64,000 bases of DNA from the NCBI GenBank assembly GCA_018402305.1, contig JAGYJE010000006.1, positions 1 through 64,000 on the forward strand. Direction: 5' to 3'. This DNA comes from Puniceicoccaceae bacterium. GTDB lineage: Bacteria; Verrucomicrobiota; Verrucomicrobiia; Opitutales; Coraliomargaritaceae. The notes beneath the pieces are model-generated. The model was not told the DNA's origin and did no database searches. It saw only the letters and a program-made list of their open reading frames with translations. Position numbers and translations under genes: made by a program. Below are positions 1 through 64,000 of this stretch, piece after piece. How positions within the stretch are numbered: the stretch's first letter is position 1; every line of letters begins with the position of its first letter.

Positions 1-720
1 CTCAATGCCGCGGGCCAGCACGATTTTCTCGTAGTCACCGCGTCCGATTGCCTCCAGTGCCGCCTTCACCGCATCGGGGTAGCGCCCCGGCACGAGCTCG
101 CGCCTAGACTGGATGCGCGTGGTCGATTTGACGCCTGAATGCGGGGTTTCCGGGACGTAGTCGAAGGCGCTGAATTTGCGATAGGCCCCCCAGACCCGCA
201 GGACCAGGTGGTCGATGTCGGTATCGGCATCCACCCGCAAATTCGCCACGGCACCGTATTTGCCCTTTGACCGGGCAACCTGCCAACGGGGCAAAAAAAC
301 CGTGGCGGCCGGGAAGGGTGCATCCGCCTTCACGGTGTCGTCGAAACTGAAGGCCGTGAAGAAATGCGGCCCGGTGAAGGCCTCGCTCAAATCGCCCACG
401 GCGATGGTGTTTTCCAAAATTTCGTCGGCAAAGGCTTTGACCGCCGCAAACCGGTCCGCCCCGTCGAAGCGCGCCTGCACCACCGCCTCGGCCGCCGCCA
501 CGGCCTCGTCGTCGGCCGCACGCTCGATGTAGCAATGCAATTCGCCGGGCTCGTAGATCGATTGCAGCACGGCCAGTGGCGCAATGTGCTTCACCGCCAG
601 CGATATACTGGCGATCTGGAAGTGCCCCTTCTCCCGCGCCGCCTCCCGACACCCCTCGAGAAATTGACGCAGTGCGCCCTCATCGCGCTCGGGTAACATA
701 CTGGACGGGATAATTTGCAT
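1..720 (-). CDS. Isochorismate synthase / chorismate-binding enzyme, N-terminal 240 residues (cut by window edge)
   Basis: The minus strand is open from an ATG at 720 to the window edge with no stop, giving 240 residues that begin [20 protein letters not shown]. The visible end, [13 protein letters not shown], matches the conserved segment of MenF/EntC/PchA enzymes whose lysine (K232 here) acts as general base when chorismate is converted to isochorismate. The catalytic C-terminal half lies outside the window. In a menaquinone-using bacterium the likely role is the first committed step of menaquinone synthesis, but siderophore or salicylate synthesis cannot be excluded. No other men gene is in the window. 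The chorismate-binding family is well supported; the exact subfamily is inferred. Confidence 0.8.
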
Positions 721-1100
721 CTCGGGGAGGGAAACCAGCTCGCCAGAAACCGCAACCCGCAAAAGTCGTTGGCCTCTGTGGCGTTTGCAATTTTAAGCGC
801 GGGGTCAATTCCAACTGATGGCACTTCGGACTTGAGACGTAGCTGCGAGCTTTAGCCGCAGTTTGGATGGGTGTTTGCGGCCAGAGCTGGTCGCGGACTA
901 AAGCACCGCGCTACAATAAAATACATCGAAGCTACCCCGCGCTTAAAACAGCACCCCTCCGTGGCCCCGTGCCGAGAGATTGTCGAAGCCGCAATCCACT
1001 CAAACATCAAGTTTTGTTTGCCCCAAACCCCGCACGCCCTTCTAACTCAACTCCCCGCGTTGAGCACTCCAAGCTTCGGCGGAATCCATCCCACAACTCA
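721..1100. other. Intergenic region with degenerate inverted repeats
   Basis: No convincing gene is present. Positions about 839-862 (gtagctgcgagctttagccg) and 889-914 (gtcgcggactaaagcaccgc) read as two diverged inverted copies of a GCTAAAG-centred repeat. The short open frames between 867 and 1184 have no recognisable protein features and run into the helicase start region. Confidence 0.45.
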
Positions 1101-1142
1101 ATTCCCATTTCCCATTTCCTATCTCCCAAATCCTATTTCCCA
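1101..1142 (+). repeat. Heptad array ending at the helicase start codon
   Basis: Six consecutive 7-bp units of the form TTTCCCA (attccca, tttccca, tttccta, tctccca, aatccta, tttccca) occupy 1101-1142. The last base of the sixth unit is the A of the ATG at 1142. The coding-strand side is pyrimidine-rich, so there is no Shine-Dalgarno sequence for the gene it precedes. Confidence 0.8.
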
Positions 1143-3118
1143 TGCAGTCACCATTCCCACCGATCAATTTTAAAGCCGAACTGAACGACGAGCAATACGC
1201 CGCTGTCACCGCGCCCGCAGGCCCGGCGCTTGTCCTGGCGGGTGCCGGCTCGGGCAAGACCCGCACCCTCACCTACCGGGTGGCCTACCTCCTGCACCAG
1301 GGCGTATCGCCCTTTGAAATCCTCCTGCTCACCTTTACCAACAAAGCCTCCCGCGAGATGCTGGAGCGGGTGGAGAACTTGACCGGTGTTTCCCGGCGCC
1401 ACCTCTGGGGCGGCACCTTTCACAGCATCGCCCAGCGCATCCTCCGCGTGCACGGGGAACTCGTCGGGCTGAAGCGCAACTACACCATACTCGACGAGGG
1501 CGAGGCGGAGAGCCTCCTGAAAAATGTCATCCAGGAGCTGGACCCGAAGTTCATCAAAGCGAAAAACTACCCGAAGCCCAAGGTGCTGCACAATCTAATT
1601 AGCTACGCCCGCAACACCTGCCGCTCGCCGCGCGACGAGGCTGATGAGCGCTACCCTTTTCTCGATGGCATGGCCGATAAGGTCGATTCGTTTCATAAAG
1701 CCTACATGGCCGCGAAACTGGAGCAGCAGGTGGTCGACTACGATGATTTGCTGGAATACTTTCTCAAACTCCTCCGCGAGCAACCCGAGATCCGCCAGCA
1801 ATACCAGGACCGCTTCCAGCACATCCTGGTCGACGAGTTTCAGGATACCAACCGCCTGCAATCGGAGATCGTGGATCATCTCGCAGGCCACCACCAGATC
1901 ATGGCCGTGGGCGACGACGCGCAGTGCATCTACACCTGGCGCGGGGCCGATTTCGACAACATCATGCAGTTCGAAGAGCGCCACCCCGGCACCGAAATTC
2001 ATAAGATCGAGACCAACTACCGCAGCAGCCCTGAGATTCTCACCTTTGCCAACGCCGTGCTCAGCGCCCAGCCCAGCGGGCTCGGTTTCTCGAAGGAACT
2101 GCGCGCCGTCAAGCCCTCCCGTGAGCGGCCCTACTTCGTGCCTGTCATGGATACCCGAGGCCAGGCGCGCTTCATCATCGAGCGCATCGAGGGCCTCATC
2201 GACGAGGGCCGCGAGCTCTCCGATATCGCGGTGCTCTACCGCGCACACTTTCAGGCCATGGATCTGCAAATGGAGCTCACCCGCCTGAACATCGACTACC
2301 AGATCACCAGCGGCGTGCGCTTCTTCGAGCAGGCACACATCAAGGACTTCACCGCACAGCTCCGCTTTGCTTCCAATCCCGCCGATGTCTTTGCGTTTTC
2401 CCGTTTCGTTTGCCTCCTGCCCAAGATCGGGCCGAAAACGGCCGAGCGCATCCACAAATTTACCCGGCAACGCGCGGAAAAACTGGAGAAGAATTTCTGC
2501 GACGTGCTCGTTTCGGAGGAAGTGCTGAAAAAGATCCCGGGTGACGCCGCGGAGGAATGGCCCTCGCTTGCGGAAACGCTCCGCGAACTGTCACGCGGCC
2601 TCAGCGATAAAACACCCGGCGAACTCGTGCAAATCGGTCTGGACGGCTGGTATAGCGACTACATTCGCGAAATCTACCCAAACTGGACTGACCGCGCCGA
2701 CGATCTACAAAGCCTCGTCAGCTTCGCGGACCGCTATGAGACAATGGAAGAGTTGCTGGCCCAACTGGTCCTCCTCGCTGCAGAAAGCAACGAGCGCACC
2801 CCCGAGGAACAAAAGAACTGCCTCCGCCTCACCACGATCCACCAGGCCAAGGGGCTGGAGTTCCCCGTCGTCTTTGTCATCGGCCTGGCCGACGGCACCT
2901 TCCCGCTGAAGCGCACCATCGACGAGGGCAACATGGAGGAAGAGCGCCGCCTTTTCTACGTGGCCGTAACCCGTGCCATGGAGGAGCTCTACCTCAGCTA
3001 CCCCATGCTCAACCAGCAGGGCAATCAGGTCATGCGCCTCAACCCCAGCAGGTTTATTCGCGAGGTCGACACCAGTCGCTACGAAACCCTCAGAGTCGGC
3101 CCACCGCGTAGGTTTTAG
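1142..3118 (+). CDS. UvrD/Rep-family ATP-dependent DNA helicase
   Basis: A 658-residue superfamily 1A 3'-5' DNA helicase. Walker A is [14 protein letters not shown] at about residues 33-46. Other motifs follow in order: LLTFTNKAS (Ia), VDEFQDT (II), [14 protein letters not shown] (III), ETNYRSS (IV), [11 protein letters not shown] (V) and [11 protein letters not shown] (VI). Such enzymes unwind DNA for excision and mismatch repair and clear stalled forks. The length is somewhat short of E. coli UvrD (720) and close to Rep or PcrA, so the exact orthology is open. The ATG sits directly against a heptad repeat array with no visible ribosome binding site. The next gene converges from the other strand. 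Confidence 0.93.
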
Positions 3119-3127
3119 ACCAAAATA

Positions 3128-3160
3128 ACGTGGCGTCCGAGCTCGCTCGGGCCCCCAGCC
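3128..3160 (+). repeat. Dispersed repeat, family E (gtggcgtccgagctcgctcg)
   Basis: A single copy of the palindromic gtggcgtccg...cgctcgggc repeat lies between the convergent helicase and deaminase genes. Related copies occur at 4216, 14063, 18227-18349 and 61630-61779. Confidence 0.6.
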
Positions 3161-3220
3161 TTGTCGGCCACCGGCTAAAAAACTGACCTGCCAAAACCCA
3201 AGCCCGCGCCAGCCCGGACA

Positions 3221-4210
3221 CTACACTGCATCCACCTCCGCCATCCATCCAACTCGGGTAGCCGCATCCACCAAGGCCACTTCAAATCCATTCTTGGCTA
3301 CCTGCTTCAATTCGTCGTTCGAGAATTTTAGTCCTGCGCTCAATGCCGCGTATTCATCCTCCAATGAGTTTCCAAATGAAAACGGGTCGTCCGTGCTCAC
3401 GGTGCAGCGCAGCCCTTGATCAAAAAACCGGCGGATTGGGTGCGCCTCCAGTGTATCGATGACATCGAGCTTCACATTACTGATCGGGCAAACGTCGAAG
3501 GTCACGCCCTTTCGGATAGCCAGCTCCACCACAGCCGGGTCTTCCACGGCGCGGATGCCGTGCTGGATGCGTTGAACACCGAGCACCTCGATGGCTTCGC
3601 GCACATGGGCCGCTGGTCCAAACTCCCCGGCGTGGGCCTTGGTTATCAGGCCGTGGTCGCGGGCTTTTTTCCAGAGCTTCGGCGTCCACGCTTCGAGAGG
3701 CAGCGACTCGATCCCGTGCAGATCAATCCCGGCGAGGCCATCCCATGTCATGCAATCCTCCAGCACGGGGGCCAGAGTGGCATTGTAACTATTGCGCGCC
3801 ATCCCCATGAAGACCCGGACCTCAAGGCCTTCGGGAACGGCGGCGCGGATCGCATCTAGAATCTCTGGCCCCGGGATACCCAAAAACTCGATGATTCCGG
3901 CGTGGAACGAAGTCTCTACATAGCGAACATTTTGCGCGAGGTGCCCGGCGAAAATCACCTTGGCCGCTTCGTGGTAGCGTTCGGGTGTGGTGAACCATTG
4001 CACGGCGTGCTCAATGAGGTGGGCCTCAAAGTCCTCAAAGCAAAGCCATTTGAAATCCGGCGCCCAGCAGGCCTGCGGTGCGGCGAAGCGCTCGGGGTCC
4101 AGGGATTGGAGCAGCGCATAGGGCAGCGCGCCCTCAATATGGAGATGCGTCTCCGTTTTCGGCAGACGATGAATCAAGTCGGCGGTTTCGGTGCTAATCT
4201 TTGGGTGCAT
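3221..4210 (-). CDS. add: Adenosine deaminase family protein
   Basis: A 329-residue member of the adenosine/adenine deaminase family, which hydrolyses adenosine (or adenine) to inosine (or hypoxanthine) in purine salvage. Zinc-site motifs are visible: THLHIEG near residue 20, [24 protein letters not shown] and STDDPFSFG near the C-terminus. The start was set at [12 protein letters not shown] (ATG at 4210). The frame stays open further upstream, but that extension crosses repeat-like DNA and hemN coding sequence and has no family similarity. The length fits the family (about 330). From sequence alone, adenosine and adenine deaminases are not firmly separated. Confidence 0.88.
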
Positions 4211-4320
4211 ACATTCGTTCGTGGCGTGCGAGCTTGCTCGCGCTCTCCGGAGGTTACGGTTATCTTTTGATCGATGAGGCTGTCTCAAACGCAAGCGCGC
4301 ACAAGCGCACACGCCACGTT

Positions 4321-5685
4321 TTAAACGGTCGTGGAATAGCGCCCGCTCTCGGCGGTTTGCAGGTAGGCGTCGAAGCAGAGCGCCAGATTGCGAATGAAGA
4401 GGCGGCCGCGCTCGGTCACGGCAAAGCCGCGGTCCGTCCAAACCAGCAACCCATCCTCGGCGGGTTCCTTCAACTGCGCCAGTGCATCGGCAAAATGCAC
4501 TTCGAAATCGATGCCCCACTTCTCGGACATGGCTCCGTAGTCCAGCGAGAGATCACACATCAGCCGCATGATGACGTCGCCACGCAGGCGGTCCTCATCC
4601 GTCAATTCGTAGCCTTTAACGATGGGCAGCTGGTCCTCTTCAAGCCGCGCGCGGTAGCTTTCGAGGTCTTTCACGTTTTGCCGAAAGCCGGTCGCACCCT
4701 GCGAGATACTGGAGATGCCGAAGCCGCAGATTTCCACACCGGCGCGGGTGCTGTAACCCTGAAAATTGCGCTGTAGCGTTTGCTCGCGCTGCGCCGCCAC
4801 CAGTTCATCCCCGGGCAGGGCAAAGTGGTCCATCCCGATGTAGACATAGCCCGCAGCGGTCAGCCGCTCGATGCAGAGTTTGAGCAATTCCAGCTTGGTC
4901 TGCGCATCCGGCAGCCCGGCCCGCTCGAGGAGCTTCTGCGCGGGCCGCATCCAGGGGATGTGGGCGTAGTTGAAGACCGCGAAGCGCTCGGGTTTTAGTT
5001 CGAGCACCTCGTCGAGGGTAGCGGCAAAGCTCTCTGGCGTCTGCAGCGGCAGCCCGTAGATGAGGTCAACGTTGATCGAATCGAAGCCGTTGGCCCGCAG
5101 AGTCTCGATCGCCGCGACGTTCATGGCCTGCGGCTGTTCGCGGTGGATCACTTTTTGCACCTCGGGGTTGCTGTCCTGCACGCCGAACGACGCCCGCGTC
5201 AAACCCATCCGCGCAAAGGCTTCGATGTGCTCCGGGCTGAGCCGGCGCGGGTCCAGCTCGACGGATTTTTCCGCATCCGCCGTGAAGCTGAAATGCCGGT
5301 CAATCATTGCGCCCAACCGGTCGATTTGTGCGGCTCTGAAAAAGTTCGGCGTGCCTCCGCCAAAGTGCATCTGCACCGCCTCGCGCCCCGGCGGCAGGTG
5401 CCGGGCAAAAATCGCCAACTCTTTCTCCAAAAGATCGAGGTAGTCATCACCGCGATTGCGGTCGAGCGTTGTGATCTGGTGGCAACCACAAAACCAGCAA
5501 AGCGTCTCGCAAAAGGGCAGGTGGAAATAAAGCGAAAGCGGCGCCGTCCCCGCCTCCACACCAGCGAGGAGTGCCCGGTAGTCCGCATAATCACGAAAAT
5601 GATTGGCTGGCGGATAACTTGTGTAGCGGGGCCCGGGGCGGTTGTATTTCTCGATAAGGGCGAGGTCTTGGGCAGATAGTTCCAT
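4321..5685 (-). CDS. hemN: Oxygen-independent coproporphyrinogen III oxidase (HemN)
   Basis: A 454-residue radical SAM enzyme, close to E. coli HemN (457). It oxidatively decarboxylates coproporphyrinogen III to protoporphyrinogen IX without oxygen in haem synthesis. The cluster-binding motif is [10 protein letters not shown] near residue 60, the CX3CX2CXC pattern typical of HemN. The N-terminal [12 protein letters not shown] and the [10 protein letters not shown] segment are also characteristic. The start at [19 protein letters not shown] (5685) was preferred to the ATG 14 codons upstream because it matches the family N-terminus. The gene lies 110 bases from the deaminase on the same strand. 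The upstream gap to purL contains a duplicated 70-bp block. Confidence 0.93.
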
Positions 5686-5766
5686 GGTCGGATGGTAACT
5701 ATGCCTGCTAGACAGAGGTTGAGGCAATTCAGAAAGCGATCGTTTGAACGTGTTTTTGGGATACTC

Positions 5767-5906
5767 GGGTTACTGTTTTATAGCCTGGTTATAATTTTTT
5801 GAGTTTACTTTTGTGTTTAAGCGTTGGTTCTCCCGAGGGTTACTGTTTTATAGCCTGGTCATAAGTTTTTGAGTTTACTATTGTGTTTAAACGTTGATCG
5901 TTTCGA
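5767..5906. repeat. Two tandem copies of a 70-bp AT-rich block between hemN and purL
   Basis: The block starting gggttactgttttatagcct at 5767 is repeated at 5837, exactly 70 bases later. Roughly nine in ten positions match before the copies diverge near the ends. The region is AT-rich compared with its surroundings and contains TATAAT-like words (ggttataatt). It lies in the divergent hemN/purL intergenic region, so a regulatory role is possible but not shown. Confidence 0.85.
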
Positions 5907-6139
5907 GGGCTTAAATAGCTATTTAGTAGACTCAATCTGCAGTCATCGAATTCCTTTTACCATTTTGAGTGGTCAGCGTGGTCGTGACTTTGTTTCCGCG
6001 TCCAATCGGCTTTACCCGAAAGGTTGGACTCTGCCATTCATTCACACCTGGACATGCGCGGCTCCGCGAAAAAGCACGCTTTGGAAGATTCGATGTTGGA
6101 CCTTCCATTCCCAGTGTTCAATCTGGCGTTTTTTCAATT

Positions 6140-10132
<3,993 letters not shown>

Positions 10133-10150
10133 TCAAATGACCGCCGAAAC

Positions 10151-10220
10151 CGGGCGCTGTTTACCGGGCGCTGCTTACTGGGCGCTGCTTATCCGGCGCT
10201 GCCTACTGAGCGCTATTTAA
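10151..10220. repeat. Five tandem 14-bp units after purL
   Basis: The units cgggcgctgtttac, cgggcgctgcttac, tgggcgctgcttat, ccggcgctgcctac and tgagcgctatttaa run without gaps from 10151 to 10220. Each unit is two alternating 7-bp words, gggcgct and gcttact. Confidence 0.85.
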
Positions 10221-10240
10221 AAAACACGTCCGTGACTACG

Positions 10241-10404
10241 GTGCGCTTACCAAGTGCGCTTACCAGGCGCGCTTACCAGGCACGCTTACCAGGTACGCTT
10301 ACCAGGTACCCTTACCAGGTACGCTTACCAGGTGCGCTTACCAGGTGCGCTTACCAAGTGCGCTTACCAAGTGCGCTTACCAAGTGCGCTTACCAAGTGC
10401 GCTT
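10241..10404. repeat. Twelve and a half tandem 13-bp units overlapping the 3' end of a small gene
   Basis: Twelve full 13-bp units of gtgcgcttaccaa/g and one partial unit run from 10241 to 10404. Read on the minus strand the unit is CGCACTTGGTAAG, which contains the last codons (Arg-Thr-Trp) and the stop of the small gene at 10390-10485. The outer units are identical or nearly so; the middle units (10267-10331) have diverged. Confidence 0.9.
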
Positions 10405-10485
10405 CTTGTGGCGATTTGCCTTCAAGCGCTTACGGCGCTTGTGCTTATTCATCTTGAGACGACGCTTTTTCTTGAGGTTACCCAT
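10390..10485 (-). CDS. AURKAIP1/COX24-domain small basic protein (mS38-like ribosomal-type protein)
   Basis: A 31-residue protein, [20 protein letters not shown] then [11 protein letters not shown], on the minus strand with a TAA at 10390-10392. More than half the residues are Lys, Arg or His. The MxKHKRRKRxKxxRHK core is the AURKAIP1/COX24 (DUF1713) signature; mitochondrial mS38 belongs to this family, and short bacterial members are known in Bacteroidetes, Chlamydiae and Verrucomicrobia. A role on the small ribosomal subunit is inferred from that relationship. Its last four codons lie in the innermost copy of a 13-bp tandem array that extends away downstream, so the stop context was probably duplicated repeatedly. 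Confidence 0.78.
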
Positions 10486-10741
10486 GTGTAAATGTGCTGG
10501 TTGAAATAACTGAAATCAGCGAATCAGACAGAAAAACCAGCGGCTGTAAAGTGCTTTTTCCAATGAGAGGAGATTTCCCAGAGATTTCCTTTGGGCGCGG
10601 ATCTCCGCGATTGAACCCGCCGAACCAACGGAGTGCGGGTGTCCCCACCCGCTTCCCCCGATCATCCGCCTGAAGTCAGATCCCCTCGTGCTTTACAGAC
10701 GGCATAATTTCTGCACCTTACGGTCCACAAAACACCGTCGC

Positions 10742-11644
10742 ATGAATACGTCCCGCAGAGATTTCGCAAAACAGGCCAGCCTACTGACGCTGGGCGGAAT
10801 CCTTTGCCCAAGCCTCGCGCGGGCAAATGGGGTCTACACTGTGCGAGCAGGGGACACATTGGAACAGATCGCGCGGCGACACGGCGTTCGCACTGCCGAC
10901 CTGAAGCAGGCCAACCGTCTGGAGAGCGATCTCATCCGCGTTGGACAAAAGTTGACCCTTCCACCTCTTGGCAATGCTTCCGTCGATCGGGCCGCTTCGC
11001 CCACATTGAGGCCGTATATTGTTAAACGCGGCGACACACTGGGCCGCATTGCCCGGACACACGGGACGAGCGTTGCCGCAATTAAGCAGCTCAACAACCT
11101 GCGCGGCGACGTCATCCGCATCGGGCAAACACTGCAAATCCCCGCCTCAGTTTCCAGCGGTGATTTGCTCGCCGGAGTGCGCCGGGAAACCGCGCGCATT
11201 CGCGTCCGCCGCGATAACTGGAAGCGCATCGTGGTGCACCACAGCGCGATTAAATACGGCAACGCGGCGATCTACGACAGCGCCCACCGCCGCCGCAATA
11301 TGCAAAACGGCCTGGCCTATCATTTCATTATCGGAAACGGCATCGATTCCGGCGATGGCGAGATTGAGATTGGCCCACGCTGGACAAAGCAACTTCTCGG
11401 CGGTCACGTAAAAAGCTACCCGATCAATTTGACTGCGATCGGCATCTGCCTGGTCGGTAACTTTGAGGTCGATCACCCGAGCAAACGCCAACTCGATGCC
11501 TTTGTTCAACTCGTGGACTGGCTCCGCGGGGAGGTCATCCCCGGAGCCCGCCAATTTGCGGGTCATCGCGACCTCCGTGGGGAGCAAACCGTCTGTCCAG
11601 GTAAGAACTTCCCCCTCGCCGCCATGCACGCGCGCTACGGCTAA
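10742..11644 (+). CDS. Tat-exported N-acetylmuramoyl-L-alanine amidase with two LysM domains
   Basis: A 300-residue protein. The start [19 protein letters not shown] gives a textbook twin-arginine signal (SRRDFAK), so export is probably in folded form. Two LysM domains follow ([17 protein letters not shown] near residue 38 and [17 protein letters not shown] near residue 97), which bind peptidoglycan glycan. The C-terminal amidase_2/PGRP domain carries the likely zinc ligands in IVVHHSA, FAGHRD and TVCPGKN and would cleave the bond between MurNAc and L-alanine. Six bases separate it from the exosortase downstream, which suggests an operon with the exosortase and TatD. Confidence 0.9.
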
Positions 11645-11650
11645 ACGCGC

Positions 11651-12562
11651 ATGTCCATTCGTCGAGAGCTTGCTGCCAGTTTTCGGTCCAAATATCGGGA
11701 CTTTGACTTTTGGCTGCACTGCCTGCTCTTCCTCTTGCTCGGGGTCGCGCTTTGGCCCCTCACCGCCTGGTTTGCTCAGACCGCGGAGGATCAAAGCCGT
11801 ATTTTGCACGCGCTGGCCGTTCTGGCCATGGCCACCGTCCTCCTCGTGCGCTTTGGGCAGACGACTGTGGGCAACACTCTGGAGCTCAACGGTCCAGCCC
11901 GGCGGGCCCTTTTCGCCGCCTACGGATTACTCATCGTGGGCTACATCGGGCAAAGCCTGGGCGCGTCTCCCTGGTTTGGCCTGCTTATCATTCCTGCCTA
12001 TTGCTGCGCGCTGGCGGCTGCCGTGCGCTTCGTTTTCGGCCCAGGCACGCTGCGCCTGACCCGCACGGTCGCCATCACGCTGGCGGTCTTTCTCTTGATC
12101 AGCCTTTGGATGGCGCCGCTGGACTGGCCGCTCCGTGCCTTGGCCGGGCAATGGAGTGAGTCCGCCCTCAGCTGGATCGGCCAGGACGCCGCCCTCGGCC
12201 TGTACACACCCAAGGCCGGGCCACCCATGCTCATTCTGCTGGTCAATGAGCACCCCTTCCACGTCGCCTCCGAATGCAATGGCTTCGGCGTCATTCTGAC
12301 CAGCCTCCTGCTCGCCGTCCTCCTCTCGATCCACCGGCGGCTCAGTCTCTTGGGCATCGCACGCTGCCTCGTGCTGGGGCTCGCGTTGGGTTTCGTTTTC
12401 AATATACTCCGCATCGTCATCATCGTCTTGCTTGCACCGGCTTTGATGGATCACTATAATCTCATGCACGAAATTGTGGGTGGGCTCACCTACTGGGCCT
12501 GCCTCGTTCTTGTCTGGCTCACCCTGAAGGGACCCACCGAGCCGCAACCCGCTCAACGCTAG
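11651..12562 (+). CDS. Exosortase/archaeosortase family protein, variant active site
   Basis: A 303-residue, strongly hydrophobic protein with about eight predicted membrane segments. The exosortase triad is recognisable as Cys209 in ASECNGFG, Arg254 in NILRIVIIV and His273 in NLMHEIVGG. Exosortases are membrane cysteine proteases/transpeptidases that process C-terminal sorting tags such as PEP-CTERM. The Cys motif ECNGFG differs from the EACSGI form of the second exosortase in this window, so a different subfamily and tag are likely. The gene lies six bases after the LysM amidase and six before tatD. Family confidence is good; the substrate is unknown. Confidence 0.82.
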   Translation: MSIRRELAASFRSKYRDFDFWLHCLLFLLLGVALWPLTAWFAQTAEDQSRILHALAVLAMATVLLVRFGQTTVGNTLELNGPARRALFAAYGLLIVGYIGQSLGASPWFGLLIIPAYCCALAAAVRFVFGPGTLRLTRTVAITLAVFLLISLWMAPLDWPLRALAGQWSESALSWIGQDAALGLYTPKAGPPMLILLVNEHPFHVASECNGFGVILTSLLLAVLLSIHRRLSLLGIARCLVLGLALGFVFNILRIVIIVLLAPALMDHYNLMHEIVGGLTYWACLVLVWLTLKGPTEPQPAQR

Positions 12563-12568
12563 CCGCCC

Positions 12569-13366
12569 ATGGAACTCATTGACAGTCACTGCCACCTCCA
12601 ATCTTTCAAAGACAAAGGCGAACTTGCCGCTGTGCTCGATCGCGCACGGGCGGCCGGGGTGCGCCGCTTCATCACCGTTGGCACCTCAGCGGAAGACTGG
12701 GTGCCCTACCGCGAGCTGCACGCCGCGCACCCCGGTGAGATCGACTACACAGTGGGCCTCCATCCCTGCCACGTCGACGAGGACTGGGGCACCGCCGTAA
12801 GTCAGCTCAACAGCTTTTTCATACCGCCCCACGCCCCGGTTGCCTTTGGCGAAATCGGCCTCGATTTCTTTCATCTCCCCAAAGACCCCGTCCAAGCGGG
12901 CGAGGTCATCCTCCAGCAGGAGGCCGCCTTCCGCCAGCAACTCATGCTCGCCTGCGAGCTGGATTGCCCGGTCATTATCCATAGCCGCGACGCCTTTGCC
13001 GAGTCCGTTCAACTGATCGACGCGTCGGGCATCGATTGGCAGCGCATCGTCTACCACTGCTTCACCTACGGAGCCGACGAGGTCGCCCAGATCAACCAAC
13101 GCGGCGGCCGGGCCTCGTTCACGGGCATCACAACCTACAAAAGCGCCCATGCCGTACGGGAGGCCGTACGGGCGCAGGGCGTTGACCGCTTCATGCTGGA
13201 AACCGACTGCCCCTACCTCACGCCCGAGCCCCACCGCGGGAAGCCGAACGAGCCCGCTCACCTGACTCACATCGCCCAGCGCTGCGCCGAGGCCCTCGCC
13301 CTGCCGGTCGAAGAACTCGCCGCGCGCGCCACCCAAAACACCAAAGACTTTTTCGGGCTGTTGTGA
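12569..13366 (+). CDS. TatD-family metal-dependent hydrolase/DNase
   Basis: A 265-residue TIM-barrel protein of the TatD family. Metal-binding motifs are present in order: DSHCHLQ at residues 5-11, [24 protein letters not shown] and LETDCPYL. E. coli members are 3'-5' exonucleases acting in DNA repair or degradation, and YcfH-type proteins have the same fold. The length is typical (about 260). The gene is last in a tight three-gene run with the amidase and exosortase; no functional link is evident. A short family A repeat follows its stop. Confidence 0.9.
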
Positions 13367-13425
13367 GCCCTGGTTTGTCATTCTCAAAGCCAACTCAGGT
13401 CTCCCAGCGTCGCTCTTCGAGCTCC

Positions 13426-13506
13426 CGTCTTCGTTCGGCAAAAGCCCAACTACGCCGGACAGGATGCTGGACAGGCAGGTCTCAGGTCTCAGGTCTCAGG
13501 TCTCTA
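13426..13506. repeat. Family L and family A repeats between tatD and the next gene
   Basis: A cgtcgctcttcgagct / gatgctggacaggcagg element is followed by four consecutive caggtct heptads up to 13500. The array abuts the stop codon of the minus-strand gene that ends at 13504. Confidence 0.75.
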
Positions 13507-14016
13507 AAGTTCCTCCGCGACCTGCTTCAAGCGTCCCCTAAAGACCAACTGCGCGAGGCCGCCTTGGTAAATATAGCTGTCAAAGCCGTCCGTGTGCAGC
13601 TCCTCGCGGCCGTCCACCTCAACAAAAACCTCGCGCATCTGATAATCGGTGGCGCGGGCCAGGTCTGAGGATAGCCAAACAATCCCGCTGTCGTGCAGGA
13701 CGCCGTAGTAGGTCGCTTCCGCATCGCCGCGGTCCACCTCCGAGATGAATCGATCCCCTGCAACATAGGTCTTCGAGCGCGCCGTCCGCATGCCGTCCTC
13801 CCGATCCGATACCGAGACGCCATGCAGCGCATCGTCCGCCCACCAGTAACGCTGCGCCACCGGGAAGGTTTGCGTATAGCCGGTTGCCGCCGAGTGAATT
13901 GTGAAATCCCCCTCCCAACGCCCCGCATATTGCTTCAGGTAGGCCTCTGCCTCCTCGCTGGCGGATACGAGCGAGGTTAAAAAAAGACCGAGACTCAAGC
14001 GTAACAGTAAGGGCAT
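13504..14016 (-). CDS. Secreted hypothetical protein (DUF1579/lipocalin-like)
   Basis: A 170-residue protein beginning MPLLLRLSLGLFLTSLVSASEE, a clear Sec signal peptide cleaved near residue 19. The mature part starts EAYLKQYAGRWEGDFTIHS and is rich in alternating beta-strand patterns ending in a GGLAQLVFRG segment. The GxWxG-type opening and beta-rich build resemble small lipocalin-like or DUF1579 proteins, but I cannot name a function. The start at 14016 was chosen because it gives the signal peptide; the frame extends upstream into repeat DNA. It could be co-transcribed with nothing else; neighbours are 126 bases upstream. Confidence 0.6.
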   Translation of the reverse strand: MPLLLRLSLGLFLTSLVSASEEAEAYLKQYAGRWEGDFTIHSAATGYTQTFPVAQRYWWADDALHGVSVSDREDGMRTARSKTYVAGDRFISEVDRGDAEATYYGVLHDSGIVWLSSDLARATDYQMREVFVEVDGREELHTDGFDSYIYQGGLAQLVFRGRLKQVAEEL

Positions 14017-14142
14017 TCCGGCAAGAATGGAGGTTCCCTTAAAAAAGTAAACGCGAATCGCCACGTGGCGTCTGCGCTCGCGCAGGCCTAAGCCATCCTG
14101 CCACCCAGCCCGGTGCGTGAGGACACACACCCTCCGCGTCCA

Positions 14143-15576
14143 TCACTCCCCAATCACCACGCCCTCTTTGATCTCGGGTTTGGGGTCCAATTGCGCCCAC
14201 TGGCCAGTAAAGTCGGCCTCGTCGGCGGCGAAGCGGTGGCTGATCTCAAAACGGAACGGCGGTAGGCCGGTGGCATCGGTCTCGATGGCCACCCCGGCGG
14301 CTTTCAGCCAGCGGGCAAACAGCCGCAACTGATCCTCCCGGCAGCTCTGCGGGGAATCCACGCCCTCGGCGTTTTTCACCGGACTGAAGTCGTCGCCACG
14401 GGCGGCTTCGATGATCACCGGATCCTTCGCCAGCGGCAGCGCGTCGAAGACGAACATCTCAAATTTGATCCCGTTCGGCTCGGTCGGCACGATGCGCTCG
14501 CCCTGCGCATCAATAAAGGGTATTTTCTTATTGGCGCGGTGGAAGGGCAATTTCGCCCCACTGCAGTCGCCACCGGCCCGCGCGATGAAGTCGCGGTCGA
14601 AAATATGGATCGCTACACTGCCCGCATTAAAGCGCAGGCCGCCGTCCGCATTCGTGGCTTCCTGGAGGGACTCCGGCATGTCGCTGTATTCCACGACCAG
14701 CGCCTGCCCCCTCTGCAGACAAAAATGCCCGACTTTTTCGAGGGCGTAGGCCTTGGGCACCATCTTGCTCGACAGCTCCGAATGACCCAAAACGTGAAAG
14801 CCAATAAAGGCCGGGTCCACACACTGCACGATCGGGTTGTCTACCTGGAAATAGCTCACGATATCAATGCCCGCAGCCTCCATCGTGGCCACCGCCCCGC
14901 TCCGCACCAGGGCGCGCAGCGCGCCGCCATGCCCATCCGGCGTCATGGCAATCTGCCCCTTTTCCGCGAGGAGGATCTTGCCTGCGCCGTCCACCGCCGG
15001 GACCAGTCCCTGCACGATAAAGTGCACCGAGTCCTTCGGCAGCCCGAAATACTCCGCCGCCTCAAAGGCCTCGATCGTGGCCGTGTTATTGATCCCGCTC
15101 GTCAAAATAAACCAGGGAATGGTCACCCCAAAACGCTCGCCCGAGCGCGCGATCTTCTCGGCAAAGACCTGAAAGAGCGTCTTTTCCCGCACTGGTGTGA
15201 CCGGGTAGGTGCCCTTCGGCCCGTCGTAGCCCAGCCGTGTACCCTGACCACCCGCCACGGTAAAGGCCGCCACCCGACCCGCCTGAATGGCCGCCGACCC
15301 GGCAGCCCAAGCCGCCGCCCAGCGATCCGGATCGCCCCCGTTTTCCGGTCGGGCAATGCAGGGCGCTGGCTCCAGACCCTCCAGGTCCAGCCCACCCGTG
15401 TGCGCCCCCGTAACGTGCGCCGCCACCAGCCCGGCAACCTCCGCCAGGTCAATCCTGGCCGCCTGCGCCAGCAAGGCCGCCCGGCTTGCAGCGTCCAGCT
15501 CGTCCAGAAACTGAAAGACCTGCCCCTGCCCGGCCGCGTTGAAGGATTCAATAAGCGCTGCTTCGGATAATTCCAT
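14143..15576 (-). CDS. UDP-sugar pyrophosphorylase (UDPGP family, UAP1-like)
   Basis: A 477-residue nucleotidyltransferase with the UDPGP signature VAGGQGTRLGYDGPKG near residue 107, followed by GTYPVTPV. KGQIAMTPDGHGG and YFQVDNPIVQ form the uridine and sugar pockets, and the C-terminal EPNGIKFEMFVFDALPLA is typical of UDP-N-acetylhexosamine pyrophosphorylases. The enzyme makes UDP-GlcNAc (or UDP-GalNAc, UDP-glucose) from UTP and the sugar-1-phosphate for cell-wall or exopolysaccharide synthesis. The family is the eukaryote-like UAP1 type rather than GlmU. Sugar specificity cannot be settled from sequence. Confidence 0.85.
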   Translation of the reverse strand: MELSEAALIESFNAAGQGQVFQFLDELDAASRAALLAQAARIDLAEVAGLVAAHVTGAHTGGLDLEGLEPAPCIARPENGGDPDRWAAAWAAGSAAIQAGRVAAFTVAGGQGTRLGYDGPKGTYPVTPVREKTLFQVFAEKIARSGERFGVTIPWFILTSGINNTATIEAFEAAEYFGLPKDSVHFIVQGLVPAVDGAGKILLAEKGQIAMTPDGHGGALRALVRSGAVATMEAAGIDIVSYFQVDNPIVQCVDPAFIGFHVLGHSELSSKMVPKAYALEKVGHFCLQRGQALVVEYSDMPESLQEATNADGGLRFNAGSVAIHIFDRDFIARAGGDCSGAKLPFHRANKKIPFIDAQGERIVPTEPNGIKFEMFVFDALPLAKDPVIIEAARGDDFSPVKNAEGVDSPQSCREDQLRLFARWLKAAGVAIETDATGLPPFRFEISHRFAADEADFTGQWAQLDPKPEIKEGVVIGE

Positions 15577-15672
15577 GCCTATCGGGATAGGGGTCCCCGG
15601 GCGAATTGCAAACTTGTATTGAACTACGTAGACAGGTTGACTTTGCGGCCCGCCAAAGTCCGACCCACTACC

Positions 15673-16611
15673 TTACTCCCCATTCAATTCGATATCGAAA
15701 AACGAACGGGGTGTTTCGGGCAGGATTGTATTGCTTTCCGTGGCATCTTGGGTATCGCCGGCATCCGGGCCCTTCGGCGACGCATCGCTGACCGCCACGG
15801 GCATATCAAACATCCAGGAGATGACCCCTTGATTGACGCGGACCTCGTCGATGCGGGATTGATGGATCTGCTCGCCGTCGATAAACAAGGTGCTGGTGAA
15901 AGGGATGCGGATGCCCTCCACCATGCGGAATTTGCTATGGCGGGTGAGTTCCTCTTTGCCGGTCACATTATTGATCGTGATCTGTTGGACCTCAGCGAAG
16001 GAGTCCATGTCGAGAAAGGAGCGGATCACTTGACCGTCCGGGAGGGTGGTGCGCAATTCATAGGCGCGCCTGTTATCGATCAGAGTGGTGCCGACAAGTT
16101 CGATGGTTTTTCCGGGAATCCCGGGGTAGAGCAGGCGCCCGCCAGTGGTGGCGTCGCGGATGAAGTTACGGGCCTCCCCACTGATCATGGGCGCGGCCAG
16201 AGCCGACTGGCGTGTGTTAAGCTGCCAGACGGTTCTACCGTCGTAGGCCATGACGAGTTCATGGCGCGGGCCGGTGCTCAGAACGATCCGGTAGAGGTCT
16301 GGCTTTTTCTTAAAGGCAGAATAGGGCAGCGCATTCTCCCCAAGGTGAAGGGTGCCGTCGAAGCGAAGACTTTCCACAGCGGCCCAGGTATCGGCGTCGG
16401 TGAAATTACGCTCGTAGTAATTGCGCAGCACATTGGCTACCCCTGATTCCATGCCGGTGGTTTCGAGGGGGTTCAGCCGCTCGATACTGACCGCATAGGG
16501 CTCCGGCTCAACCGCGCCGAGCGGGAGCCCGGGCATGGCGGTGAGTGCGGCGATTCCAAAGGCCAGCATCCGGAACGAAATTAAAAGTGAGCGATAAGGC
16601 ATGCGCAACAT
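15673..16611 (-). CDS. Secreted LolA-like / outer-membrane lipoprotein-sorting-type protein
   Basis: A protein of about 312 residues starting MLRMPYRSLLISFRMLAFGI with a signal peptide ending near AVEPEP. The middle part (SAFKKKPDLYRIVL, ELVMAYDGRTVWQLN, GRLLYPGIPGKTIELVGTT) has the pattern of LolA/LppX-type half-barrels in which a substrate model is fitted and parameters carried between leaflets. The C-terminal 30 residues are Asp/Pro/Thr-rich. The ATG at 16611 follows AGGTAGGTGG on the coding strand; a GTG two codons upstream is an alternative. The function (lipoprotein or lipid carriage) is inferred from fold-like pattern only. Confidence 0.55.
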   Translation of the reverse strand: MLRMPYRSLLISFRMLAFGIAALTAMPGLPLGAVEPEPYAVSIERLNPLETTGMESGVANVLRNYYERNFTDADTWAAVESLRFDGTLHLGENALPYSAFKKKPDLYRIVLSTGPRHELVMAYDGRTVWQLNTRQSALAAPMISGEARNFIRDATTGGRLLYPGIPGKTIELVGTTLIDNRRAYELRTTLPDGQVIRSFLDMDSFAEVQQITINNVTGKEELTRHSKFRMVEGIRIPFTSTLFIDGEQIHQSRIDEVRVNQGVISWMFDMPVAVSDASPKGPDAGDTQDATESNTILPETPRSFFDIELNGE

Positions 16612-16661
16612 AGCCACCTACCTGATGCGCATTTTGGAAACGAGGCAACGCAAATTGTGAA

Positions 16662-16940
16662 TCGTAGGCAGGTTGGCTCCGCCGCCTGCCGCGGCGTTGT
16701 TGCGGCACGTTGCCGATCGTAGGCAGGTTGGCTCCGCCGCCTGCCGCCGCGTTGTTGGTCGCACATCGTGATTATCAACGAGTGTCGATTTGACGAAAAA
16801 GTCGAACCGCTCGACCAACAACACCGCACCGGGCGGCAGAGCCAACCCGGCTACGTAATCCGCACCAATAACACCGCGCCAATAACACCGCACCGACAAC
16901 ACCGCACCGGGCGGCAGAGCCAACCCGGCTACGTAACCCC
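16662..16940. repeat. Family D repeat cluster, two direct copies then two inverted copies
   Basis: Copies starting cgtaggcaggttggctccgc at about 16663 and 16719 are followed by reverse-complement copies (gcagagccaacccggctacg) at about 16835 and 16912. The unit is about 40 bp and ends gcgttgttgg. The same family lies at 20600-20842, 22965-23165 and 33716-33745. Confidence 0.9.
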
Positions 16941-16963
16941 GAACCAACCCACCCACACTCAAC

Positions 16964-18124
16964 TCAACTCAACTTCGGCAGCTTGGTGGCGGGGTCGATG
17001 CCAACGCTGCCTTCGCCGCGGAGGAGGCGGGCCAGGGCGTGGCCGCAGAATTCGGCGCGCCAGCCGCGGAGCATACGGTGGTTTTCCGCGTCCAATGCAT
17101 CAACGCCTAGTACGAAGGCGGTCACCTCGGCGCGGTTGCCGATGAGGGCGGGGTCCAGATTTCCGGCAAGGCAGGTGCCTTTGATGCAGGCCAGGGCGAG
17201 ATCGACGCGGGCTTCGTAGCCGTCGTCGGGCGACGGACCGAGCGGGCGGTTATTCGGCAGCTCGGGCAGCTCGCCCGCACGGCCGCGCTCGATCGCGGCC
17301 CAGATCGCCTCGCGGTTGTGATTCGCGGCGCGCTCGCTCAGGCCCTTCATCTGGCGGATGTCCTCGGGTTTTTCCGGGGGACGCTTTGTCAGGGATACGA
17401 GGGCCTCGTCGGAGAGGACGAAACTGCGGGGCAAGTTGCGCCCGCGGGCTTTTTCCTCCCGCCAGGCACCGAGGGCACGCAGTATGTTGCGTTGCTGATT
17501 CGTCAGCGAGCCACTCCCGCGAACCCGGGGCATGACGGCGTCAGGCTCGACCGCGCCGTAGAGGCTTTCGACGGTATACATCTGCATCTCGTCCTCGATC
17601 CAGCTTTTTCGACCGAGGGACTCGGCCTTGGCCATGATTTTGAGCATGAGGTCGACAGAGTGCCGCACGTCGTCCTCGGCGTATTGCAGCTGGGCATCGG
17701 TCAGGGGGCGCTTGGTCCAGTCGGAGCGCGTCTCCGTCTTAGCCAGGCGCACTTTGAGGAGCGTCTTGAGCAGCTCGCTCAGGGAAATCGTCGAGGTGAG
17801 CCCAACGAATCCCGAACTGCGCTGGGTATCAAAGATGTTTTTCGGCAGTCCCCCACAGGCGCGGTAGAGGATATTGAGGTCCTGTTGGGCGTCATGCAGG
17901 ATCTTGACCGTGTCCGGATCGGACATGAGCTCGGCGAGCGGGGACCAGTCCTCAATGGCCGGCGCGTCGATTAACGCGCACTGCCCGTCGGGGTAGCCGA
18001 TCTGGATCAAACCAAGGGTCGGGTAATAGGTGCGATCCCAGATAAATTCGGTATCGACACCCACAGCGCCGGCCTCACGGGCCCGGCGCACGACATCGGC
18101 CAGTGCTTCGGTAGTACTAATCAT
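16964..18124 (-). CDS. rnd: Ribonuclease D
   Basis: A 386-residue DEDD-family 3'-5' exoribonuclease that trims tRNA and other structured RNA 3' ends. Exo I is GVDTEFIWDRTYYPTLGLIQ, Exo II is HDAQQDLNILYRACG and Exo III is YAEDDVRHSVDLM, giving the four acidic residues and the DEDDy tyrosine. An HRDC domain follows (LRALGAWREEKARGRN to SERAANHNREAIWAAI, about residues 215-290). A second HRDC-like segment is likely at the C-terminus. The ATG at 18124 has no clear Shine-Dalgarno. Length agrees with bacterial RNase D (about 375). Confidence 0.92.
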   Translation of the reverse strand: MISTTEALADVVRRAREAGAVGVDTEFIWDRTYYPTLGLIQIGYPDGQCALIDAPAIEDWSPLAELMSDPDTVKILHDAQQDLNILYRACGGLPKNIFDTQRSSGFVGLTSTISLSELLKTLLKVRLAKTETRSDWTKRPLTDAQLQYAEDDVRHSVDLMLKIMAKAESLGRKSWIEDEMQMYTVESLYGAVEPDAVMPRVRGSGSLTNQQRNILRALGAWREEKARGRNLPRSFVLSDEALVSLTKRPPEKPEDIRQMKGLSERAANHNREAIWAAIERGRAGELPELPNNRPLGPSPDDGYEARVDLALACIKGTCLAGNLDPALIGNRAEVTAFVLGVDALDAENHRMLRGWRAEFCGHALARLLRGEGSVGIDPATKLPKLS

Positions 18125-18226
18125 AAATTAAAAGAAGCCGAAGCGTCGCGGATTCCGCGCCTAATGGAAAGGACATTTTTTCGGGGGCCACTGTTCAGGG
18201 CTGCCTGGCCGTTCGGCGGCGGCGCA

Positions 18227-18349
18227 AGCGCGGACGCCACAGAAAGCAAACGTGGCGTCCGAGCTCGCTCGGGCTTCCCGTGTTGTCGGTTACCAGTGGG
18301 GCCATCCGACCCAGTTTGAACAGAGCCCGCGCAAGCGCGGACGCCACAA
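18227..18349. repeat. Family E repeats, inverted arrangement
   Basis: A copy reading gcgcaagcgcggacgccac at about 18221-18240 faces gtggcgtccgagctcgctcg at 18252. A further inverted copy (cgcaagcgcggacgccac) ends at about 18348, just before the M23 peptidase stop region. Confidence 0.8.
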
Positions 18350-18364
18350 CGAACCGCAGCTGAC

Positions 18365-19498
18365 TTACTTGAACCCAAACAACTTCTGGAGGGTGCGGAT
18401 GGTGTCGGAGCTGATAGTCGGGGTGGTCCCGCTCAGGGTAACCACCTTGCGGCAGTTTTGGTCTACGGTCAGCTCCCGATTGTAGGCAATGAGTTGAACA
18501 TTGCCCGGCTGCCCGGAGAGCCGCTCCTCCGCAAAACGGGGCGTCCAGGCCTTGGGTAGGCCATATTGGGTGAAGGCGATGTCCCAGGCTACGACCGTGC
18601 GGCCTTCCAAGGCCCGGGTCAGGAGGGCCGGGAAGTTCCGTACAAAGTCAGGCACGACGGGGCTATGGACCCGAACCCGGGCGGCGGTGGGCAGTTGCTT
18701 GATATACTCAAAGAAATTAGCGACCCGGCCCGCCCGGACGGATTGGTAGAAGTCGAGCGGGTCCACGCTGACCAAATTCATGCCGTTCCAATTGCCATGG
18801 TGGTTCTCGCTGCCAAAGGACTGCCGGTCAAACCAGCTCTGGAAATCATCGCTTAGCCGGAGGCCGATTTCAAAATGCAAATGGGCCCGGCTCTTCGGGA
18901 TGCTGTAAGACGCGGAACGACCCATGATCCCCAGGACGGTGCCCGCCTCCACCCGGGCACCCCGCACGATGCCCCGGTTGACCCGGGCGAGGTGGGCGTA
19001 GAGCGTATGGTAGGCGGGCACCTCACCATCGTGCTCAACCACGATATAGCGCCCGTAGCCGCTGTGCCCGGCAATCTCATTCACATAGACCACTCGTCCC
19101 GGTAGTATGGCGTAAATTAAATCAGCCGCCTCCCCCTGCGAGTCACGTTTGAGGGGGAGGAGATCGAGCCCCTCGTGGAAGCGCCGCCCCCCGTTCCGTG
19201 TGCAGCCAAAAAGCCCCGACTCCACCAAACCGGAAACCGTGGGCTGCACGTAGGCTTCAATCGGCTCCCCGTTTTGAAAAGCCGGATTCGGCGTCGGCCA
19301 AGTCAGCTCGCCCGACGCCGGCAGACAGATCGCGAACATGAGCGTGGCGATGACGCTGAAGCGCGAGCCACGGAGTGCGGGTGTCCCCACCCGCTTCGCG
19401 GTGTCCATGCCCGTTTGCCGCCACAACCGCCACAACCGCCGCGGTGCGTGGGGACACGCACCCTCCGTAGGCTCCGTTCCAACCCGACGAACTTCCAT
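18365..19498 (-). CDS. M23-family metallopeptidase (LytM-like), repeat-derived N-terminus
   Basis: A 377-residue zinc peptidase. Zinc ligands lie in RRFHEGLDLLPL and SRAHLHFEIGL, the two halves of the LytM HxxxD/HxH site, so it probably cuts peptidoglycan cross-bridges or activates amidases. The first 50 codons (MEVRRVGTEPTEGACPHAPR and on) are encoded by family I repeat DNA (ggtgtccccacccgcttc and its inverse). They precede a hydrophobic stretch FSVIATLMFAICLPASG that looks like the original signal peptide. The ATG at 19498 overlaps the TAA of the upstream lipoprotein gene by one base, which supports this start through translational coupling. An internal start at 19408 (MDTAKRV) or 19339 is possible. 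Confidence 0.85.
   Translation of the reverse strand: MEVRRVGTEPTEGACPHAPRRLWRLWRQTGMDTAKRVGTPALRGSRFSVIATLMFAICLPASGELTWPTPNPAFQNGEPIEAYVQPTVSGLVESGLFGCTRNGGRRFHEGLDLLPLKRDSQGEAADLIYAILPGRVVYVNEIAGHSGYGRYIVVEHDGEVPAYHTLYAHLARVNRGIVRGARVEAGTVLGIMGRSASYSIPKSRAHLHFEIGLRLSDDFQSWFDRQSFGSENHHGNWNGMNLVSVDPLDFYQSVRAGRVANFFEYIKQLPTAARVRVHSPVVPDFVRNFPALLTRALEGRTVVAWDIAFTQYGLPKAWTPRFAEERLSGQPGNVQLIAYNRELTVDQNCRKVVTLSGTTPTISSDTIRTLQKLFGFK
19368..19475. repeat. Family I repeats within the 5' part of the M23 gene
   Basis: The words cggagtgcgggtgtccccac (about 19372) and gtgcgtggggacacgcaccc (about 19445) are palindromic repeats, and another copy of the first occurs at 10629-10655. In the M23 gene they are read through in frame. 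Confidence 0.6.
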
Positions 19499-19992
19499 TA
19501 TTTCTCTTTCTGGAGTTCGGCGAGCGTCTGCTTGATGTCGAGGACGAGCTGACCAAGCTCCGCATCGTCGACTTCGACAAAGGTGTAGAAATTACCATCC
19601 TGCACGGCGCCGTCGAGGCGGCGGGCCCCGATCGGGTTGCCGTTGACGGTGAGTACGACGCGGCCACCGTTGTTCGTCACCGAACCGCGGTAGAGATCGC
19701 GCGCGCCCTTCTCTGTGACTTGAAGGAGGAGCGCCCTACCCATGTCAACTTGGACCATTTCCACATTGGCGATCTCGAACTCGTTAACCAGCGGCTCCTT
19801 TTGCAGAGGTATCTGCGTGCCGCTGACCGGCAGAACGGCCATCGTGCCGGTGAGGCTGCCGTAGTTGACCCCGCGCGCCTCCACCATAAGGCGGGGCACC
19901 ATCAGATCGGTGAAGTCAGCGTCTTTTTTACAGCCGGCCAAAAGGCCGAGCACAAAGGCAGCAAGTAGGAGGGGCGTGAGGAGCGATTGCAT
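19498..19992 (-). CDS. Hypothetical lipoprotein
   Basis: A 164-residue protein starting MQSLLTPLLLAAFVLGLLAG with Cys at the lipobox (LLAGC, residues 17-21), so lipid attachment at the outer face of a membrane is expected. The mature part contains MVPRLMVEARGVNYGSLTGT and a C-terminal DAELGQLVLDIKQTLAELQ helix. I recognise no family. A longer frame upstream of 19992 is a shadow of the preceding gene. The gene is coupled to the M23 peptidase (TAATG overlap) and lies 19 bases after the 167-residue gene upstream, so the three likely form an operon. Confidence 0.6.
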   Translation of the reverse strand: MQSLLTPLLLAAFVLGLLAGCKKDADFTDLMVPRLMVEARGVNYGSLTGTMAVLPVSGTQIPLQKEPLVNEFEIANVEMVQVDMGRALLLQVTEKGARDLYRGSVTNNGGRVVLTVNGNPIGARRLDGAVQDGNFYTFVEVDDAELGQLVLDIKQTLAELQKEK

Positions 19993-20011
19993 CGTTTTTC
20001 GGGTTGGGGCG

Positions 20012-20515
20012 TTAAAGCATAATATCGCCGATCGTGTCTTCGATCGACCGCATGAGTTCAGCGGAAATTTGCACGATGGGTACTTCCAGGGTGCCCTTGC
20101 TTTTGACGTGCAGGTAGGTTTGCGCGCCTTCCGTCCGGCGGTCGCCGACCGGGCGGAGCACGCGCTTGCGCTCCAGCATGAGGGAGAGCAGGTGCTTGAG
20201 CATGTCGGCCGATTCGCGGGCCTCGGGGCTGTCCGCTTCGCTTTCGTAGAGCGAAAAGAAAAAATCCTCCGCCGAAGCCATTGTTTCGCGGGCGCTCTGC
20301 GCCTCCTCATCGGGGTCCTTCACCACACGCGTCCAACGGCCCAGGACCTCGCCGGGCAGGTCAAAGCGCTCCAGCTCGACGGGCAACAGGTCGGCCCGCC
20401 CCAGCTCACCGGCCCCGGCGTCTTTGTAAACCAGACAGACCACCGTCTCGCCGGGGTGAAAGGCCGCCCCGCTCAGCGAGGACTTGCGCGCAATTGTTTT
20501 TATTTGCCATTCCAT
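20012..20515 (-). CDS. Conserved hypothetical cytoplasmic protein
   Basis: A 167-residue protein beginning MEWQIKTIARKSSLSGAAFH. It has no signal peptide. The segment PGETVVCLVYKD, a PVELERFDLPGEVLGRW stretch and the C-terminal ERKRVLRPVGDRRTEGAQTY followed by YLHVKSKGTLEVPIVQIS look like a conserved small protein seen in Verrucomicrobia/Planctomycetes, but I cannot assign a function. The frame upstream of 20515 runs into family D repeat DNA, so the internal ATG was taken as start. It is followed after 19 bases by the lipoprotein and M23 genes. Confidence 0.6.
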   Translation of the reverse strand: MEWQIKTIARKSSLSGAAFHPGETVVCLVYKDAGAGELGRADLLPVELERFDLPGEVLGRWTRVVKDPDEEAQSARETMASAEDFFFSLYESEADSPEARESADMLKHLLSLMLERKRVLRPVGDRRTEGAQTYLHVKSKGTLEVPIVQISAELMRSIEDTIGDIML

Positions 20516-20599
20516 AGCTCGTTTCTTGACCGGATCGTGCGGCCCCCGCCCCATCTTGCAACCCAACAGTCTGGAGAATTTTGCGGTGGGGCCGCTTGA

Positions 20600-20842
20600 C
20601 CGACAACACCGCACCGACAACACCGCACCGGGCGGCAAAGCCAACCCGGCTACGTAGGACGCGGCAAATCCGTAGGCAGGTTGGCTCCGCCGCCTGCTGC
20701 AGCGTTGTTGGCCGCAGCTTGTGATCGCCGATACACCAAAATCTGCTTAAAGATTCAAATCGCTAAACCGACAACACGACACCGACAACCCACAACACAA
20801 AACCGGGCGTCCGGCAGCGGCCGGACAACCCGGCTACGTCAG
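20600..20842. repeat. Family D repeat cluster upstream of the phosphoesterase
   Basis: Copies of the gccaacccggctacgtag / cgtaggcaggttggctccgc repeat occur in both orientations from about 20600 to 20842, with the gttgttgg tails facing outward. No gene is present between 20516 and 20901 apart from these. Confidence 0.85.
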
Positions 20843-20901
20843 AAGATAACTGTCTTTACGCTTGCAGGCAGGAAACTCTGCTCAAGCCTGACCAAACCAC
20901 C

Positions 20902-21582
20902 ATGCCCAGAATAATTGCCATAGGAGATGTGCACGGATGTGCCGACGAATTTGAGGAACTCCTCGAAGCGCTGGAACTCGGCCCCAAGGACCGGGTGATT
21001 CAACTCGGCGACCTCATCAACCGCGGGCCGGACAGCCACCGCTGCATCGAACTGGCCCGCCAATATCGGGTGGAGTCGATCCTCGGCAACCACGAGCTGC
21101 GCCTGCTCAACGCCCGCAACCAAAACAAGCCGGGCCTCCTCAAGGATTACGATCTGCCCACCATCCGCCAACTCTCCGCCGATGACTGGACCTACCTGCA
21201 GGGCATGCCAAAGTTTATCTACGACGCCGCCAGCGAAACGGTGCTCGTACACGGCGGCTTTCTCCCCGGCAGCCCTTGGCAGACTCAGGATGTCGAACTG
21301 ATCACCCGCATCCAGGTCATCGATAAAAAAGGCCGCCCCGCCAAGCGCTCCGACGCCCCCGACGCCCCGCCCTGGGCCGACAGCTGGCCCGGCAAGCCCT
21401 TCGTCATCTACGGCCACACCCCCCGCCCCAAGGTCCTCGAGCGCCCCGGCTCGATCGGCATCGACACCGGCTGCGTCTACGGCGGCCACCTCACCGCCTA
21501 CTGCCTCAACGACCAATCCCTCACCGAAGTCCGCGCCCAAAAAGCCTACGCCCACAGCAAGCGCCTGCCGGATCCGGTTTAG
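20902..21582 (+). CDS. Metallophosphoesterase, bis(5'-nucleosyl)-tetraphosphatase/PrpE type
   Basis: A 226-residue calcineurin-like phosphoesterase. The dimetal motifs are GDVHGCADE at residues 8-16, GDLINRGPDS near 37, GNHELRLLN near 62, VHGGFLPG and IYGHTPRPK. This arrangement fits ApaH/PrpE-like enzymes that hydrolyse Ap4A, or small serine/threonine phosphatases. The HIT protein at 35400 is another possible dinucleoside-polyphosphate enzyme. The specific substrate is not determined by the sequence. The gene is flanked on both sides by repeats: family D upstream and a long family A array starting immediately after its stop. Confidence 0.85.
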   Translation: MPRIIAIGDVHGCADEFEELLEALELGPKDRVIQLGDLINRGPDSHRCIELARQYRVESILGNHELRLLNARNQNKPGLLKDYDLPTIRQLSADDWTYLQGMPKFIYDAASETVLVHGGFLPGSPWQTQDVELITRIQVIDKKGRPAKRSDAPDAPPWADSWPGKPFVIYGHTPRPKVLERPGSIGIDTGCVYGGHLTAYCLNDQSLTEVRAQKAYAHSKRLPDPV

Positions 21583-22058
21583 AGGGATGAAACCTGAGAC
21601 CTGAAACCTGAGTTTTATTTAAACCAAGCCAAATTAGAGGGATGAAGCTTGAAACCTGAAACCTGAGTTTTATTTAAACCAAGCCAAATTAGAGGGATGA
21701 AGCTTGAGACCTGAAACCTGAGTTTTATTTAAACAAACCGGTCCAATTTGACTGTTTAAAAAAGTTCTCGAGTTTCAACCCTCCCTCAGGTCTCAAGTCT
21801 CAGGTTTCAGCCCTCTAAAGTTTCAGGTCTCAGGTCTCAGGTTTCAGCCCTCTAAAGTTTCAGGTTTCAGCCCTCTAAACAAACCCTCCCTCAGGTCTCA
21901 GGTCTCAGGTTTCAGCCCTCTAAAGTCTCAGGTTTCAGCCCTCTAAAGTCTCAGGTTTCAGCCCTCTAAAGTCTCAGGTTTCAGCCCTCTAAACAAACAC
22001 TCCCTCAGGTCTCAGGTCTCAGGTTTCAGCCCTCTAAAGTCTCAGGTTTCAGCCCTCA
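21583..22058. repeat. Family A heptad array as a large inverted module (about 475 bp)
   Basis: Starting one base after the phosphoesterase stop, purine-rich units (agggatgaaacctgag) are repeated three times, each ending gttttatttaaac. After a centre at about 21735-21770 the array turns into reverse-complement units (caggtctcaggtttcagccc tctaaa), which run to 3 bases before the isochorismatase ATG. Most units are 7 bp (caggtct, caggttt, cagccct). No gene was seen in it. Confidence 0.9.
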
Positions 22059-22060
22059 AA

Positions 22061-22618
22061 ATGTCCGCCCCCACTCAACACCTTGGCCTCCTCATGATCG
22101 ACCTGCAGGACGGCTTTCTCAAAGCAATCCCCGGCCGCGAGTCGCTCGTCCGGCGCTGCCGCTTCGCGGTGCAGGCGGCCGAACTGCTCGGCGTGGCCGT
22201 GGCCGCCACCGAGCAGCTCCCGGCCAAGCTCGGCCCGACCACGGCGGAACTCACCGCTGTCTGGGGACCGCACACGCCCGTTTTTGAGAAAAGCGCCTTT
22301 TCAGCATTCGGGGCCGACGGACTTAGCCGCTGGATCGAGGCCAACCAGATCGACCACCTCCTCCTCGCCGGTATCGAGACCCCCATCTGCGTCTATCAAA
22401 CAGCCCTGCACGCACTCAGCGAGGAAATCGGCGTCACCCTCCTGAGCGACTGCATCGCCGAGCGCCGCCCGGAAGACCGCCCCGCCGTTCTCCAGCAGCT
22501 CATCGCCATGGACGCCCATATCCTGCCCAGCGAGACGATCCTCTACAGCCTGCTCGGCGATGCCGGGCACCCGCAATTCCGCGCCGTCACCCAGCTGGTC
22601 AAAGACCATGCAGGTTAG
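22061..22618 (+). CDS. Isochorismatase-family (cysteine) hydrolase
   Basis: A 185-residue member of the isochorismatase-like hydrolase superfamily. The nucleophile Cys lies in LAGIETPICVYQTALHAL, with Asp17 in LLMIDLQDGFL as the general acid/base partner. The lysine of the triad is less certain. Members hydrolyse amides such as nicotinamide, or isochorismate, and many have unknown substrates; the specific one is not evident. Although a chorismate-binding enzyme lies at the window's start, the distance gives no functional link. The start at 22061 is 3 bases after a family A array. The next gene begins 37 bases downstream or earlier. Confidence 0.85.
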   Translation: MSAPTQHLGLLMIDLQDGFLKAIPGRESLVRRCRFAVQAAELLGVAVAATEQLPAKLGPTTAELTAVWGPHTPVFEKSAFSAFGADGLSRWIEANQIDHLLLAGIETPICVYQTALHALSEEIGVTLLSDCIAERRPEDRPAVLQQLIAMDAHILPSETILYSLLGDAGHPQFRAVTQLVKDHAG

Positions 22619-22655
22619 CACCCTTCCGCCCTTAATCTCAATGCCGGTTCTCGCC

Positions 22656-22967
22656 ATGCAGCAAGTCTTCACCCACCACGACAGCGCCCTAATCGGGCTC
22701 CTGGACGGCATCCTCAAGGAATCCGGCATCCCCACGCTCCTGAAAAACTGGACCGGCTCGAACATCGTGGAAATACCCATCCCAAGCCTCTACCCCAGTA
22801 TTTTCGTCCTGGACAACGCCCACGCCGCCGAGGCGCGCGAAATCATCGAGACCTATTTAAATCACAGCGAAACCGCGCGCCCCGACTGGGACTGCCCCAA
22901 CTGCCACAGCCCCGTCGACGGCTACCTCGGCGAATGCTGGTCCTGCCAGGCCCTGCGGCCCACGTAG
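22656..22967 (+). CDS. DUF2007-domain protein with C-terminal zinc ribbon
   Basis: A 103-residue protein beginning MQQVFTHHDSALIGLLDGIL, which matches the DUF2007 pattern of a short ferredoxin-like domain (SALIGLLDGILKESGIPTLL and LYPSIFVLDNAHAAEARE). A four-cysteine knuckle follows, DCPNCHSPVDGYLGECWSC, likely to bind one zinc. The family is annotated as putative signal-transducing or nitrogen-related, but its role is not known. In-frame ATGs at 22608 and 22641 are alternative starts. The first would overlap the isochorismatase stop, hinting at coupling. Family D repeats begin right after the stop. Confidence 0.75.
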   Translation: MQQVFTHHDSALIGLLDGILKESGIPTLLKNWTGSNIVEIPIPSLYPSIFVLDNAHAAEAREIIETYLNHSETARPDWDCPNCHSPVDGYLGECWSCQALRPT

Positions 22968-23215
22968 CCGGGTTGGCTCCGCCGCCCGGTGCAGTGTTGT
23001 TGGTGCGTTTTACGTAGCCGGGTTGGCTCCGCCGCCCGTTGCGGTGTTGTTGGTCGAGCGGTTCAACTTTTTCGTCAAATCTACATCCGCCGACAATCAC
23101 AACCTGCCGCCAACAACGCAGCAGCAGGCGGCGGAGCCAACCTGCCTACGACGATCACAACGGGCGGCCAACAACGCAGCAGCTTAAGCAGCCGCTCCCA
23201 GTTAGGCCACGGGGC
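22968..23215. repeat. Family D repeats followed by a family H right half
   Basis: Two direct copies (cgtagccgggttggctccgc) at about 22964 and 23013 are followed by an inverted copy (ggcggagccaacctgcctac) near 23130. The family H words agcagccgctcccagttagg follow at 23187-23206. The VapBC pair begins shortly after. Confidence 0.85.
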
Positions 23216-23226
23216 TCTCGCAAAGA

Positions 23227-23254
23227 TTGACTTATTTACATTTTAACCGTAAAT
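23227..23254 (+). promoter_or_regulatory. Candidate sigma-70 promoter of the toxin-antitoxin pair
   Basis: TTGACT at 23227-23232 and gtaaat at 23249-23254 are 16 bases apart. The predicted transcript start lies about two bases before the antitoxin ATG at 23263, so the message may be leaderless; no Shine-Dalgarno is visible. This is a sequence match only. Confidence 0.4.
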
Positions 23255-23262
23255 ACCGTTCT

Positions 23263-23511
23263 ATGAAAACATCATTGATCTTAAACGATACGCTGGTTCG
23301 AAAGGCCAAATCCAGAGCCGCATTGCAAGGATTGACCCTGAGCCGATATTTGGAGGTTTGTTTGGAAAAAAGTCTAGACGCGCCTGAACCTGAATGTGTA
23401 GGCGACTGGATAGGGACCTTGCCGAACACTCCCAAAAGTGCCGCCAAAGAGGTGAACTCTGTGATGGCTCAAGGAGGTTTTGACGAAATTGATGAGGAAA
23501 TGTGGAAATGA
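23263..23511 (+). CDS. VapB-type antitoxin (ribbon-helix-helix)
   Basis: An 82-residue protein starting MKTSLILNDTLVRKAKSRAA. The N-terminal LILNDTLVRKAKSRAALQG resembles a ribbon-helix-helix DNA-binding domain. The C-terminus (NSVMAQGGFDEIDEEMWK) is acidic and would be the toxin-binding arm. Its TGA overlaps the toxin ATG (ATGA), a classic toxin-antitoxin arrangement. The pair is visibly richer in A and T than its GC-rich neighbours, which suggests acquisition by transfer. The antitoxin would repress its own promoter. The family is identified from position and pattern; the specific VapB class is uncertain. Confidence 0.75.
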   Translation: MKTSLILNDTLVRKAKSRAALQGLTLSRYLEVCLEKSLDAPEPECVGDWIGTLPNTPKSAAKEVNSVMAQGGFDEIDEEMWK

Positions 23512-23885
23512 TTCTGGACACAAACGCCCTGTCGGCTCTGCAAGAAAAAGATCAAAATCTCATCGTAAAAATACGGGACCAACCCGCACTGATTCTAAAT
23601 ATGATTTCTCTCGGAGAGTATCGCTTTGGGGTTGATGGTTCCAGGCATCGAACGGAGATTTTAAGTTGGCTGGATGTTCTGATACAAAGAGCCACCGTGC
23701 TGTCTCCAGACTTGGAAACCCTGCCATTTTACAGCCAAATACGACATGAATTAAAGTCAGCCGGCACCCCGATCCCCAGCAATGATGTCTGGATTGCCGC
23801 CCTCTGCCGACAGCACAAGCTAGCGGTCGTCAGTCGTGATGCTCATTTCGAAAAAGTGAATAGACTACGCAGAATCACATGGTGA
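23508..23885 (+). CDS. VapC-type PIN-domain toxin
   Basis: A 125-residue PIN-domain RNase. The acidic residues are Asp in ILDTNALSA (residues 2-10), Glu in SLGEYRFG, Asp in SNDVWIAALC and Asp in VVSRDAHFEKV, the usual magnesium-binding set. VapC toxins cleave tRNA or rRNA and arrest growth when the antitoxin is lost. The ATG at 23508 overlaps the antitoxin stop by the ATGA motif; a GTG two codons earlier is possible. No further mobile-element genes flank it. Confidence 0.85.
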   Translation: MILDTNALSALQEKDQNLIVKIRDQPALILNMISLGEYRFGVDGSRHRTEILSWLDVLIQRATVLSPDLETLPFYSQIRHELKSAGTPIPSNDVWIAALCRQHKLAVVSRDAHFEKVNRLRRITW

Positions 23886-23989
23886 ACGCATCCGGCCTAT
23901 CCCACGTAGTGTTAACCGCACCCTCGACAGTGCTCTGGTCAGGAGAGTTCGCGGAGGACGCAGAGAGCACCGCCGCCGGAAACCCGCCT

Positions 23990-24200
23990 TTGGCTAACTG
24001 GGAAAGGCTGCTTTAGCTGCCTTCTGATGTGTGTGCGTTCCTATTCGCAGATCCATATTTAAACGCGGCAGCTAAAGCAGCCGCTCCCAGTTAATCCTCT
24101 AAGCGGCAAACCGCGTGGGGCGAAGCCCTTTACGCGGCCGAAACCGCGTGGGGCGCAGCCCTCAGGTTTCAGGTTTCAAGTTTCAGCCCTCAGCATCCTG
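23990..24200. repeat. Family H, J and A repeats
   Basis: The family H pair (ctaactgggaaaggctgctt at about 23993 and gcagctaaagcagccgctcc at 24068) surrounds an atatttaaac core. It is followed by family J (aaccgcgtggggcgaagccc at 24107 and again near 24140) and a partial family A array to about 24190. The region from there to 24467 holds the upstream region of the PEP-CTERM gene and nothing else recognised. Confidence 0.8.
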
Positions 24201-24467
24201 TCCGCCATAGCTCGTAGAGCGACGGCGGAAAAAATGTCTAAAAATGAATCGTTTCTAAAGTTGGCAACAATCCAGCTTCTCGCCTCTAAGCCAGTGCCGC
24301 CGCAATCATGCTCCCAAAACAAACAAAACAAACAAAAAAAACAGTTTAACGAAATTGTCACAAAACCGCCTTTGGCCTGTTACTTTTTCGTGGTTTCCTA
24401 GACGCCCTAACAAGGATTCATCCTTTTCAACTCAAATCACAACTCGCAAAACGGAAAGAAAAATAAC

Positions 24468-25193
24468 ATGAAAACAAAAATCACAACAATCGCCCTCGCC
24501 GCCGCGCTGGGGCTTGCCGGGGCTGCCAGTGGGCAGGTCTCAATAAACAACACAAGTTTTTCGTTTTTTGACGACTTCACTGGCTTCGATGGAAACGCCG
24601 ATCCCACAAATTGGACGACAGCCAATGTAGCTAGCACGAGCTCATGGGAAGGCACTGGCACAGGCACTGGCACCGCGGGCGGAAAATATTCGTTTGGTGA
24701 TACCGGTTCTGGTGCGACTTTCGAGGGCTCGCTTGGTTTCCTCCCAAGTAGCACGCGTGCCATCAATGCGATCATTTCCTTCACGAACGACACGGGTTCG
24801 ACACTCACAGACTTTTCAGTTTCATATGTTGCTGAGCACTGGCGAAGTGCTTCCGGAGGCCGCAACAATGGCTGGGCAGTATTCTACGAAATCGATGGTG
24901 GCACCCCGTTTGCACTTACAGATCTCACCTATGTTGCACCTAACAACATCGCAACAGGAGGCGGGCCCCACGGGTCAGAGGCACTTTCACAATCGTTTGC
25001 GACTAACCTTGCTGCGGGAGAAACCATTTCCTTCACGTTTTTCGGCGACAATGGAACTGGTGGAGGTTCGCGCCAGGGGGTTGCGATTGATGACTTCAGC
25101 TTTACAGCCGCCGTCCCAGAACCCAGCGCCTACGCCCTGCTCGCTGGCCTCGTTGGCCTTGGCTACGTGATGGTGCGTCGTCGCCGCGCTTAA
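24468..25193 (+). CDS. PEP-CTERM sorting-domain protein
   Basis: A 241-residue secreted protein. A signal peptide ([20 protein letters not shown]) is cleaved near the SGQ. The Ser/Thr/Gly-rich body lacks a recognised catalytic domain. The C-terminus has the complete tripartite sorting tag: [10 protein letters not shown], a hydrophobic stretch and the basic RRRRA. The exosortase at 34092-35303 has the EACSGI active site usual for exosortases acting on such tags, so this is its probable substrate. A GGAAAG word 10 bases before the ATG may be the ribosome binding site. A strong terminator follows at 25227. Confidence 0.88.
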
Positions 25194-25226
25194 TTCGGCG
25201 CTCGGCCTTTCAGCCTTTTCAGAACA

Positions 25227-25264
25227 AACCGCCGTGCCGCAGGGCGCGGCGGTTTTTCTTTTTT
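25227..25264 (+). terminator. Rho-independent terminator after the PEP-CTERM gene
   Basis: AACCGCCG at 25227-25234 pairs perfectly with CGGCGGTT at 25247-25254, and the stem runs into a T-rich tail (tttcttttttg). Confidence 0.9.
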
Positions 25265-25407
25265 GAGCGGGGGAGGTTCACTGGGACCGGTTGCTTTAGC
25301 TACCGGATCGAATGGGTAGCTGCTTTTAAGAATCCCTGTTAACTCGCACATAAATTGCTAGATTCCTGCGTCGACTGACTCCATACTTCTCGTTTTTCCT
25401 TTCCCTC

Positions 25408-28400
25408 ATGGTCGCCCGTCTGCATCCCCATTCACAGAACCACCCCTCCGGTCCGCTCCGGAAAGGTGCGGATGGATGCCTTCGCTTACTCGCCGCCGCC
25501 TCGTTCTCCCTCGCAGGATTCACCGGACTGACCGGCATCGGCATCGCCGGACTGATCACCCTGTCTGCACTGGCCCCCGCGCCACTCGCCGCCCAGGGGG
25601 AGACCGCCCTCACCTTGCAGGAAACGCTGGCCAAGGCGCAGGCCGCCCTCGCGGCGGGGGACTACACCCAAGCCAACACCACCTTTGAGGCGATTGAGAC
25701 GACCTTTGGCCGCGAGCGGGAGGTCCAGCAGGCGTCCTTTAAACTGATCGTGCTGCCGCTCCACGGCTACGCCGCCCTCCTCGCCGGGGAGACGGAGACG
25801 GCCATCGCCCGCTTTGAGCAATTTCTCAGCGAGTTTCCCGAGGATCCGTCGCGCAAGCCCTTCGTGCTCTACAATCTGGCCCGGGCGCACCAGGAGGGGG
25901 GCGACAGCGATGCGGCGGTCGAGACCTACCGCGCCTTTGTCGCCCTGAACCCGGATCGTCCGGAAGCGGCCCTCGCTACCCTCGCGGCAGCGGATCTGAT
26001 GTTTGAATCGAGTCGCTCAGAGGAGGGCTTTGAGACGCTCCGCGCCCTCATCGCCCGCAACCCACCGGCCATCATCCGCAACAAGGCACGGCTCACCGCG
26101 CTGCAGGAGGCACTGGCCCTCAATGATATCGAGGCGGCGCGCGGCTACCTGCTCGACCAGCCCTGGCAGGTCAGCGATATGCCGGAACTGGCGGTGCTCG
26201 CCTTTGCCGCGCTGGACATGGGGCAGCACCTTTTGGCCACGCAGGACTACCCGGCGGCCATCGCCTGCTACCGGCTCATCCCGCCCTACACGGCGCTCCT
26301 CGAGGCGCAGGCCGAGCGGGTGCGCGCGACCCGCGAGCGCTTCGAGACCCGCCGCGGCGATGTGGGCATCTACCAGGGCGGGCAGTTTTGGACGAAGTTT
26401 TACACCGATCTGATCGCCCGCCTTGAGCAGCAATACACGGCGCTGAAAGGCGCCGAGGACTACACCCCGGGGCTCTACCTCGCCATGGGGCAGGCCTACC
26501 TGCTCGACGGGCGGGCCCACGAGGCTTGGATTCTCTTCGAGACCCTGGCCCGCGATCCGGAGTTGACGCCCGCGCAGCAGGCCGAGGCGCACTACCGCTG
26601 GATCCTCGCCGCGATTGAGGTGGGGGTCTGGGAGGACGCCTTCCGCATCGCCGAAGGCTTCGGCGAGCGTTTCCCGGAATCGCCCCTCGTGCCGGACGCG
26701 CTCTACCTGCTCGCCACCGCCTACCAGGAGGCCCGGCAGTATCGCGACGCGGTGGAGGCGCTCGACGTCTTTCTAACCAAGCACAGCGACCACGGGCTGG
26801 CCCCGCGAGCGCTCTTTGTCCGCGGCTACAATTATAACCTGCTCAATCAACCGGAGGACGCCCGGGCCGATTTTGAGGCCTTTATCGAGCGCTACCCGAA
26901 CCACGGGCTCTTCCTCGATGCCCGATTCTGGCGAGCCATGACCTTCTTCGCCGACTACGACTACGCCGCCAATTTGGAAGCGCTCGAAGCCCTCGCCCCC
27001 GATGTCGAGGGACACCGGCTGGAGGGCGAGGTGGCCTACCGCCGCGCCGCTACCCACTACGCCATGGAGGACTTTGAGACGGCCCTGGAAACCGTCGACC
27101 GCTACCTGGAGGCCTTCCCCAACCATTTGCGGAGCGATGAGGCCCGCGTGCTGCGCGGCGATATCCAGATGGGCCGGGGGGATCTCGTGGCCGCGCGCAA
27201 TATCTTCGCTTCCATCACGCCAGCGGCCAAGCACCTCTTCACCTACGCCACCTTCCAGACCGGTAAAATCCTCCGCGCCGTGGCCGGGGCCGAGGACCGC
27301 GCCGATTCGCGCGACCGCACCCTCGAGACCCACCGCCAGCACTTTGTCAACTACGTGGCCCGCGACGACATTCCGGTCGAACTCAAAGAGCGGGTCAGCG
27401 AGGCCCTCTACTGGATCGGTTGGACGCATATCGAGCGCGACGAGCCGGACCAGGCCCGCGCCGTCTTCGCCGATGCGCTGGAGACCTACGGCGACGATAT
27501 CGAAGCCGTGCAGGTGCCCAATATCATCGAGGCACTCGCCCGCACCGAAAAGCGCCTAACCGGGCTGCCCCGCGCGGAGCGGGACGCCGCACTGCGCGAT
27601 TGGATCGACGAGCAAAAAGAAGCCGCCCTCGCGGCAGACCGACTGACCTACTACGCCCGGCTCAACTTCTACCTGGAGGACATGCGCCTGACCGAGAGCG
27701 CCGAGCGGCACCCCTTCGAGATCGTGGAGAAGGTGCCCATCGAGCGCATCGACCCCGAGGGCCTGGGCCGCCTCGCCGCCGGACTGGCCGCCCCGTATCC
27801 CAATATCGCCATCGATTACCTCGAGCGCCTCGAAGACGAATTCCCCGAGAGCCGTCACCGCAGCTACGCCTACTTCGCCCGCGCCGTGCTGCTCCGGCAG
27901 GAGGGGCGCTACATGGAGGCCAGTGACGAGCTGGAGCGCTTCCGCGCAGAGGCCCCCCAGCACCCGCTCTCCACCGAGGCCACCCTACTTTACGCCGACA
28001 CGCTGACCCGCACCGACCGCTATGCAGCCGCCACCGAGGCGCTCGAAGGGCTGCTCAGCCTCCGTCAGGCCCGGGGGCGGCCGCACGCCGAGGCGCTGCT
28101 CGCCCTCAGCCGCAACGCCGAAGCCGCCGGGGAGGTCGAACGCGCTATCCCGTATGCCCAGCGCGTCTATAACGTGTACCGGGCCTACCCGGAACTCTCC
28201 GCCGAGGCCTACTGGCTCAGCGCCCAGCAGTTTGAGCGCATCGGCGACCCCGCCGCCGCCTACCGCACCCTCGAGGAAATGCTGGCCGATAGCCGCATCC
28301 AACCCCTCCCCATCGCCGAAAAGGCCGATGCCCGCCGCCAAGCCCTCCGGGCCCAGCTCCCCGCCGAAGCCCTCGAAGCACCGGCCGAAGCCGAAGCCAG

Positions 28401-28428
28401 CCAGACCCAGGAAGGAGGCGCGTCATGA
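25408..28428 (+). CDS. Large TPR-repeat protein of an Exb-type envelope cluster
   Basis: A 1006-residue exported protein. Its N-terminus is long, with a hydrophobic segment (residues 44-62, FSLAGFTGLTGIGIAGLITL region) ending in APLAAQG. The remainder is a chain of TPR-like helical pairs; segments such as ALAAGDYTQANTTFEAIE, ALYLLATAYQEARQYRDA and FVRGYNYNLLNQPEDARADF recur along its length. Such scaffolds (YbgF/CpoB or BamD style) organise envelope complexes. The following gene starts inside its stop codon (ATGA), and the ExbB, VWA and ExbD genes come after. A shared envelope function is inferred from this context. Its length is unusually large for a simple CpoB. Confidence 0.8.
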   Translation: MVARLHPHSQNHPSGPLRKGADGCLRLLAAASFSLAGFTGLTGIGIAGLITLSALAPAPLAAQGETALTLQETLAKAQAALAAGDYTQANTTFEAIETTFGREREVQQASFKLIVLPLHGYAALLAGETETAIARFEQFLSEFPEDPSRKPFVLYNLARAHQEGGDSDAAVETYRAFVALNPDRPEAALATLAAADLMFESSRSEEGFETLRALIARNPPAIIRNKARLTALQEALALNDIEAARGYLLDQPWQVSDMPELAVLAFAALDMGQHLLATQDYPAAIACYRLIPPYTALLEAQAERVRATRERFETRRGDVGIYQGGQFWTKFYTDLIARLEQQYTALKGAEDYTPGLYLAMGQAYLLDGRAHEAWILFETLARDPELTPAQQAEAHYRWILAAIEVGVWEDAFRIAEGFGERFPESPLVPDALYLLATAYQEARQYRDAVEALDVFLTKHSDHGLAPRALFVRGYNYNLLNQPEDARADFEAFIERYPNHGLFLDARFWRAMTFFADYDYAANLEALEALAPDVEGHRLEGEVAYRRAATHYAMEDFETALETVDRYLEAFPNHLRSDEARVLRGDIQMGRGDLVAARNIFASITPAAKHLFTYATFQTGKILRAVAGAEDRADSRDRTLETHRQHFVNYVARDDIPVELKERVSEALYWIGWTHIERDEPDQARAVFADALETYGDDIEAVQVPNIIEALARTEKRLTGLPRAERDAALRDWIDEQKEAALAADRLTYYARLNFYLEDMRLTESAERHPFEIVEKVPIERIDPEGLGRLAAGLAAPYPNIAIDYLERLEDEFPESRHRSYAYFARAVLLRQEGRYMEASDELERFRAEAPQHPLSTEATLLYADTLTRTDRYAAATEALEGLLSLRQARGRPHAEALLALSRNAEAAGEVERAIPYAQRVYNVYRAYPELSAEAYWLSAQQFERIGDPAAAYRTLEEMLADSRIQPLPIAEKADARRQALRAQLPAEALEAPAEAEASQTQEGGAS

Positions 28429-29666
28429 GGAGGAAGTTTGAGCTCCGAATACTGAAGTTGAACATCGAACGTTCAACGTCGAACGTCCAACATCGAATGG
28501 GAACAAAGATTTTCGAGATTTGCAGGCGCCGAGCCGGTCAAAAGATGAACATCAAAGACCGATTCGCCAAATTCCAAAATTCAATGTTGAACGTTCGACG
28601 TTGGATGTTCGACGTTCAAGCTCCCGCCCTACTCGCCCTAGCCCTCCTAACCGCCGCGCCGCTCTCGGCCCAGTCGGGCAACGACCCGCGGCTGGCCACC
28701 ATCCAGGCAGAGCTGGCCGGGCCGGTTGAGGTGCTCCTGAGCAACGGCAACCGCCAAGTCGGGCGGGTCGCGGAATGGGATGGCGAGACGCTGCAACTCG
28801 ATGTCGACCTCGGCGCGGGGAGCGCACAGATGAGCTTCGAGGCAGAGGCCATTCATGCCATCGCCTTCCCCGGGCGGCAATACCTGCCAGTGCTAAGCCG
28901 TTGGATGCGCGATCCGGCCAGAACCGACGATGCCCTCGAAGTCTTCCGCGCCTACTACCGCCAGCAGGGGGCCTTTTTTCAGTTTCTCGACGCCTCCGAG
29001 CTGAATCTATTTGTCGAATACATCCGCTTCGCCATCGAAAAAGACAAACCGCTCCGCGCCGTGGCCATGATCGAGGTGCTGCGGCCCCACATTGAGGATC
29101 CACTCCGCCTGAAGGCCCTCGACGACTCCATTCTGCTGGCTTTTTTCCGTGCGGGCATGCTTGAACAGGCGGCCGACCAAGCCGCCGCCTGGGTGGAAAG
29201 CGCACCGCCCGCCGGGTCGTCGGCCCTCGGCTGGCGCATTTTGGCCGAGATTCAATTCCGCAACGAGGCCTACGAAGACGCCCTCTGGACCGCGCTCTAC
29301 CCCATCGCCTTCGCCAATCAAATCCTGCCCGAACACCTTGATGCCTGCTACGCCTTCGCCATCGCCGCGGCGGACGAGACCCGGCAGCGCGAGCTGAAGG
29401 CCCGCCTTAGCCGCGAGATGCGCGAACGCAGCCTGACCTGGCCCAGCGCCATCGAAGGCCTCCAAGCCTACGAACCACCCCCGCCCCCCGAGCCCAGCAT
29501 CGGCCCCGACGGCCAACCCGAACCAGAGCCAGAGCCCGAGCCGGAACCGAAGCCCGAAGAAGACCTCCTCCAACCCATCCAAACCCCCTCCCCGCTCGAC
29601 CCCCTCGAGTCCCTACCCACCCGAATCCTTCGGAGGGATGAAAGCGGAAACCTGAGACCTGAGTAA
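28425..29666 (+). CDS. Secreted partner of the TPR protein, with repeat-derived ends
   Basis: A 413-residue protein that overlaps the TPR gene stop (ATGAGGAGGAAG), so it is probably translationally coupled. Residues 1-65 are encoded by family C repeat DNA, an inverted pair whose arms read as NIERSTSNVQHRM and MLNVRRWMFDVQ. They precede an apparent signal peptide, APALLALALLTAAPLSAQ. The core has a small beta domain (PVEVLLSNGNRQVGRVAEWD) and helical repeats. The C-terminal third ends in a Pro-Glu run (QPEPEPEPEPEPKPE), suited to spanning the periplasm. The last 11 residues (RRDESGNLRPE) come from family A repeat. An internal ATG at about 28545 (MNIKDRF) may be the original start. Confidence 0.65.
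   Translation: MRRKFELRILKLNIERSTSNVQHRMGTKIFEICRRRAGQKMNIKDRFAKFQNSMLNVRRWMFDVQAPALLALALLTAAPLSAQSGNDPRLATIQAELAGPVEVLLSNGNRQVGRVAEWDGETLQLDVDLGAGSAQMSFEAEAIHAIAFPGRQYLPVLSRWMRDPARTDDALEVFRAYYRQQGAFFQFLDASELNLFVEYIRFAIEKDKPLRAVAMIEVLRPHIEDPLRLKALDDSILLAFFRAGMLEQAADQAAAWVESAPPAGSSALGWRILAEIQFRNEAYEDALWTALYPIAFANQILPEHLDACYAFAIAAADETRQRELKARLSREMRERSLTWPSAIEGLQAYEPPPPPEPSIGPDGQPEPEPEPEPEPKPEEDLLQPIQTPSPLDPLESLPTRILRRDESGNLRPE
28455..28620 (+). repeat. Family C inverted repeat in a gene's N-terminal codons
   Basis: The left arm (ttgaacatcgaacgttcaac..., about 40 bp of 7-bp units) at about 28458-28497 and the right arm (about 28580-28619) are near reverse complements across an 80-base centre. 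Both are read in the open frame of the gene at 28425. The same family interrupts purL at 8872-8960. Confidence 0.85.
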
Positions 29667-29681
29667 ACTTTTAAGCATAAT

Positions 29682-30092
29682 CACTCACCAACTCCCCTCC
29701 TTCCCAAGGAGGGGTCACTTGCTCGCCAAGTGGGGGTGGTTCCCGAACCATTTCGAATTAGACAAAATCTCTATCGCAACAAAAACAACATCCCTTCCGG
29801 TCGGGCGAGCCGACCACTTTCCCTTCAAAGGGAAGGAGTTTTTATCCACTCACCAACTCCCCTCCTTACCAAGGAGGGGTCACTTGCTCGCCAAGTGGGG
29901 GTGGTTCCCGACCCACTTCGAATTAGACAACATCTCTATCGCAACAAAAACAACATCCCTTCCGGTCCGGCGGCTGCGGATCCACCTTCAAGGACCGGCT
30001 GCTTTAGCTGCCGTTTCAAATAACTAATTGCCGAAAACAAACAACAGCACCAAACCGGCAGCTAAAGCAGCCGCTCCCAGTTAGCCTCTCTT
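29682..30092. repeat. Family G direct repeat (165-bp period) and family H repeat
   Basis: The block starting cactcaccaactcccctcct at 29682 recurs at 29847 (165 bases later), with ggaggggtcacttgctcgcc and atctctatcgcaacaaaaac in both. A family H pair follows at 29997 (ggctgctttagctgccg) and 30058 (gcagctaaagcagccgctcc), ending 40 bases before the ExbB gene. Nothing coding was seen. Confidence 0.85.
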
Positions 30093-30132
30093 AGCCTCTC
30101 TTGCCGTCTCGAATCTCTCACCACGAAATACC

Positions 30133-30873
30133 ATGAAACAACGACACCGAATACACGCCACCTTTACGACCGCCTTGGGTGCGGGCTTATGTTTACTCGC
30201 CCTCAGCGCCCAGGCGCAGGAGGCCGCCGAAACGGTCCCCGAAAGCAACACCTCCCTGCTCGGGCTTTTGCAGCAGGGTGGCTGGGCCATGTTCCCGCTC
30301 GGGCTGACCGCCCTCTTCATGTTTTTCCTCATCTTCTACTGCTGGCGCGAGACCCGCCTGGGGCGCTTTGTGCCGGTGCCGCTCGTGCAGGCACTCAGCG
30401 AAAAGCTCCGTGTTCGTGACGTGGACGCCGCCCGGGGGCTCTGCACAAGCTTCAACTCAGTGCTCTCCCGCTGCCTCAACGGTGCGCTGAACAAGGCCCG
30501 CCCGGAGAAGGCCGACGGCAATCGCGAAAAAATCGAAGGCTCCTTCATGGATAACGTCGAGGCCGAGGACGGCGCCATCGGCCAGTGGATCAACTACCTC
30601 AACGTCGTCGCCGCGGTGGCTCCCATGATCGGGCTACTCGGCACGGTGAGCGGCATGATCAGCGCCTTCCAAACCATCGGTCAGGTCGGCATGGGGGATC
30701 CCAGCGCCCTGGCCGGTGATATTGGCGAAGCCCTCGTCACCACCGCCACCGGCCTGGTCATCGGCATCCCCGCCATGGTGGCCTACTTCATCTTCCGCAA
30801 CCGCCTCAACACCAACATCCTGAAAACCATAGAAACCGGCGGCAACCTCATCGACGAGCTGACGGAGACGTGA
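30133..30873 (+). CDS. MotA/TolQ/ExbB proton-channel family protein
   Basis: A 246-residue protein. The ExbB/TolQ fold is shown by the hydrophobic segment MFPLGLTALFMFFLIFY (about residues 54-70). Two further membrane helices lie in INYLNVVAAVAPMIGLLGTV and GEALVTTATGLVIGIPAMVA, with the typical GLLGTVxGM motif. An N-terminal signal-like stretch (LGAGLCLLALSAQAQ) precedes an extracytoplasmic tail, as in verrucomicrobial ExbB proteins. With an ExbD it forms a proton-driven stator that energises envelope processes. The two ExbD genes are at 32838 and 33274, with the VWA gene in between. All are on the same strand. Confidence 0.9.
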   Translation: MKQRHRIHATFTTALGAGLCLLALSAQAQEAAETVPESNTSLLGLLQQGGWAMFPLGLTALFMFFLIFYCWRETRLGRFVPVPLVQALSEKLRVRDVDAARGLCTSFNSVLSRCLNGALNKARPEKADGNREKIEGSFMDNVEAEDGAIGQWINYLNVVAAVAPMIGLLGTVSGMISAFQTIGQVGMGDPSALAGDIGEALVTTATGLVIGIPAMVAYFIFRNRLNTNILKTIETGGNLIDELTET

Positions 30874-30875
30874 GA

Positions 30876-31355
30876 GGGATGAAACCTGAGACTTGAAACT
30901 TGAAACCTGAAACTTGAGACCTGAGACCTGAGACCTGAAACTTGAAACCTGAGACCTGAGACCTGAAACTTGAAACCTGAGACCTGAAACTTGAAACCTG
31001 AGACCTGAGACCTGAAACTTGAAACCTGAGACCTGAGACCTGCCTGTCCAGCATAGCTCGAAGAGCGACGCTGGGAAACTTGAAACTTGAAACCTGCCTG
31101 TCCAGCATAGCTCGAAGAGCGACGCTGGGAAACCTGAGACCTGAGTCTTATTTAAAGCATCCCGATCCATTTCACCGATTCAGAAAAAAATTACCAAAAC
31201 CACTCAGGTCTCAAGTCTCAGGTCTCAGGTTCCCCCCCTCATCCCTCCAAAACCACTCAGGTCTCAAGTCTCAGGTCTCAGGTTTCCCCCCTCATCCCTC
31301 CAAAACCACTCAGGTCTCAAGTCTCAGGTCTCAGGTTTCCCCCCTCATCCCTCTA
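30876..31355. repeat. Family A inverted module with family L inserts (about 480 bp)
   Basis: From the base after the ExbB stop the purine-rich agggatgaaacctgag units run to about 31145. They include two gcatagctcgaagagcgacg (family L) blocks at about 31050 and 31107. After a gtcttatttaaagc core the reverse-complement units (actcaggtctcaagtctcag) run to five bases before the VWA start. No gene. Confidence 0.9.
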
Positions 31356-31359
31356 AAAA

Positions 31360-32400
31360 ATGTCCGACTCTTTAACAGCTCGCTTCCAGCAACGCCGATC
31401 GCACTCCGATAAGGCTCGCAAAAAGTCGCTCTGGGTCTCTCTTTTGCAGGCGGCGGTGGTGATTCTGCTGATTCTGGTCTGCGCGCGCTTCGTCACCGTA
31501 CTGGTTTTGAGCTTCCAGGAGGACCCCGACTTTTCCGCGCCGAAGACGATCTATCTGCCGCAGCGGAAGCTGGAACACCAGATGGCGGTCTCGGAGTTTC
31601 AAAATGCGGCGGCTGCCCCGGCTACCATTCCGCAATTAACAACGGAGAGCCTGCTGGCCAACGTGCCGGCCCTCCCCGTCGTGCCGGATGTGGACTTCAC
31701 ACCGGTGGAAAACGAGGCCCTTGTCTCGGAGTCGGACGCGCTCTTCGGGCAGTCGGGCCTGATGGGCGCCCTCGGGGCCCTTAGCTCGCAGGCCTCCAGT
31801 GTTTCCTTTCTCGGCATCACCGAGGAGGCCTCGCGCTTTGTCATTGTCATGGACATCTCCACATCGGTGGTGAACAGCGCGGCTGCGGCGGGTGTTGACT
31901 TCAACTCCATCCGCGAGGAGGCCAAAAAACTCATTGGCAACCTCAATGCCAACACCCTCTTTGGCTTTGTGCAGCACTCACGCCGCTACGATGCCTTTCA
32001 AAACACCCTGGTGCCCGCCACCGTCGCCAACAAGGACAGCGCTCTGAAATGGCTGGATGATCGGTTCCGCACCGACGGCTTTTCCGGCGGTGGCTGGCGG
32101 GGCGGACCGGATGGTTCGGACGGTATTTTGCCCATTCTCAGTTTTGTTTTTTCAATGCAGCCGGATGTCATCTTTCTCATCTCGGACGGTGGCTACTTCA
32201 CCTCCGAGGGCAACCAACCGGTGCCCCTGAACGACGTGCTCAGCCACATCCGCAACGAGCAGAGACAACTCGCCAGCGACGTCCGCATCCACGCCATCCA
32301 CTTCCCCGATGAGCGCAACATCCAGGATGGCCGCGTCGGCGATGGCATGCGCCGCATCGCCACCGCCAACGGCGGCAAATACCGTAAAATTGGGAGATGA
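31360..32400 (+). CDS. Membrane-anchored von Willebrand factor A domain protein
   Basis: A 346-residue protein. A single membrane helix at about residues 24-50 (LWVSLLQAAVVILLILVCAR) follows a cytoplasmic basic tail. The periplasmic part ends with a VWA domain from about residue 158: FVIVMDISTSVV contains the MIDAS residues D165, S167 and S169 (DxSxS), with IFLISDGG near residue 268. VWA domains bind metal and partner proteins. The gene sits between exbB and the two exbD genes, so it may regulate or couple with that motor. The ATG follows a family A array by five bases. The exact role is unknown. Confidence 0.8.
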   Translation: MSDSLTARFQQRRSHSDKARKKSLWVSLLQAAVVILLILVCARFVTVLVLSFQEDPDFSAPKTIYLPQRKLEHQMAVSEFQNAAAAPATIPQLTTESLLANVPALPVVPDVDFTPVENEALVSESDALFGQSGLMGALGALSSQASSVSFLGITEEASRFVIVMDISTSVVNSAAAAGVDFNSIREEAKKLIGNLNANTLFGFVQHSRRYDAFQNTLVPATVANKDSALKWLDDRFRTDGFSGGGWRGGPDGSDGILPILSFVFSMQPDVIFLISDGGYFTSEGNQPVPLNDVLSHIRNEQRQLASDVRIHAIHFPDERNIQDGRVGDGMRRIATANGGKYRKIGR

Positions 32401-32404
32401 TGCA

Positions 32405-32835
<431 letters not shown>

Positions 32836-32837
32836 CC

Positions 32838-33251
32838 ATGAAAAAACTAAGACGCCGACATCAGGAACCTGAGGATTTCGCCATGGCCCCCATGATCGAC
32901 ATGGTGTTTTTGCTGCTGGTCTTTTTCATGACGGTGGCCTCGGTGGCGAAGAGTCAGCGGACGGTCGAGCTGGATCTGGCCGAGTCGGAGCAAAGCAAGA
33001 TCCCGGAGGACGCCTCGGGGCGGGGCATTCTCTCGGTTGATGCGGAGGGGGTCTATTACATCGGCGACCAGCCGCAGAGCCTTGAAGCGATCAAGGAATC
33101 CATCGCCGCCCGCATCCGGCAGGAACCGGAGCTGCAAATCCAGGTGCGGGCCGACCGCACCACGGAATACGCCGCCGTCCAGAAACTCCTCAAAGCCGCC
33201 GCCGAATCCGGCGCCTACGAAATCATTTACGCCACCTTTGAAGCGAGATGA
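32838..33251 (+). CDS. ExbD/TolR-family protein (first)
   Basis: A 137-residue protein with a short cytoplasmic tail, one membrane helix ([17 protein letters not shown], about residues 20-38) and a periplasmic domain. The stretch [12 protein letters not shown] carries the conserved Asp in the helix that conducts protons in TolR/ExbD. The ATG follows directly on a family B array ending atcctcc with no visible Shine-Dalgarno. The second ExbD gene starts 22 bases after this stop. Two different ExbD proteins alongside one ExbB probably make a heteromeric stator. Confidence 0.9.
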
Positions 33252-33273
33252 GGGCGGAAACCTAAAAAAAATC

Positions 33274-33711
33274 ATGCGCCAACTAAAGAAAAAACCACAG
33301 GACAAGCCGCAGATTCCGATCGCGCCCTTAATTGACGCCGTCTTTTTGCTGCTGATTTATTTCATGGTGACGTCCTCGCTGGAGCGGCAGGAGGCGGACA
33401 TTTCCTTCGAATTGCCCGGCACCGTCGCGCAGGACGAGCCCCTCGAGATGCCGGATGAACAGATCATCGAGATCCGCGCCGATGGCCAGGTGATCGTTAA
33501 TGAATACAACTACGACGCCCCGAATTCCCGCCGCTTGATCGAGCTGCAAGCCATGCTGACCCGTCTTCAGGAAGCCAGCCGCGCCAACAAGACCGAGACC
33601 CAGGTTACCATCGCCCCCGCTCCGACAACCCAGCACGCCCGCATCATCAACGTGATGGACGCCGTCGCTGCAGCCGGCATCACCGGAGTGAATTTCGCAT
33701 TGGAGGATTGA
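33274..33711 (+). CDS. ExbD/TolR-family protein (second)
   Basis: A 145-residue paralogue of the previous gene: cytoplasmic tail, a helix with conserved Asp (PLIDAVFLLLIYFMVTSS, about residues 18-35), and a periplasmic domain including DEQIIEIRADGQVIVNEYNY. The true start is the ATG at 33274 (MRQLKKKPQDKPQIPIA); an upstream frame from 33037 is a shadow of the first ExbD gene. It closes the ExbB-VWA-ExbD-ExbD cluster and is followed by a partial family D repeat. Confidence 0.9.
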   Translation: MRQLKKKPQDKPQIPIAPLIDAVFLLLIYFMVTSSLERQEADISFELPGTVAQDEPLEMPDEQIIEIRADGQVIVNEYNYDAPNSRRLIELQAMLTRLQEASRANKTETQVTIAPAPTTQHARIINVMDAVAAAGITGVNFALED

Positions 33712-33712
33712 G

Positions 33713-34085
33713 CTTCGTAGGCAGGTGGGCTCTGCCGCCTGCCAAAGATCGACCTGCTCCAAAGCCCTACCCATGCCACTGCCCCGGGCGCCCGCCAGCT
33801 GCCGAACAACCTGGATAAATCGATTAGGATTACGATTTTCAGCGGGGCCCCCTATGACCGGTTTAATTTCTTTATAATCAATTACTTACAACCTGATTTT
33901 CGGGTCACTCGTAAGTCAGGAAAACACCCGCCCCGATGGCTACACCTCCGCAGATACGAACCCGCTTTTGGCTAACTGGGAAAGGCTGCCTTGAGCTGCC
34001 TTCTGATGGCGTGTTCGTTCCTTTTCAGCCGATACTTATTTAAACCCGGCAGCTAAAGCAGCCGCTCCCAGTTAGCCCACGATGC
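33713..34085. repeat. Family D and family H repeats with an AT-rich filler
   Basis: A partial family D copy (cgtaggcaggtgggctctgc at 33716) and a family H pair (ctaactgggaaaggctgcct at 33973; ggcagctaaagcagccgctc at 34050) are separated by low-complexity AT sequence around 33850-33930. The family H arms surround an acttatttaaac core. No convincing gene from 33712 to 34091. Confidence 0.8.
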
Positions 34086-34091
34086 CTAGGC

Positions 34092-35303
34092 TCAGCCTTT
34101 TGGGCTATCCTGCGAGTGCGGTGGCTGCGGTGGCGGCGCTGCCATGAAGTCCTCCTCATCCATATCACTCAATTTGTAATTGAAGATGGGCAACAGGGAG
34201 ATGAGACCCACGCAGGTCACCCCGAGGATGGCCATGCCGGTGACGTCGTGCACCGTCCCAATGCTGCCCAGAATCGGCAGAACCCAGTCGTTATCGATGG
34301 ATTGGGCACCGTTGTTGTAAGCATAGTAGGTCAAAAAGAGGCTGCGCAGCAGGTTGGTGATCACCGCAAAGACCATGGCCGCCGCGACAAGGAGCACTTT
34401 TTTCCAAAAGCGGTCGAGAAAGACCGCCGCCAGGAAGGAGCCGGCGAACAAGCAAGCCGTGAGCGAGCGGATGCCCGAGCAAGCTTCTTCGACGCCGACC
34501 TGCCCGTCGGGCAGGATGAGCACGTTGCCCTCGCGCTCCAGCTCAAAGCCAAGAAAGTCGAGCAATCCAAACACCACGATCGTCACCTTGTTGAGCAGAA
34601 AGACGCGGATCTGGGTCTCCAGGACGGAGACCAGTGGCGCCGAAAGCAGCCAAATGAGTGCGGGAAAAATAAAGAGCGCCGCCAGTGCGAGACGCTGCCG
34701 GAGCGGCATGGGCTGGCCATCGACGCGCTGCTTGGAAAAAATAAAGACGCCACTCAGGACGAGTCCGCCGAGACTGGCGGCGATGGCCAGAGAGGCCGGG
34801 TTTTGCGGGCCGGTGGCGGCGCGGAGGAGCGCACCCACCGCGAAAAGCAACAGCGAGCCGACGAAGGCCGCGACCGCCAAGCCCTCTAATAAACGAACCC
34901 ATGCGCCGGTTGATCCAGCCGGCGCGGCGGACGGAGGCGCGGCAGGCGCGGCCGGCGCGGCAGGCGACAGCGCCTCACCGGCCGGCGCGGCAGGGGACGG
35001 CGCCTCACCGGCAGGCGACAGCGCCTCACCGGGCGCGGTGCCCGTGAACAGATAGGACCGCATCCGGGGCCAGCGCTCGAAGAGCACGTAGCCGACGAAG
35101 AACGGCACGAGGTATCCGAAGCTGTAGTCCTCCCGATTCCCCCACCAAAAGAGCTGGTCCCAAACCGTGTAGAGCGCGAAGCCGAGCATAAGGCAGGCCG
35201 CGCCGATTTGCTCAGGCAGGAGGTTTTTGAGACTTGGTTGGGAGGGTGCAGTGCTCACGTAATGGGCGGTCGTTCGGGTTAAATTCGACCCGAAAGTTTG
35301 CAA
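34092..35303 (-). CDS. Exosortase with in-frame Pro/Ala-rich repeat insertion
   Basis: A 403-residue membrane protein. The catalytic triad is Cys275 in VEEACSGIRS, Arg320 in TNLLRSLF and His352 in GTVHDVTGMA, the canonical exosortase arrangement. It cleaves PEP-CTERM-type tags of exported proteins in the inner membrane, and the protein at 24468 is a candidate substrate. About residues 88-131 (GTAPGEALSPAGEAPSPAAP) are a Pro/Ala-rich loop encoded by a direct repeat containing ggcgacagcgcctcacc. It replaces a loop between the second and third membrane segments. The C-terminal tail is Pro/Gln-rich. The start at 35303 is the only clear one. Confidence 0.87.
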   Translation of the reverse strand: MQTFGSNLTRTTAHYVSTAPSQPSLKNLLPEQIGAACLMLGFALYTVWDQLFWWGNREDYSFGYLVPFFVGYVLFERWPRMRSYLFTGTAPGEALSPAGEAPSPAAPAGEALSPAAPAAPAAPPSAAPAGSTGAWVRLLEGLAVAAFVGSLLLFAVGALLRAATGPQNPASLAIAASLGGLVLSGVFIFSKQRVDGQPMPLRQRLALAALFIFPALIWLLSAPLVSVLETQIRVFLLNKVTIVVFGLLDFLGFELEREGNVLILPDGQVGVEEACSGIRSLTACLFAGSFLAAVFLDRFWKKVLLVAAAMVFAVITNLLRSLFLTYYAYNNGAQSIDNDWVLPILGSIGTVHDVTGMAILGVTCVGLISLLPIFNYKLSDMDEEDFMAAPPPQPPHSQDSPKG

Positions 35304-35399
35304 GGCGGGACCTCCATAGCAACCTATAAAACCCGCTTTTTGGATACTTAATTAACCATCGACGCGGCTTTGATTTCACTCTAAAGACGAACTTTATTT

Positions 35400-35975
35400 A
35401 TGGACGAATCGGCCGATACGCAGACCACCGCACAGCTCCCGCCCTCAATGGAGCGGCTGCATGCTTACTGGCGCATGCCCTACATCCTCGCTCCAAAAAA
35501 CCCGGACGAAGGCGGGGACCCCTTCACGCGAATCACCGAGACCGGTGACGATGCCGGCGAATACATCCTGCTGCGCGGCGAGCATACTTATATTGTGATG
35601 AACCGCTACCCGTATAATGCCGGTCACCTGCTGGTGCTCCCCTACCGCGAGGTCGCTCGGTTGGAAGATCTCAGCCGGACTGAGCGCTACGAACTGATGG
35701 ATCTTATCGTGGAAGCCCAAAACCTGCTCACCCGGGCCCTTGCTCCGGACGGCTTCAATACAGGCTTCAACTTCGGCAAGGCCGGGGGTGCCGGTATCCC
35801 CAGCCACCTGCACTGCCATGTAGTGCCCCGCTGGAATGGCGATACCAATTTCATGCCGGTGATCGGCAACACACGCGTGCTCCCCGATTCGATGGACGCC
35901 ATGTGGCAGCGCCTGCACGCCTGCCTCGGTTCTAAAAGCGAAACAAGCGAACCCGACGAGACGCCTTCCAGCTGA
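35400..35975 (+). CDS. HIT-family nucleotide hydrolase/transferase
   Basis: A 191-residue HIT protein. The motif HLHCHVVPRW (HxHxH with hydrophobic residues between) is near residue 139. GGAGIPSHLHCHV and MNRYPYNAGHLLVLPYR (about residues 63-79) fit the Ap4A phosphorylase-like branch. Substrates are nucleotide polyphosphates such as Ap4A or AMP derivatives; the specific one is not known. The TGA overlaps the phoH ATG by one base (TGATG). It starts the HIT-PhoH-PgpH-YbeY run, which resembles the phoH-yqfF-ybeY order of many bacteria. Confidence 0.88.
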   Translation: MDESADTQTTAQLPPSMERLHAYWRMPYILAPKNPDEGGDPFTRITETGDDAGEYILLRGEHTYIVMNRYPYNAGHLLVLPYREVARLEDLSRTERYELMDLIVEAQNLLTRALAPDGFNTGFNFGKAGGAGIPSHLHCHVVPRWNGDTNFMPVIGNTRVLPDSMDAMWQRLHACLGSKSETSEPDETPSS

Positions 35976-36925
35976 TGCCTTCTGAAACGATTCACTTCCC
36001 CAGCGCACGGCAACTCAGCCTGCTCCTGGCCAGCGATGACCGTAATCTGGAGGCCGCCGAACAGGCGCTGCAGGTCGATCTGGCCACTCGCGATGACTGG
36101 ATCACGATCGAAGGGTCGGCCGAGGGCATCGCCCGCACGAAGGCACTCTTCGAACTCCTCGAAGCGGCCCGCGCCCAGGGCCTGCGCATCCGCAGCTCGG
36201 ACTTCCACTACACGCTCCGCTGCGTGGCCGAGGGCCGGACTGACGACCTCCGCGAAATCTACCGCGACCCGATGGTCATCCGGCTCAAGCGCCAAAGCGT
36301 GGTGCCGAAAACCCTCAACCAAAAGCGCTACCTTCAGGCGATGAGCGCGCATCCGATCACCTTCGGGATCGGACCGGCCGGTACCGGCAAAACCTACCTC
36401 GCCATGGCCATGGCACTGCGCGAGCTTCTGGAGGGGCGGGTGGAGCGCATCATCCTGACTCGCCCGGCCGTGGAAGCAGGCGAGGCGCTCGGGTTTCTCC
36501 CGGGCGAGCTGCAGGAAAAAATACTGCCCTACCTCACGCCGCTCTACGACGCCATGAATGATATGGTGGGCAAGGAGCAGACCGTCCAACTGGTCGAGCG
36601 GGGCATCGTCGAAATTGCACCGCTCGCCTACATGCGGGGGCGCACCCTGGCTAATGCTTTCGTCGTGCTGGATGAAGCGCAAAACACGACACACGAGCAG
36701 ATGATGATGTTTTTAACCCGGCTCGGCGACGGCAGCCGCATGGTCATCACAGGAGACATCACCCAAATCGACCTGCCCCGCTCCAAGCAATCGGGGCTCA
36801 AGGAGGCGACACGAATTTTGAAAAATATCGATTCGATCTGCCTCTTTTATTTCGATAGTCAGGACGTCGTCCGACACCCATTGGTGCAGGCTATCATCAA
36901 CGCCTACGCTCAGAGCGCTGAATAA
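35975..36925 (+). CDS. phoH: PhoH-like ATPase
   Basis: A 316-residue PhoH-family P-loop protein with Walker A GPAGTGKTYLAMAMALR near residue 133, Walker B AFVVLDEAQNTTHEQM, and the sensor ITGDITQIDLPRSKQSGLKE. PhoH proteins are RNA-associated ATPases of the superfamily 1 helicase fold, linked to RNA metabolism and phosphate starvation; the biochemical role is not settled. The start ATG is coupled to the HIT gene, and the PgpH-like gene follows after 28 bases. The association with YbeY fits a ribosome/RNA quality role. Confidence 0.93.
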   Translation: MPSETIHFPSARQLSLLLASDDRNLEAAEQALQVDLATRDDWITIEGSAEGIARTKALFELLEAARAQGLRIRSSDFHYTLRCVAEGRTDDLREIYRDPMVIRLKRQSVVPKTLNQKRYLQAMSAHPITFGIGPAGTGKTYLAMAMALRELLEGRVERIILTRPAVEAGEALGFLPGELQEKILPYLTPLYDAMNDMVGKEQTVQLVERGIVEIAPLAYMRGRTLANAFVVLDEAQNTTHEQMMMFLTRLGDGSRMVITGDITQIDLPRSKQSGLKEATRILKNIDSICLFYFDSQDVVRHPLVQAIINAYAQSAE

Positions 36926-36953
36926 GCGCGGCTGAATCCACCTACCTTTATTT

Positions 36954-39428
36954 ATGGCTTTCTTTCGTAAAAAACCGGCCTCCCGCAAGCTAAAGGACGG
37001 CTCGAAGGGTCCACGCAAAGGCGGCAACCGTGGCGACGCATCGGCGACGACCCGCTTCTTTGAAACAAGCCGTCTGATCGAGCTCGGGCTCTTCATGCTC
37101 TTCTCCGCCCTCGTCGTATCGATCTGCTTCCTCGGTCAGGAGCCGAAGGGCCCCCGCATCCTCCTCAACCAAGCCGCCCCCACCCGGATCGTGGCCGACT
37201 TCGACTTTGAATATGAGAGCAAACTGCTCACCGAAAACGCCGCCGCCGCCGCCCGGGCACAGGTCCCTCCGGTCTTTCAGCGCACCTTTGAACCCTTCGA
37301 GAATTTCCGTAATTTCATCAACGACCTGAACTCCAGTATCGCGCGGAATCAGATTGAATTCGAGCGGGAGGGCCCGGAGGCCTTCGAGGCGGCGCTCGCT
37401 GCAACGGCGTTGGCGCTGATCGAGCAATACCAGCTCGAGCTCGAGCCGCAGACGATTATCGAGCTGACCGAGCAGGCAAGTCCCCGTGAACGGTCCACCC
37501 TCTTTAACGATGCGCTGGCGGTGCTCAAATCACTCTACGAGGATGGTATTTATAGCCCCAGCCGATCCGATGCAATGGGCTCAGGAGTCACCGTCATCCA
37601 ACTGGTCGATGAGGAGGGGCGCTACAATATGCCCAATGCGCGCTCGCTTGATGACGCACTCATTGCCCTGCGCGTGCGGATCAATTCCCTCTCCCGTGAC
37701 TCGGAGACGGCTCGGGTTCTTTTCGATGTCGTGCGCGAAGGGTTGAAACCGAACCTCCTCTACAGCGCAAGCGGCACGACGCGGGCGATTCAGCGCGTCA
37801 TCGAGCAGCTGGAGCCGGTTCGCATCGCGCACCGAGCCGGAGAAACGCTGATCGAACCGGGCGCACTTGTCATGCCGGCCGATCTCGAACGCCTCGCAGC
37901 CTACCGCACGATCGAGCTGAAAGATCGCAATACCTCGATGATCTTCAATCTGGCCTTTCTGGAGCGGGTTACCCTGACCCTCATTCTTTTTATCGCGATC
38001 TATATCTACGTGAAACAGGGCCTGAGCGAACTCCATAAACGAAACCGCGCCATTGCCATCACGGCAGTAAGTATCCTGCTGAACTTGCTCATCGTGCGCA
38101 TCGTCATGGAGCTGGGTGAGAGCGCACTGGTCAACAACCGGCCCTCACTGAGCATGCTCCCCTATGTGGCCCCCTACGCGCTCGCACCCATTCTTGTGGC
38201 CGTCCTGGTGGGCAGCGCACCGGCTGTGCTTTCGGCCCTGATCGTCGCGGTCGTCTTTGGCCTGATGCAAAACAACTCAGTCGAGTTCATCCTTATCGCC
38301 TTTATTTCGGGTGTGGTCGGCGGCTTTGTTTCGGTCGGCACACGCACGCGCTCGCGCCTCGTCCGGGCCGGCGCGATGGCCGGCGCCACCGCCGCTATCG
38401 CGGGAGCCGCCATCGGTCTGATCAATGGATACTCTGTCGGCTTGGTCGGCCAGCAGACTTTGGTCGCTCTGATTGTTGGTCTGCTCACCGGCATCCTCGC
38501 CGTGGGCCTCCTGCCGATCTTTGAAAGCCTCTTTAAAATCACCACAGAGATCACCCTCCTCGAATTGACCGACTTCAACCACCCGCTTCTGCGCCGCATG
38601 CAGATGGAGGCACCTGGGAGCTACCACCACAGCCTCATGGTGGCCAACCTCTCGGAAAACGCGGCGGCCACAATCGGGGCCAGCCCCCTGCTTTGTCGGG
38701 TCTGCTGCCTTTTTCACGATATCGGCAAACTCGTCAAACCCGACTACTTCACCGAAAACCAACACGAGGGCATCAACCCCCACGATGCGAAAAACCCATC
38801 GATGAGCGCACTTGTCATTAAGGCACACGTCAAAGAAGGCGTCGAAATCGCTCGCAAAAACAAACTGCCGCGCGTCATTGTCGACGTCATTCGCCAGCAC
38901 CACGGCACCACCCTAATCCAATATTTCTTTCACCAGGCAAAGGCGAAAGCCCATGAGGACCACGAAGGCGCAAACCGCCCCTTCCCGGAAAAAATCAATG
39001 GTGCCGAAAACGGCAACGGGAAGAGCAAAGGCAAAACACACACCCCGCTCCGGGTCGAAGAAAGCACCTACCGCTACGATGGGCCGAAGCCCCAGTTTAA
39101 GGAGAGCGCGATCATTTTCTTCGCGGACAGTGTCGAGGCAGCCAGCCGTAGTTTGAAGAAGGTGACCCAGCCCAACGTCGAAGATCTCATCGATCGCATC
39201 TTCAAAGACCGCATCGAGGATGGGCAGCTGGATAGTTGCCCACTCACCTTTCAGGAGCTCGACCAAATCCGGAAAAGCTTCATCTACACCGTCCTCAATA
39301 TGCTCCACGCCCGCATCGAATACCCGAAAAGTGACACGGAGAAAGCGGCCGAGCGGGAGAAAGCCGCGCAGGCGGAAGAATCCAAAGTCGCGACCGATGC
39401 TGCAAGTGGAAATCAACAACCTATTTGA
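36954..39428 (+). CDS. 7TM-HD (PgpH/YqfF-like) membrane phosphohydrolase
   Basis: An 824-residue protein: a membrane helix near residue 45 (LFMLFSALVVSICFLG), an extracytoplasmic 7TMR-HDED region, seven membrane segments (about residues 330-530, including GVVGGFVSVGTRTRSRLV) and a cytoplasmic HD domain. The HD signature LFHDIGKLVKPDYF lies near residue 587, followed by IIVDVIRQHHG. Relatives such as Listeria PgpH are c-di-AMP phosphodiesterases, which is the likely role. An Asn/Glu/Lys-rich insert (about residues 680-700) lies within the HD region. Its last 32 bases overlap ybeY, indicating an operon with phoH and ybeY. Confidence 0.85.
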   Translation: MAFFRKKPASRKLKDGSKGPRKGGNRGDASATTRFFETSRLIELGLFMLFSALVVSICFLGQEPKGPRILLNQAAPTRIVADFDFEYESKLLTENAAAAARAQVPPVFQRTFEPFENFRNFINDLNSSIARNQIEFEREGPEAFEAALAATALALIEQYQLELEPQTIIELTEQASPRERSTLFNDALAVLKSLYEDGIYSPSRSDAMGSGVTVIQLVDEEGRYNMPNARSLDDALIALRVRINSLSRDSETARVLFDVVREGLKPNLLYSASGTTRAIQRVIEQLEPVRIAHRAGETLIEPGALVMPADLERLAAYRTIELKDRNTSMIFNLAFLERVTLTLILFIAIYIYVKQGLSELHKRNRAIAITAVSILLNLLIVRIVMELGESALVNNRPSLSMLPYVAPYALAPILVAVLVGSAPAVLSALIVAVVFGLMQNNSVEFILIAFISGVVGGFVSVGTRTRSRLVRAGAMAGATAAIAGAAIGLINGYSVGLVGQQTLVALIVGLLTGILAVGLLPIFESLFKITTEITLLELTDFNHPLLRRMQMEAPGSYHHSLMVANLSENAAATIGASPLLCRVCCLFHDIGKLVKPDYFTENQHEGINPHDAKNPSMSALVIKAHVKEGVEIARKNKLPRVIVDVIRQHHGTTLIQYFFHQAKAKAHEDHEGANRPFPEKINGAENGNGKSKGKTHTPLRVEESTYRYDGPKPQFKESAIIFFADSVEAASRSLKKVTQPNVEDLIDRIFKDRIEDGQLDSCPLTFQELDQIRKSFIYTVLNMLHARIEYPKSDTEKAAEREKAAQAEESKVATDAASGNQQPI

Positions 39429-39867
39429 GGCACTCATCGAGCCGGAGGCTGAGACGCTCCAGCTTCTCCAGTGCCTCGAAAGGTCCGGCCGGTTCCCGGT
39501 CGGCGATGGGGAGCTCTCGATCGCTTTTGTCGATGATGCGACCATTGCCCGCATTCATAGTGACTTCATGGGCGACCCGAGTCCGACCGATGTGATCACC
39601 TTCCCCGCTGATCCATCCATGGAAACGGCCGGTGAAATCATCGTCTCGGTTGACCACGCGCGGAGCCGCAGCAATGAGTTGGACGAGCCCTTCAGTCTCG
39701 AATTAAGCCTCTACCTGGTACACGGCTGGCTCCACCTGGCCGGCTACGACGACCGCGAGCCCGGGCAACAGCGGAAAATGCGTGCGGCGGAACAAAACGC
39801 TCTCAAAATAATCGAAAACGAGGGCTGCTCGCCAAAGTTTTGTTTGAAACCACAGGCAAACCGTTGA
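39397..39867 (+). CDS. ybeY: Endoribonuclease YbeY (rRNA maturation), variant metal ligand
   Basis: A 156-residue YbeY. The family core is FVDDATIARIHSDFMGDPSP and the metal motif HGWLHLAGYDD. The usual motif is HGxLHLxGYDH; here the third ligand position is Asp rather than His. YbeY matures 16S rRNA 3' ends and acts in ribosome quality control. The start at 39397 (MLQVEINNLF) overlaps the PgpH-like gene; the frame upstream is its shadow. The position after phoH and pgpH matches the order in many genomes. The Asp may still bind the metal. Confidence 0.85.
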   Translation: MLQVEINNLFEALIEPEAETLQLLQCLERSGRFPVGDGELSIAFVDDATIARIHSDFMGDPSPTDVITFPADPSMETAGEIIVSVDHARSRSNELDEPFSLELSLYLVHGWLHLAGYDDREPGQQRKMRAAEQNALKIIENEGCSPKFCLKPQANR

Positions 39868-39900
39868 CGGCCCTCCAGCAACTCGACCATTCTACGCAAA

Positions 39901-40494
39901 GTGTCCGAAGACGATTCACCTAAAGTGCCTGTCACCCCACCCGAGCAGTGGGTCGATCTCTATGGCGATTACCTCTACGGCTTCGCTATGTCGCGCTTAC
40001 GGAATCCCGATGCGGCGGCCGATTGCGTGCAAGACACCTTTTTGGCCGGAATCAAGGCCCTCGATCGCTTTGACGGAAGCCGCGACATCAAGTTTTGGCT
40101 GCGCGGCATCATGCGCAACAAGATCGTCGACCAGATACGGAAATCCATCAAGGAGAATAAAGTCGATATCGATAAGGAGGACGAAGCCCTCCTCGAAAGC
40201 TTTTGGTTCAAGTATAGCGGAATCGCCACAACCAACCCGGACCCCTGGCAATTCAACCCCAGGAAGTACTACGATAATGGTGAATTCTGGGTCGTATTCG
40301 AGAAATGTATCGCGAAGGTTAAAAATCCCGCCCGTCAGGCCTTTATCCTGCGGGTGCTCGAAGATCAAACAACAGAAGAAGTTTGTAAGGCAATGGACAT
40401 CACACCGAACTATCTTTGGGTCCTGCTCCATCGCGCCCGTGAACAGCTCAAGGTTCACCTCGAAGCGAACTGGACAGGCAACGACGCAAAATAG
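39901..40494 (+). CDS. RNA polymerase sigma factor (sigma-70 family, ECF-like)
   Basis: A 197-residue sigma-70 family protein starting from GTG at 39901 (MSEDDSPKVPVTPPEQWVDL). Region 2 is shown by DCVQDTFLAGIKALDRFDG and IKFWLRGIMRNKIVDQIRKS; region 4 by TTEEVCKAMDITPNYLWVLL and HRAREQLKVHL, a helix-turn-helix for the -35 element. An unusual 45-residue segment, acidic then aromatic (KENKVDIDKEDEALLESFWF), lies between the regions. A short gene with an HxxxCxxC motif follows after 11 bases and is its probable regulator. GTG is the only suitable start. Confidence 0.85.
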   Translation: MSEDDSPKVPVTPPEQWVDLYGDYLYGFAMSRLRNPDAAADCVQDTFLAGIKALDRFDGSRDIKFWLRGIMRNKIVDQIRKSIKENKVDIDKEDEALLESFWFKYSGIATTNPDPWQFNPRKYYDNGEFWVVFEKCIAKVKNPARQAFILRVLEDQTTEEVCKAMDITPNYLWVLLHRAREQLKVHLEANWTGNDAK

Positions 40495-40505
40495 ACTGAT
40501 TTCAA

Positions 40506-40781
40506 ATGTTAACCTGTAAACAAGTTTCCAGCGCACTCTCCAAGGAGGCGTATCAGAAAATGCCGCCGCTGCGCCGCTTTTTCCTGCGTCTTCACGTCAA
40601 GTTATGCGTGTTTTGCGGTAAGTTTAACCGTCAAGTCATGGAGTCTCAGGAAATGTGCCGCTGCTATCGGGAGCATGAGGAGTCCTTGTCGCCGCACCGC
40701 CCGAAACTTGACACCGATCGCAAGGATGCACTGAAGGATCTTTTGGCCTCCCAGCAAATTCATTCGAAGCCGAACGAGTAA
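40506..40781 (+). CDS. Small HxxxCxxC protein, putative zinc-binding anti-sigma factor
   Basis: A 91-residue protein with H30, C34 and C37 in HVKLCVFC, the HxxxCxxC zinc-binding signature of ZAS anti-sigma factors. The N-terminal Cys4 (MLTCKQVSSALSKEAYQK) could be the fourth ligand. A basic middle (PPLRRFFLRLHVKL) could bind the sigma factor. No membrane segment is apparent, so it would be cytoplasmic. It is tightly coupled (11 bases) to the sigma factor upstream. The role is inferred from the motif and position. Confidence 0.65.
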   Translation: MLTCKQVSSALSKEAYQKMPPLRRFFLRLHVKLCVFCGKFNRQVMESQEMCRCYREHEESLSPHRPKLDTDRKDALKDLLASQQIHSKPNE

Positions 40782-40791
40782 GCTGTTCCCA

Positions 40792-41035
40792 AATTCCTCA
40801 CCTCTCCGAGGGAAGGGGGACCGCGCGCAGCGCGGTGGAGGGGTGCCGGCTGTAATGACGGCCTAGCTCCTTTTCGTCATCGATGCCGAATTGGTTCGCG
40901 TGATTCGAGCAACCCCCTTCCCACCTGGCAAGCAGGTGACCTTCCCCAAGGGGAAGGAGTTTTTAAGTCGCCCCAATTCCTCACCTCTCCGAGGGGAGGG
41001 GGACCGCGCGCAGCGCGGTGGAGGGGTGCCGGCTG
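40792..41035 (+). repeat. 244-bp direct repeat, left copy (family F)
   Basis: The block begins aattcctcacctctccgagg and ends gaggggtgccggctg. It contains two 60-bp family F units (each with ccgcgcgcagcgcggtggag) separated by 124 bases, starting taatgacggcctagctcc and including cctggcaagcaggtgacctt. The right copy at 41669-41912 has the same length and nearly the same sequence. The DUF559 gene lies between them. Confidence 0.9.
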
Positions 41036-41118
41036 GACGTAAAACGAGACGACACATTTTGATTTGGCATCGAAGCCTTGGAACCTATTCTTATCCCATC
41101 GCGAAAGAACAGTCAGAG

Positions 41119-41487
41119 ATGAATCGCAAGGAGCTTAAGCCTTTGCGGAGAAAACTGCGGAAAAATCTAACTCCGGCAGAAGCACGCCTCTGGACCTACC
41201 TCCAAGGCAAAAAGCTGGCGGGTCGAAAATTCCGGCGGCAACACAGCGTTGGGCCCTACATACTCGACTTTTTCTGTGCCGCTGAGAAGTTAGCCGTCGA
41301 ACTCGACGGACAGGCCCACGATGGTCCGATTGCGGCCAAGCACGACGCCGAGCGCACCGCCTATCTTGCCCAATACGGCATCGAGGTGATCCGCTTCGAG
41401 AACAAGACCGTTTTCGAGATGCCCGACGCGCTCCTCCACCGCATACAGGAACGTTTTAAGGACTCGCCGAAACCGTCTCACGATTAG
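41119..41487 (+). CDS. DUF559-domain endonuclease-like protein
   Basis: A 122-residue protein with the DUF559 (VSR-like, PD-(D/E)XK) fold. The start MNRKELKPLRRKLRKNLTPA is followed by AEARLWTYLQGKKLAGRKFR, RQHSVGPYILDFFCAAEKLA, VELDGQAHDGPIAAKHDAER and YGIEVIRFENKTVFEM, all family features; the Asp of LDF and the EL.DG acids would bind the metal. It is bounded by 244-bp direct repeats at 40792-41035 and 41669-41912. An ATG at 41119 is the only suitable start. Function in moving the repeats is suggested by position but unproven. Confidence 0.85.
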   Translation: MNRKELKPLRRKLRKNLTPAEARLWTYLQGKKLAGRKFRRQHSVGPYILDFFCAAEKLAVELDGQAHDGPIAAKHDAERTAYLAQYGIEVIRFENKTVFEMPDALLHRIQERFKDSPKPSHD

Positions 41488-41520
41488 GACTTCGAGCCTA
41501 CCCCTTCCGGTCGGGCACCA

Positions 41521-41640
41521 TGCTTCGCTCCTCGAGCTTCCGTCTACGCTCCTCGAGCTTCCGTCTACGCTCTTCGAGCTTCCGTCTACGCTCCTCGAGC
41601 TACGCCGGACAAGACGCCGGACAAGACGCCGGACCACCTT
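41521..41640. repeat. 21-bp and 12-bp tandem repeats downstream of the DUF559 gene
   Basis: Four copies of a 21-bp unit (cgctcctcgagcttccgtct plus a) at about 41527-41601 are followed by three partial copies of ccggacaagacg. The 21-bp period is three 7-bp steps. The remainder to 41668 is a family F lead-in. Confidence 0.8.
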
Positions 41641-41668
41641 CCCCAAAGGGGAAGGAGTTTTTTGCCGT

Positions 41669-41912
41669 AATTCCTCACCTCTCCGAGGGGAGGGGGACCG
41701 CGCGCAGCGCGGTGGAGGGGTGCCCGCTGTAATGACGGCCTAGCTCCTTTTCGTCATCGATGCCGAATTGGTTCGCGTGATTCGAGCAACCCCCTTCCCA
41801 CCTGGCAAGCAGGTGACCTTCCCCAAGGGGAAGGAGTTTTTAAGTCGCCCCAATTCCTCACCTCTCCGAGGGGAGGGGGACCGCGCGCAGCGCGGTGGAG
41901 GGGTGCCCGCTG
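41669..41912 (+). repeat. 244-bp direct repeat, right copy (family F)
   Basis: Same block as 40792-41035: aattcctcacctctccgagg, ccgcgcgcagcgcggtggag, cctggcaagcaggtgacctt, then a second ccgcgcgcagcgcggtggag, ending gaggggtgcccgctg. A few single-base differences distinguish the copies. Confidence 0.9.
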
Positions 41913-42008
41913 AGGTAGCGCCCAGCTCCTTTTCACCATAGCGGCCGACTTGCGTCGTGTAGTTCGTAGTCGGTAGATACTTGTTTAAAACTCACGAAAT
42001 CACAAATT

Positions 42009-43874
42009 TCACTCCGGCAAGGCCGGCAGCGTGATGCGGGCACGGCCATCACCCGAGCCCCCGCCCTCCACGATGGCGCGGCGCTGCCCTTGCAACAGCG
42101 TCACACGATGCCCGGAAACGCGGCCGCGCTCATCGTTGACCACCGCGTCTCCCTCCAAAACTACCTTGCCCTCTTCAGGCAAAATAAAGGCGGTTTCCGC
42201 CGTGGACGTCCGACCGGTCTGCGCGATCACGACATCGCCGTGCGCTTCAATCCGCTCCAGCTGAAGCGAGGCTGCCCCACCACGCCCCGAATCCGGTGCC
42301 TCTCGGGCGATCACATCGAGACGCTCACTGGTCGCCCTTAAATTCGTCGCCTCGACCTGCACCGACTCGGTGAACCGAAATAAAGTATGAGCGGTCTCTT
42401 CAATCATTTGAAGGACCTGGCTGGTTACCATCGTTTCTGTCTTCTCAATCGACCCCGCCTCTTTCGATACGCTCGAAGCGCTTTCGGATTCTCCTTCTTT
42501 TGTTTCCGTTAAATCGTAGCCGAGGTCGGGCAGTGGCGGCAAGCGGACTCTGACTGGATCGTCCGATTCACCGCGAATAATGGCGCGGCCGGGCTTGAGC
42601 TCCATACTTCGGCCCGTCACAACCGCCTCTCCATTGGTCACCTGCGGTTCCCCGGTCAAGACGGCGCGTTGCTCGTCTGGAAAAAAGGTGACGTGTTCAC
42701 CTGTAGCCAACTGGCCGTTCTGCTCGATTTCAACCGAGCCCGCCGCCATGACACTCTGCACTGCGCCCACTCGCAGTTCGTTGCCCTCGGAGGCCCGAGC
42801 GCCGGCAGCCTCGGGAATCGACACGATCGTCATCTCATTCGCGCGCAGCTGCAGGGCTCCGGAAAGAGCCTCCACCGCTCCATCAAAGAGAAAGCGGTTC
42901 TCGTCAAGCCCTTCCCGCATCGTAATCCTATCGGCGAGCACGATGGTCTCCGCACTGAGTGCCGAAGTCCCCTGCAGACCGAGCCCGCCCGTCTCAGAAA
43001 GAATCATCTGCGCCCGCCCGGCACCTTTGGCACCGGAGAGCACGATCTCGCCCGACTCGCTGCGGATACTCTGACCACTGAGGTAGGCGCCCGGGGTCGT
43101 TACGCTCGTGTTTCCGGTTAAAATCGCCCGCTTCTCACGGGGGAAGAACTCCGCTTCGTCGGCCTCCACGATCTTGCCCGATTGAATAATGGTGACTGCA
43201 TCCTCAGCGAAAATTCGGCGCAGGGCGTCCAGCTCGGTCGGTGCCGTCGGCGCGGCCGCCGAGCCAACGCGGCCCTCGGGCGGGTCCGCCTCGGCGATGA
43301 GTCGCCCGCCCTTTAAGTCCATTTCCTCGGAGCGCGCCTTCACCTGCCCGGTGAACTCGAAATAGTAGGCCGTCTCCGTGGTGCGGAGGAGCAGGCGCTC
43401 GCTGCGGATCTCGGTTTGTTGCTCCGTCTCGCTCTCGGACGCCCCAAAGGCACTGGCAATACTCTGGGTGAATTGCACACAGGTATTCGTTTTCACCACG
43501 ATTTCCTTCGTCTCCCCGGACCATTCCCAAGCGATCCCGGTTATTCTGAAATTCGCCCCGATGATTTCAATGGCGTCCTCGGAAAAAGCGCGGTTTTCCT
43601 CCAGGAGTAAAGTCGCCTCCGGGCTGTCCAGCGAGAGTTCAAGCGCCATCCGCTCATCGCCGGAATAAACCCGCAGCGCCATCCCCTCTACCCGTATTTG
43701 TTCCGCGCTGTCATAAATGCCCTGATCTCCCTGCAAAACCCAATCGGTGTAGCCATTATCCCCAAAGCGTGGGAAACGGAAATCCTGAACCGGAGCACTC
43801 GGCGCCATCTGCCCCGCAAGCGAGCCGCCAAAACAGAAAAAACCGAAAAAGAAAACCCGTCGCATACCTTGCAT
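42009..43874 (-). CDS. OstA/LptA-like LPS transport or envelope protein
   Basis: A 621-residue protein. An N-terminal signal peptide (MRRVFFFGFFCFGGSLAGQM) precedes a beta-rich mature part. Repeated OstA/LptA-type segments such as GIYDSAEQIRVEGMALRVYS, EAEFFPREKRAILTGNTSVT, EHVTFFPDEQRAVLTGEPQV and TSTAETAFILPEEGKVVLEG form beta-jellyroll sheets that carry lipopolysaccharide in Lpt systems. It is much longer than LptA and may be a periplasmic bridge or an LptC-LptA-like fusion. No other lpt gene is near. An ATG at 43865 is an alternative start. The specific role is inferred. Confidence 0.7.
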   Translation of the reverse strand: MQGMRRVFFFGFFCFGGSLAGQMAPSAPVQDFRFPRFGDNGYTDWVLQGDQGIYDSAEQIRVEGMALRVYSGDERMALELSLDSPEATLLLEENRAFSEDAIEIIGANFRITGIAWEWSGETKEIVVKTNTCVQFTQSIASAFGASESETEQQTEIRSERLLLRTTETAYYFEFTGQVKARSEEMDLKGGRLIAEADPPEGRVGSAAAPTAPTELDALRRIFAEDAVTIIQSGKIVEADEAEFFPREKRAILTGNTSVTTPGAYLSGQSIRSESGEIVLSGAKGAGRAQMILSETGGLGLQGTSALSAETIVLADRITMREGLDENRFLFDGAVEALSGALQLRANEMTIVSIPEAAGARASEGNELRVGAVQSVMAAGSVEIEQNGQLATGEHVTFFPDEQRAVLTGEPQVTNGEAVVTGRSMELKPGRAIIRGESDDPVRVRLPPLPDLGYDLTETKEGESESASSVSKEAGSIEKTETMVTSQVLQMIEETAHTLFRFTESVQVEATNLRATSERLDVIAREAPDSGRGGAASLQLERIEAHGDVVIAQTGRTSTAETAFILPEEGKVVLEGDAVVNDERGRVSGHRVTLLQGQRRAIVEGGGSGDGRARITLPALPE

Positions 43875-43949
43875 AGAATTAAGAAACCGTCTTGTTCACT
43901 CAGGTTCCAGCCTTTAATGAGGGACCTTTCAACCCTGACTTGCCTAATT

Positions 43950-44170
43950 CCTCACCTTTTCGAGGGGAGGGGGCCCGCGCGCAGCGCGGTGGACTTGCCG
44001 TAATTCCTCACCTCTCCGAGGGGAGGGGGACCGCGCGCAGCGCGGTGGAGGGGTGCCCGCTGAGGTGACTGGGAACGGCTGCTTCAGCTGCCGACTTGTG
44101 TCATGCAGTTCGTAGTCGGCAGATACTTGTTTAAACTCACGGATCACCATGCGGCAGCTGAAGAACCACA
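43950..44170. repeat. Family F and family H repeats
   Basis: Two family F pieces (cctcaccttttcgaggggag at 43952 and ctcacctctccgaggggagg at 44005) are followed by a family H pair (actgggaacggctgcttcag at 44069; gcggcagctgaagaaccaca at 44150) around an acttgtttaaac core. No gene before 44184. Confidence 0.8.
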
Positions 44171-44183
44171 GCGGTTGCCAGCT

Positions 44184-44612
44184 TTAGCCCATGCGCGGTT
44201 TCTTTATCGTTGGCTTGATTCGTTCCGGGCGGAAGGGCTGGTCAAAGGCTTTGGAGAATGGGTACCCGCCGGAAAAATCCTCAACACTGTCCTGGTCGGT
44301 TTTCCCGAGGACGTTGCTCTCAACAAGATTAAAGACGATATTTCCAAAGTCGCGGCATTCTTTGATGCCCCAATGCTCAAGCACCGGACGCGCCATGGGG
44401 CCATACTGATTGATCGCATAAAGCCGAATGCCTTCAAGTAACTGACCGCCACTGAGGTGGTTCGACTTATCCAACTCGCCGCGCTTGTGCAATTCTTTGA
44501 GGCTGTAATCCAAGGCTTGCCGCAGGAAATAATAAGCCCCACGCGCATAGCGGGGGTCGTCCTTGCGGATCGCACGAATCACTTCATTAAAATCTCTGCT
44601 GGGATCGTTCAC
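44184..44612 (-). CDS. Minf_1886-family protein
   Basis: A 142-residue protein matching the Minf_1886 family, small conserved proteins of Verrucomicrobia and Planctomycetes of unknown function. Diagnostic segments are DPRYARGAYYFLRQALDYSL, SGGQLLEGIRLYAINQYGPM, LEHWGIKECRDFGNIVFNLV and GKTDQDSVEDFSGGYPFSKA. There is no signal peptide, so it is cytoplasmic. It is the strongest single indicator of the taxonomic setting. The gene starts 72 bases from thrB, on the same strand. Confidence 0.85.
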   Translation of the reverse strand: MNDPSRDFNEVIRAIRKDDPRYARGAYYFLRQALDYSLKELHKRGELDKSNHLSGGQLLEGIRLYAINQYGPMARPVLEHWGIKECRDFGNIVFNLVESNVLGKTDQDSVEDFSGGYPFSKAFDQPFRPERIKPTIKKPRMG

Positions 44613-44684
44613 AACCCCCAGTAAAAGCCGACTTTTGATCAGGTCAACCGAACAGGGCCAGAGTCGGATGTATATTTAGCGATT

Positions 44685-45608
44685 TCACTCTTTCGGGGGG
44701 CTTTCCTCGGAAATGGTGAGTCCTTTGTTCTGCACAACCAAACGATAGGCCCGGCTCTTTACGCCGTTCGCCGTATAAATCTGCTCCATTGCCGCCGCGA
44801 TTTTATTGGCCTTCTCCGGCGGCCCCACACAAACCACGGTCGAACCACTCCCACTGAGCCAACCGGTGTAGGCCCCCTCGTGACAGCCCGCTTCAATGCT
44901 CTCGCTACCAAACGGATTGAGCAACTCGCGGTAGGGCTGGTGGATGTAGTCATTCACCGCCCCCTTTAACCGGGCGAAATCTCCGGAAACCAAAACACCG
45001 ACTAAAAATGCCAGACTGTTCGCACTGCGCACGACGTCGTTAAAGGGTATCACATCCGGCAGGACACGACGCGAATTATTCGTCAAAACCTTATACGCGG
45101 GAGCGACTGCAACAAATGCCAGCAAGTCCGGCAGCTCAAAGCGCACATGCTCGCGGTAAGCGAATGTCTTGGGTTCTGTCCGCGCAATGCAAAATCCTCC
45201 CGAAAAAACCGCACAGGCGTTGTCCGGTGCATTGTCCAGCTTTGTCGTGAGCCGAATCATCGCGTCGAGATCAAGGGGACTGCCGTGGAAATAATTCAAG
45301 CCGGCCACAATCGACGCCCGCAGCGTGGAACTCGAACCGAGGCCGCGCGCCTCCGGGATGTCGCCCCAAATTTCGTAGTCAAACCCAGTCGCTTCGATAC
45401 CGGTCGCTGCCGCAAAGGAAAACGCCGCTTCTTCAATCATCGCATGCGTATCACTACGTAGAGCATCCACCGGAGCGATCAAGCCGTCCGCCCGCTCGCG
45501 CAAACGCACGAAATTATAGAGCGTCAACGCAATGCTGAGCGTATCGAAGCCGGGCCCGCAATTAGAGGTGCTCGCCGGCGTTTGAATAATGATGGAACGA
45601 AGGAGCAT
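44685..45608 (-). CDS. thrB: Homoserine kinase
   Basis: A 307-residue GHMP kinase phosphorylating homoserine to O-phosphohomoserine in threonine synthesis. The ATP-binding motif ARGLGSSSTLRASIVAG lies near residue 90, with PASTSNCGPGFDTLSIALTL near residue 11 and GAYTGWLSGSGSTVVCVG at the C-terminal GHMP motif. The length is typical (about 305). An ATG at 45608 follows the neighbouring smpB by 15 bases, so the two may be co-transcribed. No other thr gene is in the window. Confidence 0.93.
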   Translation of the reverse strand: MLLRSIIIQTPASTSNCGPGFDTLSIALTLYNFVRLRERADGLIAPVDALRSDTHAMIEEAAFSFAAATGIEATGFDYEIWGDIPEARGLGSSSTLRASIVAGLNYFHGSPLDLDAMIRLTTKLDNAPDNACAVFSGGFCIARTEPKTFAYREHVRFELPDLLAFVAVAPAYKVLTNNSRRVLPDVIPFNDVVRSANSLAFLVGVLVSGDFARLKGAVNDYIHQPYRELLNPFGSESIEAGCHEGAYTGWLSGSGSTVVCVGPPEKANKIAAAMEQIYTANGVKSRAYRLVVQNKGLTISEESPPKE

Positions 45609-45623
45609 GGGTACTTTTTCAGG

Positions 45624-46097
45624 CTATCGGTAACGGCTCATCTCGCGCTCGGCCTCACGCATCGTGACTTTCTTTTTCAGCGTCTCGCGTTTATCGTGTA
45701 GTTTCTTGCCGGTGCACAACGCAATTTCGATTTTAATCAAACCGTGCTTCAGAAACATCCGCGTCGGCACCAATGATTTACCGCCAGTTTCAACCGCACC
45801 CATCAGTTTGTTAATCTCGCGGCGGTGCAGCAAAAGCTTGCGTTTGCGGCGGGGCGGATGATTTTGAAAGTTGCCGAATTTATACTCGCCAATATGCGAG
45901 TTGTACAACCAAACCTGCCCCTTTTCGATGCGACAGAAGGATTCACTAATCTGCGCGTCACCCGCACGGATCGCCTTTACCTCGGTCCCTTGCAGCACCA
46001 AGCCAGCTTCAAAGCGGTCGCCCACAAAGTAGTTGTGGTGAGCTTTCGCGTTGCGAATCTCGCGTTGCGAGTCCTTTGACTTTTTCTTAGCACACAC
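45624..46097 (-). CDS. smpB: SsrA-binding protein SmpB
   Basis: A 157-residue protein that binds tmRNA and delivers it to stalled ribosomes for trans-translation. Family motifs are NYFVGDRFEAGLVLQGTEVK, IRAGDAQISESFCRIEKGQV, NSHIGEYKFGN and the basic C-terminal tail LHDKRETLKKKVTMREAERE. The first codon is GTG at 46097; no ATG gives the full N-terminal KKSKDSQREIRNAKAHH segment. No tmRNA gene was recognised in this window. thrB follows downstream on the same strand. Confidence 0.93.
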   Translation of the reverse strand: MCAKKKSKDSQREIRNAKAHHNYFVGDRFEAGLVLQGTEVKAIRAGDAQISESFCRIEKGQVWLYNSHIGEYKFGNFQNHPPRRKRKLLLHRREINKLMGAVETGGKSLVPTRMFLKHGLIKIEIALCTGKKLHDKRETLKKKVTMREAEREMSRYR

Positions 46098-46149
46098 AAT
46101 AAAGGGATTTCCTGGGTAGAGGATCCACTGGTAACGAATTTAAGCCCGG

Positions 46150-46348
46150 AAAAAAACCGGAACCCAAGAAAAAACCTGCGGGCACAAAGCCCGAACCGGA
46201 AGGTGATGGCTTGCCAGACTGGATGGTCCGACTCGGGGCCCTGGCGCTTTCACCGCTAAGCTACTAGGGGCAGGCCCGCTAAACTATAGCCTCGGGAACC
46301 AAATCCCTGAAAGCCCCCTGAAAGCCCCCTGAAAGCCCCCTGAAAGCC
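46150..46348. other. tRNA-like half and short tandem repeat between smpB and rpoZ
   Basis: On the minus strand, near 46230-46275, a D-arm-like stem (GCTT/AAGC with an 8-base loop) follows a GCCCCTA acceptor-like string. No matching acceptor 3' strand, anticodon stem or T-arm follows, so it is not a tRNA. The 11-bp unit ccctgaaagcc is repeated four times at 46305-46348, three bases before the rpoZ stop. A lysine/proline-rich open frame on the plus strand lacks a start codon. Confidence 0.4.
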
Positions 46349-46351
46349 TCA

Positions 46352-46570
46352 CTAGGCGACCGTCTCTTCTTCTGGCTCTGCCAGTTGATAGGTGATCTTA
46401 CCTTCCATGATCTCACGAAGCGCCATGTCCTCAGCGGATAGACGCTCCAATGACTCAATCAGCGGTTTATAACCGCTTTTTAGTTGCTTGGCTCGGCGGG
46501 ACACCACGTTGACCAGAATCATCGGGTCTGTGATCTTCTTCTGCGCTTCTCTTAAATAATCGTCTCTCAA
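46352..46570 (-). CDS. rpoZ: RNA polymerase omega subunit
   Basis: A 72-residue omega subunit starting from TTG at 46570: LRDDYLREAQKKITDPMILV followed by NVVSRRAKQLKSGYKPLIES. The segment NVVSRRAKQLKSGYKP matches the conserved RpoZ helix. A GGAGGA Shine-Dalgarno lies 7 bases before the TTG, which settles the unusual start. Omega stabilises the beta' subunit in RNA polymerase. A frame extending upstream to 46678 would give extra residues without family similarity. The gene is divergent from rplM. Confidence 0.85.
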   Translation of the reverse strand: MRDDYLREAQKKITDPMILVNVVSRRAKQLKSGYKPLIESLERLSAEDMALREIMEGKITYQLAEPEEETVA

Positions 46571-46677
46571 GGTCGTATCCTCCGGTGGTTGAAAATGGGA
46601 AAACCATAGAAAGTGACGCGTCTGTCTTCGTTTGCAATAAAAAAGCGGCTCTTGGACGTTTTTGGTCAAAATTCCCA

Positions 46678-46705
46678 TTGACAGGGTTGCACGGCTTTCT
46701 ACTGT
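46678..46705 (+). promoter_or_regulatory. Candidate promoter of rplM-rpsI
   Basis: TTGACA at 46678-46683 is a perfect -35 box, and TACTGT at 46700-46705 lies 16 bases downstream. Transcription would begin about 12 bases before the rplM start. Confidence 0.6.
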
Positions 46706-46724
46706 TCACCGCTTTTCCAAAATC

Positions 46725-47150
46725 ATGAAAACGACTTTAGCTACAAAAACAGACCACACTAAATCTTGGTTCGTGGTCGATGCTGCCAACGAAACGCTTG
46801 GCCGCATCTCCGTAAAAATTGCCAATGTTCTGCGTGGTCGCCATAAGCCGACTTACACGCCGCATGTGGATACCGGTGACTTTGTTGTCGTGATCAACGC
46901 GGAGAAGATTCAGGTCTCAGGCAAGAAGAATACCGACAAACGCTATATGTTCTACTCCGGCTGGATGGGTGGCGCAAGTCATGTCAGTATGAGTGAAATG
47001 CGGGCCAAAAAGCCTGAATTCATCATTGAACACGCTGTAAAAGGTATGCTGCCCCGCAACAAGCTGGGCCGCCAGATGATCAAGAAGCTCAAAATTCACT
47101 CCGGCTCGGAGCATCCCTACGAAGCCCAGCAACCCAAGCCACTCGTCTAA
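46725..47150 (+). CDS. rplM: 50S ribosomal protein L13
   Basis: A 141-residue L13, the length usual for the family. Motifs include SWFVVDAANETLGRISVKIA, VLRGRHKPTYTPHVDTGDFV and HAVKGMLPRNKLGRQMIKKL. The start MKTTLATKTDH at 46725 was chosen over an upstream frame start at 46662 because it gives family length. The gene precedes rpsI by 5 bases; the rplM-rpsI pair is conserved across bacteria. Confidence 0.97.
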   Translation: MKTTLATKTDHTKSWFVVDAANETLGRISVKIANVLRGRHKPTYTPHVDTGDFVVVINAEKIQVSGKKNTDKRYMFYSGWMGGASHVSMSEMRAKKPEFIIEHAVKGMLPRNKLGRQMIKKLKIHSGSEHPYEAQQPKPLV

Positions 47151-47155
47151 TTATA

Positions 47156-47548
47156 ATGAGCGAACAAACATTTGTCACTGTCGGTCGTCGCAAGACTGCC
47201 TCCGCACGGGTCCGCCTCACACGCGGCACCGGGAAAATTCTCGTTAACGGCCATGCGCCCGAAGACTACTTCAAAACAGAGGATTTTACCCGCTCCGCAC
47301 TGTCTCCGTTGAAAACAGTTGAGATGCTCGACCAAGTCGATGTCACTGTAAAGGCTCAGGGTGGCGGCCTTAATGGTCAAGCCGGCGCGGTGCGCCTCGG
47401 TATTGCCCGCGCTCTTGAGAAGATGAACGGTGAGTTGCGCGTACCACTCAAGCAACAAGGTCATATGAAACGGGATCCCCGTTCCCGCGAACGCAAAAAG
47501 GCCGGGCAACCCGGCGCACGCAAGCGATTCCAATTCTCAAAACGATAA
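47156..47548 (+). CDS. rpsI: 30S ribosomal protein S9
   Basis: A 130-residue S9. The conserved TVGRRKTASARVRLTRGTG lies near residue 9, with NGQAGAVRLGIARALEKMNG and the basic C-terminal tail ending SKR, typical of S9. It follows rplM directly in the usual ribosomal pair. A terminator lies downstream at 47583-47624. Confidence 0.97.
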   Translation: MSEQTFVTVGRRKTASARVRLTRGTGKILVNGHAPEDYFKTEDFTRSALSPLKTVEMLDQVDVTVKAQGGGLNGQAGAVRLGIARALEKMNGELRVPLKQQGHMKRDPRSRERKKAGQPGARKRFQFSKR

Positions 47549-47582
47549 ACCGCCAGCGGCGGCTAGGTCGCATCTTTTTTGC

Positions 47583-47624
47583 AACCCTCCTCAGCCGCGC
47601 CCGCGTGCTCTGGAGGGTTTTTTA
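47583..47624 (+). terminator. Rho-independent terminator after rpsI
   Basis: AACCCTCC at 47583-47590 pairs with GGAGGGTT at 47612-47619, followed by TTTTT. It separates the ribosomal pair from the arg operon. Confidence 0.85.
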
Positions 47625-47662
47625 TTGCCGGGGCTCGAATACAACCAACTCGTCTCTTACTC

Positions 47663-48685
47663 ATGAAAACAGCCATCATCGGTGCTTCCGGCTACTCCGG
47701 CGAAGAACTTGTCCGCCTGCTCTCACGCCATCCCTTTGTCGAACTGGCCATGGTGACCTCGCGCTCACTCGCGGGCAAACGGCTGGCTGACCAAATGCCG
47801 GCACTGCGGCACCTCGTCGGCGAGCTGGCGTTTTCTGCTTCAGATCCGGCTGAACTGGCTGCTAACACGGACATTGAGCTCTTCTTCCTCGCTCTCCCGC
47901 ATGGCGTTGCCTCGGAATTTGCCGAGCCCCTCTTTCAAGCCGGAAAGACCGTTATCGACCTGAGCGCTGATTTTCGCCTGGGCTCGGCCAGCCTTTATCA
48001 AGCCTCCTATGACCAACCGCACCCCGCACCCCACCTCCTTGAAGCCGCTCCCTATGTACTTCCGGAACTGGCCGACGATGCCTGGAAGGCCGCTTCTCTG
48101 ATCGCCTGCCCGGGTTGCTATCCGACCAGCATTCAACTGCCACTCGTCCCTCTTCTCCGGGCCGGCCTCATTCAGCCAAAGGGCATCATCATCGATGCCT
48201 ACAGCGGTGTCAGCGGAGCAGGGAAAAAAGTCGCCGAAAACTTTATCTACTGCGAACGCAACGAGAGCATGAGGGCCTACAGTCTGCCGGGCCATCGGCA
48301 TGTCTCCGAAATCGAAGAGCAACTTGGCCGCGCCGCCTTTACTGATTGCGTCGTCCAATTCAGCCCCCACCTCGCACCGATGACGCGGGGCATCTCCACG
48401 ACAATTGTCGCGCAGATCAAAGCCTCCATCGGCGAAATCTATTCTTGCTGGGAAAAGGCCTACGCCGATAAACCCTTTGTCTCCGTGCTCTCCAGTGGCA
48501 CCTTCCCCGATACCAAACACGTGACCGGCACCAACCGCTGCGACCTCTCGGCGATCCACGATCCACGCACCGATAATCTCGTCATCACTTCCGTCATCGA
48601 CAACCTCCTCAAAGGCGCCAGCGGTCAGGCCGTCCAAATCATGAACCTTAAATACAGCTTCCCCGAAACCGCTGGACTCCTCTAA
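47663..48685 (+). CDS. argC: N-acetyl-gamma-glutamyl-phosphate reductase
   Basis: A 340-residue NADPH-dependent dehydrogenase reducing N-acetylglutamyl phosphate to the semialdehyde in arginine synthesis. The dinucleotide-binding motif is IIGASGYSGEELVRLLSRHP at the N-terminus; the nucleophile lies in IACPGCYPTS and the catalytic His in PGHRHVSEIE. The start at 47663 (MKTAIIGASGYSG) was chosen by family similarity; the upstream frame covers the terminator. It begins argC-argJ-argB-argD-argF, all on the plus strand, separated by 81-115-base gaps largely made of repeats. Confidence 0.95.
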   Translation: MKTAIIGASGYSGEELVRLLSRHPFVELAMVTSRSLAGKRLADQMPALRHLVGELAFSASDPAELAANTDIELFFLALPHGVASEFAEPLFQAGKTVIDLSADFRLGSASLYQASYDQPHPAPHLLEAAPYVLPELADDAWKAASLIACPGCYPTSIQLPLVPLLRAGLIQPKGIIIDAYSGVSGAGKKVAENFIYCERNESMRAYSLPGHRHVSEIEEQLGRAAFTDCVVQFSPHLAPMTRGISTTIVAQIKASIGEIYSCWEKAYADKPFVSVLSSGTFPDTKHVTGTNRCDLSAIHDPRTDNLVITSVIDNLLKGASGQAVQIMNLKYSFPETAGLL

Positions 48686-48689
48686 AGCC

Positions 48690-48769
<80 letters not shown>

Positions 48770-50005
48770 ATGTCCGCAGTTATTCCAGTCCAACTTATTG
48801 AAGATCCTCAGGGCCTCTCCGATTGCCCGGGCTTTCAAACGGCCGCGAGCGCTTGCGATATACGTGAAACCGGTGATACCACCCGCCTCGATCTGGCCCT
48901 GCTCTCGGCAGGCAAACCCTGCCATGCAGCGGGCGTCTTCACACAAAATGATGTCTGCGCCGCTCCCGTGCACGCCTGCCGTGCCATCCTCGCCAGTCCC
49001 ACAGCTAAGGTCGGCGGCATCGTTGTCAACAGTGGCAATGCCAACGCCGCCACCGGTGCATCCGGCATGCGCGATGCCAAAGAAATGGCCGCCCTCGCTC
49101 AGTCCGAAACGAATACTGAAGCACCCTTCCTGGTCTGCTCCACCGGCCGGATCGGCCGGAAACTCCCGATGGGAGAAATTCGCAGCGGCATTGCCAACGC
49201 TGCTCGCAGCCTCAACGAAAGCCCCGAGAACTCCCTCGCGGCCGCCGACGCCATTCTTACTTCGGATACCCGCCGTAAATGCGCTACGGCCCGGTTCCAC
49301 TACAAAACAAAGACCATCACTGTGGCCGGTATCGCCAAGGGCGCCGGTATGATCGAGCCCAATATGGCGACCATGCTCGCCTTTCTTGGCACTGATCTCG
49401 CCGCCGACAATACCGCACTCAAAAATACCCTGACCCGCGCCTGCAATCAGACGTTTAACCGTATCTCCATCGACGGCGATATGAGCACTAACGATACCGT
49501 GCTTCTACTAGCCAACGGATACTCACAACTCGAGCCAAACGAAGCCCCCGAACTCATCCAGGCCTTTCGGGAAGCTGTTTACAAGGTCTGCGATGCGCTC
49601 GCCGAGAAAATCGTGGGCGACGGCGAGAAGGTCACAAAACTCATCGAGCTTGTCGTTGAGGGCTGTACCAATGAACAGGATGCCGAAAAGGTCGCGCGCG
49701 CGGTGGGTAACTCCCTCCTTGTGAAAAGTTCCTGGTATGGCTCCGACCCCAACTGGGGGCGCCTTGCCTGCGCCGCTGGCTACGCGAGCATTGGTCTCAA
49801 GGAGAGCTGCTTTGACATCCATTATGATGATGTGCCCGCCATCCTCGGGGGCATCCCTCAGGATGCCAATACCGCTCTCTGGAAACAGATCGTGGCCAAA
49901 AAACGTTTCCGCATAACCTTGAATTTTAATCAAGGAAACCACTCCTTCCGCCTCCTCACCAGCGACCTTAGCGAAGCCTACGTCAACTTCAACAAGTCAG
50001 AGTAA
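48770..50005 (+). CDS. argJ: Glutamate N-acetyltransferase / amino-acid acetyltransferase (ArgJ)
   Basis: A 411-residue ArgJ that transfers the acetyl group from N-acetylornithine to glutamate, recycling it through arginine synthesis; many versions also make the first N-acetylglutamate. The self-cleavage site is visible as KGAGMIEPNMATMLAFLG, cut before the Thr, near residue 190. FTQNDVCAAPVHACRAIL, NSGNANAATGASGMRDAKEM and the C-terminal GRLACAAGYASIGLKESCFD are also typical. It follows argC and a family B array. A long antisense frame exists opposite but lacks any family match. Confidence 0.95.
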   Translation: MSAVIPVQLIEDPQGLSDCPGFQTAASACDIRETGDTTRLDLALLSAGKPCHAAGVFTQNDVCAAPVHACRAILASPTAKVGGIVVNSGNANAATGASGMRDAKEMAALAQSETNTEAPFLVCSTGRIGRKLPMGEIRSGIANAARSLNESPENSLAAADAILTSDTRRKCATARFHYKTKTITVAGIAKGAGMIEPNMATMLAFLGTDLAADNTALKNTLTRACNQTFNRISIDGDMSTNDTVLLLANGYSQLEPNEAPELIQAFREAVYKVCDALAEKIVGDGEKVTKLIELVVEGCTNEQDAEKVARAVGNSLLVKSSWYGSDPNWGRLACAAGYASIGLKESCFDIHYDDVPAILGGIPQDANTALWKQIVAKKRFRITLNFNQGNHSFRLLTSDLSEAYVNFNKSE

Positions 50006-50013
50006 TCCTCCGC

Positions 50014-50096
50014 GTAAAGGGCCACGCCCCACGCGGTCCCATCCCGCCACCCGCATCGCGTATCCCGCCACCCGCCACCCGCCACCCGCAGCCCAA
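50014..50096 (+). repeat. Family J and B repeats upstream of argB
   Basis: A cgcgtaaagggccacgcccc (family J) stretch at about 50012 is followed by cccgcca/cccgcat heptads to about 50090. The array ends within ten bases of the argB start. Confidence 0.7.
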
Positions 50097-50099
50097 ACA

Positions 50100-50990
50100 A
50101 TGCCTAACCTTCACCAACTCGACGTGACGACCAAGGCGGCCGTCCTCCTCGAAGCCCTGCCCTACATCCAACGCTTTCGCGATGCGATCTTTGTCGTGAA
50201 ATACGGCGGTGCCTTCATGGATGATGCCGATCCCGCTGTCCGCACGCGTGTGGCTACCGATATCGCTTTTCTCCATGCGGCCGGGATCAAAGTCGTCGTC
50301 GTCCACGGTGGCGGGAAAGCCATCACCCGTGCCCTGGCAGATGCCAAGGTTAGCACACAGTTCCAAAACGGCCTCCGCGTGACGGATGCCGATACCGTCA
50401 AAGTCGTCGATCACACCCTCAACAAAGTGGTCAACCTCGATATTTGCGAGATCCTCCAGGCCAAAAACGCCCGACCACTTTCCATTCCGGGCAACAACAT
50501 CCTCGTTTGCGAAAAGAAAAAAGTGGAGCTCAATGGTGAAACCCTCGACCTCGGATTCGTCGGTGAAACCCATACCGTTAAAACCAAAGTAATTAAAAAA
50601 GCCCTCAACGATGGCTACATCCCCATTATTTCGCCCATTGCATGCGATGAGGAGGGTCAGGTTTACAACACTAACGCCGATGCCGCCGCGGGTCGCGTGG
50701 CCGCTGCCCTTCGGGCCCGTCGCCTCGTCTATCTCTGCGATGTGCCCGGCCTCATGCGCGACATGAACCGCCCGGAATCGCTCATTTCCTCCCTCAACAT
50801 TAATGAGGTCGAGGATCTCCTCCTTAACGGCACCATTAGTCAGGGCATGATCCCTAAAACGGATAGTGCCGTGAAAGCCCTTCTCAGCGGAGTCCACCGC
50901 GTCCACTTCATCGACGGCGAACAACCACACAGCCTACTGCTCGAAATTTTCACCGATCAAGGGGTCGGCACCGAGATTGTAAATGCATAG
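50100..50990 (+). CDS. argB: Acetylglutamate kinase
   Basis: A 296-residue amino-acid kinase phosphorylating N-acetylglutamate. Motifs are FVVKYGGAFMDDADPAVRT near the N-terminus, KVVVVHGGGKAITRALADA, and the C-terminal NTNADAAAGRVAAALRARRL nucleotide site, followed by YLCDVPGLMRDM. The length is standard (about 295). The ATG follows a heptad array by a few bases. It precedes argD by 115 bases. Confidence 0.95.
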   Translation: MPNLHQLDVTTKAAVLLEALPYIQRFRDAIFVVKYGGAFMDDADPAVRTRVATDIAFLHAAGIKVVVVHGGGKAITRALADAKVSTQFQNGLRVTDADTVKVVDHTLNKVVNLDICEILQAKNARPLSIPGNNILVCEKKKVELNGETLDLGFVGETHTVKTKVIKKALNDGYIPIISPIACDEEGQVYNTNADAAAGRVAAALRARRLVYLCDVPGLMRDMNRPESLISSLNINEVEDLLLNGTISQGMIPKTDSAVKALLSGVHRVHFIDGEQPHSLLLEIFTDQGVGTEIVNA

Positions 50991-50995
50991 CCCGC

Positions 50996-51098
50996 CTGCA
51001 CCGGTCTGTTTTCTGGTTATTGTTTAATCCCTGATCCGTTTAAACCAACTGCCTAGCAACCGAAAACCAGACAACCAGATAACCGGAAACTGAACAAC
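50996..51098. repeat. Inverted repeat between argB and argD
   Basis: A ctgttttctggttattgttt word at about 51007 faces aaccagacaaccagataacc at about 51066, giving an inverted pair around a centre near 51030. This family differs from families A-J. Confidence 0.6.
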
Positions 51099-51105
51099 TT
51101 GCGTA

Positions 51106-52302
51106 ATGGACCATTACAACACCCTCATGAAAAACTACGGTCCGCCCGCCTTCAACGCCGTGCAGGGCAAGGGCCTTTACTTATACGATGAAGCGGGCCG
51201 TGCCTACCTCGACTTTAGTAGTGGGATTGCTGTGACCTCTCTGGGGCACTCGCACCCGAGGTGGGTCGCCGCTGTGCAGGCGCAGGCTGCCGAACTCACC
51301 CACTGCAGCAACCTCTTTGGCATACCGGGCCAACAACTACTGGCCGACCGCCTCGTCACCCAAGCCGGTCCGGGCCGTGTCCTCTTTTGCAATAGCGGTG
51401 CCGAGTCAAACGATGCTCTCATCAAACTCGCGCGGCTTCACGGCCAATATTTAACCGGTGCCGAAGGTAAACGCTACACCGTGGTGGCCGCACAGAATGC
51501 CTTTCACGGTCGCACCTTTGGCGGTATGGGTGCGACGCCTCAGGAAAAAATCCAGGGCGGATTCCGGCCTATGCTGGAGGGTTTTAAGTTCGGCCAGCTC
51601 AACGACATTGAGAGCTTCGATAAAATTATCGACGAGAGCGTGGCCGCCGTATTCCTGGAATCGATACAGGGCGAAGGCGGTGTCTTTCCCGCCGAGCCGG
51701 GATTCCTCCAGGAGCTGCGCGCCCTCTGCACCGAGCGAAGCGTCCTGCTCATGCTCGACGAGGTGCAATGCGGCATCGGCCGGAGCGGACACTTTTTCGC
51801 CTTCGAAAAAAGCGGCGTCCGCCCTGACGCCATTGGCATGGCCAAGGGCCTCGGCGGCGGCTTTCCCATTGGCGCTATTTGGGTCGCGGAAGCCTACGCC
51901 GAACTTTTTCAACCCGGCTCACATGGCACCACCTTCGGCGGAAGCCCCCTCGCCAGTGCCGCAGCCAATGCCGTGCTTGATGTTATCGAAGAAGAGGCGC
52001 TTATCGAGAAGGTCGCTGCCAACAGCCCCGCGTGGCACGATGCCCTCAATGCGCTCGCCGACAAATACCCGAACCAAATCGACTGCGTGCGCGGCGCTGG
52101 CTACATGGTCGGTCTCGCCCTCAAGCCCCAAGGCCACAATCTGAAGGTCACCGCCGCAGCACGGGAGAAGCAACTCCTCATCGTCCCCGCCGGGCACAAT
52201 GTAATCCGTCTCCTCCCCGCGCTCATCGCCACCCCCGAACAACTCAACCAATCCGTTACCATCCTCGACGAAGTTCTTGCTACGCTTGCAACTGCAATTT
52301 GA
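51106..52302 (+). CDS. argD: Acetylornithine aminotransferase
   Basis: A 398-residue class III PLP aminotransferase converting N-acetylglutamate semialdehyde to N-acetylornithine. GKGLYLYDEAGRAYLDFSSG lies near the N-terminus and HGRTFGGMGATPQ near residue 130. The PLP-binding lysine is in AIGMAKGLGGGFPIGA, after LLMLDEVQCGIGRSGHFFAF. Family members also act in lysine synthesis as succinyldiaminopimelate aminotransferases, so a dual role is possible. It is fourth in the arg cluster. Confidence 0.94.
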   Translation: MDHYNTLMKNYGPPAFNAVQGKGLYLYDEAGRAYLDFSSGIAVTSLGHSHPRWVAAVQAQAAELTHCSNLFGIPGQQLLADRLVTQAGPGRVLFCNSGAESNDALIKLARLHGQYLTGAEGKRYTVVAAQNAFHGRTFGGMGATPQEKIQGGFRPMLEGFKFGQLNDIESFDKIIDESVAAVFLESIQGEGGVFPAEPGFLQELRALCTERSVLLMLDEVQCGIGRSGHFFAFEKSGVRPDAIGMAKGLGGGFPIGAIWVAEAYAELFQPGSHGTTFGGSPLASAAANAVLDVIEEEALIEKVAANSPAWHDALNALADKYPNQIDCVRGAGYMVGLALKPQGHNLKVTAAAREKQLLIVPAGHNVIRLLPALIATPEQLNQSVTILDEVLATLATAI

Positions 52303-52329
52303 TCAGGGACTAGAACTGAGGAACGAAAG

Positions 52330-52380
52330 CGGTTCGATTAAATACAACCCGTATCTCGCATCTCATATCCCGCACCACAA
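52330..52380 (+). repeat. Family B heptad array upstream of argF
   Basis: Units cccgtat, ctcgcat, ctcatat and cccgcac run from about 52349 to 52376, ending 7 bases before the argF ATG. Confidence 0.75.
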
Positions 52381-52383
52381 CCA

Positions 52384-53322
52384 ATGCACCATTTTTTAAA
52401 AGAAACCGACTTCTCTCTGGAACAGGCTCAAGAGGTCTTCACCCTTGCCAAGGAGTTGAAGGCAAACCGCCTCAATGGCCCACGGGCACTCAACCAACAA
52501 TCCTGGGGCCTGCTTTTCTACAAAAGCAGTACGCGCACGCGGATCTCCTTTGAGGTGGGTGTTAACGAGTTGGGCGGCTACCCGGTCGTTCTCAATTCGC
52601 AGACCACCCAAATCGGCCGCGGGGAAACGATCGAAGATACCGCGCGGGTCATGTCGCGCTACCTCCACGGGCTCGTTATCCGGACCTACGGTCACGAAAT
52701 CGTCGAGGCATTCGCCGAACATGCCAGCATGCCGATCGTTAATGGCCTGACTGATTTCAACCACCCCTGCCAGCTCTACGCCGATATCTTTACCCTCCTT
52801 GAACGCTACTCGCCCGAGGCGATGGACATTGCCTCACTGCGCGGGAAGAAAGTCGCCTTTCTCGGTGACACCGCCTGCAACATGGCGAACTCGTGGATTC
52901 ATACCGCCGCCATGTTCGGCATGGATATCACCCTCGCCGGTCCAGATGGCTTTGCCCCCTCGGCGACCATCGATGCCGCATTAAAAGCCGACGGGCTGCC
53001 TAAAAACTACCGCATAACCCAAGATGCAGAAGAGGCCTGCCAGGGTGCTGACGTGCTCTATACCGATGTCTGGGTCTCCATGGGCAATGAAGCTGAGGCC
53101 GAGGAACGTAAACGTCGCATGGCCCCCTACCAGATCACCACGGAGCTACTCGCGCTTGCCAATCCGAATGCCTACTTCATGCACTGCCTTCCCGCCCACG
53201 CCGGGGAAGAGGTGAGCCAGGCTGTGCTCGATAGTCCGCAATCCATCATCTTCGATGAAGCTGAAAACCGTTTGCACGCTCAAAAAGCGATTCTTGCCAA
53301 ACTGGTTGAGCTGAATCGCTGA
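52384..53322 (+). CDS. argF: Ornithine carbamoyltransferase
   Basis: A 312-residue enzyme forming citrulline from ornithine and carbamoyl phosphate. The carbamoyl-phosphate loop is SSTRTRISFEVGVNELGGYP, the substrate motif is HPCQLYADI near residue 120, and HCLPAHAGEEV is the C-terminal signature. The length matches the family (about 310). It ends the arg run; argG and argH are not in the window. carA, which provides carbamoyl phosphate, lies at 60383. Confidence 0.95.
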   Translation: MHHFLKETDFSLEQAQEVFTLAKELKANRLNGPRALNQQSWGLLFYKSSTRTRISFEVGVNELGGYPVVLNSQTTQIGRGETIEDTARVMSRYLHGLVIRTYGHEIVEAFAEHASMPIVNGLTDFNHPCQLYADIFTLLERYSPEAMDIASLRGKKVAFLGDTACNMANSWIHTAAMFGMDITLAGPDGFAPSATIDAALKADGLPKNYRITQDAEEACQGADVLYTDVWVSMGNEAEAEERKRRMAPYQITTELLALANPNAYFMHCLPAHAGEEVSQAVLDSPQSIIFDEAENRLHAQKAILAKLVELNR

Positions 53323-53351
53323 CGCTCCCTAAAAACACGGAAGCGTCCGAC

Positions 53352-54572
53352 TCACCTGAACACCGCCCGTCGCAAGGCATTGACCACCGCGACATCCCCC
53401 CAGGGTGCCCCACGCGCTGTCTGCGGAGTCACCGGGTACCGTCGCCCACGCCCCGCCTGCCACGCCGCCGCATAGCCCCGAACAAACTCCGCCGTGCCCA
53501 GCACAGCCCCATCCGTGAAATAACGCACCCGGCAGCGCAGGACCACCGACATCGGTAGCTCGCCATTCTCCTCGTTCAAGACCCGCTCCGCCGTCGCCCG
53601 GTCAATCCGCTTCCCCCGGCAATCCCAAGGAGAAGCCCCCTTCCCAAAGATCAAACTCCGATGCGCCGCCAAAGCCGACTTTAAACGGGCCCCGTGTCTC
53701 GCATCCCGCGCCCCGTCTCTCGCATCCCGTAGCTCGCCACCCGCATCCCGTAGCTCGCCACCCGCATCCCGCACCCCGGATCTCGCATCCCGCACCCCGG
53801 ATCCCGAATCCCGTATCCCGCCACCCGTATCCCGTATCCCGCCACCCGTATCCCGTATCCCGCCACCCGTATCCCGTATCTCGCCACCCCTATCCCGCAG
53901 CTCGCCACTCGCATACGTCGCCCAAACCACCCCCAGCCCATGCTGCGCCTTCAGATGCCCCGCCACCGCCTCCGCATAGCCGCACCAGCGGTAGTCCTTC
54001 GGATCCTCCACCAGCCCCGCCCGAACCGGGTTCAGGTCGATATAAGCTGCCATCGTCTCGTAGCGGGATTGTCCTTCCTCCACCAGCACACTCTTAAAAC
54101 GGTCCATCCACAAGGTGCCCAGTCGATTGTCATGGTTCCGGTTATACCAGATCGAAAAGCGCTGCTTCAGCGTCTTCATGAACTCCGACAAATCGTGCAT
54201 CCGGGCCAATAGCTGCGCCCGCACCGCTACTGCTTCCTCCGTCCCCTCGCGCAGAGCGCTCTCCAAACGGGCAAAGGACGCCGTCTGATACCGTGTCGGC
54301 TTCGGGTAGAGTACCTTAAAGCGCCGCAGGAGCTCCGCATCCGAGACCGCCCGGTCCTTCTCCGGCACCCGCACCAGCACATGGAAGTGGTTGCTCATGA
54401 TCGAATACGTCAGCACCTCCACCCCCGAAAAATCCGCCACCCGCCAGAGCAGACGCCGCAGCACCTCCTTCTCCCGGTCACCCAAAAGCATCTGCCCACC
54501 CACAATACGGCTCATCGCATGGTGGATAACTGTAGATTTCTTCGACACCAATCTGCGTATTCGTTTTCCCAT
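53352..54572 (-). CDS. REP-associated tyrosine transposase (RAYT), IS200-like HUH family, with its own repeats in frame
   Basis: A 406-residue Y1-HUH transposase starting at 54572 (MGKRIRRLVSKKSTVIHHAM). The metal motif is NHFHVLVRVP with H62 and H64; the catalytic Tyr is probably Y143 in IWYNRNHDNRLGTLWMDRF, the RAYT signature. RAYTs act on dispersed REP-type repeats in trans. Residues 223-296 are a ten-fold 7-residue repeat (GGGIRDT, GGELRDA and variants) encoded by family B heptads at 53685-53906. A longer frame starts at GTG 54593. The C-terminal ORF beyond the insert is intact (KSALAAHRSLIFGKGASPWD onward). Catalytic activity cannot be judged. Confidence 0.85.
   Translation of the reverse strand: MGKRIRRLVSKKSTVIHHAMSRIVGGQMLLGDREKEVLRRLLWRVADFSGVEVLTYSIMSNHFHVLVRVPEKDRAVSDAELLRRFKVLYPKPTRYQTASFARLESALREGTEEAVAVRAQLLARMHDLSEFMKTLKQRFSIWYNRNHDNRLGTLWMDRFKSVLVEEGQSRYETMAAYIDLNPVRAGLVEDPKDYRWCGYAEAVAGHLKAQHGLGVVWATYASGELRDRGGEIRDTGGGIRDTGGGIRDTGGGIRDSGSGVRDARSGVRDAGGELRDAGGELRDARDGARDARHGARLKSALAAHRSLIFGKGASPWDCRGKRIDRATAERVLNEENGELPMSVVLRCRVRYFTDGAVLGTAEFVRGYAAAWQAGRGRRYPVTPQTARGAPWGDVAVVNALRRAVFR
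53685..53906 (-). repeat. Family B heptads in the RAYT coding sequence
   Basis: On the plus strand the units cccgtat, cccgcca and cccgtat repeat about 30 times in three-unit groups (21 bp). The translated repeat is seven residues long. Similar arrays lie at 32698-32830 and in the arg cluster. Confidence 0.9.
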
Positions 54573-54673
54573 TCCCTCACTGTCTACTTGCACCTAAAAA
54601 CACGTCAACCTAAAAATTTATTACGCGGCTAAAAAATGTGAGCGATCTTCGAGCAGAATACCTCTGTCAGCTC

Positions 54674-56614
54674 TTAAAAACCGGCTCGCTCGGGATATTG
54701 CTCTATAAACTCTAAAAAGATGTCTTTGGCCACGGGACCCGCTGTGGAGCCACCTTGGAAGCGATCGCTGGCGCTGGTGCCTTCGACCATGACAGCGACG
54801 GCGATTTGTGGATCTTCCACCGGGGCTGTGCCGATAAACCACGCAAGATTCACATTTTCACCATGAGCACGAAAATCGGCAGTGCCGGTCTTTCCGGCAA
54901 TGCGCAGGCCTTCAATTTGAATGAGTCGACCAGTTCCATAGGGACTAACAACCCGCTCCATGCCCTCCCAAAGTTCGGCACGCTGCTCAAGTGTTAAACC
55001 GATCGACTCTCCACCGTGGCGGACCTCGGCAGCCGCTTCTGCTGTGAGTGCTCTGAGTGTGGGCTGCGTCCGGGTTTCACCGCGGGCTATCGAAGCCATC
55101 ACCGTTGCCATCTGTAGCGGGGTGACGAGAAGAAAGCCCTGTCCGATAGCCGTATTAACGGTATCACCGGGCACCCAACCGGCGCCGATCTCCCCGCGCT
55201 TCCACTCCATCGAAGGCACGACCAGACGGCCGGTCTCAAAGGGGATTTCGATGCCCGTTTTTTTGTCCAGTCCAAAGCGCTTGGCCTCCGCACTCAGCAC
55301 ATCAATCCCCATACGCAAGCCCTCTGCATAAAAAAACACGTTACAACTGCCTTCGATTGCGGCGGCTTCATCGACGATGCCATGGCCATTTCGGGCATGG
55401 CAGCGAAAGATCCGGTTACCCACACGGTAAACACCCTGGCAGTCGTGCTCCGTGTTCAAGCTTGTCGTGCCAGCGCGTGCGGCCGCAATGGCTGTAATCA
55501 ACTTAAATGTCGAACCCGGCGGGTAGGAAAGCTGAACGGCTCGATTGAGCCAAGCGCCCCTTTCGTTGATGGAGTCGAATATCTTTCGGGGGATGAAAGG
55601 GCTGAGGTCATTCAGATCATAGCTCGGCTGGCTGACAATTGCGAGCACCTCACCGGTGCGAACGTCGAGCACCACGGCCGCACCGGTGCGATCCCCTAGT
55701 GCATTCTCAGCGGCCAGTTGCAGATCGATATCAATACTAGTGACAAGATCTTGTCCCTGAACGGGTGTCTTTTGCTCCAGCAAGCTGTCTTGAAAACCAA
55801 GTGGATCGACCCGCCATATCTCGGTGCCGATCTGGCCGGAGAGCCAATCATCAAAGAAGCTCTCCAGGCCGGACTTACCTTCCTGGGTTTTAAAGGTATA
55901 GGTCTTGATGCCATCGTCCGGAATTTCCTCAGGGTCCGGATAGACGTTTTGCACATAGCCAAGGGCGTGTGCTGCGGCCCCGTCATAGGGGTAGTAACGG
56001 GCCGTCCCCGTGTGGATTTCAATAGGAGACTGCACGGGCACTTGCTCGATCAGCCGGGCGTATTCATCAGGCTTCAGGTCCTCCACGAGTACGAGCGGCA
56101 GGAGTAGTTGCTCGTTAAAATGCCGAATAATTTCCTTAGTGGAAACCGTATCCGCACGCCCTGTGATACGGTTGATCGTGTCCACGTAGCCTTGAATCAC
56201 GTTTTGCCTCGCTACCCACTGAAGCTCGTTATAATTCGGAATGAGGCTGGCCTCAGTGCGCCCGGTTTCGGGGGTCGCATCGTAGAGCTCTTTCAGGCGC
56301 TCGCGTTCTGCGCGGATAATTGTGGAGTATTCGGAGCGAAACTCGCGGCGCAGGTCATCCAAATAGACGACTGCCGAGTAGTGCGGTCGGTTGCCGACGA
56401 GCAGATTGCCCTTGCGATCGTAAATATCACCACGAGGACCCGGCTTTAGAATGCGGCGTTCGGTCTGGCGCTTTTCGATCGCTTCGTATTTCTGATTCGC
56501 GATGAGCTGGCGCCAGCCAAGCCCGACCACTAAGGTTACCCCGGCCAAGAGAACGATCCAAAAGAAGAATACAATCCGAGGATTCTCCCGCCGATGCACA
56601 TCGAATTGGCTCAT
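54674..56614 (-). CDS. mrdA: Penicillin-binding protein 2
   Basis: A 646-residue class B PBP. A membrane anchor lies near residue 20 ([20 protein letters not shown]). The transpeptidase motifs are STFK in [16 protein letters not shown] in [12 protein letters not shown] and KTGT in [16 protein letters not shown]2 cross-links lateral-wall peptidoglycan with the rod complex. The ATG overlaps the mreD stop by four bases (ATGA). With mreB, mreC and mreD upstream on the same strand it forms the rod-shape operon. Confidence 0.94.
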
Positions 56615-57141
56615 AGCAGCGGCAGTTCCTCCGGCTCATTTTCAAGATGAAATAGCATGAAGAGCATGCGTTCGAAATTAAAAAACCAAGGTGCCACGAC
56701 AAGGAGCGCCCCATGTGAGGCCAGGCTGGTTGTCGCCACCTGGATCCAAAACGCGACGCTGCTCCACTCGGGAAATCCAGCAGCCAACGAGAGCAAGCCG
56801 ATCATAAAAAAATTGAGCCCGTGCGCTATAAGAATCGGATGATAGTTATGCTCGGCGCGAAAGCGGGAGCGCGTCATGAAAACAAAAGCTCCACAAAGGA
56901 GCAAGCCGCTCGTGCAAAGACCGAAAGGAACGGGCAACGCGGCATCCACCCAAAGCCCGGAAAAAAGTGTACAGATAAAGTAGGACTGATGGCGCAGGTA
57001 AAGGGCAGGAAGAACCACCATCGGCCCAAGAAGTAGCAGGTAGACGGGCGACGCGGCCAGAGCCGAGTTGACCAACAGCATCAGGAAAAGCAGCAGCGCG
57101 TTGGCACAAAAAAACACTATGGCTCTGGGATCAAGGAGCAT
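56611..57141 (-). CDS. mreD: Rod shape-determining protein MreD
   Basis: A 176-residue membrane protein with about five hydrophobic helices, such as [20 protein letters not shown] and [20 protein letters not shown]-type stretches, without strongly conserved residues. Its position between mreC and mrdA and the ATGA overlaps identify it as MreD. It helps link MreC to the PBP2 complex. The start overlaps the mreC stop by 11 bases. Confidence 0.8.
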
Positions 57142-57982
57142 TGTTTACAGAGTCAGTTGGGGACAGTGAAATCAGCACAGCGACCTCGTGCAGACTGAGC
57201 AACCGGGGGTCAAGTTCCACTTGGCCTGCCTGAAAAATCCCCGAGCTTCCCGGCTCAAGCCAAGTAACTCTGCCGATAGACAGGCCCGGCGGAAAGCTGC
57301 CACCAAGCCGCGTAGAAACAAGCTGAAGCGGAGCCTGGCGGGATGCCATGATATCTTGGGGCGCGTCCCGAACGGAGCCTACAGGGTCTCCAAAACCGCT
57401 TTGGGGAGCACCCTGATAGACGACCGGCCGCTCATCGCCCTCGAACCGTGCGGCTATACGGAAATTCGGACTGGTGATGAGTTCCACACGGCTTGTGAAG
57501 GCATCGACCTCAACGACGCGGCCGACGACCCCGCCTGAGAAAACCACCGCCGCTCCGACCGGGATGTCAAAGTCTCGCCCTTTCCTAATTATCAGATGCT
57601 GCCACCATGCGCTCAGGTCGCGCCGGATGACCCGGGCCACCTCGTATCGAAACTCACGGCGACTGGGGAGATTGAGGATTGCTTCGAGGCGCTCGACCTC
57701 AAGCTCGAGAGTGCGATTGCGCTGCGCGTTGAACTGGTAGAGTGATTTGATGCGAGCTAGATCGCGCCCGGCTTCAATGAGTTCGACTTTTGAGTGGCTA
57801 CGGCGCGCCCAGAACCCCTCCAGATCGTCAAGATAGGAGGTGGCCACCCAAGCGGGCGCCTGAAACTCTGCAAAGCTAACCTGCATGAAGGATTTAACGG
57901 TCGTCGGGATGACCCACCATGCCGCCAGAAAGACGCCCAAGGCGACCAGCGGTTTTACCTTATCGAGGCGGAGCTTCGCCAC
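57131..57982 (-). CDS. mreC: Rod shape-determining protein MreC
   Basis: A 283-residue membrane-anchored protein (helix at about residues 12-32) with a coiled coil at about residues 60-95 (ELIEAGRDLARIKSLYQFNA) and a beta-rich periplasmic domain that includes PVGAAVVFSGGVVGRVVEVD, SRVELITSPNFRIAARFEGD and LSIGRVTWLEPGSSGIFQAG. MreC forms the core of the rod complex outside the membrane. It starts 9 bases after the mreB stop. Confidence 0.9.
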   Translation of the reverse strand: MAKLRLDKVKPLVALGVFLAAWWVIPTTVKSFMQVSFAEFQAPAWVATSYLDDLEGFWARRSHSKVELIEAGRDLARIKSLYQFNAQRNRTLELEVERLEAILNLPSRREFRYEVARVIRRDLSAWWQHLIIRKGRDFDIPVGAAVVFSGGVVGRVVEVDAFTSRVELITSPNFRIAARFEGDERPVVYQGAPQSGFGDPVGSVRDAPQDIMASRQAPLQLVSTRLGGSFPPGLSIGRVTWLEPGSSGIFQAGQVELDPRLLSLHEVAVLISLSPTDSVNNAP

Positions 57983-57991
57983 GGCACTGCG

Positions 57992-59014
57992 CTAGCTTTT
58001 AGGGTTACCCGTGAGGTCCTTGAGCAAGAAGGCGAGTTCATGCAAGACCATGCCGGTGCCAATAGCGACCGCACTAAGAGGATCGTCGGCGATAACAACG
58101 GGCAAGCCGGTCGCATCGCTGAGTTGCTGGTCGAGGCCCTTGATTAGGGCGCCACCACCGGCAAGAAAAAAACCGCGATTAACGAGGTCTGCAGAAAGTT
58201 CCGGAGGACAACGCTCAAGAGCGTTCCGCACCAGATCGACGATGGAAGCGATGGTATCGGAGAGTGCATCACGGATTTCCTGGGATGTAATCGTAATGGT
58301 CTTAGGCAAGCCGGCGACCGAATCGCGCCCCCGCACTTCCATGGAGACTTCCTCCTCCAGCGGGAAGGCGGAGCCGACCTTAATCTTAATTTCCTCAGCC
58401 GTGCGCTCCCCGATCATTAGATTGTAGGCGCGCTTCATGTAATTGACGATCGCTGTATCGATCTCGTCCCCCCCGACGCGGATGCTCTTGGTATAAACCA
58501 CGCCCGCGAGAGAGATAATGGCGACCTCTGTGGTACCACCACCAATGTCTACAATCATGTTCGCTGCGGGCTCATCGATCGGTAGGCCCACGCCAATCGC
58601 AGCGGCCATCGGCTCTTCAAGCAGGACGACATCACGCGCTCCGGCGCGAATGGCCGAGTCTTTCACGGCGCGCCGTTCCACCTCAGTAATACCGGAGGGC
58701 ACGGCAACCACGATGCGGGGAGCGACAAAAGTCTTTTTCCGGTTCACCTTGTTGATGAAGTAGCGGAGCATCGCCTCGGTAATCTCGAAATCGGCGATTA
58801 CCCCGTCTTTCATGGGGCGAATGGCGGTGATGTTCCCTGGGGTGCGACCAAGCATTTTCTTAGCCTCGGAACCAACCGCACAAACTTTCTTTGTCGAGGA
58901 GTAGATGGCGACGACACTGGGCTCACGAAGAACGATGCCCTTTTCTTTAGCGAAAACTAGGGTGTTGGCAGTGCCGAGGTCGATACCAATGTCGTTAGAG
59001 AGAAATCCGAACAC
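57992..59014 (-). CDS. mreB: Rod shape-determining protein MreB
   Basis: A 340-residue actin-like ATPase. Phosphate 1 is [20 protein letters not shown] at the N-terminus; phosphate 2 is [20 protein letters not shown]; the adenosine motif is [20 protein letters not shown]. MreB filaments direct lateral wall growth. It is the first gene of the operon with mreC, mreD and mrdA. A perfect TTGACA on the minus strand at 59093-59088 may belong to its promoter; no good -10 was found. Confidence 0.96.
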
Positions 59015-59115
59015 AGTGAGTTTGGTGGTTGAACGCGTTGATGACTTGTCGTGGGAAAATAGAAGAATTTCTATGAAAGCTTTTGAATGTCAAATGATTA
59101 CCTTCAGCAAAGCGA

Positions 59116-60297
59116 CTAGCCGACAACTTTAAAGAAAATCCGCTTCCCAGCCTGAAATATTTGCTCGCCCTGCGGCGGTGACAGTTCGCGGTTGGGGTCG
59201 GTCTGCTTCTCACCGTCAATTTTAACCCCACCCTGCTGCACGAGACGCCGAACAGCCCCCTTACTCTCGAAGAGCTCTGATTGCGCCATAAGCTCGAAAA
59301 GCGGTGCGGTCGTCGCCTCACCCACCAAATCACTCCAGCTGAAGGCAGGCATATCGTCGGGCAATTTATTTTTCGAAAATACCTGCTCAAACTGCTCCAG
59401 CTCGTGTTTGGCGGCTTTCATCGAGTGAAACTGCCCCACGAGGGACGAGGCCAGTTGTTTCTTGGCTTCCATGGGGTGCCCCAACTTGAGTTTTTCAATC
59501 GTATCGGCAGGAAGCTCCAGAAGCAGACGGTAATAATCCCACATAGTAGGGTCCGCAATCGACATGATTTTGCCGAACATTTCTTTTGCACTGTCGGTGA
59601 AGGCGATGTAGTTATCCGAACTTTTCGACATCTTTTTTACCCCGTCCAACCCCACCAGGAGCGGCATCGTAATGACAGCCTGCTCCTGTTTGCCAGCATC
59701 CTTTTGAAGCGCGCGGCCGACCAGCATGTTAAAAAGTTGGTCCGTGCCGCCAATCTCGACGTCCGCATTAAGGACCAGAGAGTCGTAGCCCTGAATCAAG
59801 GGGTAAAGAAACTCAATTATGGAAATAGGTGCCTGGTTGGTATAACGCTTCGCAAAATCATCACGCTCCAGCATGCGGGCCACCGTCATCTTGCGCGAAA
59901 GTTTGAGGCAATCCTCAAAGCTCATTTCGTCGAACCACTCACTATTGTAGTAAACCGTTGTACTTTCTCTGTCTAAGATCTTGAACGCCTGGTCGAGGTA
60001 GGTCTGCGCATTATCGACGATCTCCTTTTTACTTAAAACCGGGCGGGTACTGGAACGCCCGGAGGGATCGCCGATCAGCGTGGTGAAGTCCCCGATGATG
60101 AGCACGGCCTCATGCCCAAGGTCCTGAAACTGACGAAGCTTGTTGAAGACAACCAGGTGGCCGAAGGTGAGATCAGGTCGCGTCGGGTCGACCCCAAGCT
60201 TAACGCGCAGCGGTCTGTTGCCATGCAGACGGTCTTCCAGTTCGGTCTCGCCGATGACGTTTTCGGTATTGATGCGGATGGTATCGATTAAGCTCAT
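59116..60297 (-). CDS. tyrS: Tyrosyl-tRNA synthetase
   Basis: A 393-residue class I synthetase. The HIGH-equivalent is FGHLVVFNKLRQF near residue 45, KMSKS is in KKMSKSSDN, and an S4 RNA-binding domain closes the protein (KGAVRRLVQQGGVKIDGEKQ). Length is standard for the TyrZ/TyrS type (about 400). The gene lies alone, 85 bases from carA, on the same strand as mreB but 102 bases upstream of it. Confidence 0.95.
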   Translation of the reverse strand: MSLIDTIRINTENVIGETELEDRLHGNRPLRVKLGVDPTRPDLTFGHLVVFNKLRQFQDLGHEAVLIIGDFTTLIGDPSGRSSTRPVLSKKEIVDNAQTYLDQAFKILDRESTTVYYNSEWFDEMSFEDCLKLSRKMTVARMLERDDFAKRYTNQAPISIIEFLYPLIQGYDSLVLNADVEIGGTDQLFNMLVGRALQKDAGKQEQAVITMPLLVGLDGVKKMSKSSDNYIAFTDSAKEMFGKIMSIADPTMWDYYRLLLELPADTIEKLKLGHPMEAKKQLASSLVGQFHSMKAAKHELEQFEQVFSKNKLPDDMPAFSWSDLVGEATTAPLFELMAQSELFESKGAVRRLVQQGGVKIDGEKQTDPNRELSPPQGEQIFQAGKRIFFKVVG

Positions 60298-60382
60298 GAG
60301 AATTTACGATTTCGGACCGGCTAACGAATCGTGATATACGGTTCAACCGGTCGGTTGGAGCATCCTGAAATAAATACCTTCT

Positions 60383-61555
60383 TCATAAGGATGCCTGGTG
60401 ATGTTTGGCCACCATTTTGTAAAAGTCGACAAAGAGCGGCTCCGCATCATTGGGGCCGGGGGCCGCTTCCGGGTGGTATTGCACCGAGAAAACGGGTTTG
60501 TCTTTCAAGCGTAGACCCTCGACGGTCTGGTCGTTCAAATTAATTTCTGTGACGATTGCGCCGGCTTTTTCCAATTCTTCCCGGGTCGATGCGAAACCGT
60601 GGTTTTGTGCGGTTATGGATACTTTTCCGGTTTCCAGATTTTTGACGGGTTGGTTGCCGCCACGGTGACCGAATTTCAGCTTGAAAGTCTTCGCACCAAG
60701 CGCATGCGTTATAATCTGATGGCCGAGGCAAATACCAAACGTGGGATAGACCTCAATTAGCTGCTTCACCGTAGCATGCGCATACTCGACCGCGGCCGGA
60801 TCGCCGGGCCCATTCGACAGAAAGACGCCGTGCGGATCAAATTCCTTGATTTCCTCCGCACTCGCCGTCGCCGGAAACACATGCACATCGAAGCCGTGGT
60901 GCTGTAGCTTGCGGTAAATGGAAAATTTCGCTCCAAAGTCGATGGCCGCAATTTTAAAGCGCTTATGCTTGGAAGTGTCCTCACGCAGGAGGTGGGTGCC
61001 CTCTACCGTAAATGGAGTGGACTCCTTCATTGCCGGATCCCAACGATAGGCTTTTTTCGCGGTGACCTCTTTGACGAAATCAATGCCGACCAAGCCCCCG
61101 AATTCACGGGCCTTTTGTATGGCTGCTTCCTCGGTAATATCCTCTGTGCTGATACAGGCTTTAAGCGCGCCCGAGACCCGGAGCTTTTTGGTAATAGCGC
61201 GGGTGTCGACCCCCTCAATGCCGGGTATGCCGGCCGCAGCCAGATAATCCTGAACCGACTGATGGCTCCGCCAGTTACTGGCAACCGGGCTGATTTCACG
61301 AACGACAAAGCCTTTAACTTTGGGGCCATCCGACTCCACATCGTCTGGACTGATTCCATAATTACCGATTTGCACGGCCGTCATCGTCACAATCTGAGAA
61401 AAATAGGAAGGATCCGTCAGGATCTCCTGGTAGCCCGTCATACTTGTATTGAAGCAAGCTTCACCGACACTTGTCGCTTCCGCGCCAAAGGCCCGGCCCC
61501 AAAATACCGTGCCATCTTCAAATGCGATAAGTCCTTTGCGTGTCGTCGTTGTCAT
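60383..61555 (-). CDS. carA: Carbamoyl-phosphate synthase small subunit
   Basis: A 390-residue glutaminase subunit. The nucleophile is Cys in FGICLGHQIITHALG, with the conserved HPEAAPGPNDAEP at the C-terminus and the N-terminal substrate-channel segment SMTGYQEILTDPSYFSQIV. It provides ammonia to CarB for carbamoyl phosphate, used by argF and pyrimidine synthesis; carB is not in the window. The start MTTTTRKGLIAFEDGTVFWG at 61555 matches the family; the upstream frame has no similarity. It lies about 85 bases upstream of tyrS. Confidence 0.94.
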   Translation of the reverse strand: MTTTTRKGLIAFEDGTVFWGRAFGAEATSVGEACFNTSMTGYQEILTDPSYFSQIVTMTAVQIGNYGISPDDVESDGPKVKGFVVREISPVASNWRSHQSVQDYLAAAGIPGIEGVDTRAITKKLRVSGALKACISTEDITEEAAIQKAREFGGLVGIDFVKEVTAKKAYRWDPAMKESTPFTVEGTHLLREDTSKHKRFKIAAIDFGAKFSIYRKLQHHGFDVHVFPATASAEEIKEFDPHGVFLSNGPGDPAAVEYAHATVKQLIEVYPTFGICLGHQIITHALGAKTFKLKFGHRGGNQPVKNLETGKVSITAQNHGFASTREELEKAGAIVTEINLNDQTVEGLRLKDKPVFSVQYHPEAAPGPNDAEPLFVDFYKMVAKHHQASL

Positions 61556-61629
61556 ATTGATCAGCGAGCCAAACACGAATCCGGGAACATTCAACGCAAA
61601 ACGATCAATGTTGAGCGGGCTGAGGGAGT

Positions 61630-61779
61630 GTGGCGTCCGCGCTCGCGCGGGCTTGCCTTCTGCGCAGCTAAATTCCCCGCTGGCGATGCCGTGGCGTCCG
61701 CGCTCGCGCGGGCTTGCCAGTCTATGGTTTTCGACATACCCGGTATACCTCGTGGCGTCCGCGCTCGCGCGGGCTTGCC
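61630..61779. repeat. Three 28-bp direct repeats with two 33-bp spacers (family E)
   Basis: Identical 28-bp copies beginning gtggcgtccgcgctcgcgcg start at 61630, 61691 and 61752, exactly 61 bases apart. The 33-bp intervals (61658-61690 and 61719-61751) are unlike each other. The arrangement resembles a short CRISPR array, but the repeat is family E, also found singly at 3128, 4216, 14063 and 18252, and no cas gene is near. Confidence 0.85.
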
Positions 61780-61788
61780 GTTTCTTTG

Positions 61789-63606
61789 CTAATCGCCTGC
61801 CGGTTTGTTGGGCCCTTGGGCATCCTTTTTCGGAAGCACGGACTTGACATGCAGATCGCGCAATTGCTGCTCGGTGGCGATGCCCGGACTGGATGTCATC
61901 ATCTCCTGTCCTTTTTGATTCTTCGGGAAGGCGATAACATCGCGAATGCTGCTGCGTTGCGTCAAAATAGTGACCATGCGGTCAAGGCCAAAGGCGATTC
62001 CACCATGCGGTGGCGCGCCATACTCAAAGGCTTTCAGCATGTAGCCGAAGCGGCTTTCCACGACATCCGCCGGTATTTTAAGGACGTCCTCAAAGACTTT
62101 CTTCTGGAGAGCGGGCTGATGGATACGGATGCTCCCCCCACCCAGTTCGACGCCATTCAAGACGAGGTCGTAGTGCTGCCCGCGGACGGCTTTTGGATCT
62201 GAATCGAGCAAGTCCACATCCTCCGGGACCGGCGCCGTAAAGGGATGGTGTGACGCGACAAAGCGCTGCGCATCCTCATCGAAAAGCATAAGAGGAAACT
62301 CTATCACCCAGAGGAACTTATACTCGTTGGGGTTAATCGTGAGCGTGCCTCGCTTGACGAGAAGCTGCGCCGCCTCCAAGCGAACTCGCCCGAGGATGGT
62401 ACAGGCGCGCTCCCACTCGGTTGCAGCGAAGAATACGATATCACCATCTTCAATATCCAGCGCGTTTTTCAGTGCCGCTTTCTCCGCTTCCGAGAAAAAT
62501 TTAATAATCGGCGATTTCCACTCCCCATCCTGGCACTTGATGAAAGCCAGCCCTTTGGCACCGAGCGACTTGGCCGCATCTTCTAGACTACGCAGCTCGC
62601 CTTGAGTGATATCGCCAAGTCCTTTGGCGTTGATCGCCTTGACGGAACCGCCCGACTCGATGGCACCCGAGAAGACCTTGAACCCGGACTGAGCAAAAAT
62701 CTCATTGCAGTCCTGAAGCTCCATCTCAAAACGCAAATCGGGCTTATCCACTCCGAAGCGGTTCATTGCCTCGAAATAACTCATACGGAGGAACGGTGTC
62801 TCAATGTCGACTCCGATCACTTCTTTCCAGACTTGCCTCATCAGCCCCTCGATCAGTTCATACATATCCTCGCGGTCGATGAAAGAGAGCTCAATATCGA
62901 GTTGAGTAAATTCCGGTTGGCGATCGGCACGGAGATCTTCATCGCGGAAGCAGCGGGCCAGCTGGTAGTAGCGCTCCACGCCGCCAACCATAAGCATTTG
63001 CTTATACTGCTGAGGCGACTGCGGTAGCGCGTAAAAGGCACCCGGATTCATGCGGCTGGGCACGAGAAACTCGCGGGCTCCCTCGGGAGTACTTTTAAAG
63101 AGGATTGGCGTCTCGACTTCGATGAAGTCCTGTGCATCCATGAAATCTCGAATCGCCTTCGACGTCTTGTGGCGCATGCGGAGCATTCGTGTATTGGCCG
63201 CACGGCGCAGATCGAGGTAGCGGTAGGTCATACGCAAGTCTTCACCCACCTTATCGGCGGAATCATCCATGGGAAACGGCGGGGTCTTCGACACGTTAAG
63301 GATCCTGAGCTCGGTGGCGTGCACCTCGATCTCCCCCGTGGCCAGCTTTGAATTCGCCGTGCCGCCGAAACGTTCATCGACGCGACCGCTCACTGAGATC
63401 ACGGACTCCGGCTTGATCGAGCCAAATTTCGATTCCAGCCCAGGATTCGACGGATCGAGGACGATCTGAGTGCGCCCCTCGCGATCACGCAGGTCGACAA
63501 ATAAAATACCCCCGTGGTCTCGAACAGAATCAACCCAGCCACTAAGTGTGACGATTGATCCCTTGTCGGAGGCACGGAGCTGAGAGCAGTGGTGGGTGCG
63601 CTTCAT
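61789..63606 (-). CDS. aspS: Aspartyl-tRNA synthetase (bacterial GAD-domain type)
   Basis: A 605-residue class II synthetase. Class II motif 2 is ARCFRDEDLRADRQPEFTQL and motif 3 is GIAFGLDRMVTILTQRSSIR. The anticodon-binding N-terminal domain has LSGWVDSVRDHGGILFVDLR, and the length, with a GAD domain in the middle, is that of bacterial AspRS (about 590). Whether it also charges tRNA-Asn is not decided; no gatCAB genes are visible. The start MKRTHHCSQLRASDKGS at 63606 fits the family. The C-terminus overlaps the end of the 28-bp repeat cluster by its margin. Confidence 0.95.
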   Translation of the reverse strand: MKRTHHCSQLRASDKGSIVTLSGWVDSVRDHGGILFVDLRDREGRTQIVLDPSNPGLESKFGSIKPESVISVSGRVDERFGGTANSKLATGEIEVHATELRILNVSKTPPFPMDDSADKVGEDLRMTYRYLDLRRAANTRMLRMRHKTSKAIRDFMDAQDFIEVETPILFKSTPEGAREFLVPSRMNPGAFYALPQSPQQYKQMLMVGGVERYYQLARCFRDEDLRADRQPEFTQLDIELSFIDREDMYELIEGLMRQVWKEVIGVDIETPFLRMSYFEAMNRFGVDKPDLRFEMELQDCNEIFAQSGFKVFSGAIESGGSVKAINAKGLGDITQGELRSLEDAAKSLGAKGLAFIKCQDGEWKSPIIKFFSEAEKAALKNALDIEDGDIVFFAATEWERACTILGRVRLEAAQLLVKRGTLTINPNEYKFLWVIEFPLMLFDEDAQRFVASHHPFTAPVPEDVDLLDSDPKAVRGQHYDLVLNGVELGGGSIRIHQPALQKKVFEDVLKIPADVVESRFGYMLKAFEYGAPPHGGIAFGLDRMVTILTQRSSIRDVIAFPKNQKGQEMMTSSPGIATEQQLRDLHVKSVLPKKDAQGPNKPAGD

Positions 63607-63716
63607 AAGAGGCGGGATCAAAACACCTTGCCCTTTTGAAACAAGCACGAAATTGGTGCTCAAAGTTCTGGAAGGGCTCGACCTTTGGGAAAAGCTGCGT
63701 TCATCTTTACCGAATC

Positions 63717-64000
63717 ATGAAAACACCTGAAATGAAAGGCCGCTTCGTCGTCGTTCTACTGCTGGCTCTAACCGGAGTGGTCGGCACCCTGTTTATCGCG
63801 CTGGGGCCGCAGGCTACGGAGCGCTCTCCGGGTGTGTTGCACGTAGGTGTGCGGTATTCGGATGAGATGAGCATTGAGTTCAATCAATTTGGTAAGACAG
63901 GCCCCGGGGCCGTTATCGAACTGGTTGCTCCGGATGGTGCGGTCGCTTTTACGTTTGAAAATCTAAACATTGGCCGGAATTTGGTACCCCTGCAGGCTGT
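63717..64000 (+). CDS. Hypothetical membrane-anchored protein, N-terminal 94 residues (cut by window edge)
   Basis: A plus-strand open frame begins MKTPEMKGRFVVVLLLALTG at 63717 and continues to the window edge without a stop. A signal anchor (residues 8-28, FVVVLLLALTGVVGTLFIAL) is followed by a Thr/Gly-rich extracytoplasmic part (GAVIELVAPDGAVAFTFENL). I recognise no family. It is divergent from aspS with 110 bases between starts. Confidence 0.6.
   Translation, partial: MKTPEMKGRFVVVLLLALTGVVGTLFIALGPQATERSPGVLHVGVRYSDEMSIEFNQFGKTGPGAVIELVAPDGAVAFTFENLNIGRNLVPLQA

Follow-up and report, generated by a model that had tools for sequence, protein, structure and literature searches.

Short palindromic repeats are common intergenic sequences in bacteria, and for some of their families the spreading enzyme is not known. 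Described systems that come close to the locus presented here include the REPtrons, in which a RAYT (TnpA-REP) gene is found with GTAG-tagged REP repeats, according to the parts of PMC3733652 and PMC8266576 available to us. Others are the EDxHD homing endonucleases (e.g. I-Bth0305I, structure 3r3p; available part of PMC3943268) and the Rickettsia palindromic elements, which are about 150 bp long, carry no nuclease gene and place palindromic DNA in frame in many unrelated genes; some of them are CGTC-tagged (excerpts of PMC10969869 and PMC3733652). A DUF559 gene has already been placed in the EDxHD homing family (available text of PMC9403480), so the kinship of this nuclease is not new, and a Caulobacter DUF559 protein, VsrA, was read by its authors as a predicted mismatch-repair endonuclease (available text of PMC12907096). 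The Pfam description of the DUF559 family, PF04480, still gives "unknown function".

Compared with these excerpts, the DUF559 elements are like a REPtron in that one gene is bordered by inverted, tagged hairpins and many dispersed gene-less units occur, paired and arrayed, and REPs of these families also lie inside repair and tRNA-synthetase genes. They are unlike a REPtron in the enzyme, a predicted PD-(D/E)XK/EDxHD-like nuclease that is unrelated to RAYTs and is not an HUH tyrosine transposase, in the tag (GGGGTGGT-like or GGTGAGGGG-like, not GTAG), and in showing several gene copies per genome as well as gene-carrying in-frame insertions. With the EDxHD homing endonucleases, as far as the excerpt describes them, they share the predicted fold of the catalytic domain and the recurrence at the same place in orthologous genes; unlike them, DUF559 was not found in an intron or intein here, it has hairpin ends and miniature derivatives, and the 122-aa protein of the window (the whole stretch of 64,000 nucleotides analysed, from a Puniceicoccaceae bacterium) has no added DNA-binding region. 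The in-frame palindromic DNA recalls the Rickettsia elements as excerpted, whereas the elements here carry their own gene and another tag. CGTC-tagged REP/RPE combine that tag with stems that start with AT pairs (part of PMC3733652), whereas the hairpin stems of the window start with C-G pairs. Filed only as a DUF559 member, the gene would, by analogy, work like a REPtron, a homing gene and the Rickettsia palindromic elements.

In the window, two blocks of 244 nt each (40792-41035 and 41669-41912; 99% identical, 877 nt from start to start) enclose an intact DUF559 ORF with its ATG at 41119 and a stop codon ending at 41487 (122 aa); the two blocks and the complete 122-residue gene between them are as the initial annotation had described. 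The ORF matches PF04480 with 110.3 bits (E 5.6e-32; curated cut-off 20.6) and thus belongs to the family; the only other Pfam match is a weak one to PF18741, and no transposase domain was found. Further block pieces, which the initial annotation had assigned to its family F at 43950-44062, were located at 43943-43993 and 44002-44062. The features of the locus are as follows.

39901-40494: sigma-70-like gene, neighbour of the array
40506-40781: anti-sigma-like ORF, neighbour (profile match below the curated cut-off)
40782-42008, no strand: whole inserted array, 1227 bp between the anti-sigma-like ORF and the LptA/LptC-like gene
40792-40963, + strand: miniature element 1 (L1 40792-40847, middle, R1 about 40911-40963)
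40975-41661, + strand: DUF559 element (L2 40975-41030, gene, R2 about 41499-41661)
41119-41487, + strand: DUF559 nuclease gene (122 aa, PF04480)
41669-41840, + strand: miniature element 2 (L3 41669-41724, middle, R3 about 41788-41840)
41852-41907, + strand: L4 unit, with no R unit after it
42009-43874: LptA/LptC-like gene, neighbour, converging
43943-44062, + strand: beyond the LptA/LptC-like gene, a partial L unit (43943-43993) followed by L5 (44002-44057)

Dissection into units gave five full L units and three R units in the order L1-R1, L2-DUF559-R2, L3-R3, L4 and, past the next gene, a partial L and L5. An L unit consists of a hairpin, a second hairpin and the tag GGAGGGGTGCC; an R unit consists of the tag CCCCCTTCC or CCCCTTCC followed by hairpins, and the gene-less units have a middle of ~64 bp. 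The same layout as L2-DUF559-R2 is repeated at another locus, L010 in genome G033. The 244-bp block is therefore L-middle-R-spacer-next L of a tandem array and not the unit, and the true element is L2-gene-R2 (40975-41661). Since the array is built of L-R units, the 244-bp direct repeat is a register artefact. The composite unit of 1.1 kb bounded by direct repeats, as initially proposed, was rejected: unlike the gene of a composite transposon, the window gene is not bounded by two complete element copies and lies in its own L-R pair. What holds of that proposal is mobility, which is well supported by the association and the empty sites described below. Rfam at the gathering threshold gave no match in 40400-44300, and PADLOC gave none. 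We note that the R end of the DUF559 element is interrupted at 41528-41606 by about four tandem TCGAGCTTCCGTCTACGC-like units. A 50-nt repeat (90% identical) follows both L4 (41940-41989) and L5 (44086-44135); its copies may be what is left of a different type of right end.

The reading of the protein as a PD-(D/E)XK-like nuclease, already made in the initial annotation, agrees with its predicted fold. An AlphaFold2 model (42 rows) reached a pLDDT of 89.4 and a pTM of 0.82, and its Foldseek matches at E <= 0.001 are a sequence relative, 3hrl (N. gonorrhoeae NGO0050), and two chains of the I-Bth0305I homing endonuclease catalytic domain in 3r3p (3r3p_B: E 2.8e-4, TM by target 0.73). Going by this model, DUF559 has a PD-(D/E)XK-like fold of the EDxHD homing endonuclease type. 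Eight residues (E21, W25, Q41, E61, D63, H67, R79 and R92; putative catalytic residues) are invariant in 131/131 rows, namely the window, 70 of 80 loci (the 10 with stops being left out) and 60 in-frame copies. The dN/dS ratio is 0.03-0.12 in 11 of 14 pairs, the other three being saturated. Because of these invariant residues and the homing-endonuclease-like fold, it is plausible that the nuclease spreads the repeat, as had been suggested from the outset.

The initial annotation had named the association of DUF559 genes with the repeat in other genomes as a check. Our DUF559 scan gave at least 532 relatives, and the best 80 were kept; these come from Bacteroidota, Verrucomicrobiota, Planctomycetota, Nitrospirota, Pseudomonadota, Acidobacteriota and others. 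Of the best 80, 72 have flanks of at least 150 bp upstream and downstream. When the two flanks of each of these loci were aligned to one another in inverted orientation, 34 loci scored at least 40 vs 1 of 785 control placements in the same loci; direct repeats were found in 34 loci vs 7 of 785. For the hairpin count, four loci were added, giving 84 rows, 76 of them with flanks (L001 is the window, and one locus appears as both L010 and L014). Within 400 bp of the gene, 61 of the 76 loci have a pyrimidine-rich hairpin upstream, 55 have one downstream and 46 have both, as compared to 19, 15 and 1 of 586 control placements; these locus counts overstate independence, as several loci are syntenic relatives (e.g. 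seven of Hymenobacter). In 30 of the 76 flanked loci, no hairpin was detected on one or both sides. A common form of the end is CTCCCCTCCTT-loop-AAGGAGGGG, followed by a second hairpin and then, towards the gene, GGGGTGGT. The end tags are G-rich (GGGGTGGT-like, GGAGGGGT) and not GTAG; a tag regular expression, written after the ends had been seen, finds a match next to 78 of 119 hairpins on the side facing the gene, and next to 28 on the side facing away from it. Thirteen loci of a plasmid collection (43 records matched) were read by eye, including cyanobacterial, Deinococcus, Neisseria and alphaproteobacterial ones, and all 13 have a hairpin on at least one side. In this collection, DUF559 genes are placed between sufB and sufC, between transhydrogenase subunit genes, and between paaD and paaZ. 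E. coli ycjD has a hairpin downstream only. The DUF559-repeat association is thus far wider than first claimed.

As a control, genes of another small nuclease (GIY-YIG) have such a hairpin on either side in 0 of 30 loci, most of which we take to be one subfamily, which makes this control narrow. The idea that CGTC repeats go with the GIY-YIG nucleases found no support, the core motif being on both sides in 0 of the 30 loci. We also observed a further outer inverted repeat, GCATATCCTTATACA, beyond the hairpins of L003, L004, L006 and L011, which come from the same family as the genome of the window; by eye, L006 and L011 look truncated or internally deleted.

The ends also occur away from the gene. 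The 244-bp block has 25 matches in its own 3.1-Mb genome, four in the contig of the window and 21 on ten other contigs, so its recurrence is more than chance; DUF559 itself has one match there. Units of the L type (18 in total), of the R type (14) or of both types were found in each of 13 further stretches of this genome, which cover the other 21 matches; in several of these stretches they alternate L-R-L-R with short spacers. A search of 56 genomes with the block gave good matches in G000 and G033 and weak ones in G041 and G022. The hairpins do form in the folds predicted for single-strand DNA, but shuffled versions of the window units are nearly as stable (fold-energy z of -1.67, -2.22 and -1.36 for window L units, -5.34 for the L015 end and -0.42 for the L107 end), so fold energy alone proves little.

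One end hairpin, CCCCTCCT..AGGAGGGG, is present in 25 of 30 genomes of DUF559 loci, with up to 65 copies, and the reversed pattern in none. In 295 genomes of one class, it was found in 36 of 139 genomes with DUF559 vs 5 of 156 without (379 vs 15 copies; Fisher p 1.2e-8, kinship being ignored), and the reversed pattern in three genomes, once each. Since the end sequences vary by lineage, many DUF559-bearing genomes (103 of 139) lack this particular hairpin. Another pattern, CTCCTCCT..AGGAGGAG, was dropped as a marker because it is too rare (7 of 295 genomes). Between the 61 loci with an upstream end, end similarity goes with protein similarity (Spearman 0.42 over all 1830 pairs, and 0.39 over the 1117 between-phylum pairs, with a Mantel p of 0.0005, the floor of 2000 permutations).

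These results bear on whether DUF559 is a passenger, that is, whether REP-like hairpins are moved by another enzyme such as RAYT, the known partner of GTAG REPs (according to the part of PMC3733652 available), and the gene was merely caught between two of them. Hairpin arrays without DUF559 inside do exist, and the five DUF559-free genomes that bear the hairpin would fit this. We consider a passenger unlikely, as it is the same kind of gene that sits between the ends at the 46 two-sided loci in many phyla, the end sequence co-varies with the DUF559 protein between phyla, and the GIY-YIG genes lack such hairpins.

Empty sites had also been named as a check, because a simple tandem duplication would lack them, and they were found for the window site and for acs. 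With the association confirmed as well, neither of the two outcomes that the initial annotation had listed as refuting was observed. The sigma protein of the window matched in 14 of 14 genomes of the genus. Twelve sigma loci (own included) were compared, with most of the gene covered at 86-100% identity, and in a 13th genome the gene is split over two contigs. In two of the loci (L245 of G031 and L246 of G033), the three neighbour genes are adjacent and the last gap is about 70 and 91 bp, respectively, vs 1227 bp in the window; in the other nine of the 12 loci the LptA/LptC-like gene was not found next door, which makes them uninformative for the presence of the array. The window array is thus an insertion that is absent at the orthologous place in two genomes of the same genus. 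Genome G033 has its own DUF559 gene (83-85% identical to that of the window) between the same repeats, elsewhere on the contig with the empty site; no reciprocal empty site was found for this copy, as the window matches only its left flank.

In the genus of G178, acs was matched in all seven genomes, two with a DUF559 insert and five empty (two of the five look identical over the compared stretch, and G211 is split over two contigs). The insert of G178 is in frame, starts with AACCCCATCCCTAACCCTTCCCC and ends near GAGCCGGAGGGGGT. No target-site duplication is visible at acs, where the relatives are 77-86% identical over the query stretch and a very short one could be missed. In the acs copies the hairpin is internal to the tag, the opposite order to that of most intergenic ends, which suggests that an end is similar to a tagged REP-like unit for which both pairing orientations are possible. 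As in insertion sequences with MITEs, gene-carrying and miniature forms share their ends; unlike in these, DUF559 is the only gene, no transposase domain was found in it, and no target duplication is visible at acs within the limit just given.

For the Deinococcus plasmid copy, no relative carrying its flanks was found and hence no empty site. E. coli ycjD was tried as a strain-level empty site and rejected as not clean, as the other strains read have an efflux operon there. The ycjD query hits one place with at least 80% query coverage in 3362 of 5426 genomes. Among four E. coli strains (L105, L109-L112 and the L272 region), K-12 has ycjD in the sapF-fabI interval and the other three have the efflux operon beside sapF; Nissle has no annotated ycjD between sapF and fabI. 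In Hymenobacter, a palindromic hairpin stretch in L058 and L060 replaces other sequence of L056, L059, L063, L065 and L067, and a 405-bp stretch unique to L059, beside its DUF559 unit, has no such hairpin ends.

In Bacteroidia, DUF559 was also found within host proteins. Among the best 150 matches of a scan of this class (more exist), 61 are in open frames of at least 500 codons; 59 of these and one frame of 451 codons make up our in-frame set of 60. At least 80 codons stand on both sides of DUF559 in 57 of the 60 (the exceptions are L153, L159 and L160). Hosts confirmed by Pfam at 16 loci are acetyl-CoA synthetase (Acs), MetH (two sites), leucyl-tRNA synthetase (LeuRS; two sites), RecJ, MutS, RecG (two loci), methylmalonyl-CoA mutase, isoleucyl-tRNA synthetase (IleRS), a SpoIIE hybrid, an Eco57I-type methylase, HsdR, CoA-transferase III and a UvrD-type helicase; those of the other in-frame rows were assigned by eye from the flanks. 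The hairpins are part of the translated frame, giving peptides such as PSPRGKG and LSHGEGLGVRS. Hairpins with a stem of at least 6 flank DUF559 on both sides in 47 of the 60 loci, vs 0 of 506 controls; 54 loci have one upstream and 52 have one downstream. The 16 host ORFs hold host domains and DUF559 and no protein-splicing domain at E <= 1e-8, so they are not inteins. In an HsdR of G033, from the genus of the window genome, an insert of 170 aa stands opposite 0 aa in the Proteus and Vibrio homologues. These in-frame copies suggest a mobile nuclease that persists unspliced in LeuRS, MetH, MutS and others.

It is very improbable, in our judgement, that DUF559 is an ordinary Vsr-like repair gene whose hairpins are transcription terminators or local duplications. 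The hairpins are often at gene ends, and the Caulobacter VsrA has been read in this way (PMC12907096, in the text available), but hairpins also occur in frame inside ORFs, a single genome can hold as many as 65 copies, and there are orthologous window and acs sites from which the whole unit is missing. Terminators and local duplication were rejected on the empty sites and the in-frame copies.

A tree of 142 DUF559 domains (few columns, with a large number of weak forks) contains one group of 56 rows (support 96/79), made up of 55 of the 60 in-frame copies plus the HsdR copy of L002; the remaining five in-frame copies are among stand-alone genes. The site labels are clustered on this tree, with 26 changes vs a shuffled mean of 59.6 (0 of 200 shuffles as low), and repeated changes are needed for LeuRS site A (7), LeuRS site B (5), MetH site A (3) and Acs (3). 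Near relatives are found in unrelated genes (RecJ with Acs and CoA-transferase; RecG with IleRS). Clustered labels together with repeated site changes suggest that a copy can both stay at its site over time and pass to another gene.

Homing alone, in which an EDxHD-type gene re-enters fixed orthologous sites by break repair, the hairpins have no role of their own and a new site is reached only by a rare accident, would account for the predicted fold of I-Bth0305I and for DUF559 being at the same LeuRS, MetH and Acs sites in different genomes. It would leave unexplained the numerous gene-less L-R copies, and it is at odds with the several site changes on the tree and the close relatives in unrelated genes; we regard it as improbable.

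We favour, as the probable explanation, a nuclease-encoding palindromic mobile element with miniature derivatives and with DUF559 between L and R ends; that the nuclease is the mover is what we infer. Each end consists of one or two hairpins and a G-rich tag, with the two ends in inverted arrangement, and gene-less L-R copies would be non-autonomous derivatives. The element would enter as a unit, into intergenic gaps (also within operons) and, in Bacteroidia, in frame into conserved proteins, where both ends and the nuclease would be translated as part of the host protein. The DUF559 nuclease may recognise the ends by their hairpins and tag, possibly in cruciform or single-strand form, and cut at the ends or at a target; repair would then copy the L-R unit to a new place. 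The short R-to-L spacing in arrays suggests insertion beside existing ends. Selection would retain harmless insertions, which lie either between genes or, in frame, within important genes from which the element is hard to lose.

In the published literature searched, no description of a DUF559 element with hairpin ends, miniature copies and in-frame life was found, and it is these three aspects that appear to be new here. With the nuclease as candidate enzyme, another large repeat set gains a defined element that has two ends, miniature copies and empty sites. Its mobilisation thereby becomes directly testable, and PF04480 gains a testable function. If the nuclease proves to be the mover, these elements would be a class of mobile DNA of their own. 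We give even odds to a wider proposal, in which another great superfamily of palindromic repeats, with neither a GTAG nor a CGTC tag and present in many phyla, has DUF559 as its dedicated mobilising nuclease. Such a class of mobile DNA would move through the action of the nuclease on its hairpin ends, and its members in Bacteroidia would be protein-coding over their whole length, unspliced in essential enzymes.

The window contains other dense tandem arrays (32653-32903, 48680-48795 and 53651-53964; 30852-31061; 10214-10434), whose units are a 14-nt CCCGTATCCCGCAT-like, a 14-nt TGAGACCTGAAACT-like and a 13-nt GGTGCGCTTACCA-like sequence, none of them related to the sequence of the hairpin ends. 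At 16663-16936, 20600-20784 and 22954-23152, CGTAGGCAGGTTGGCTCCGCCGCC-like repeats of 40-164 nt occur in both orientations; this family may be another palindromic element.
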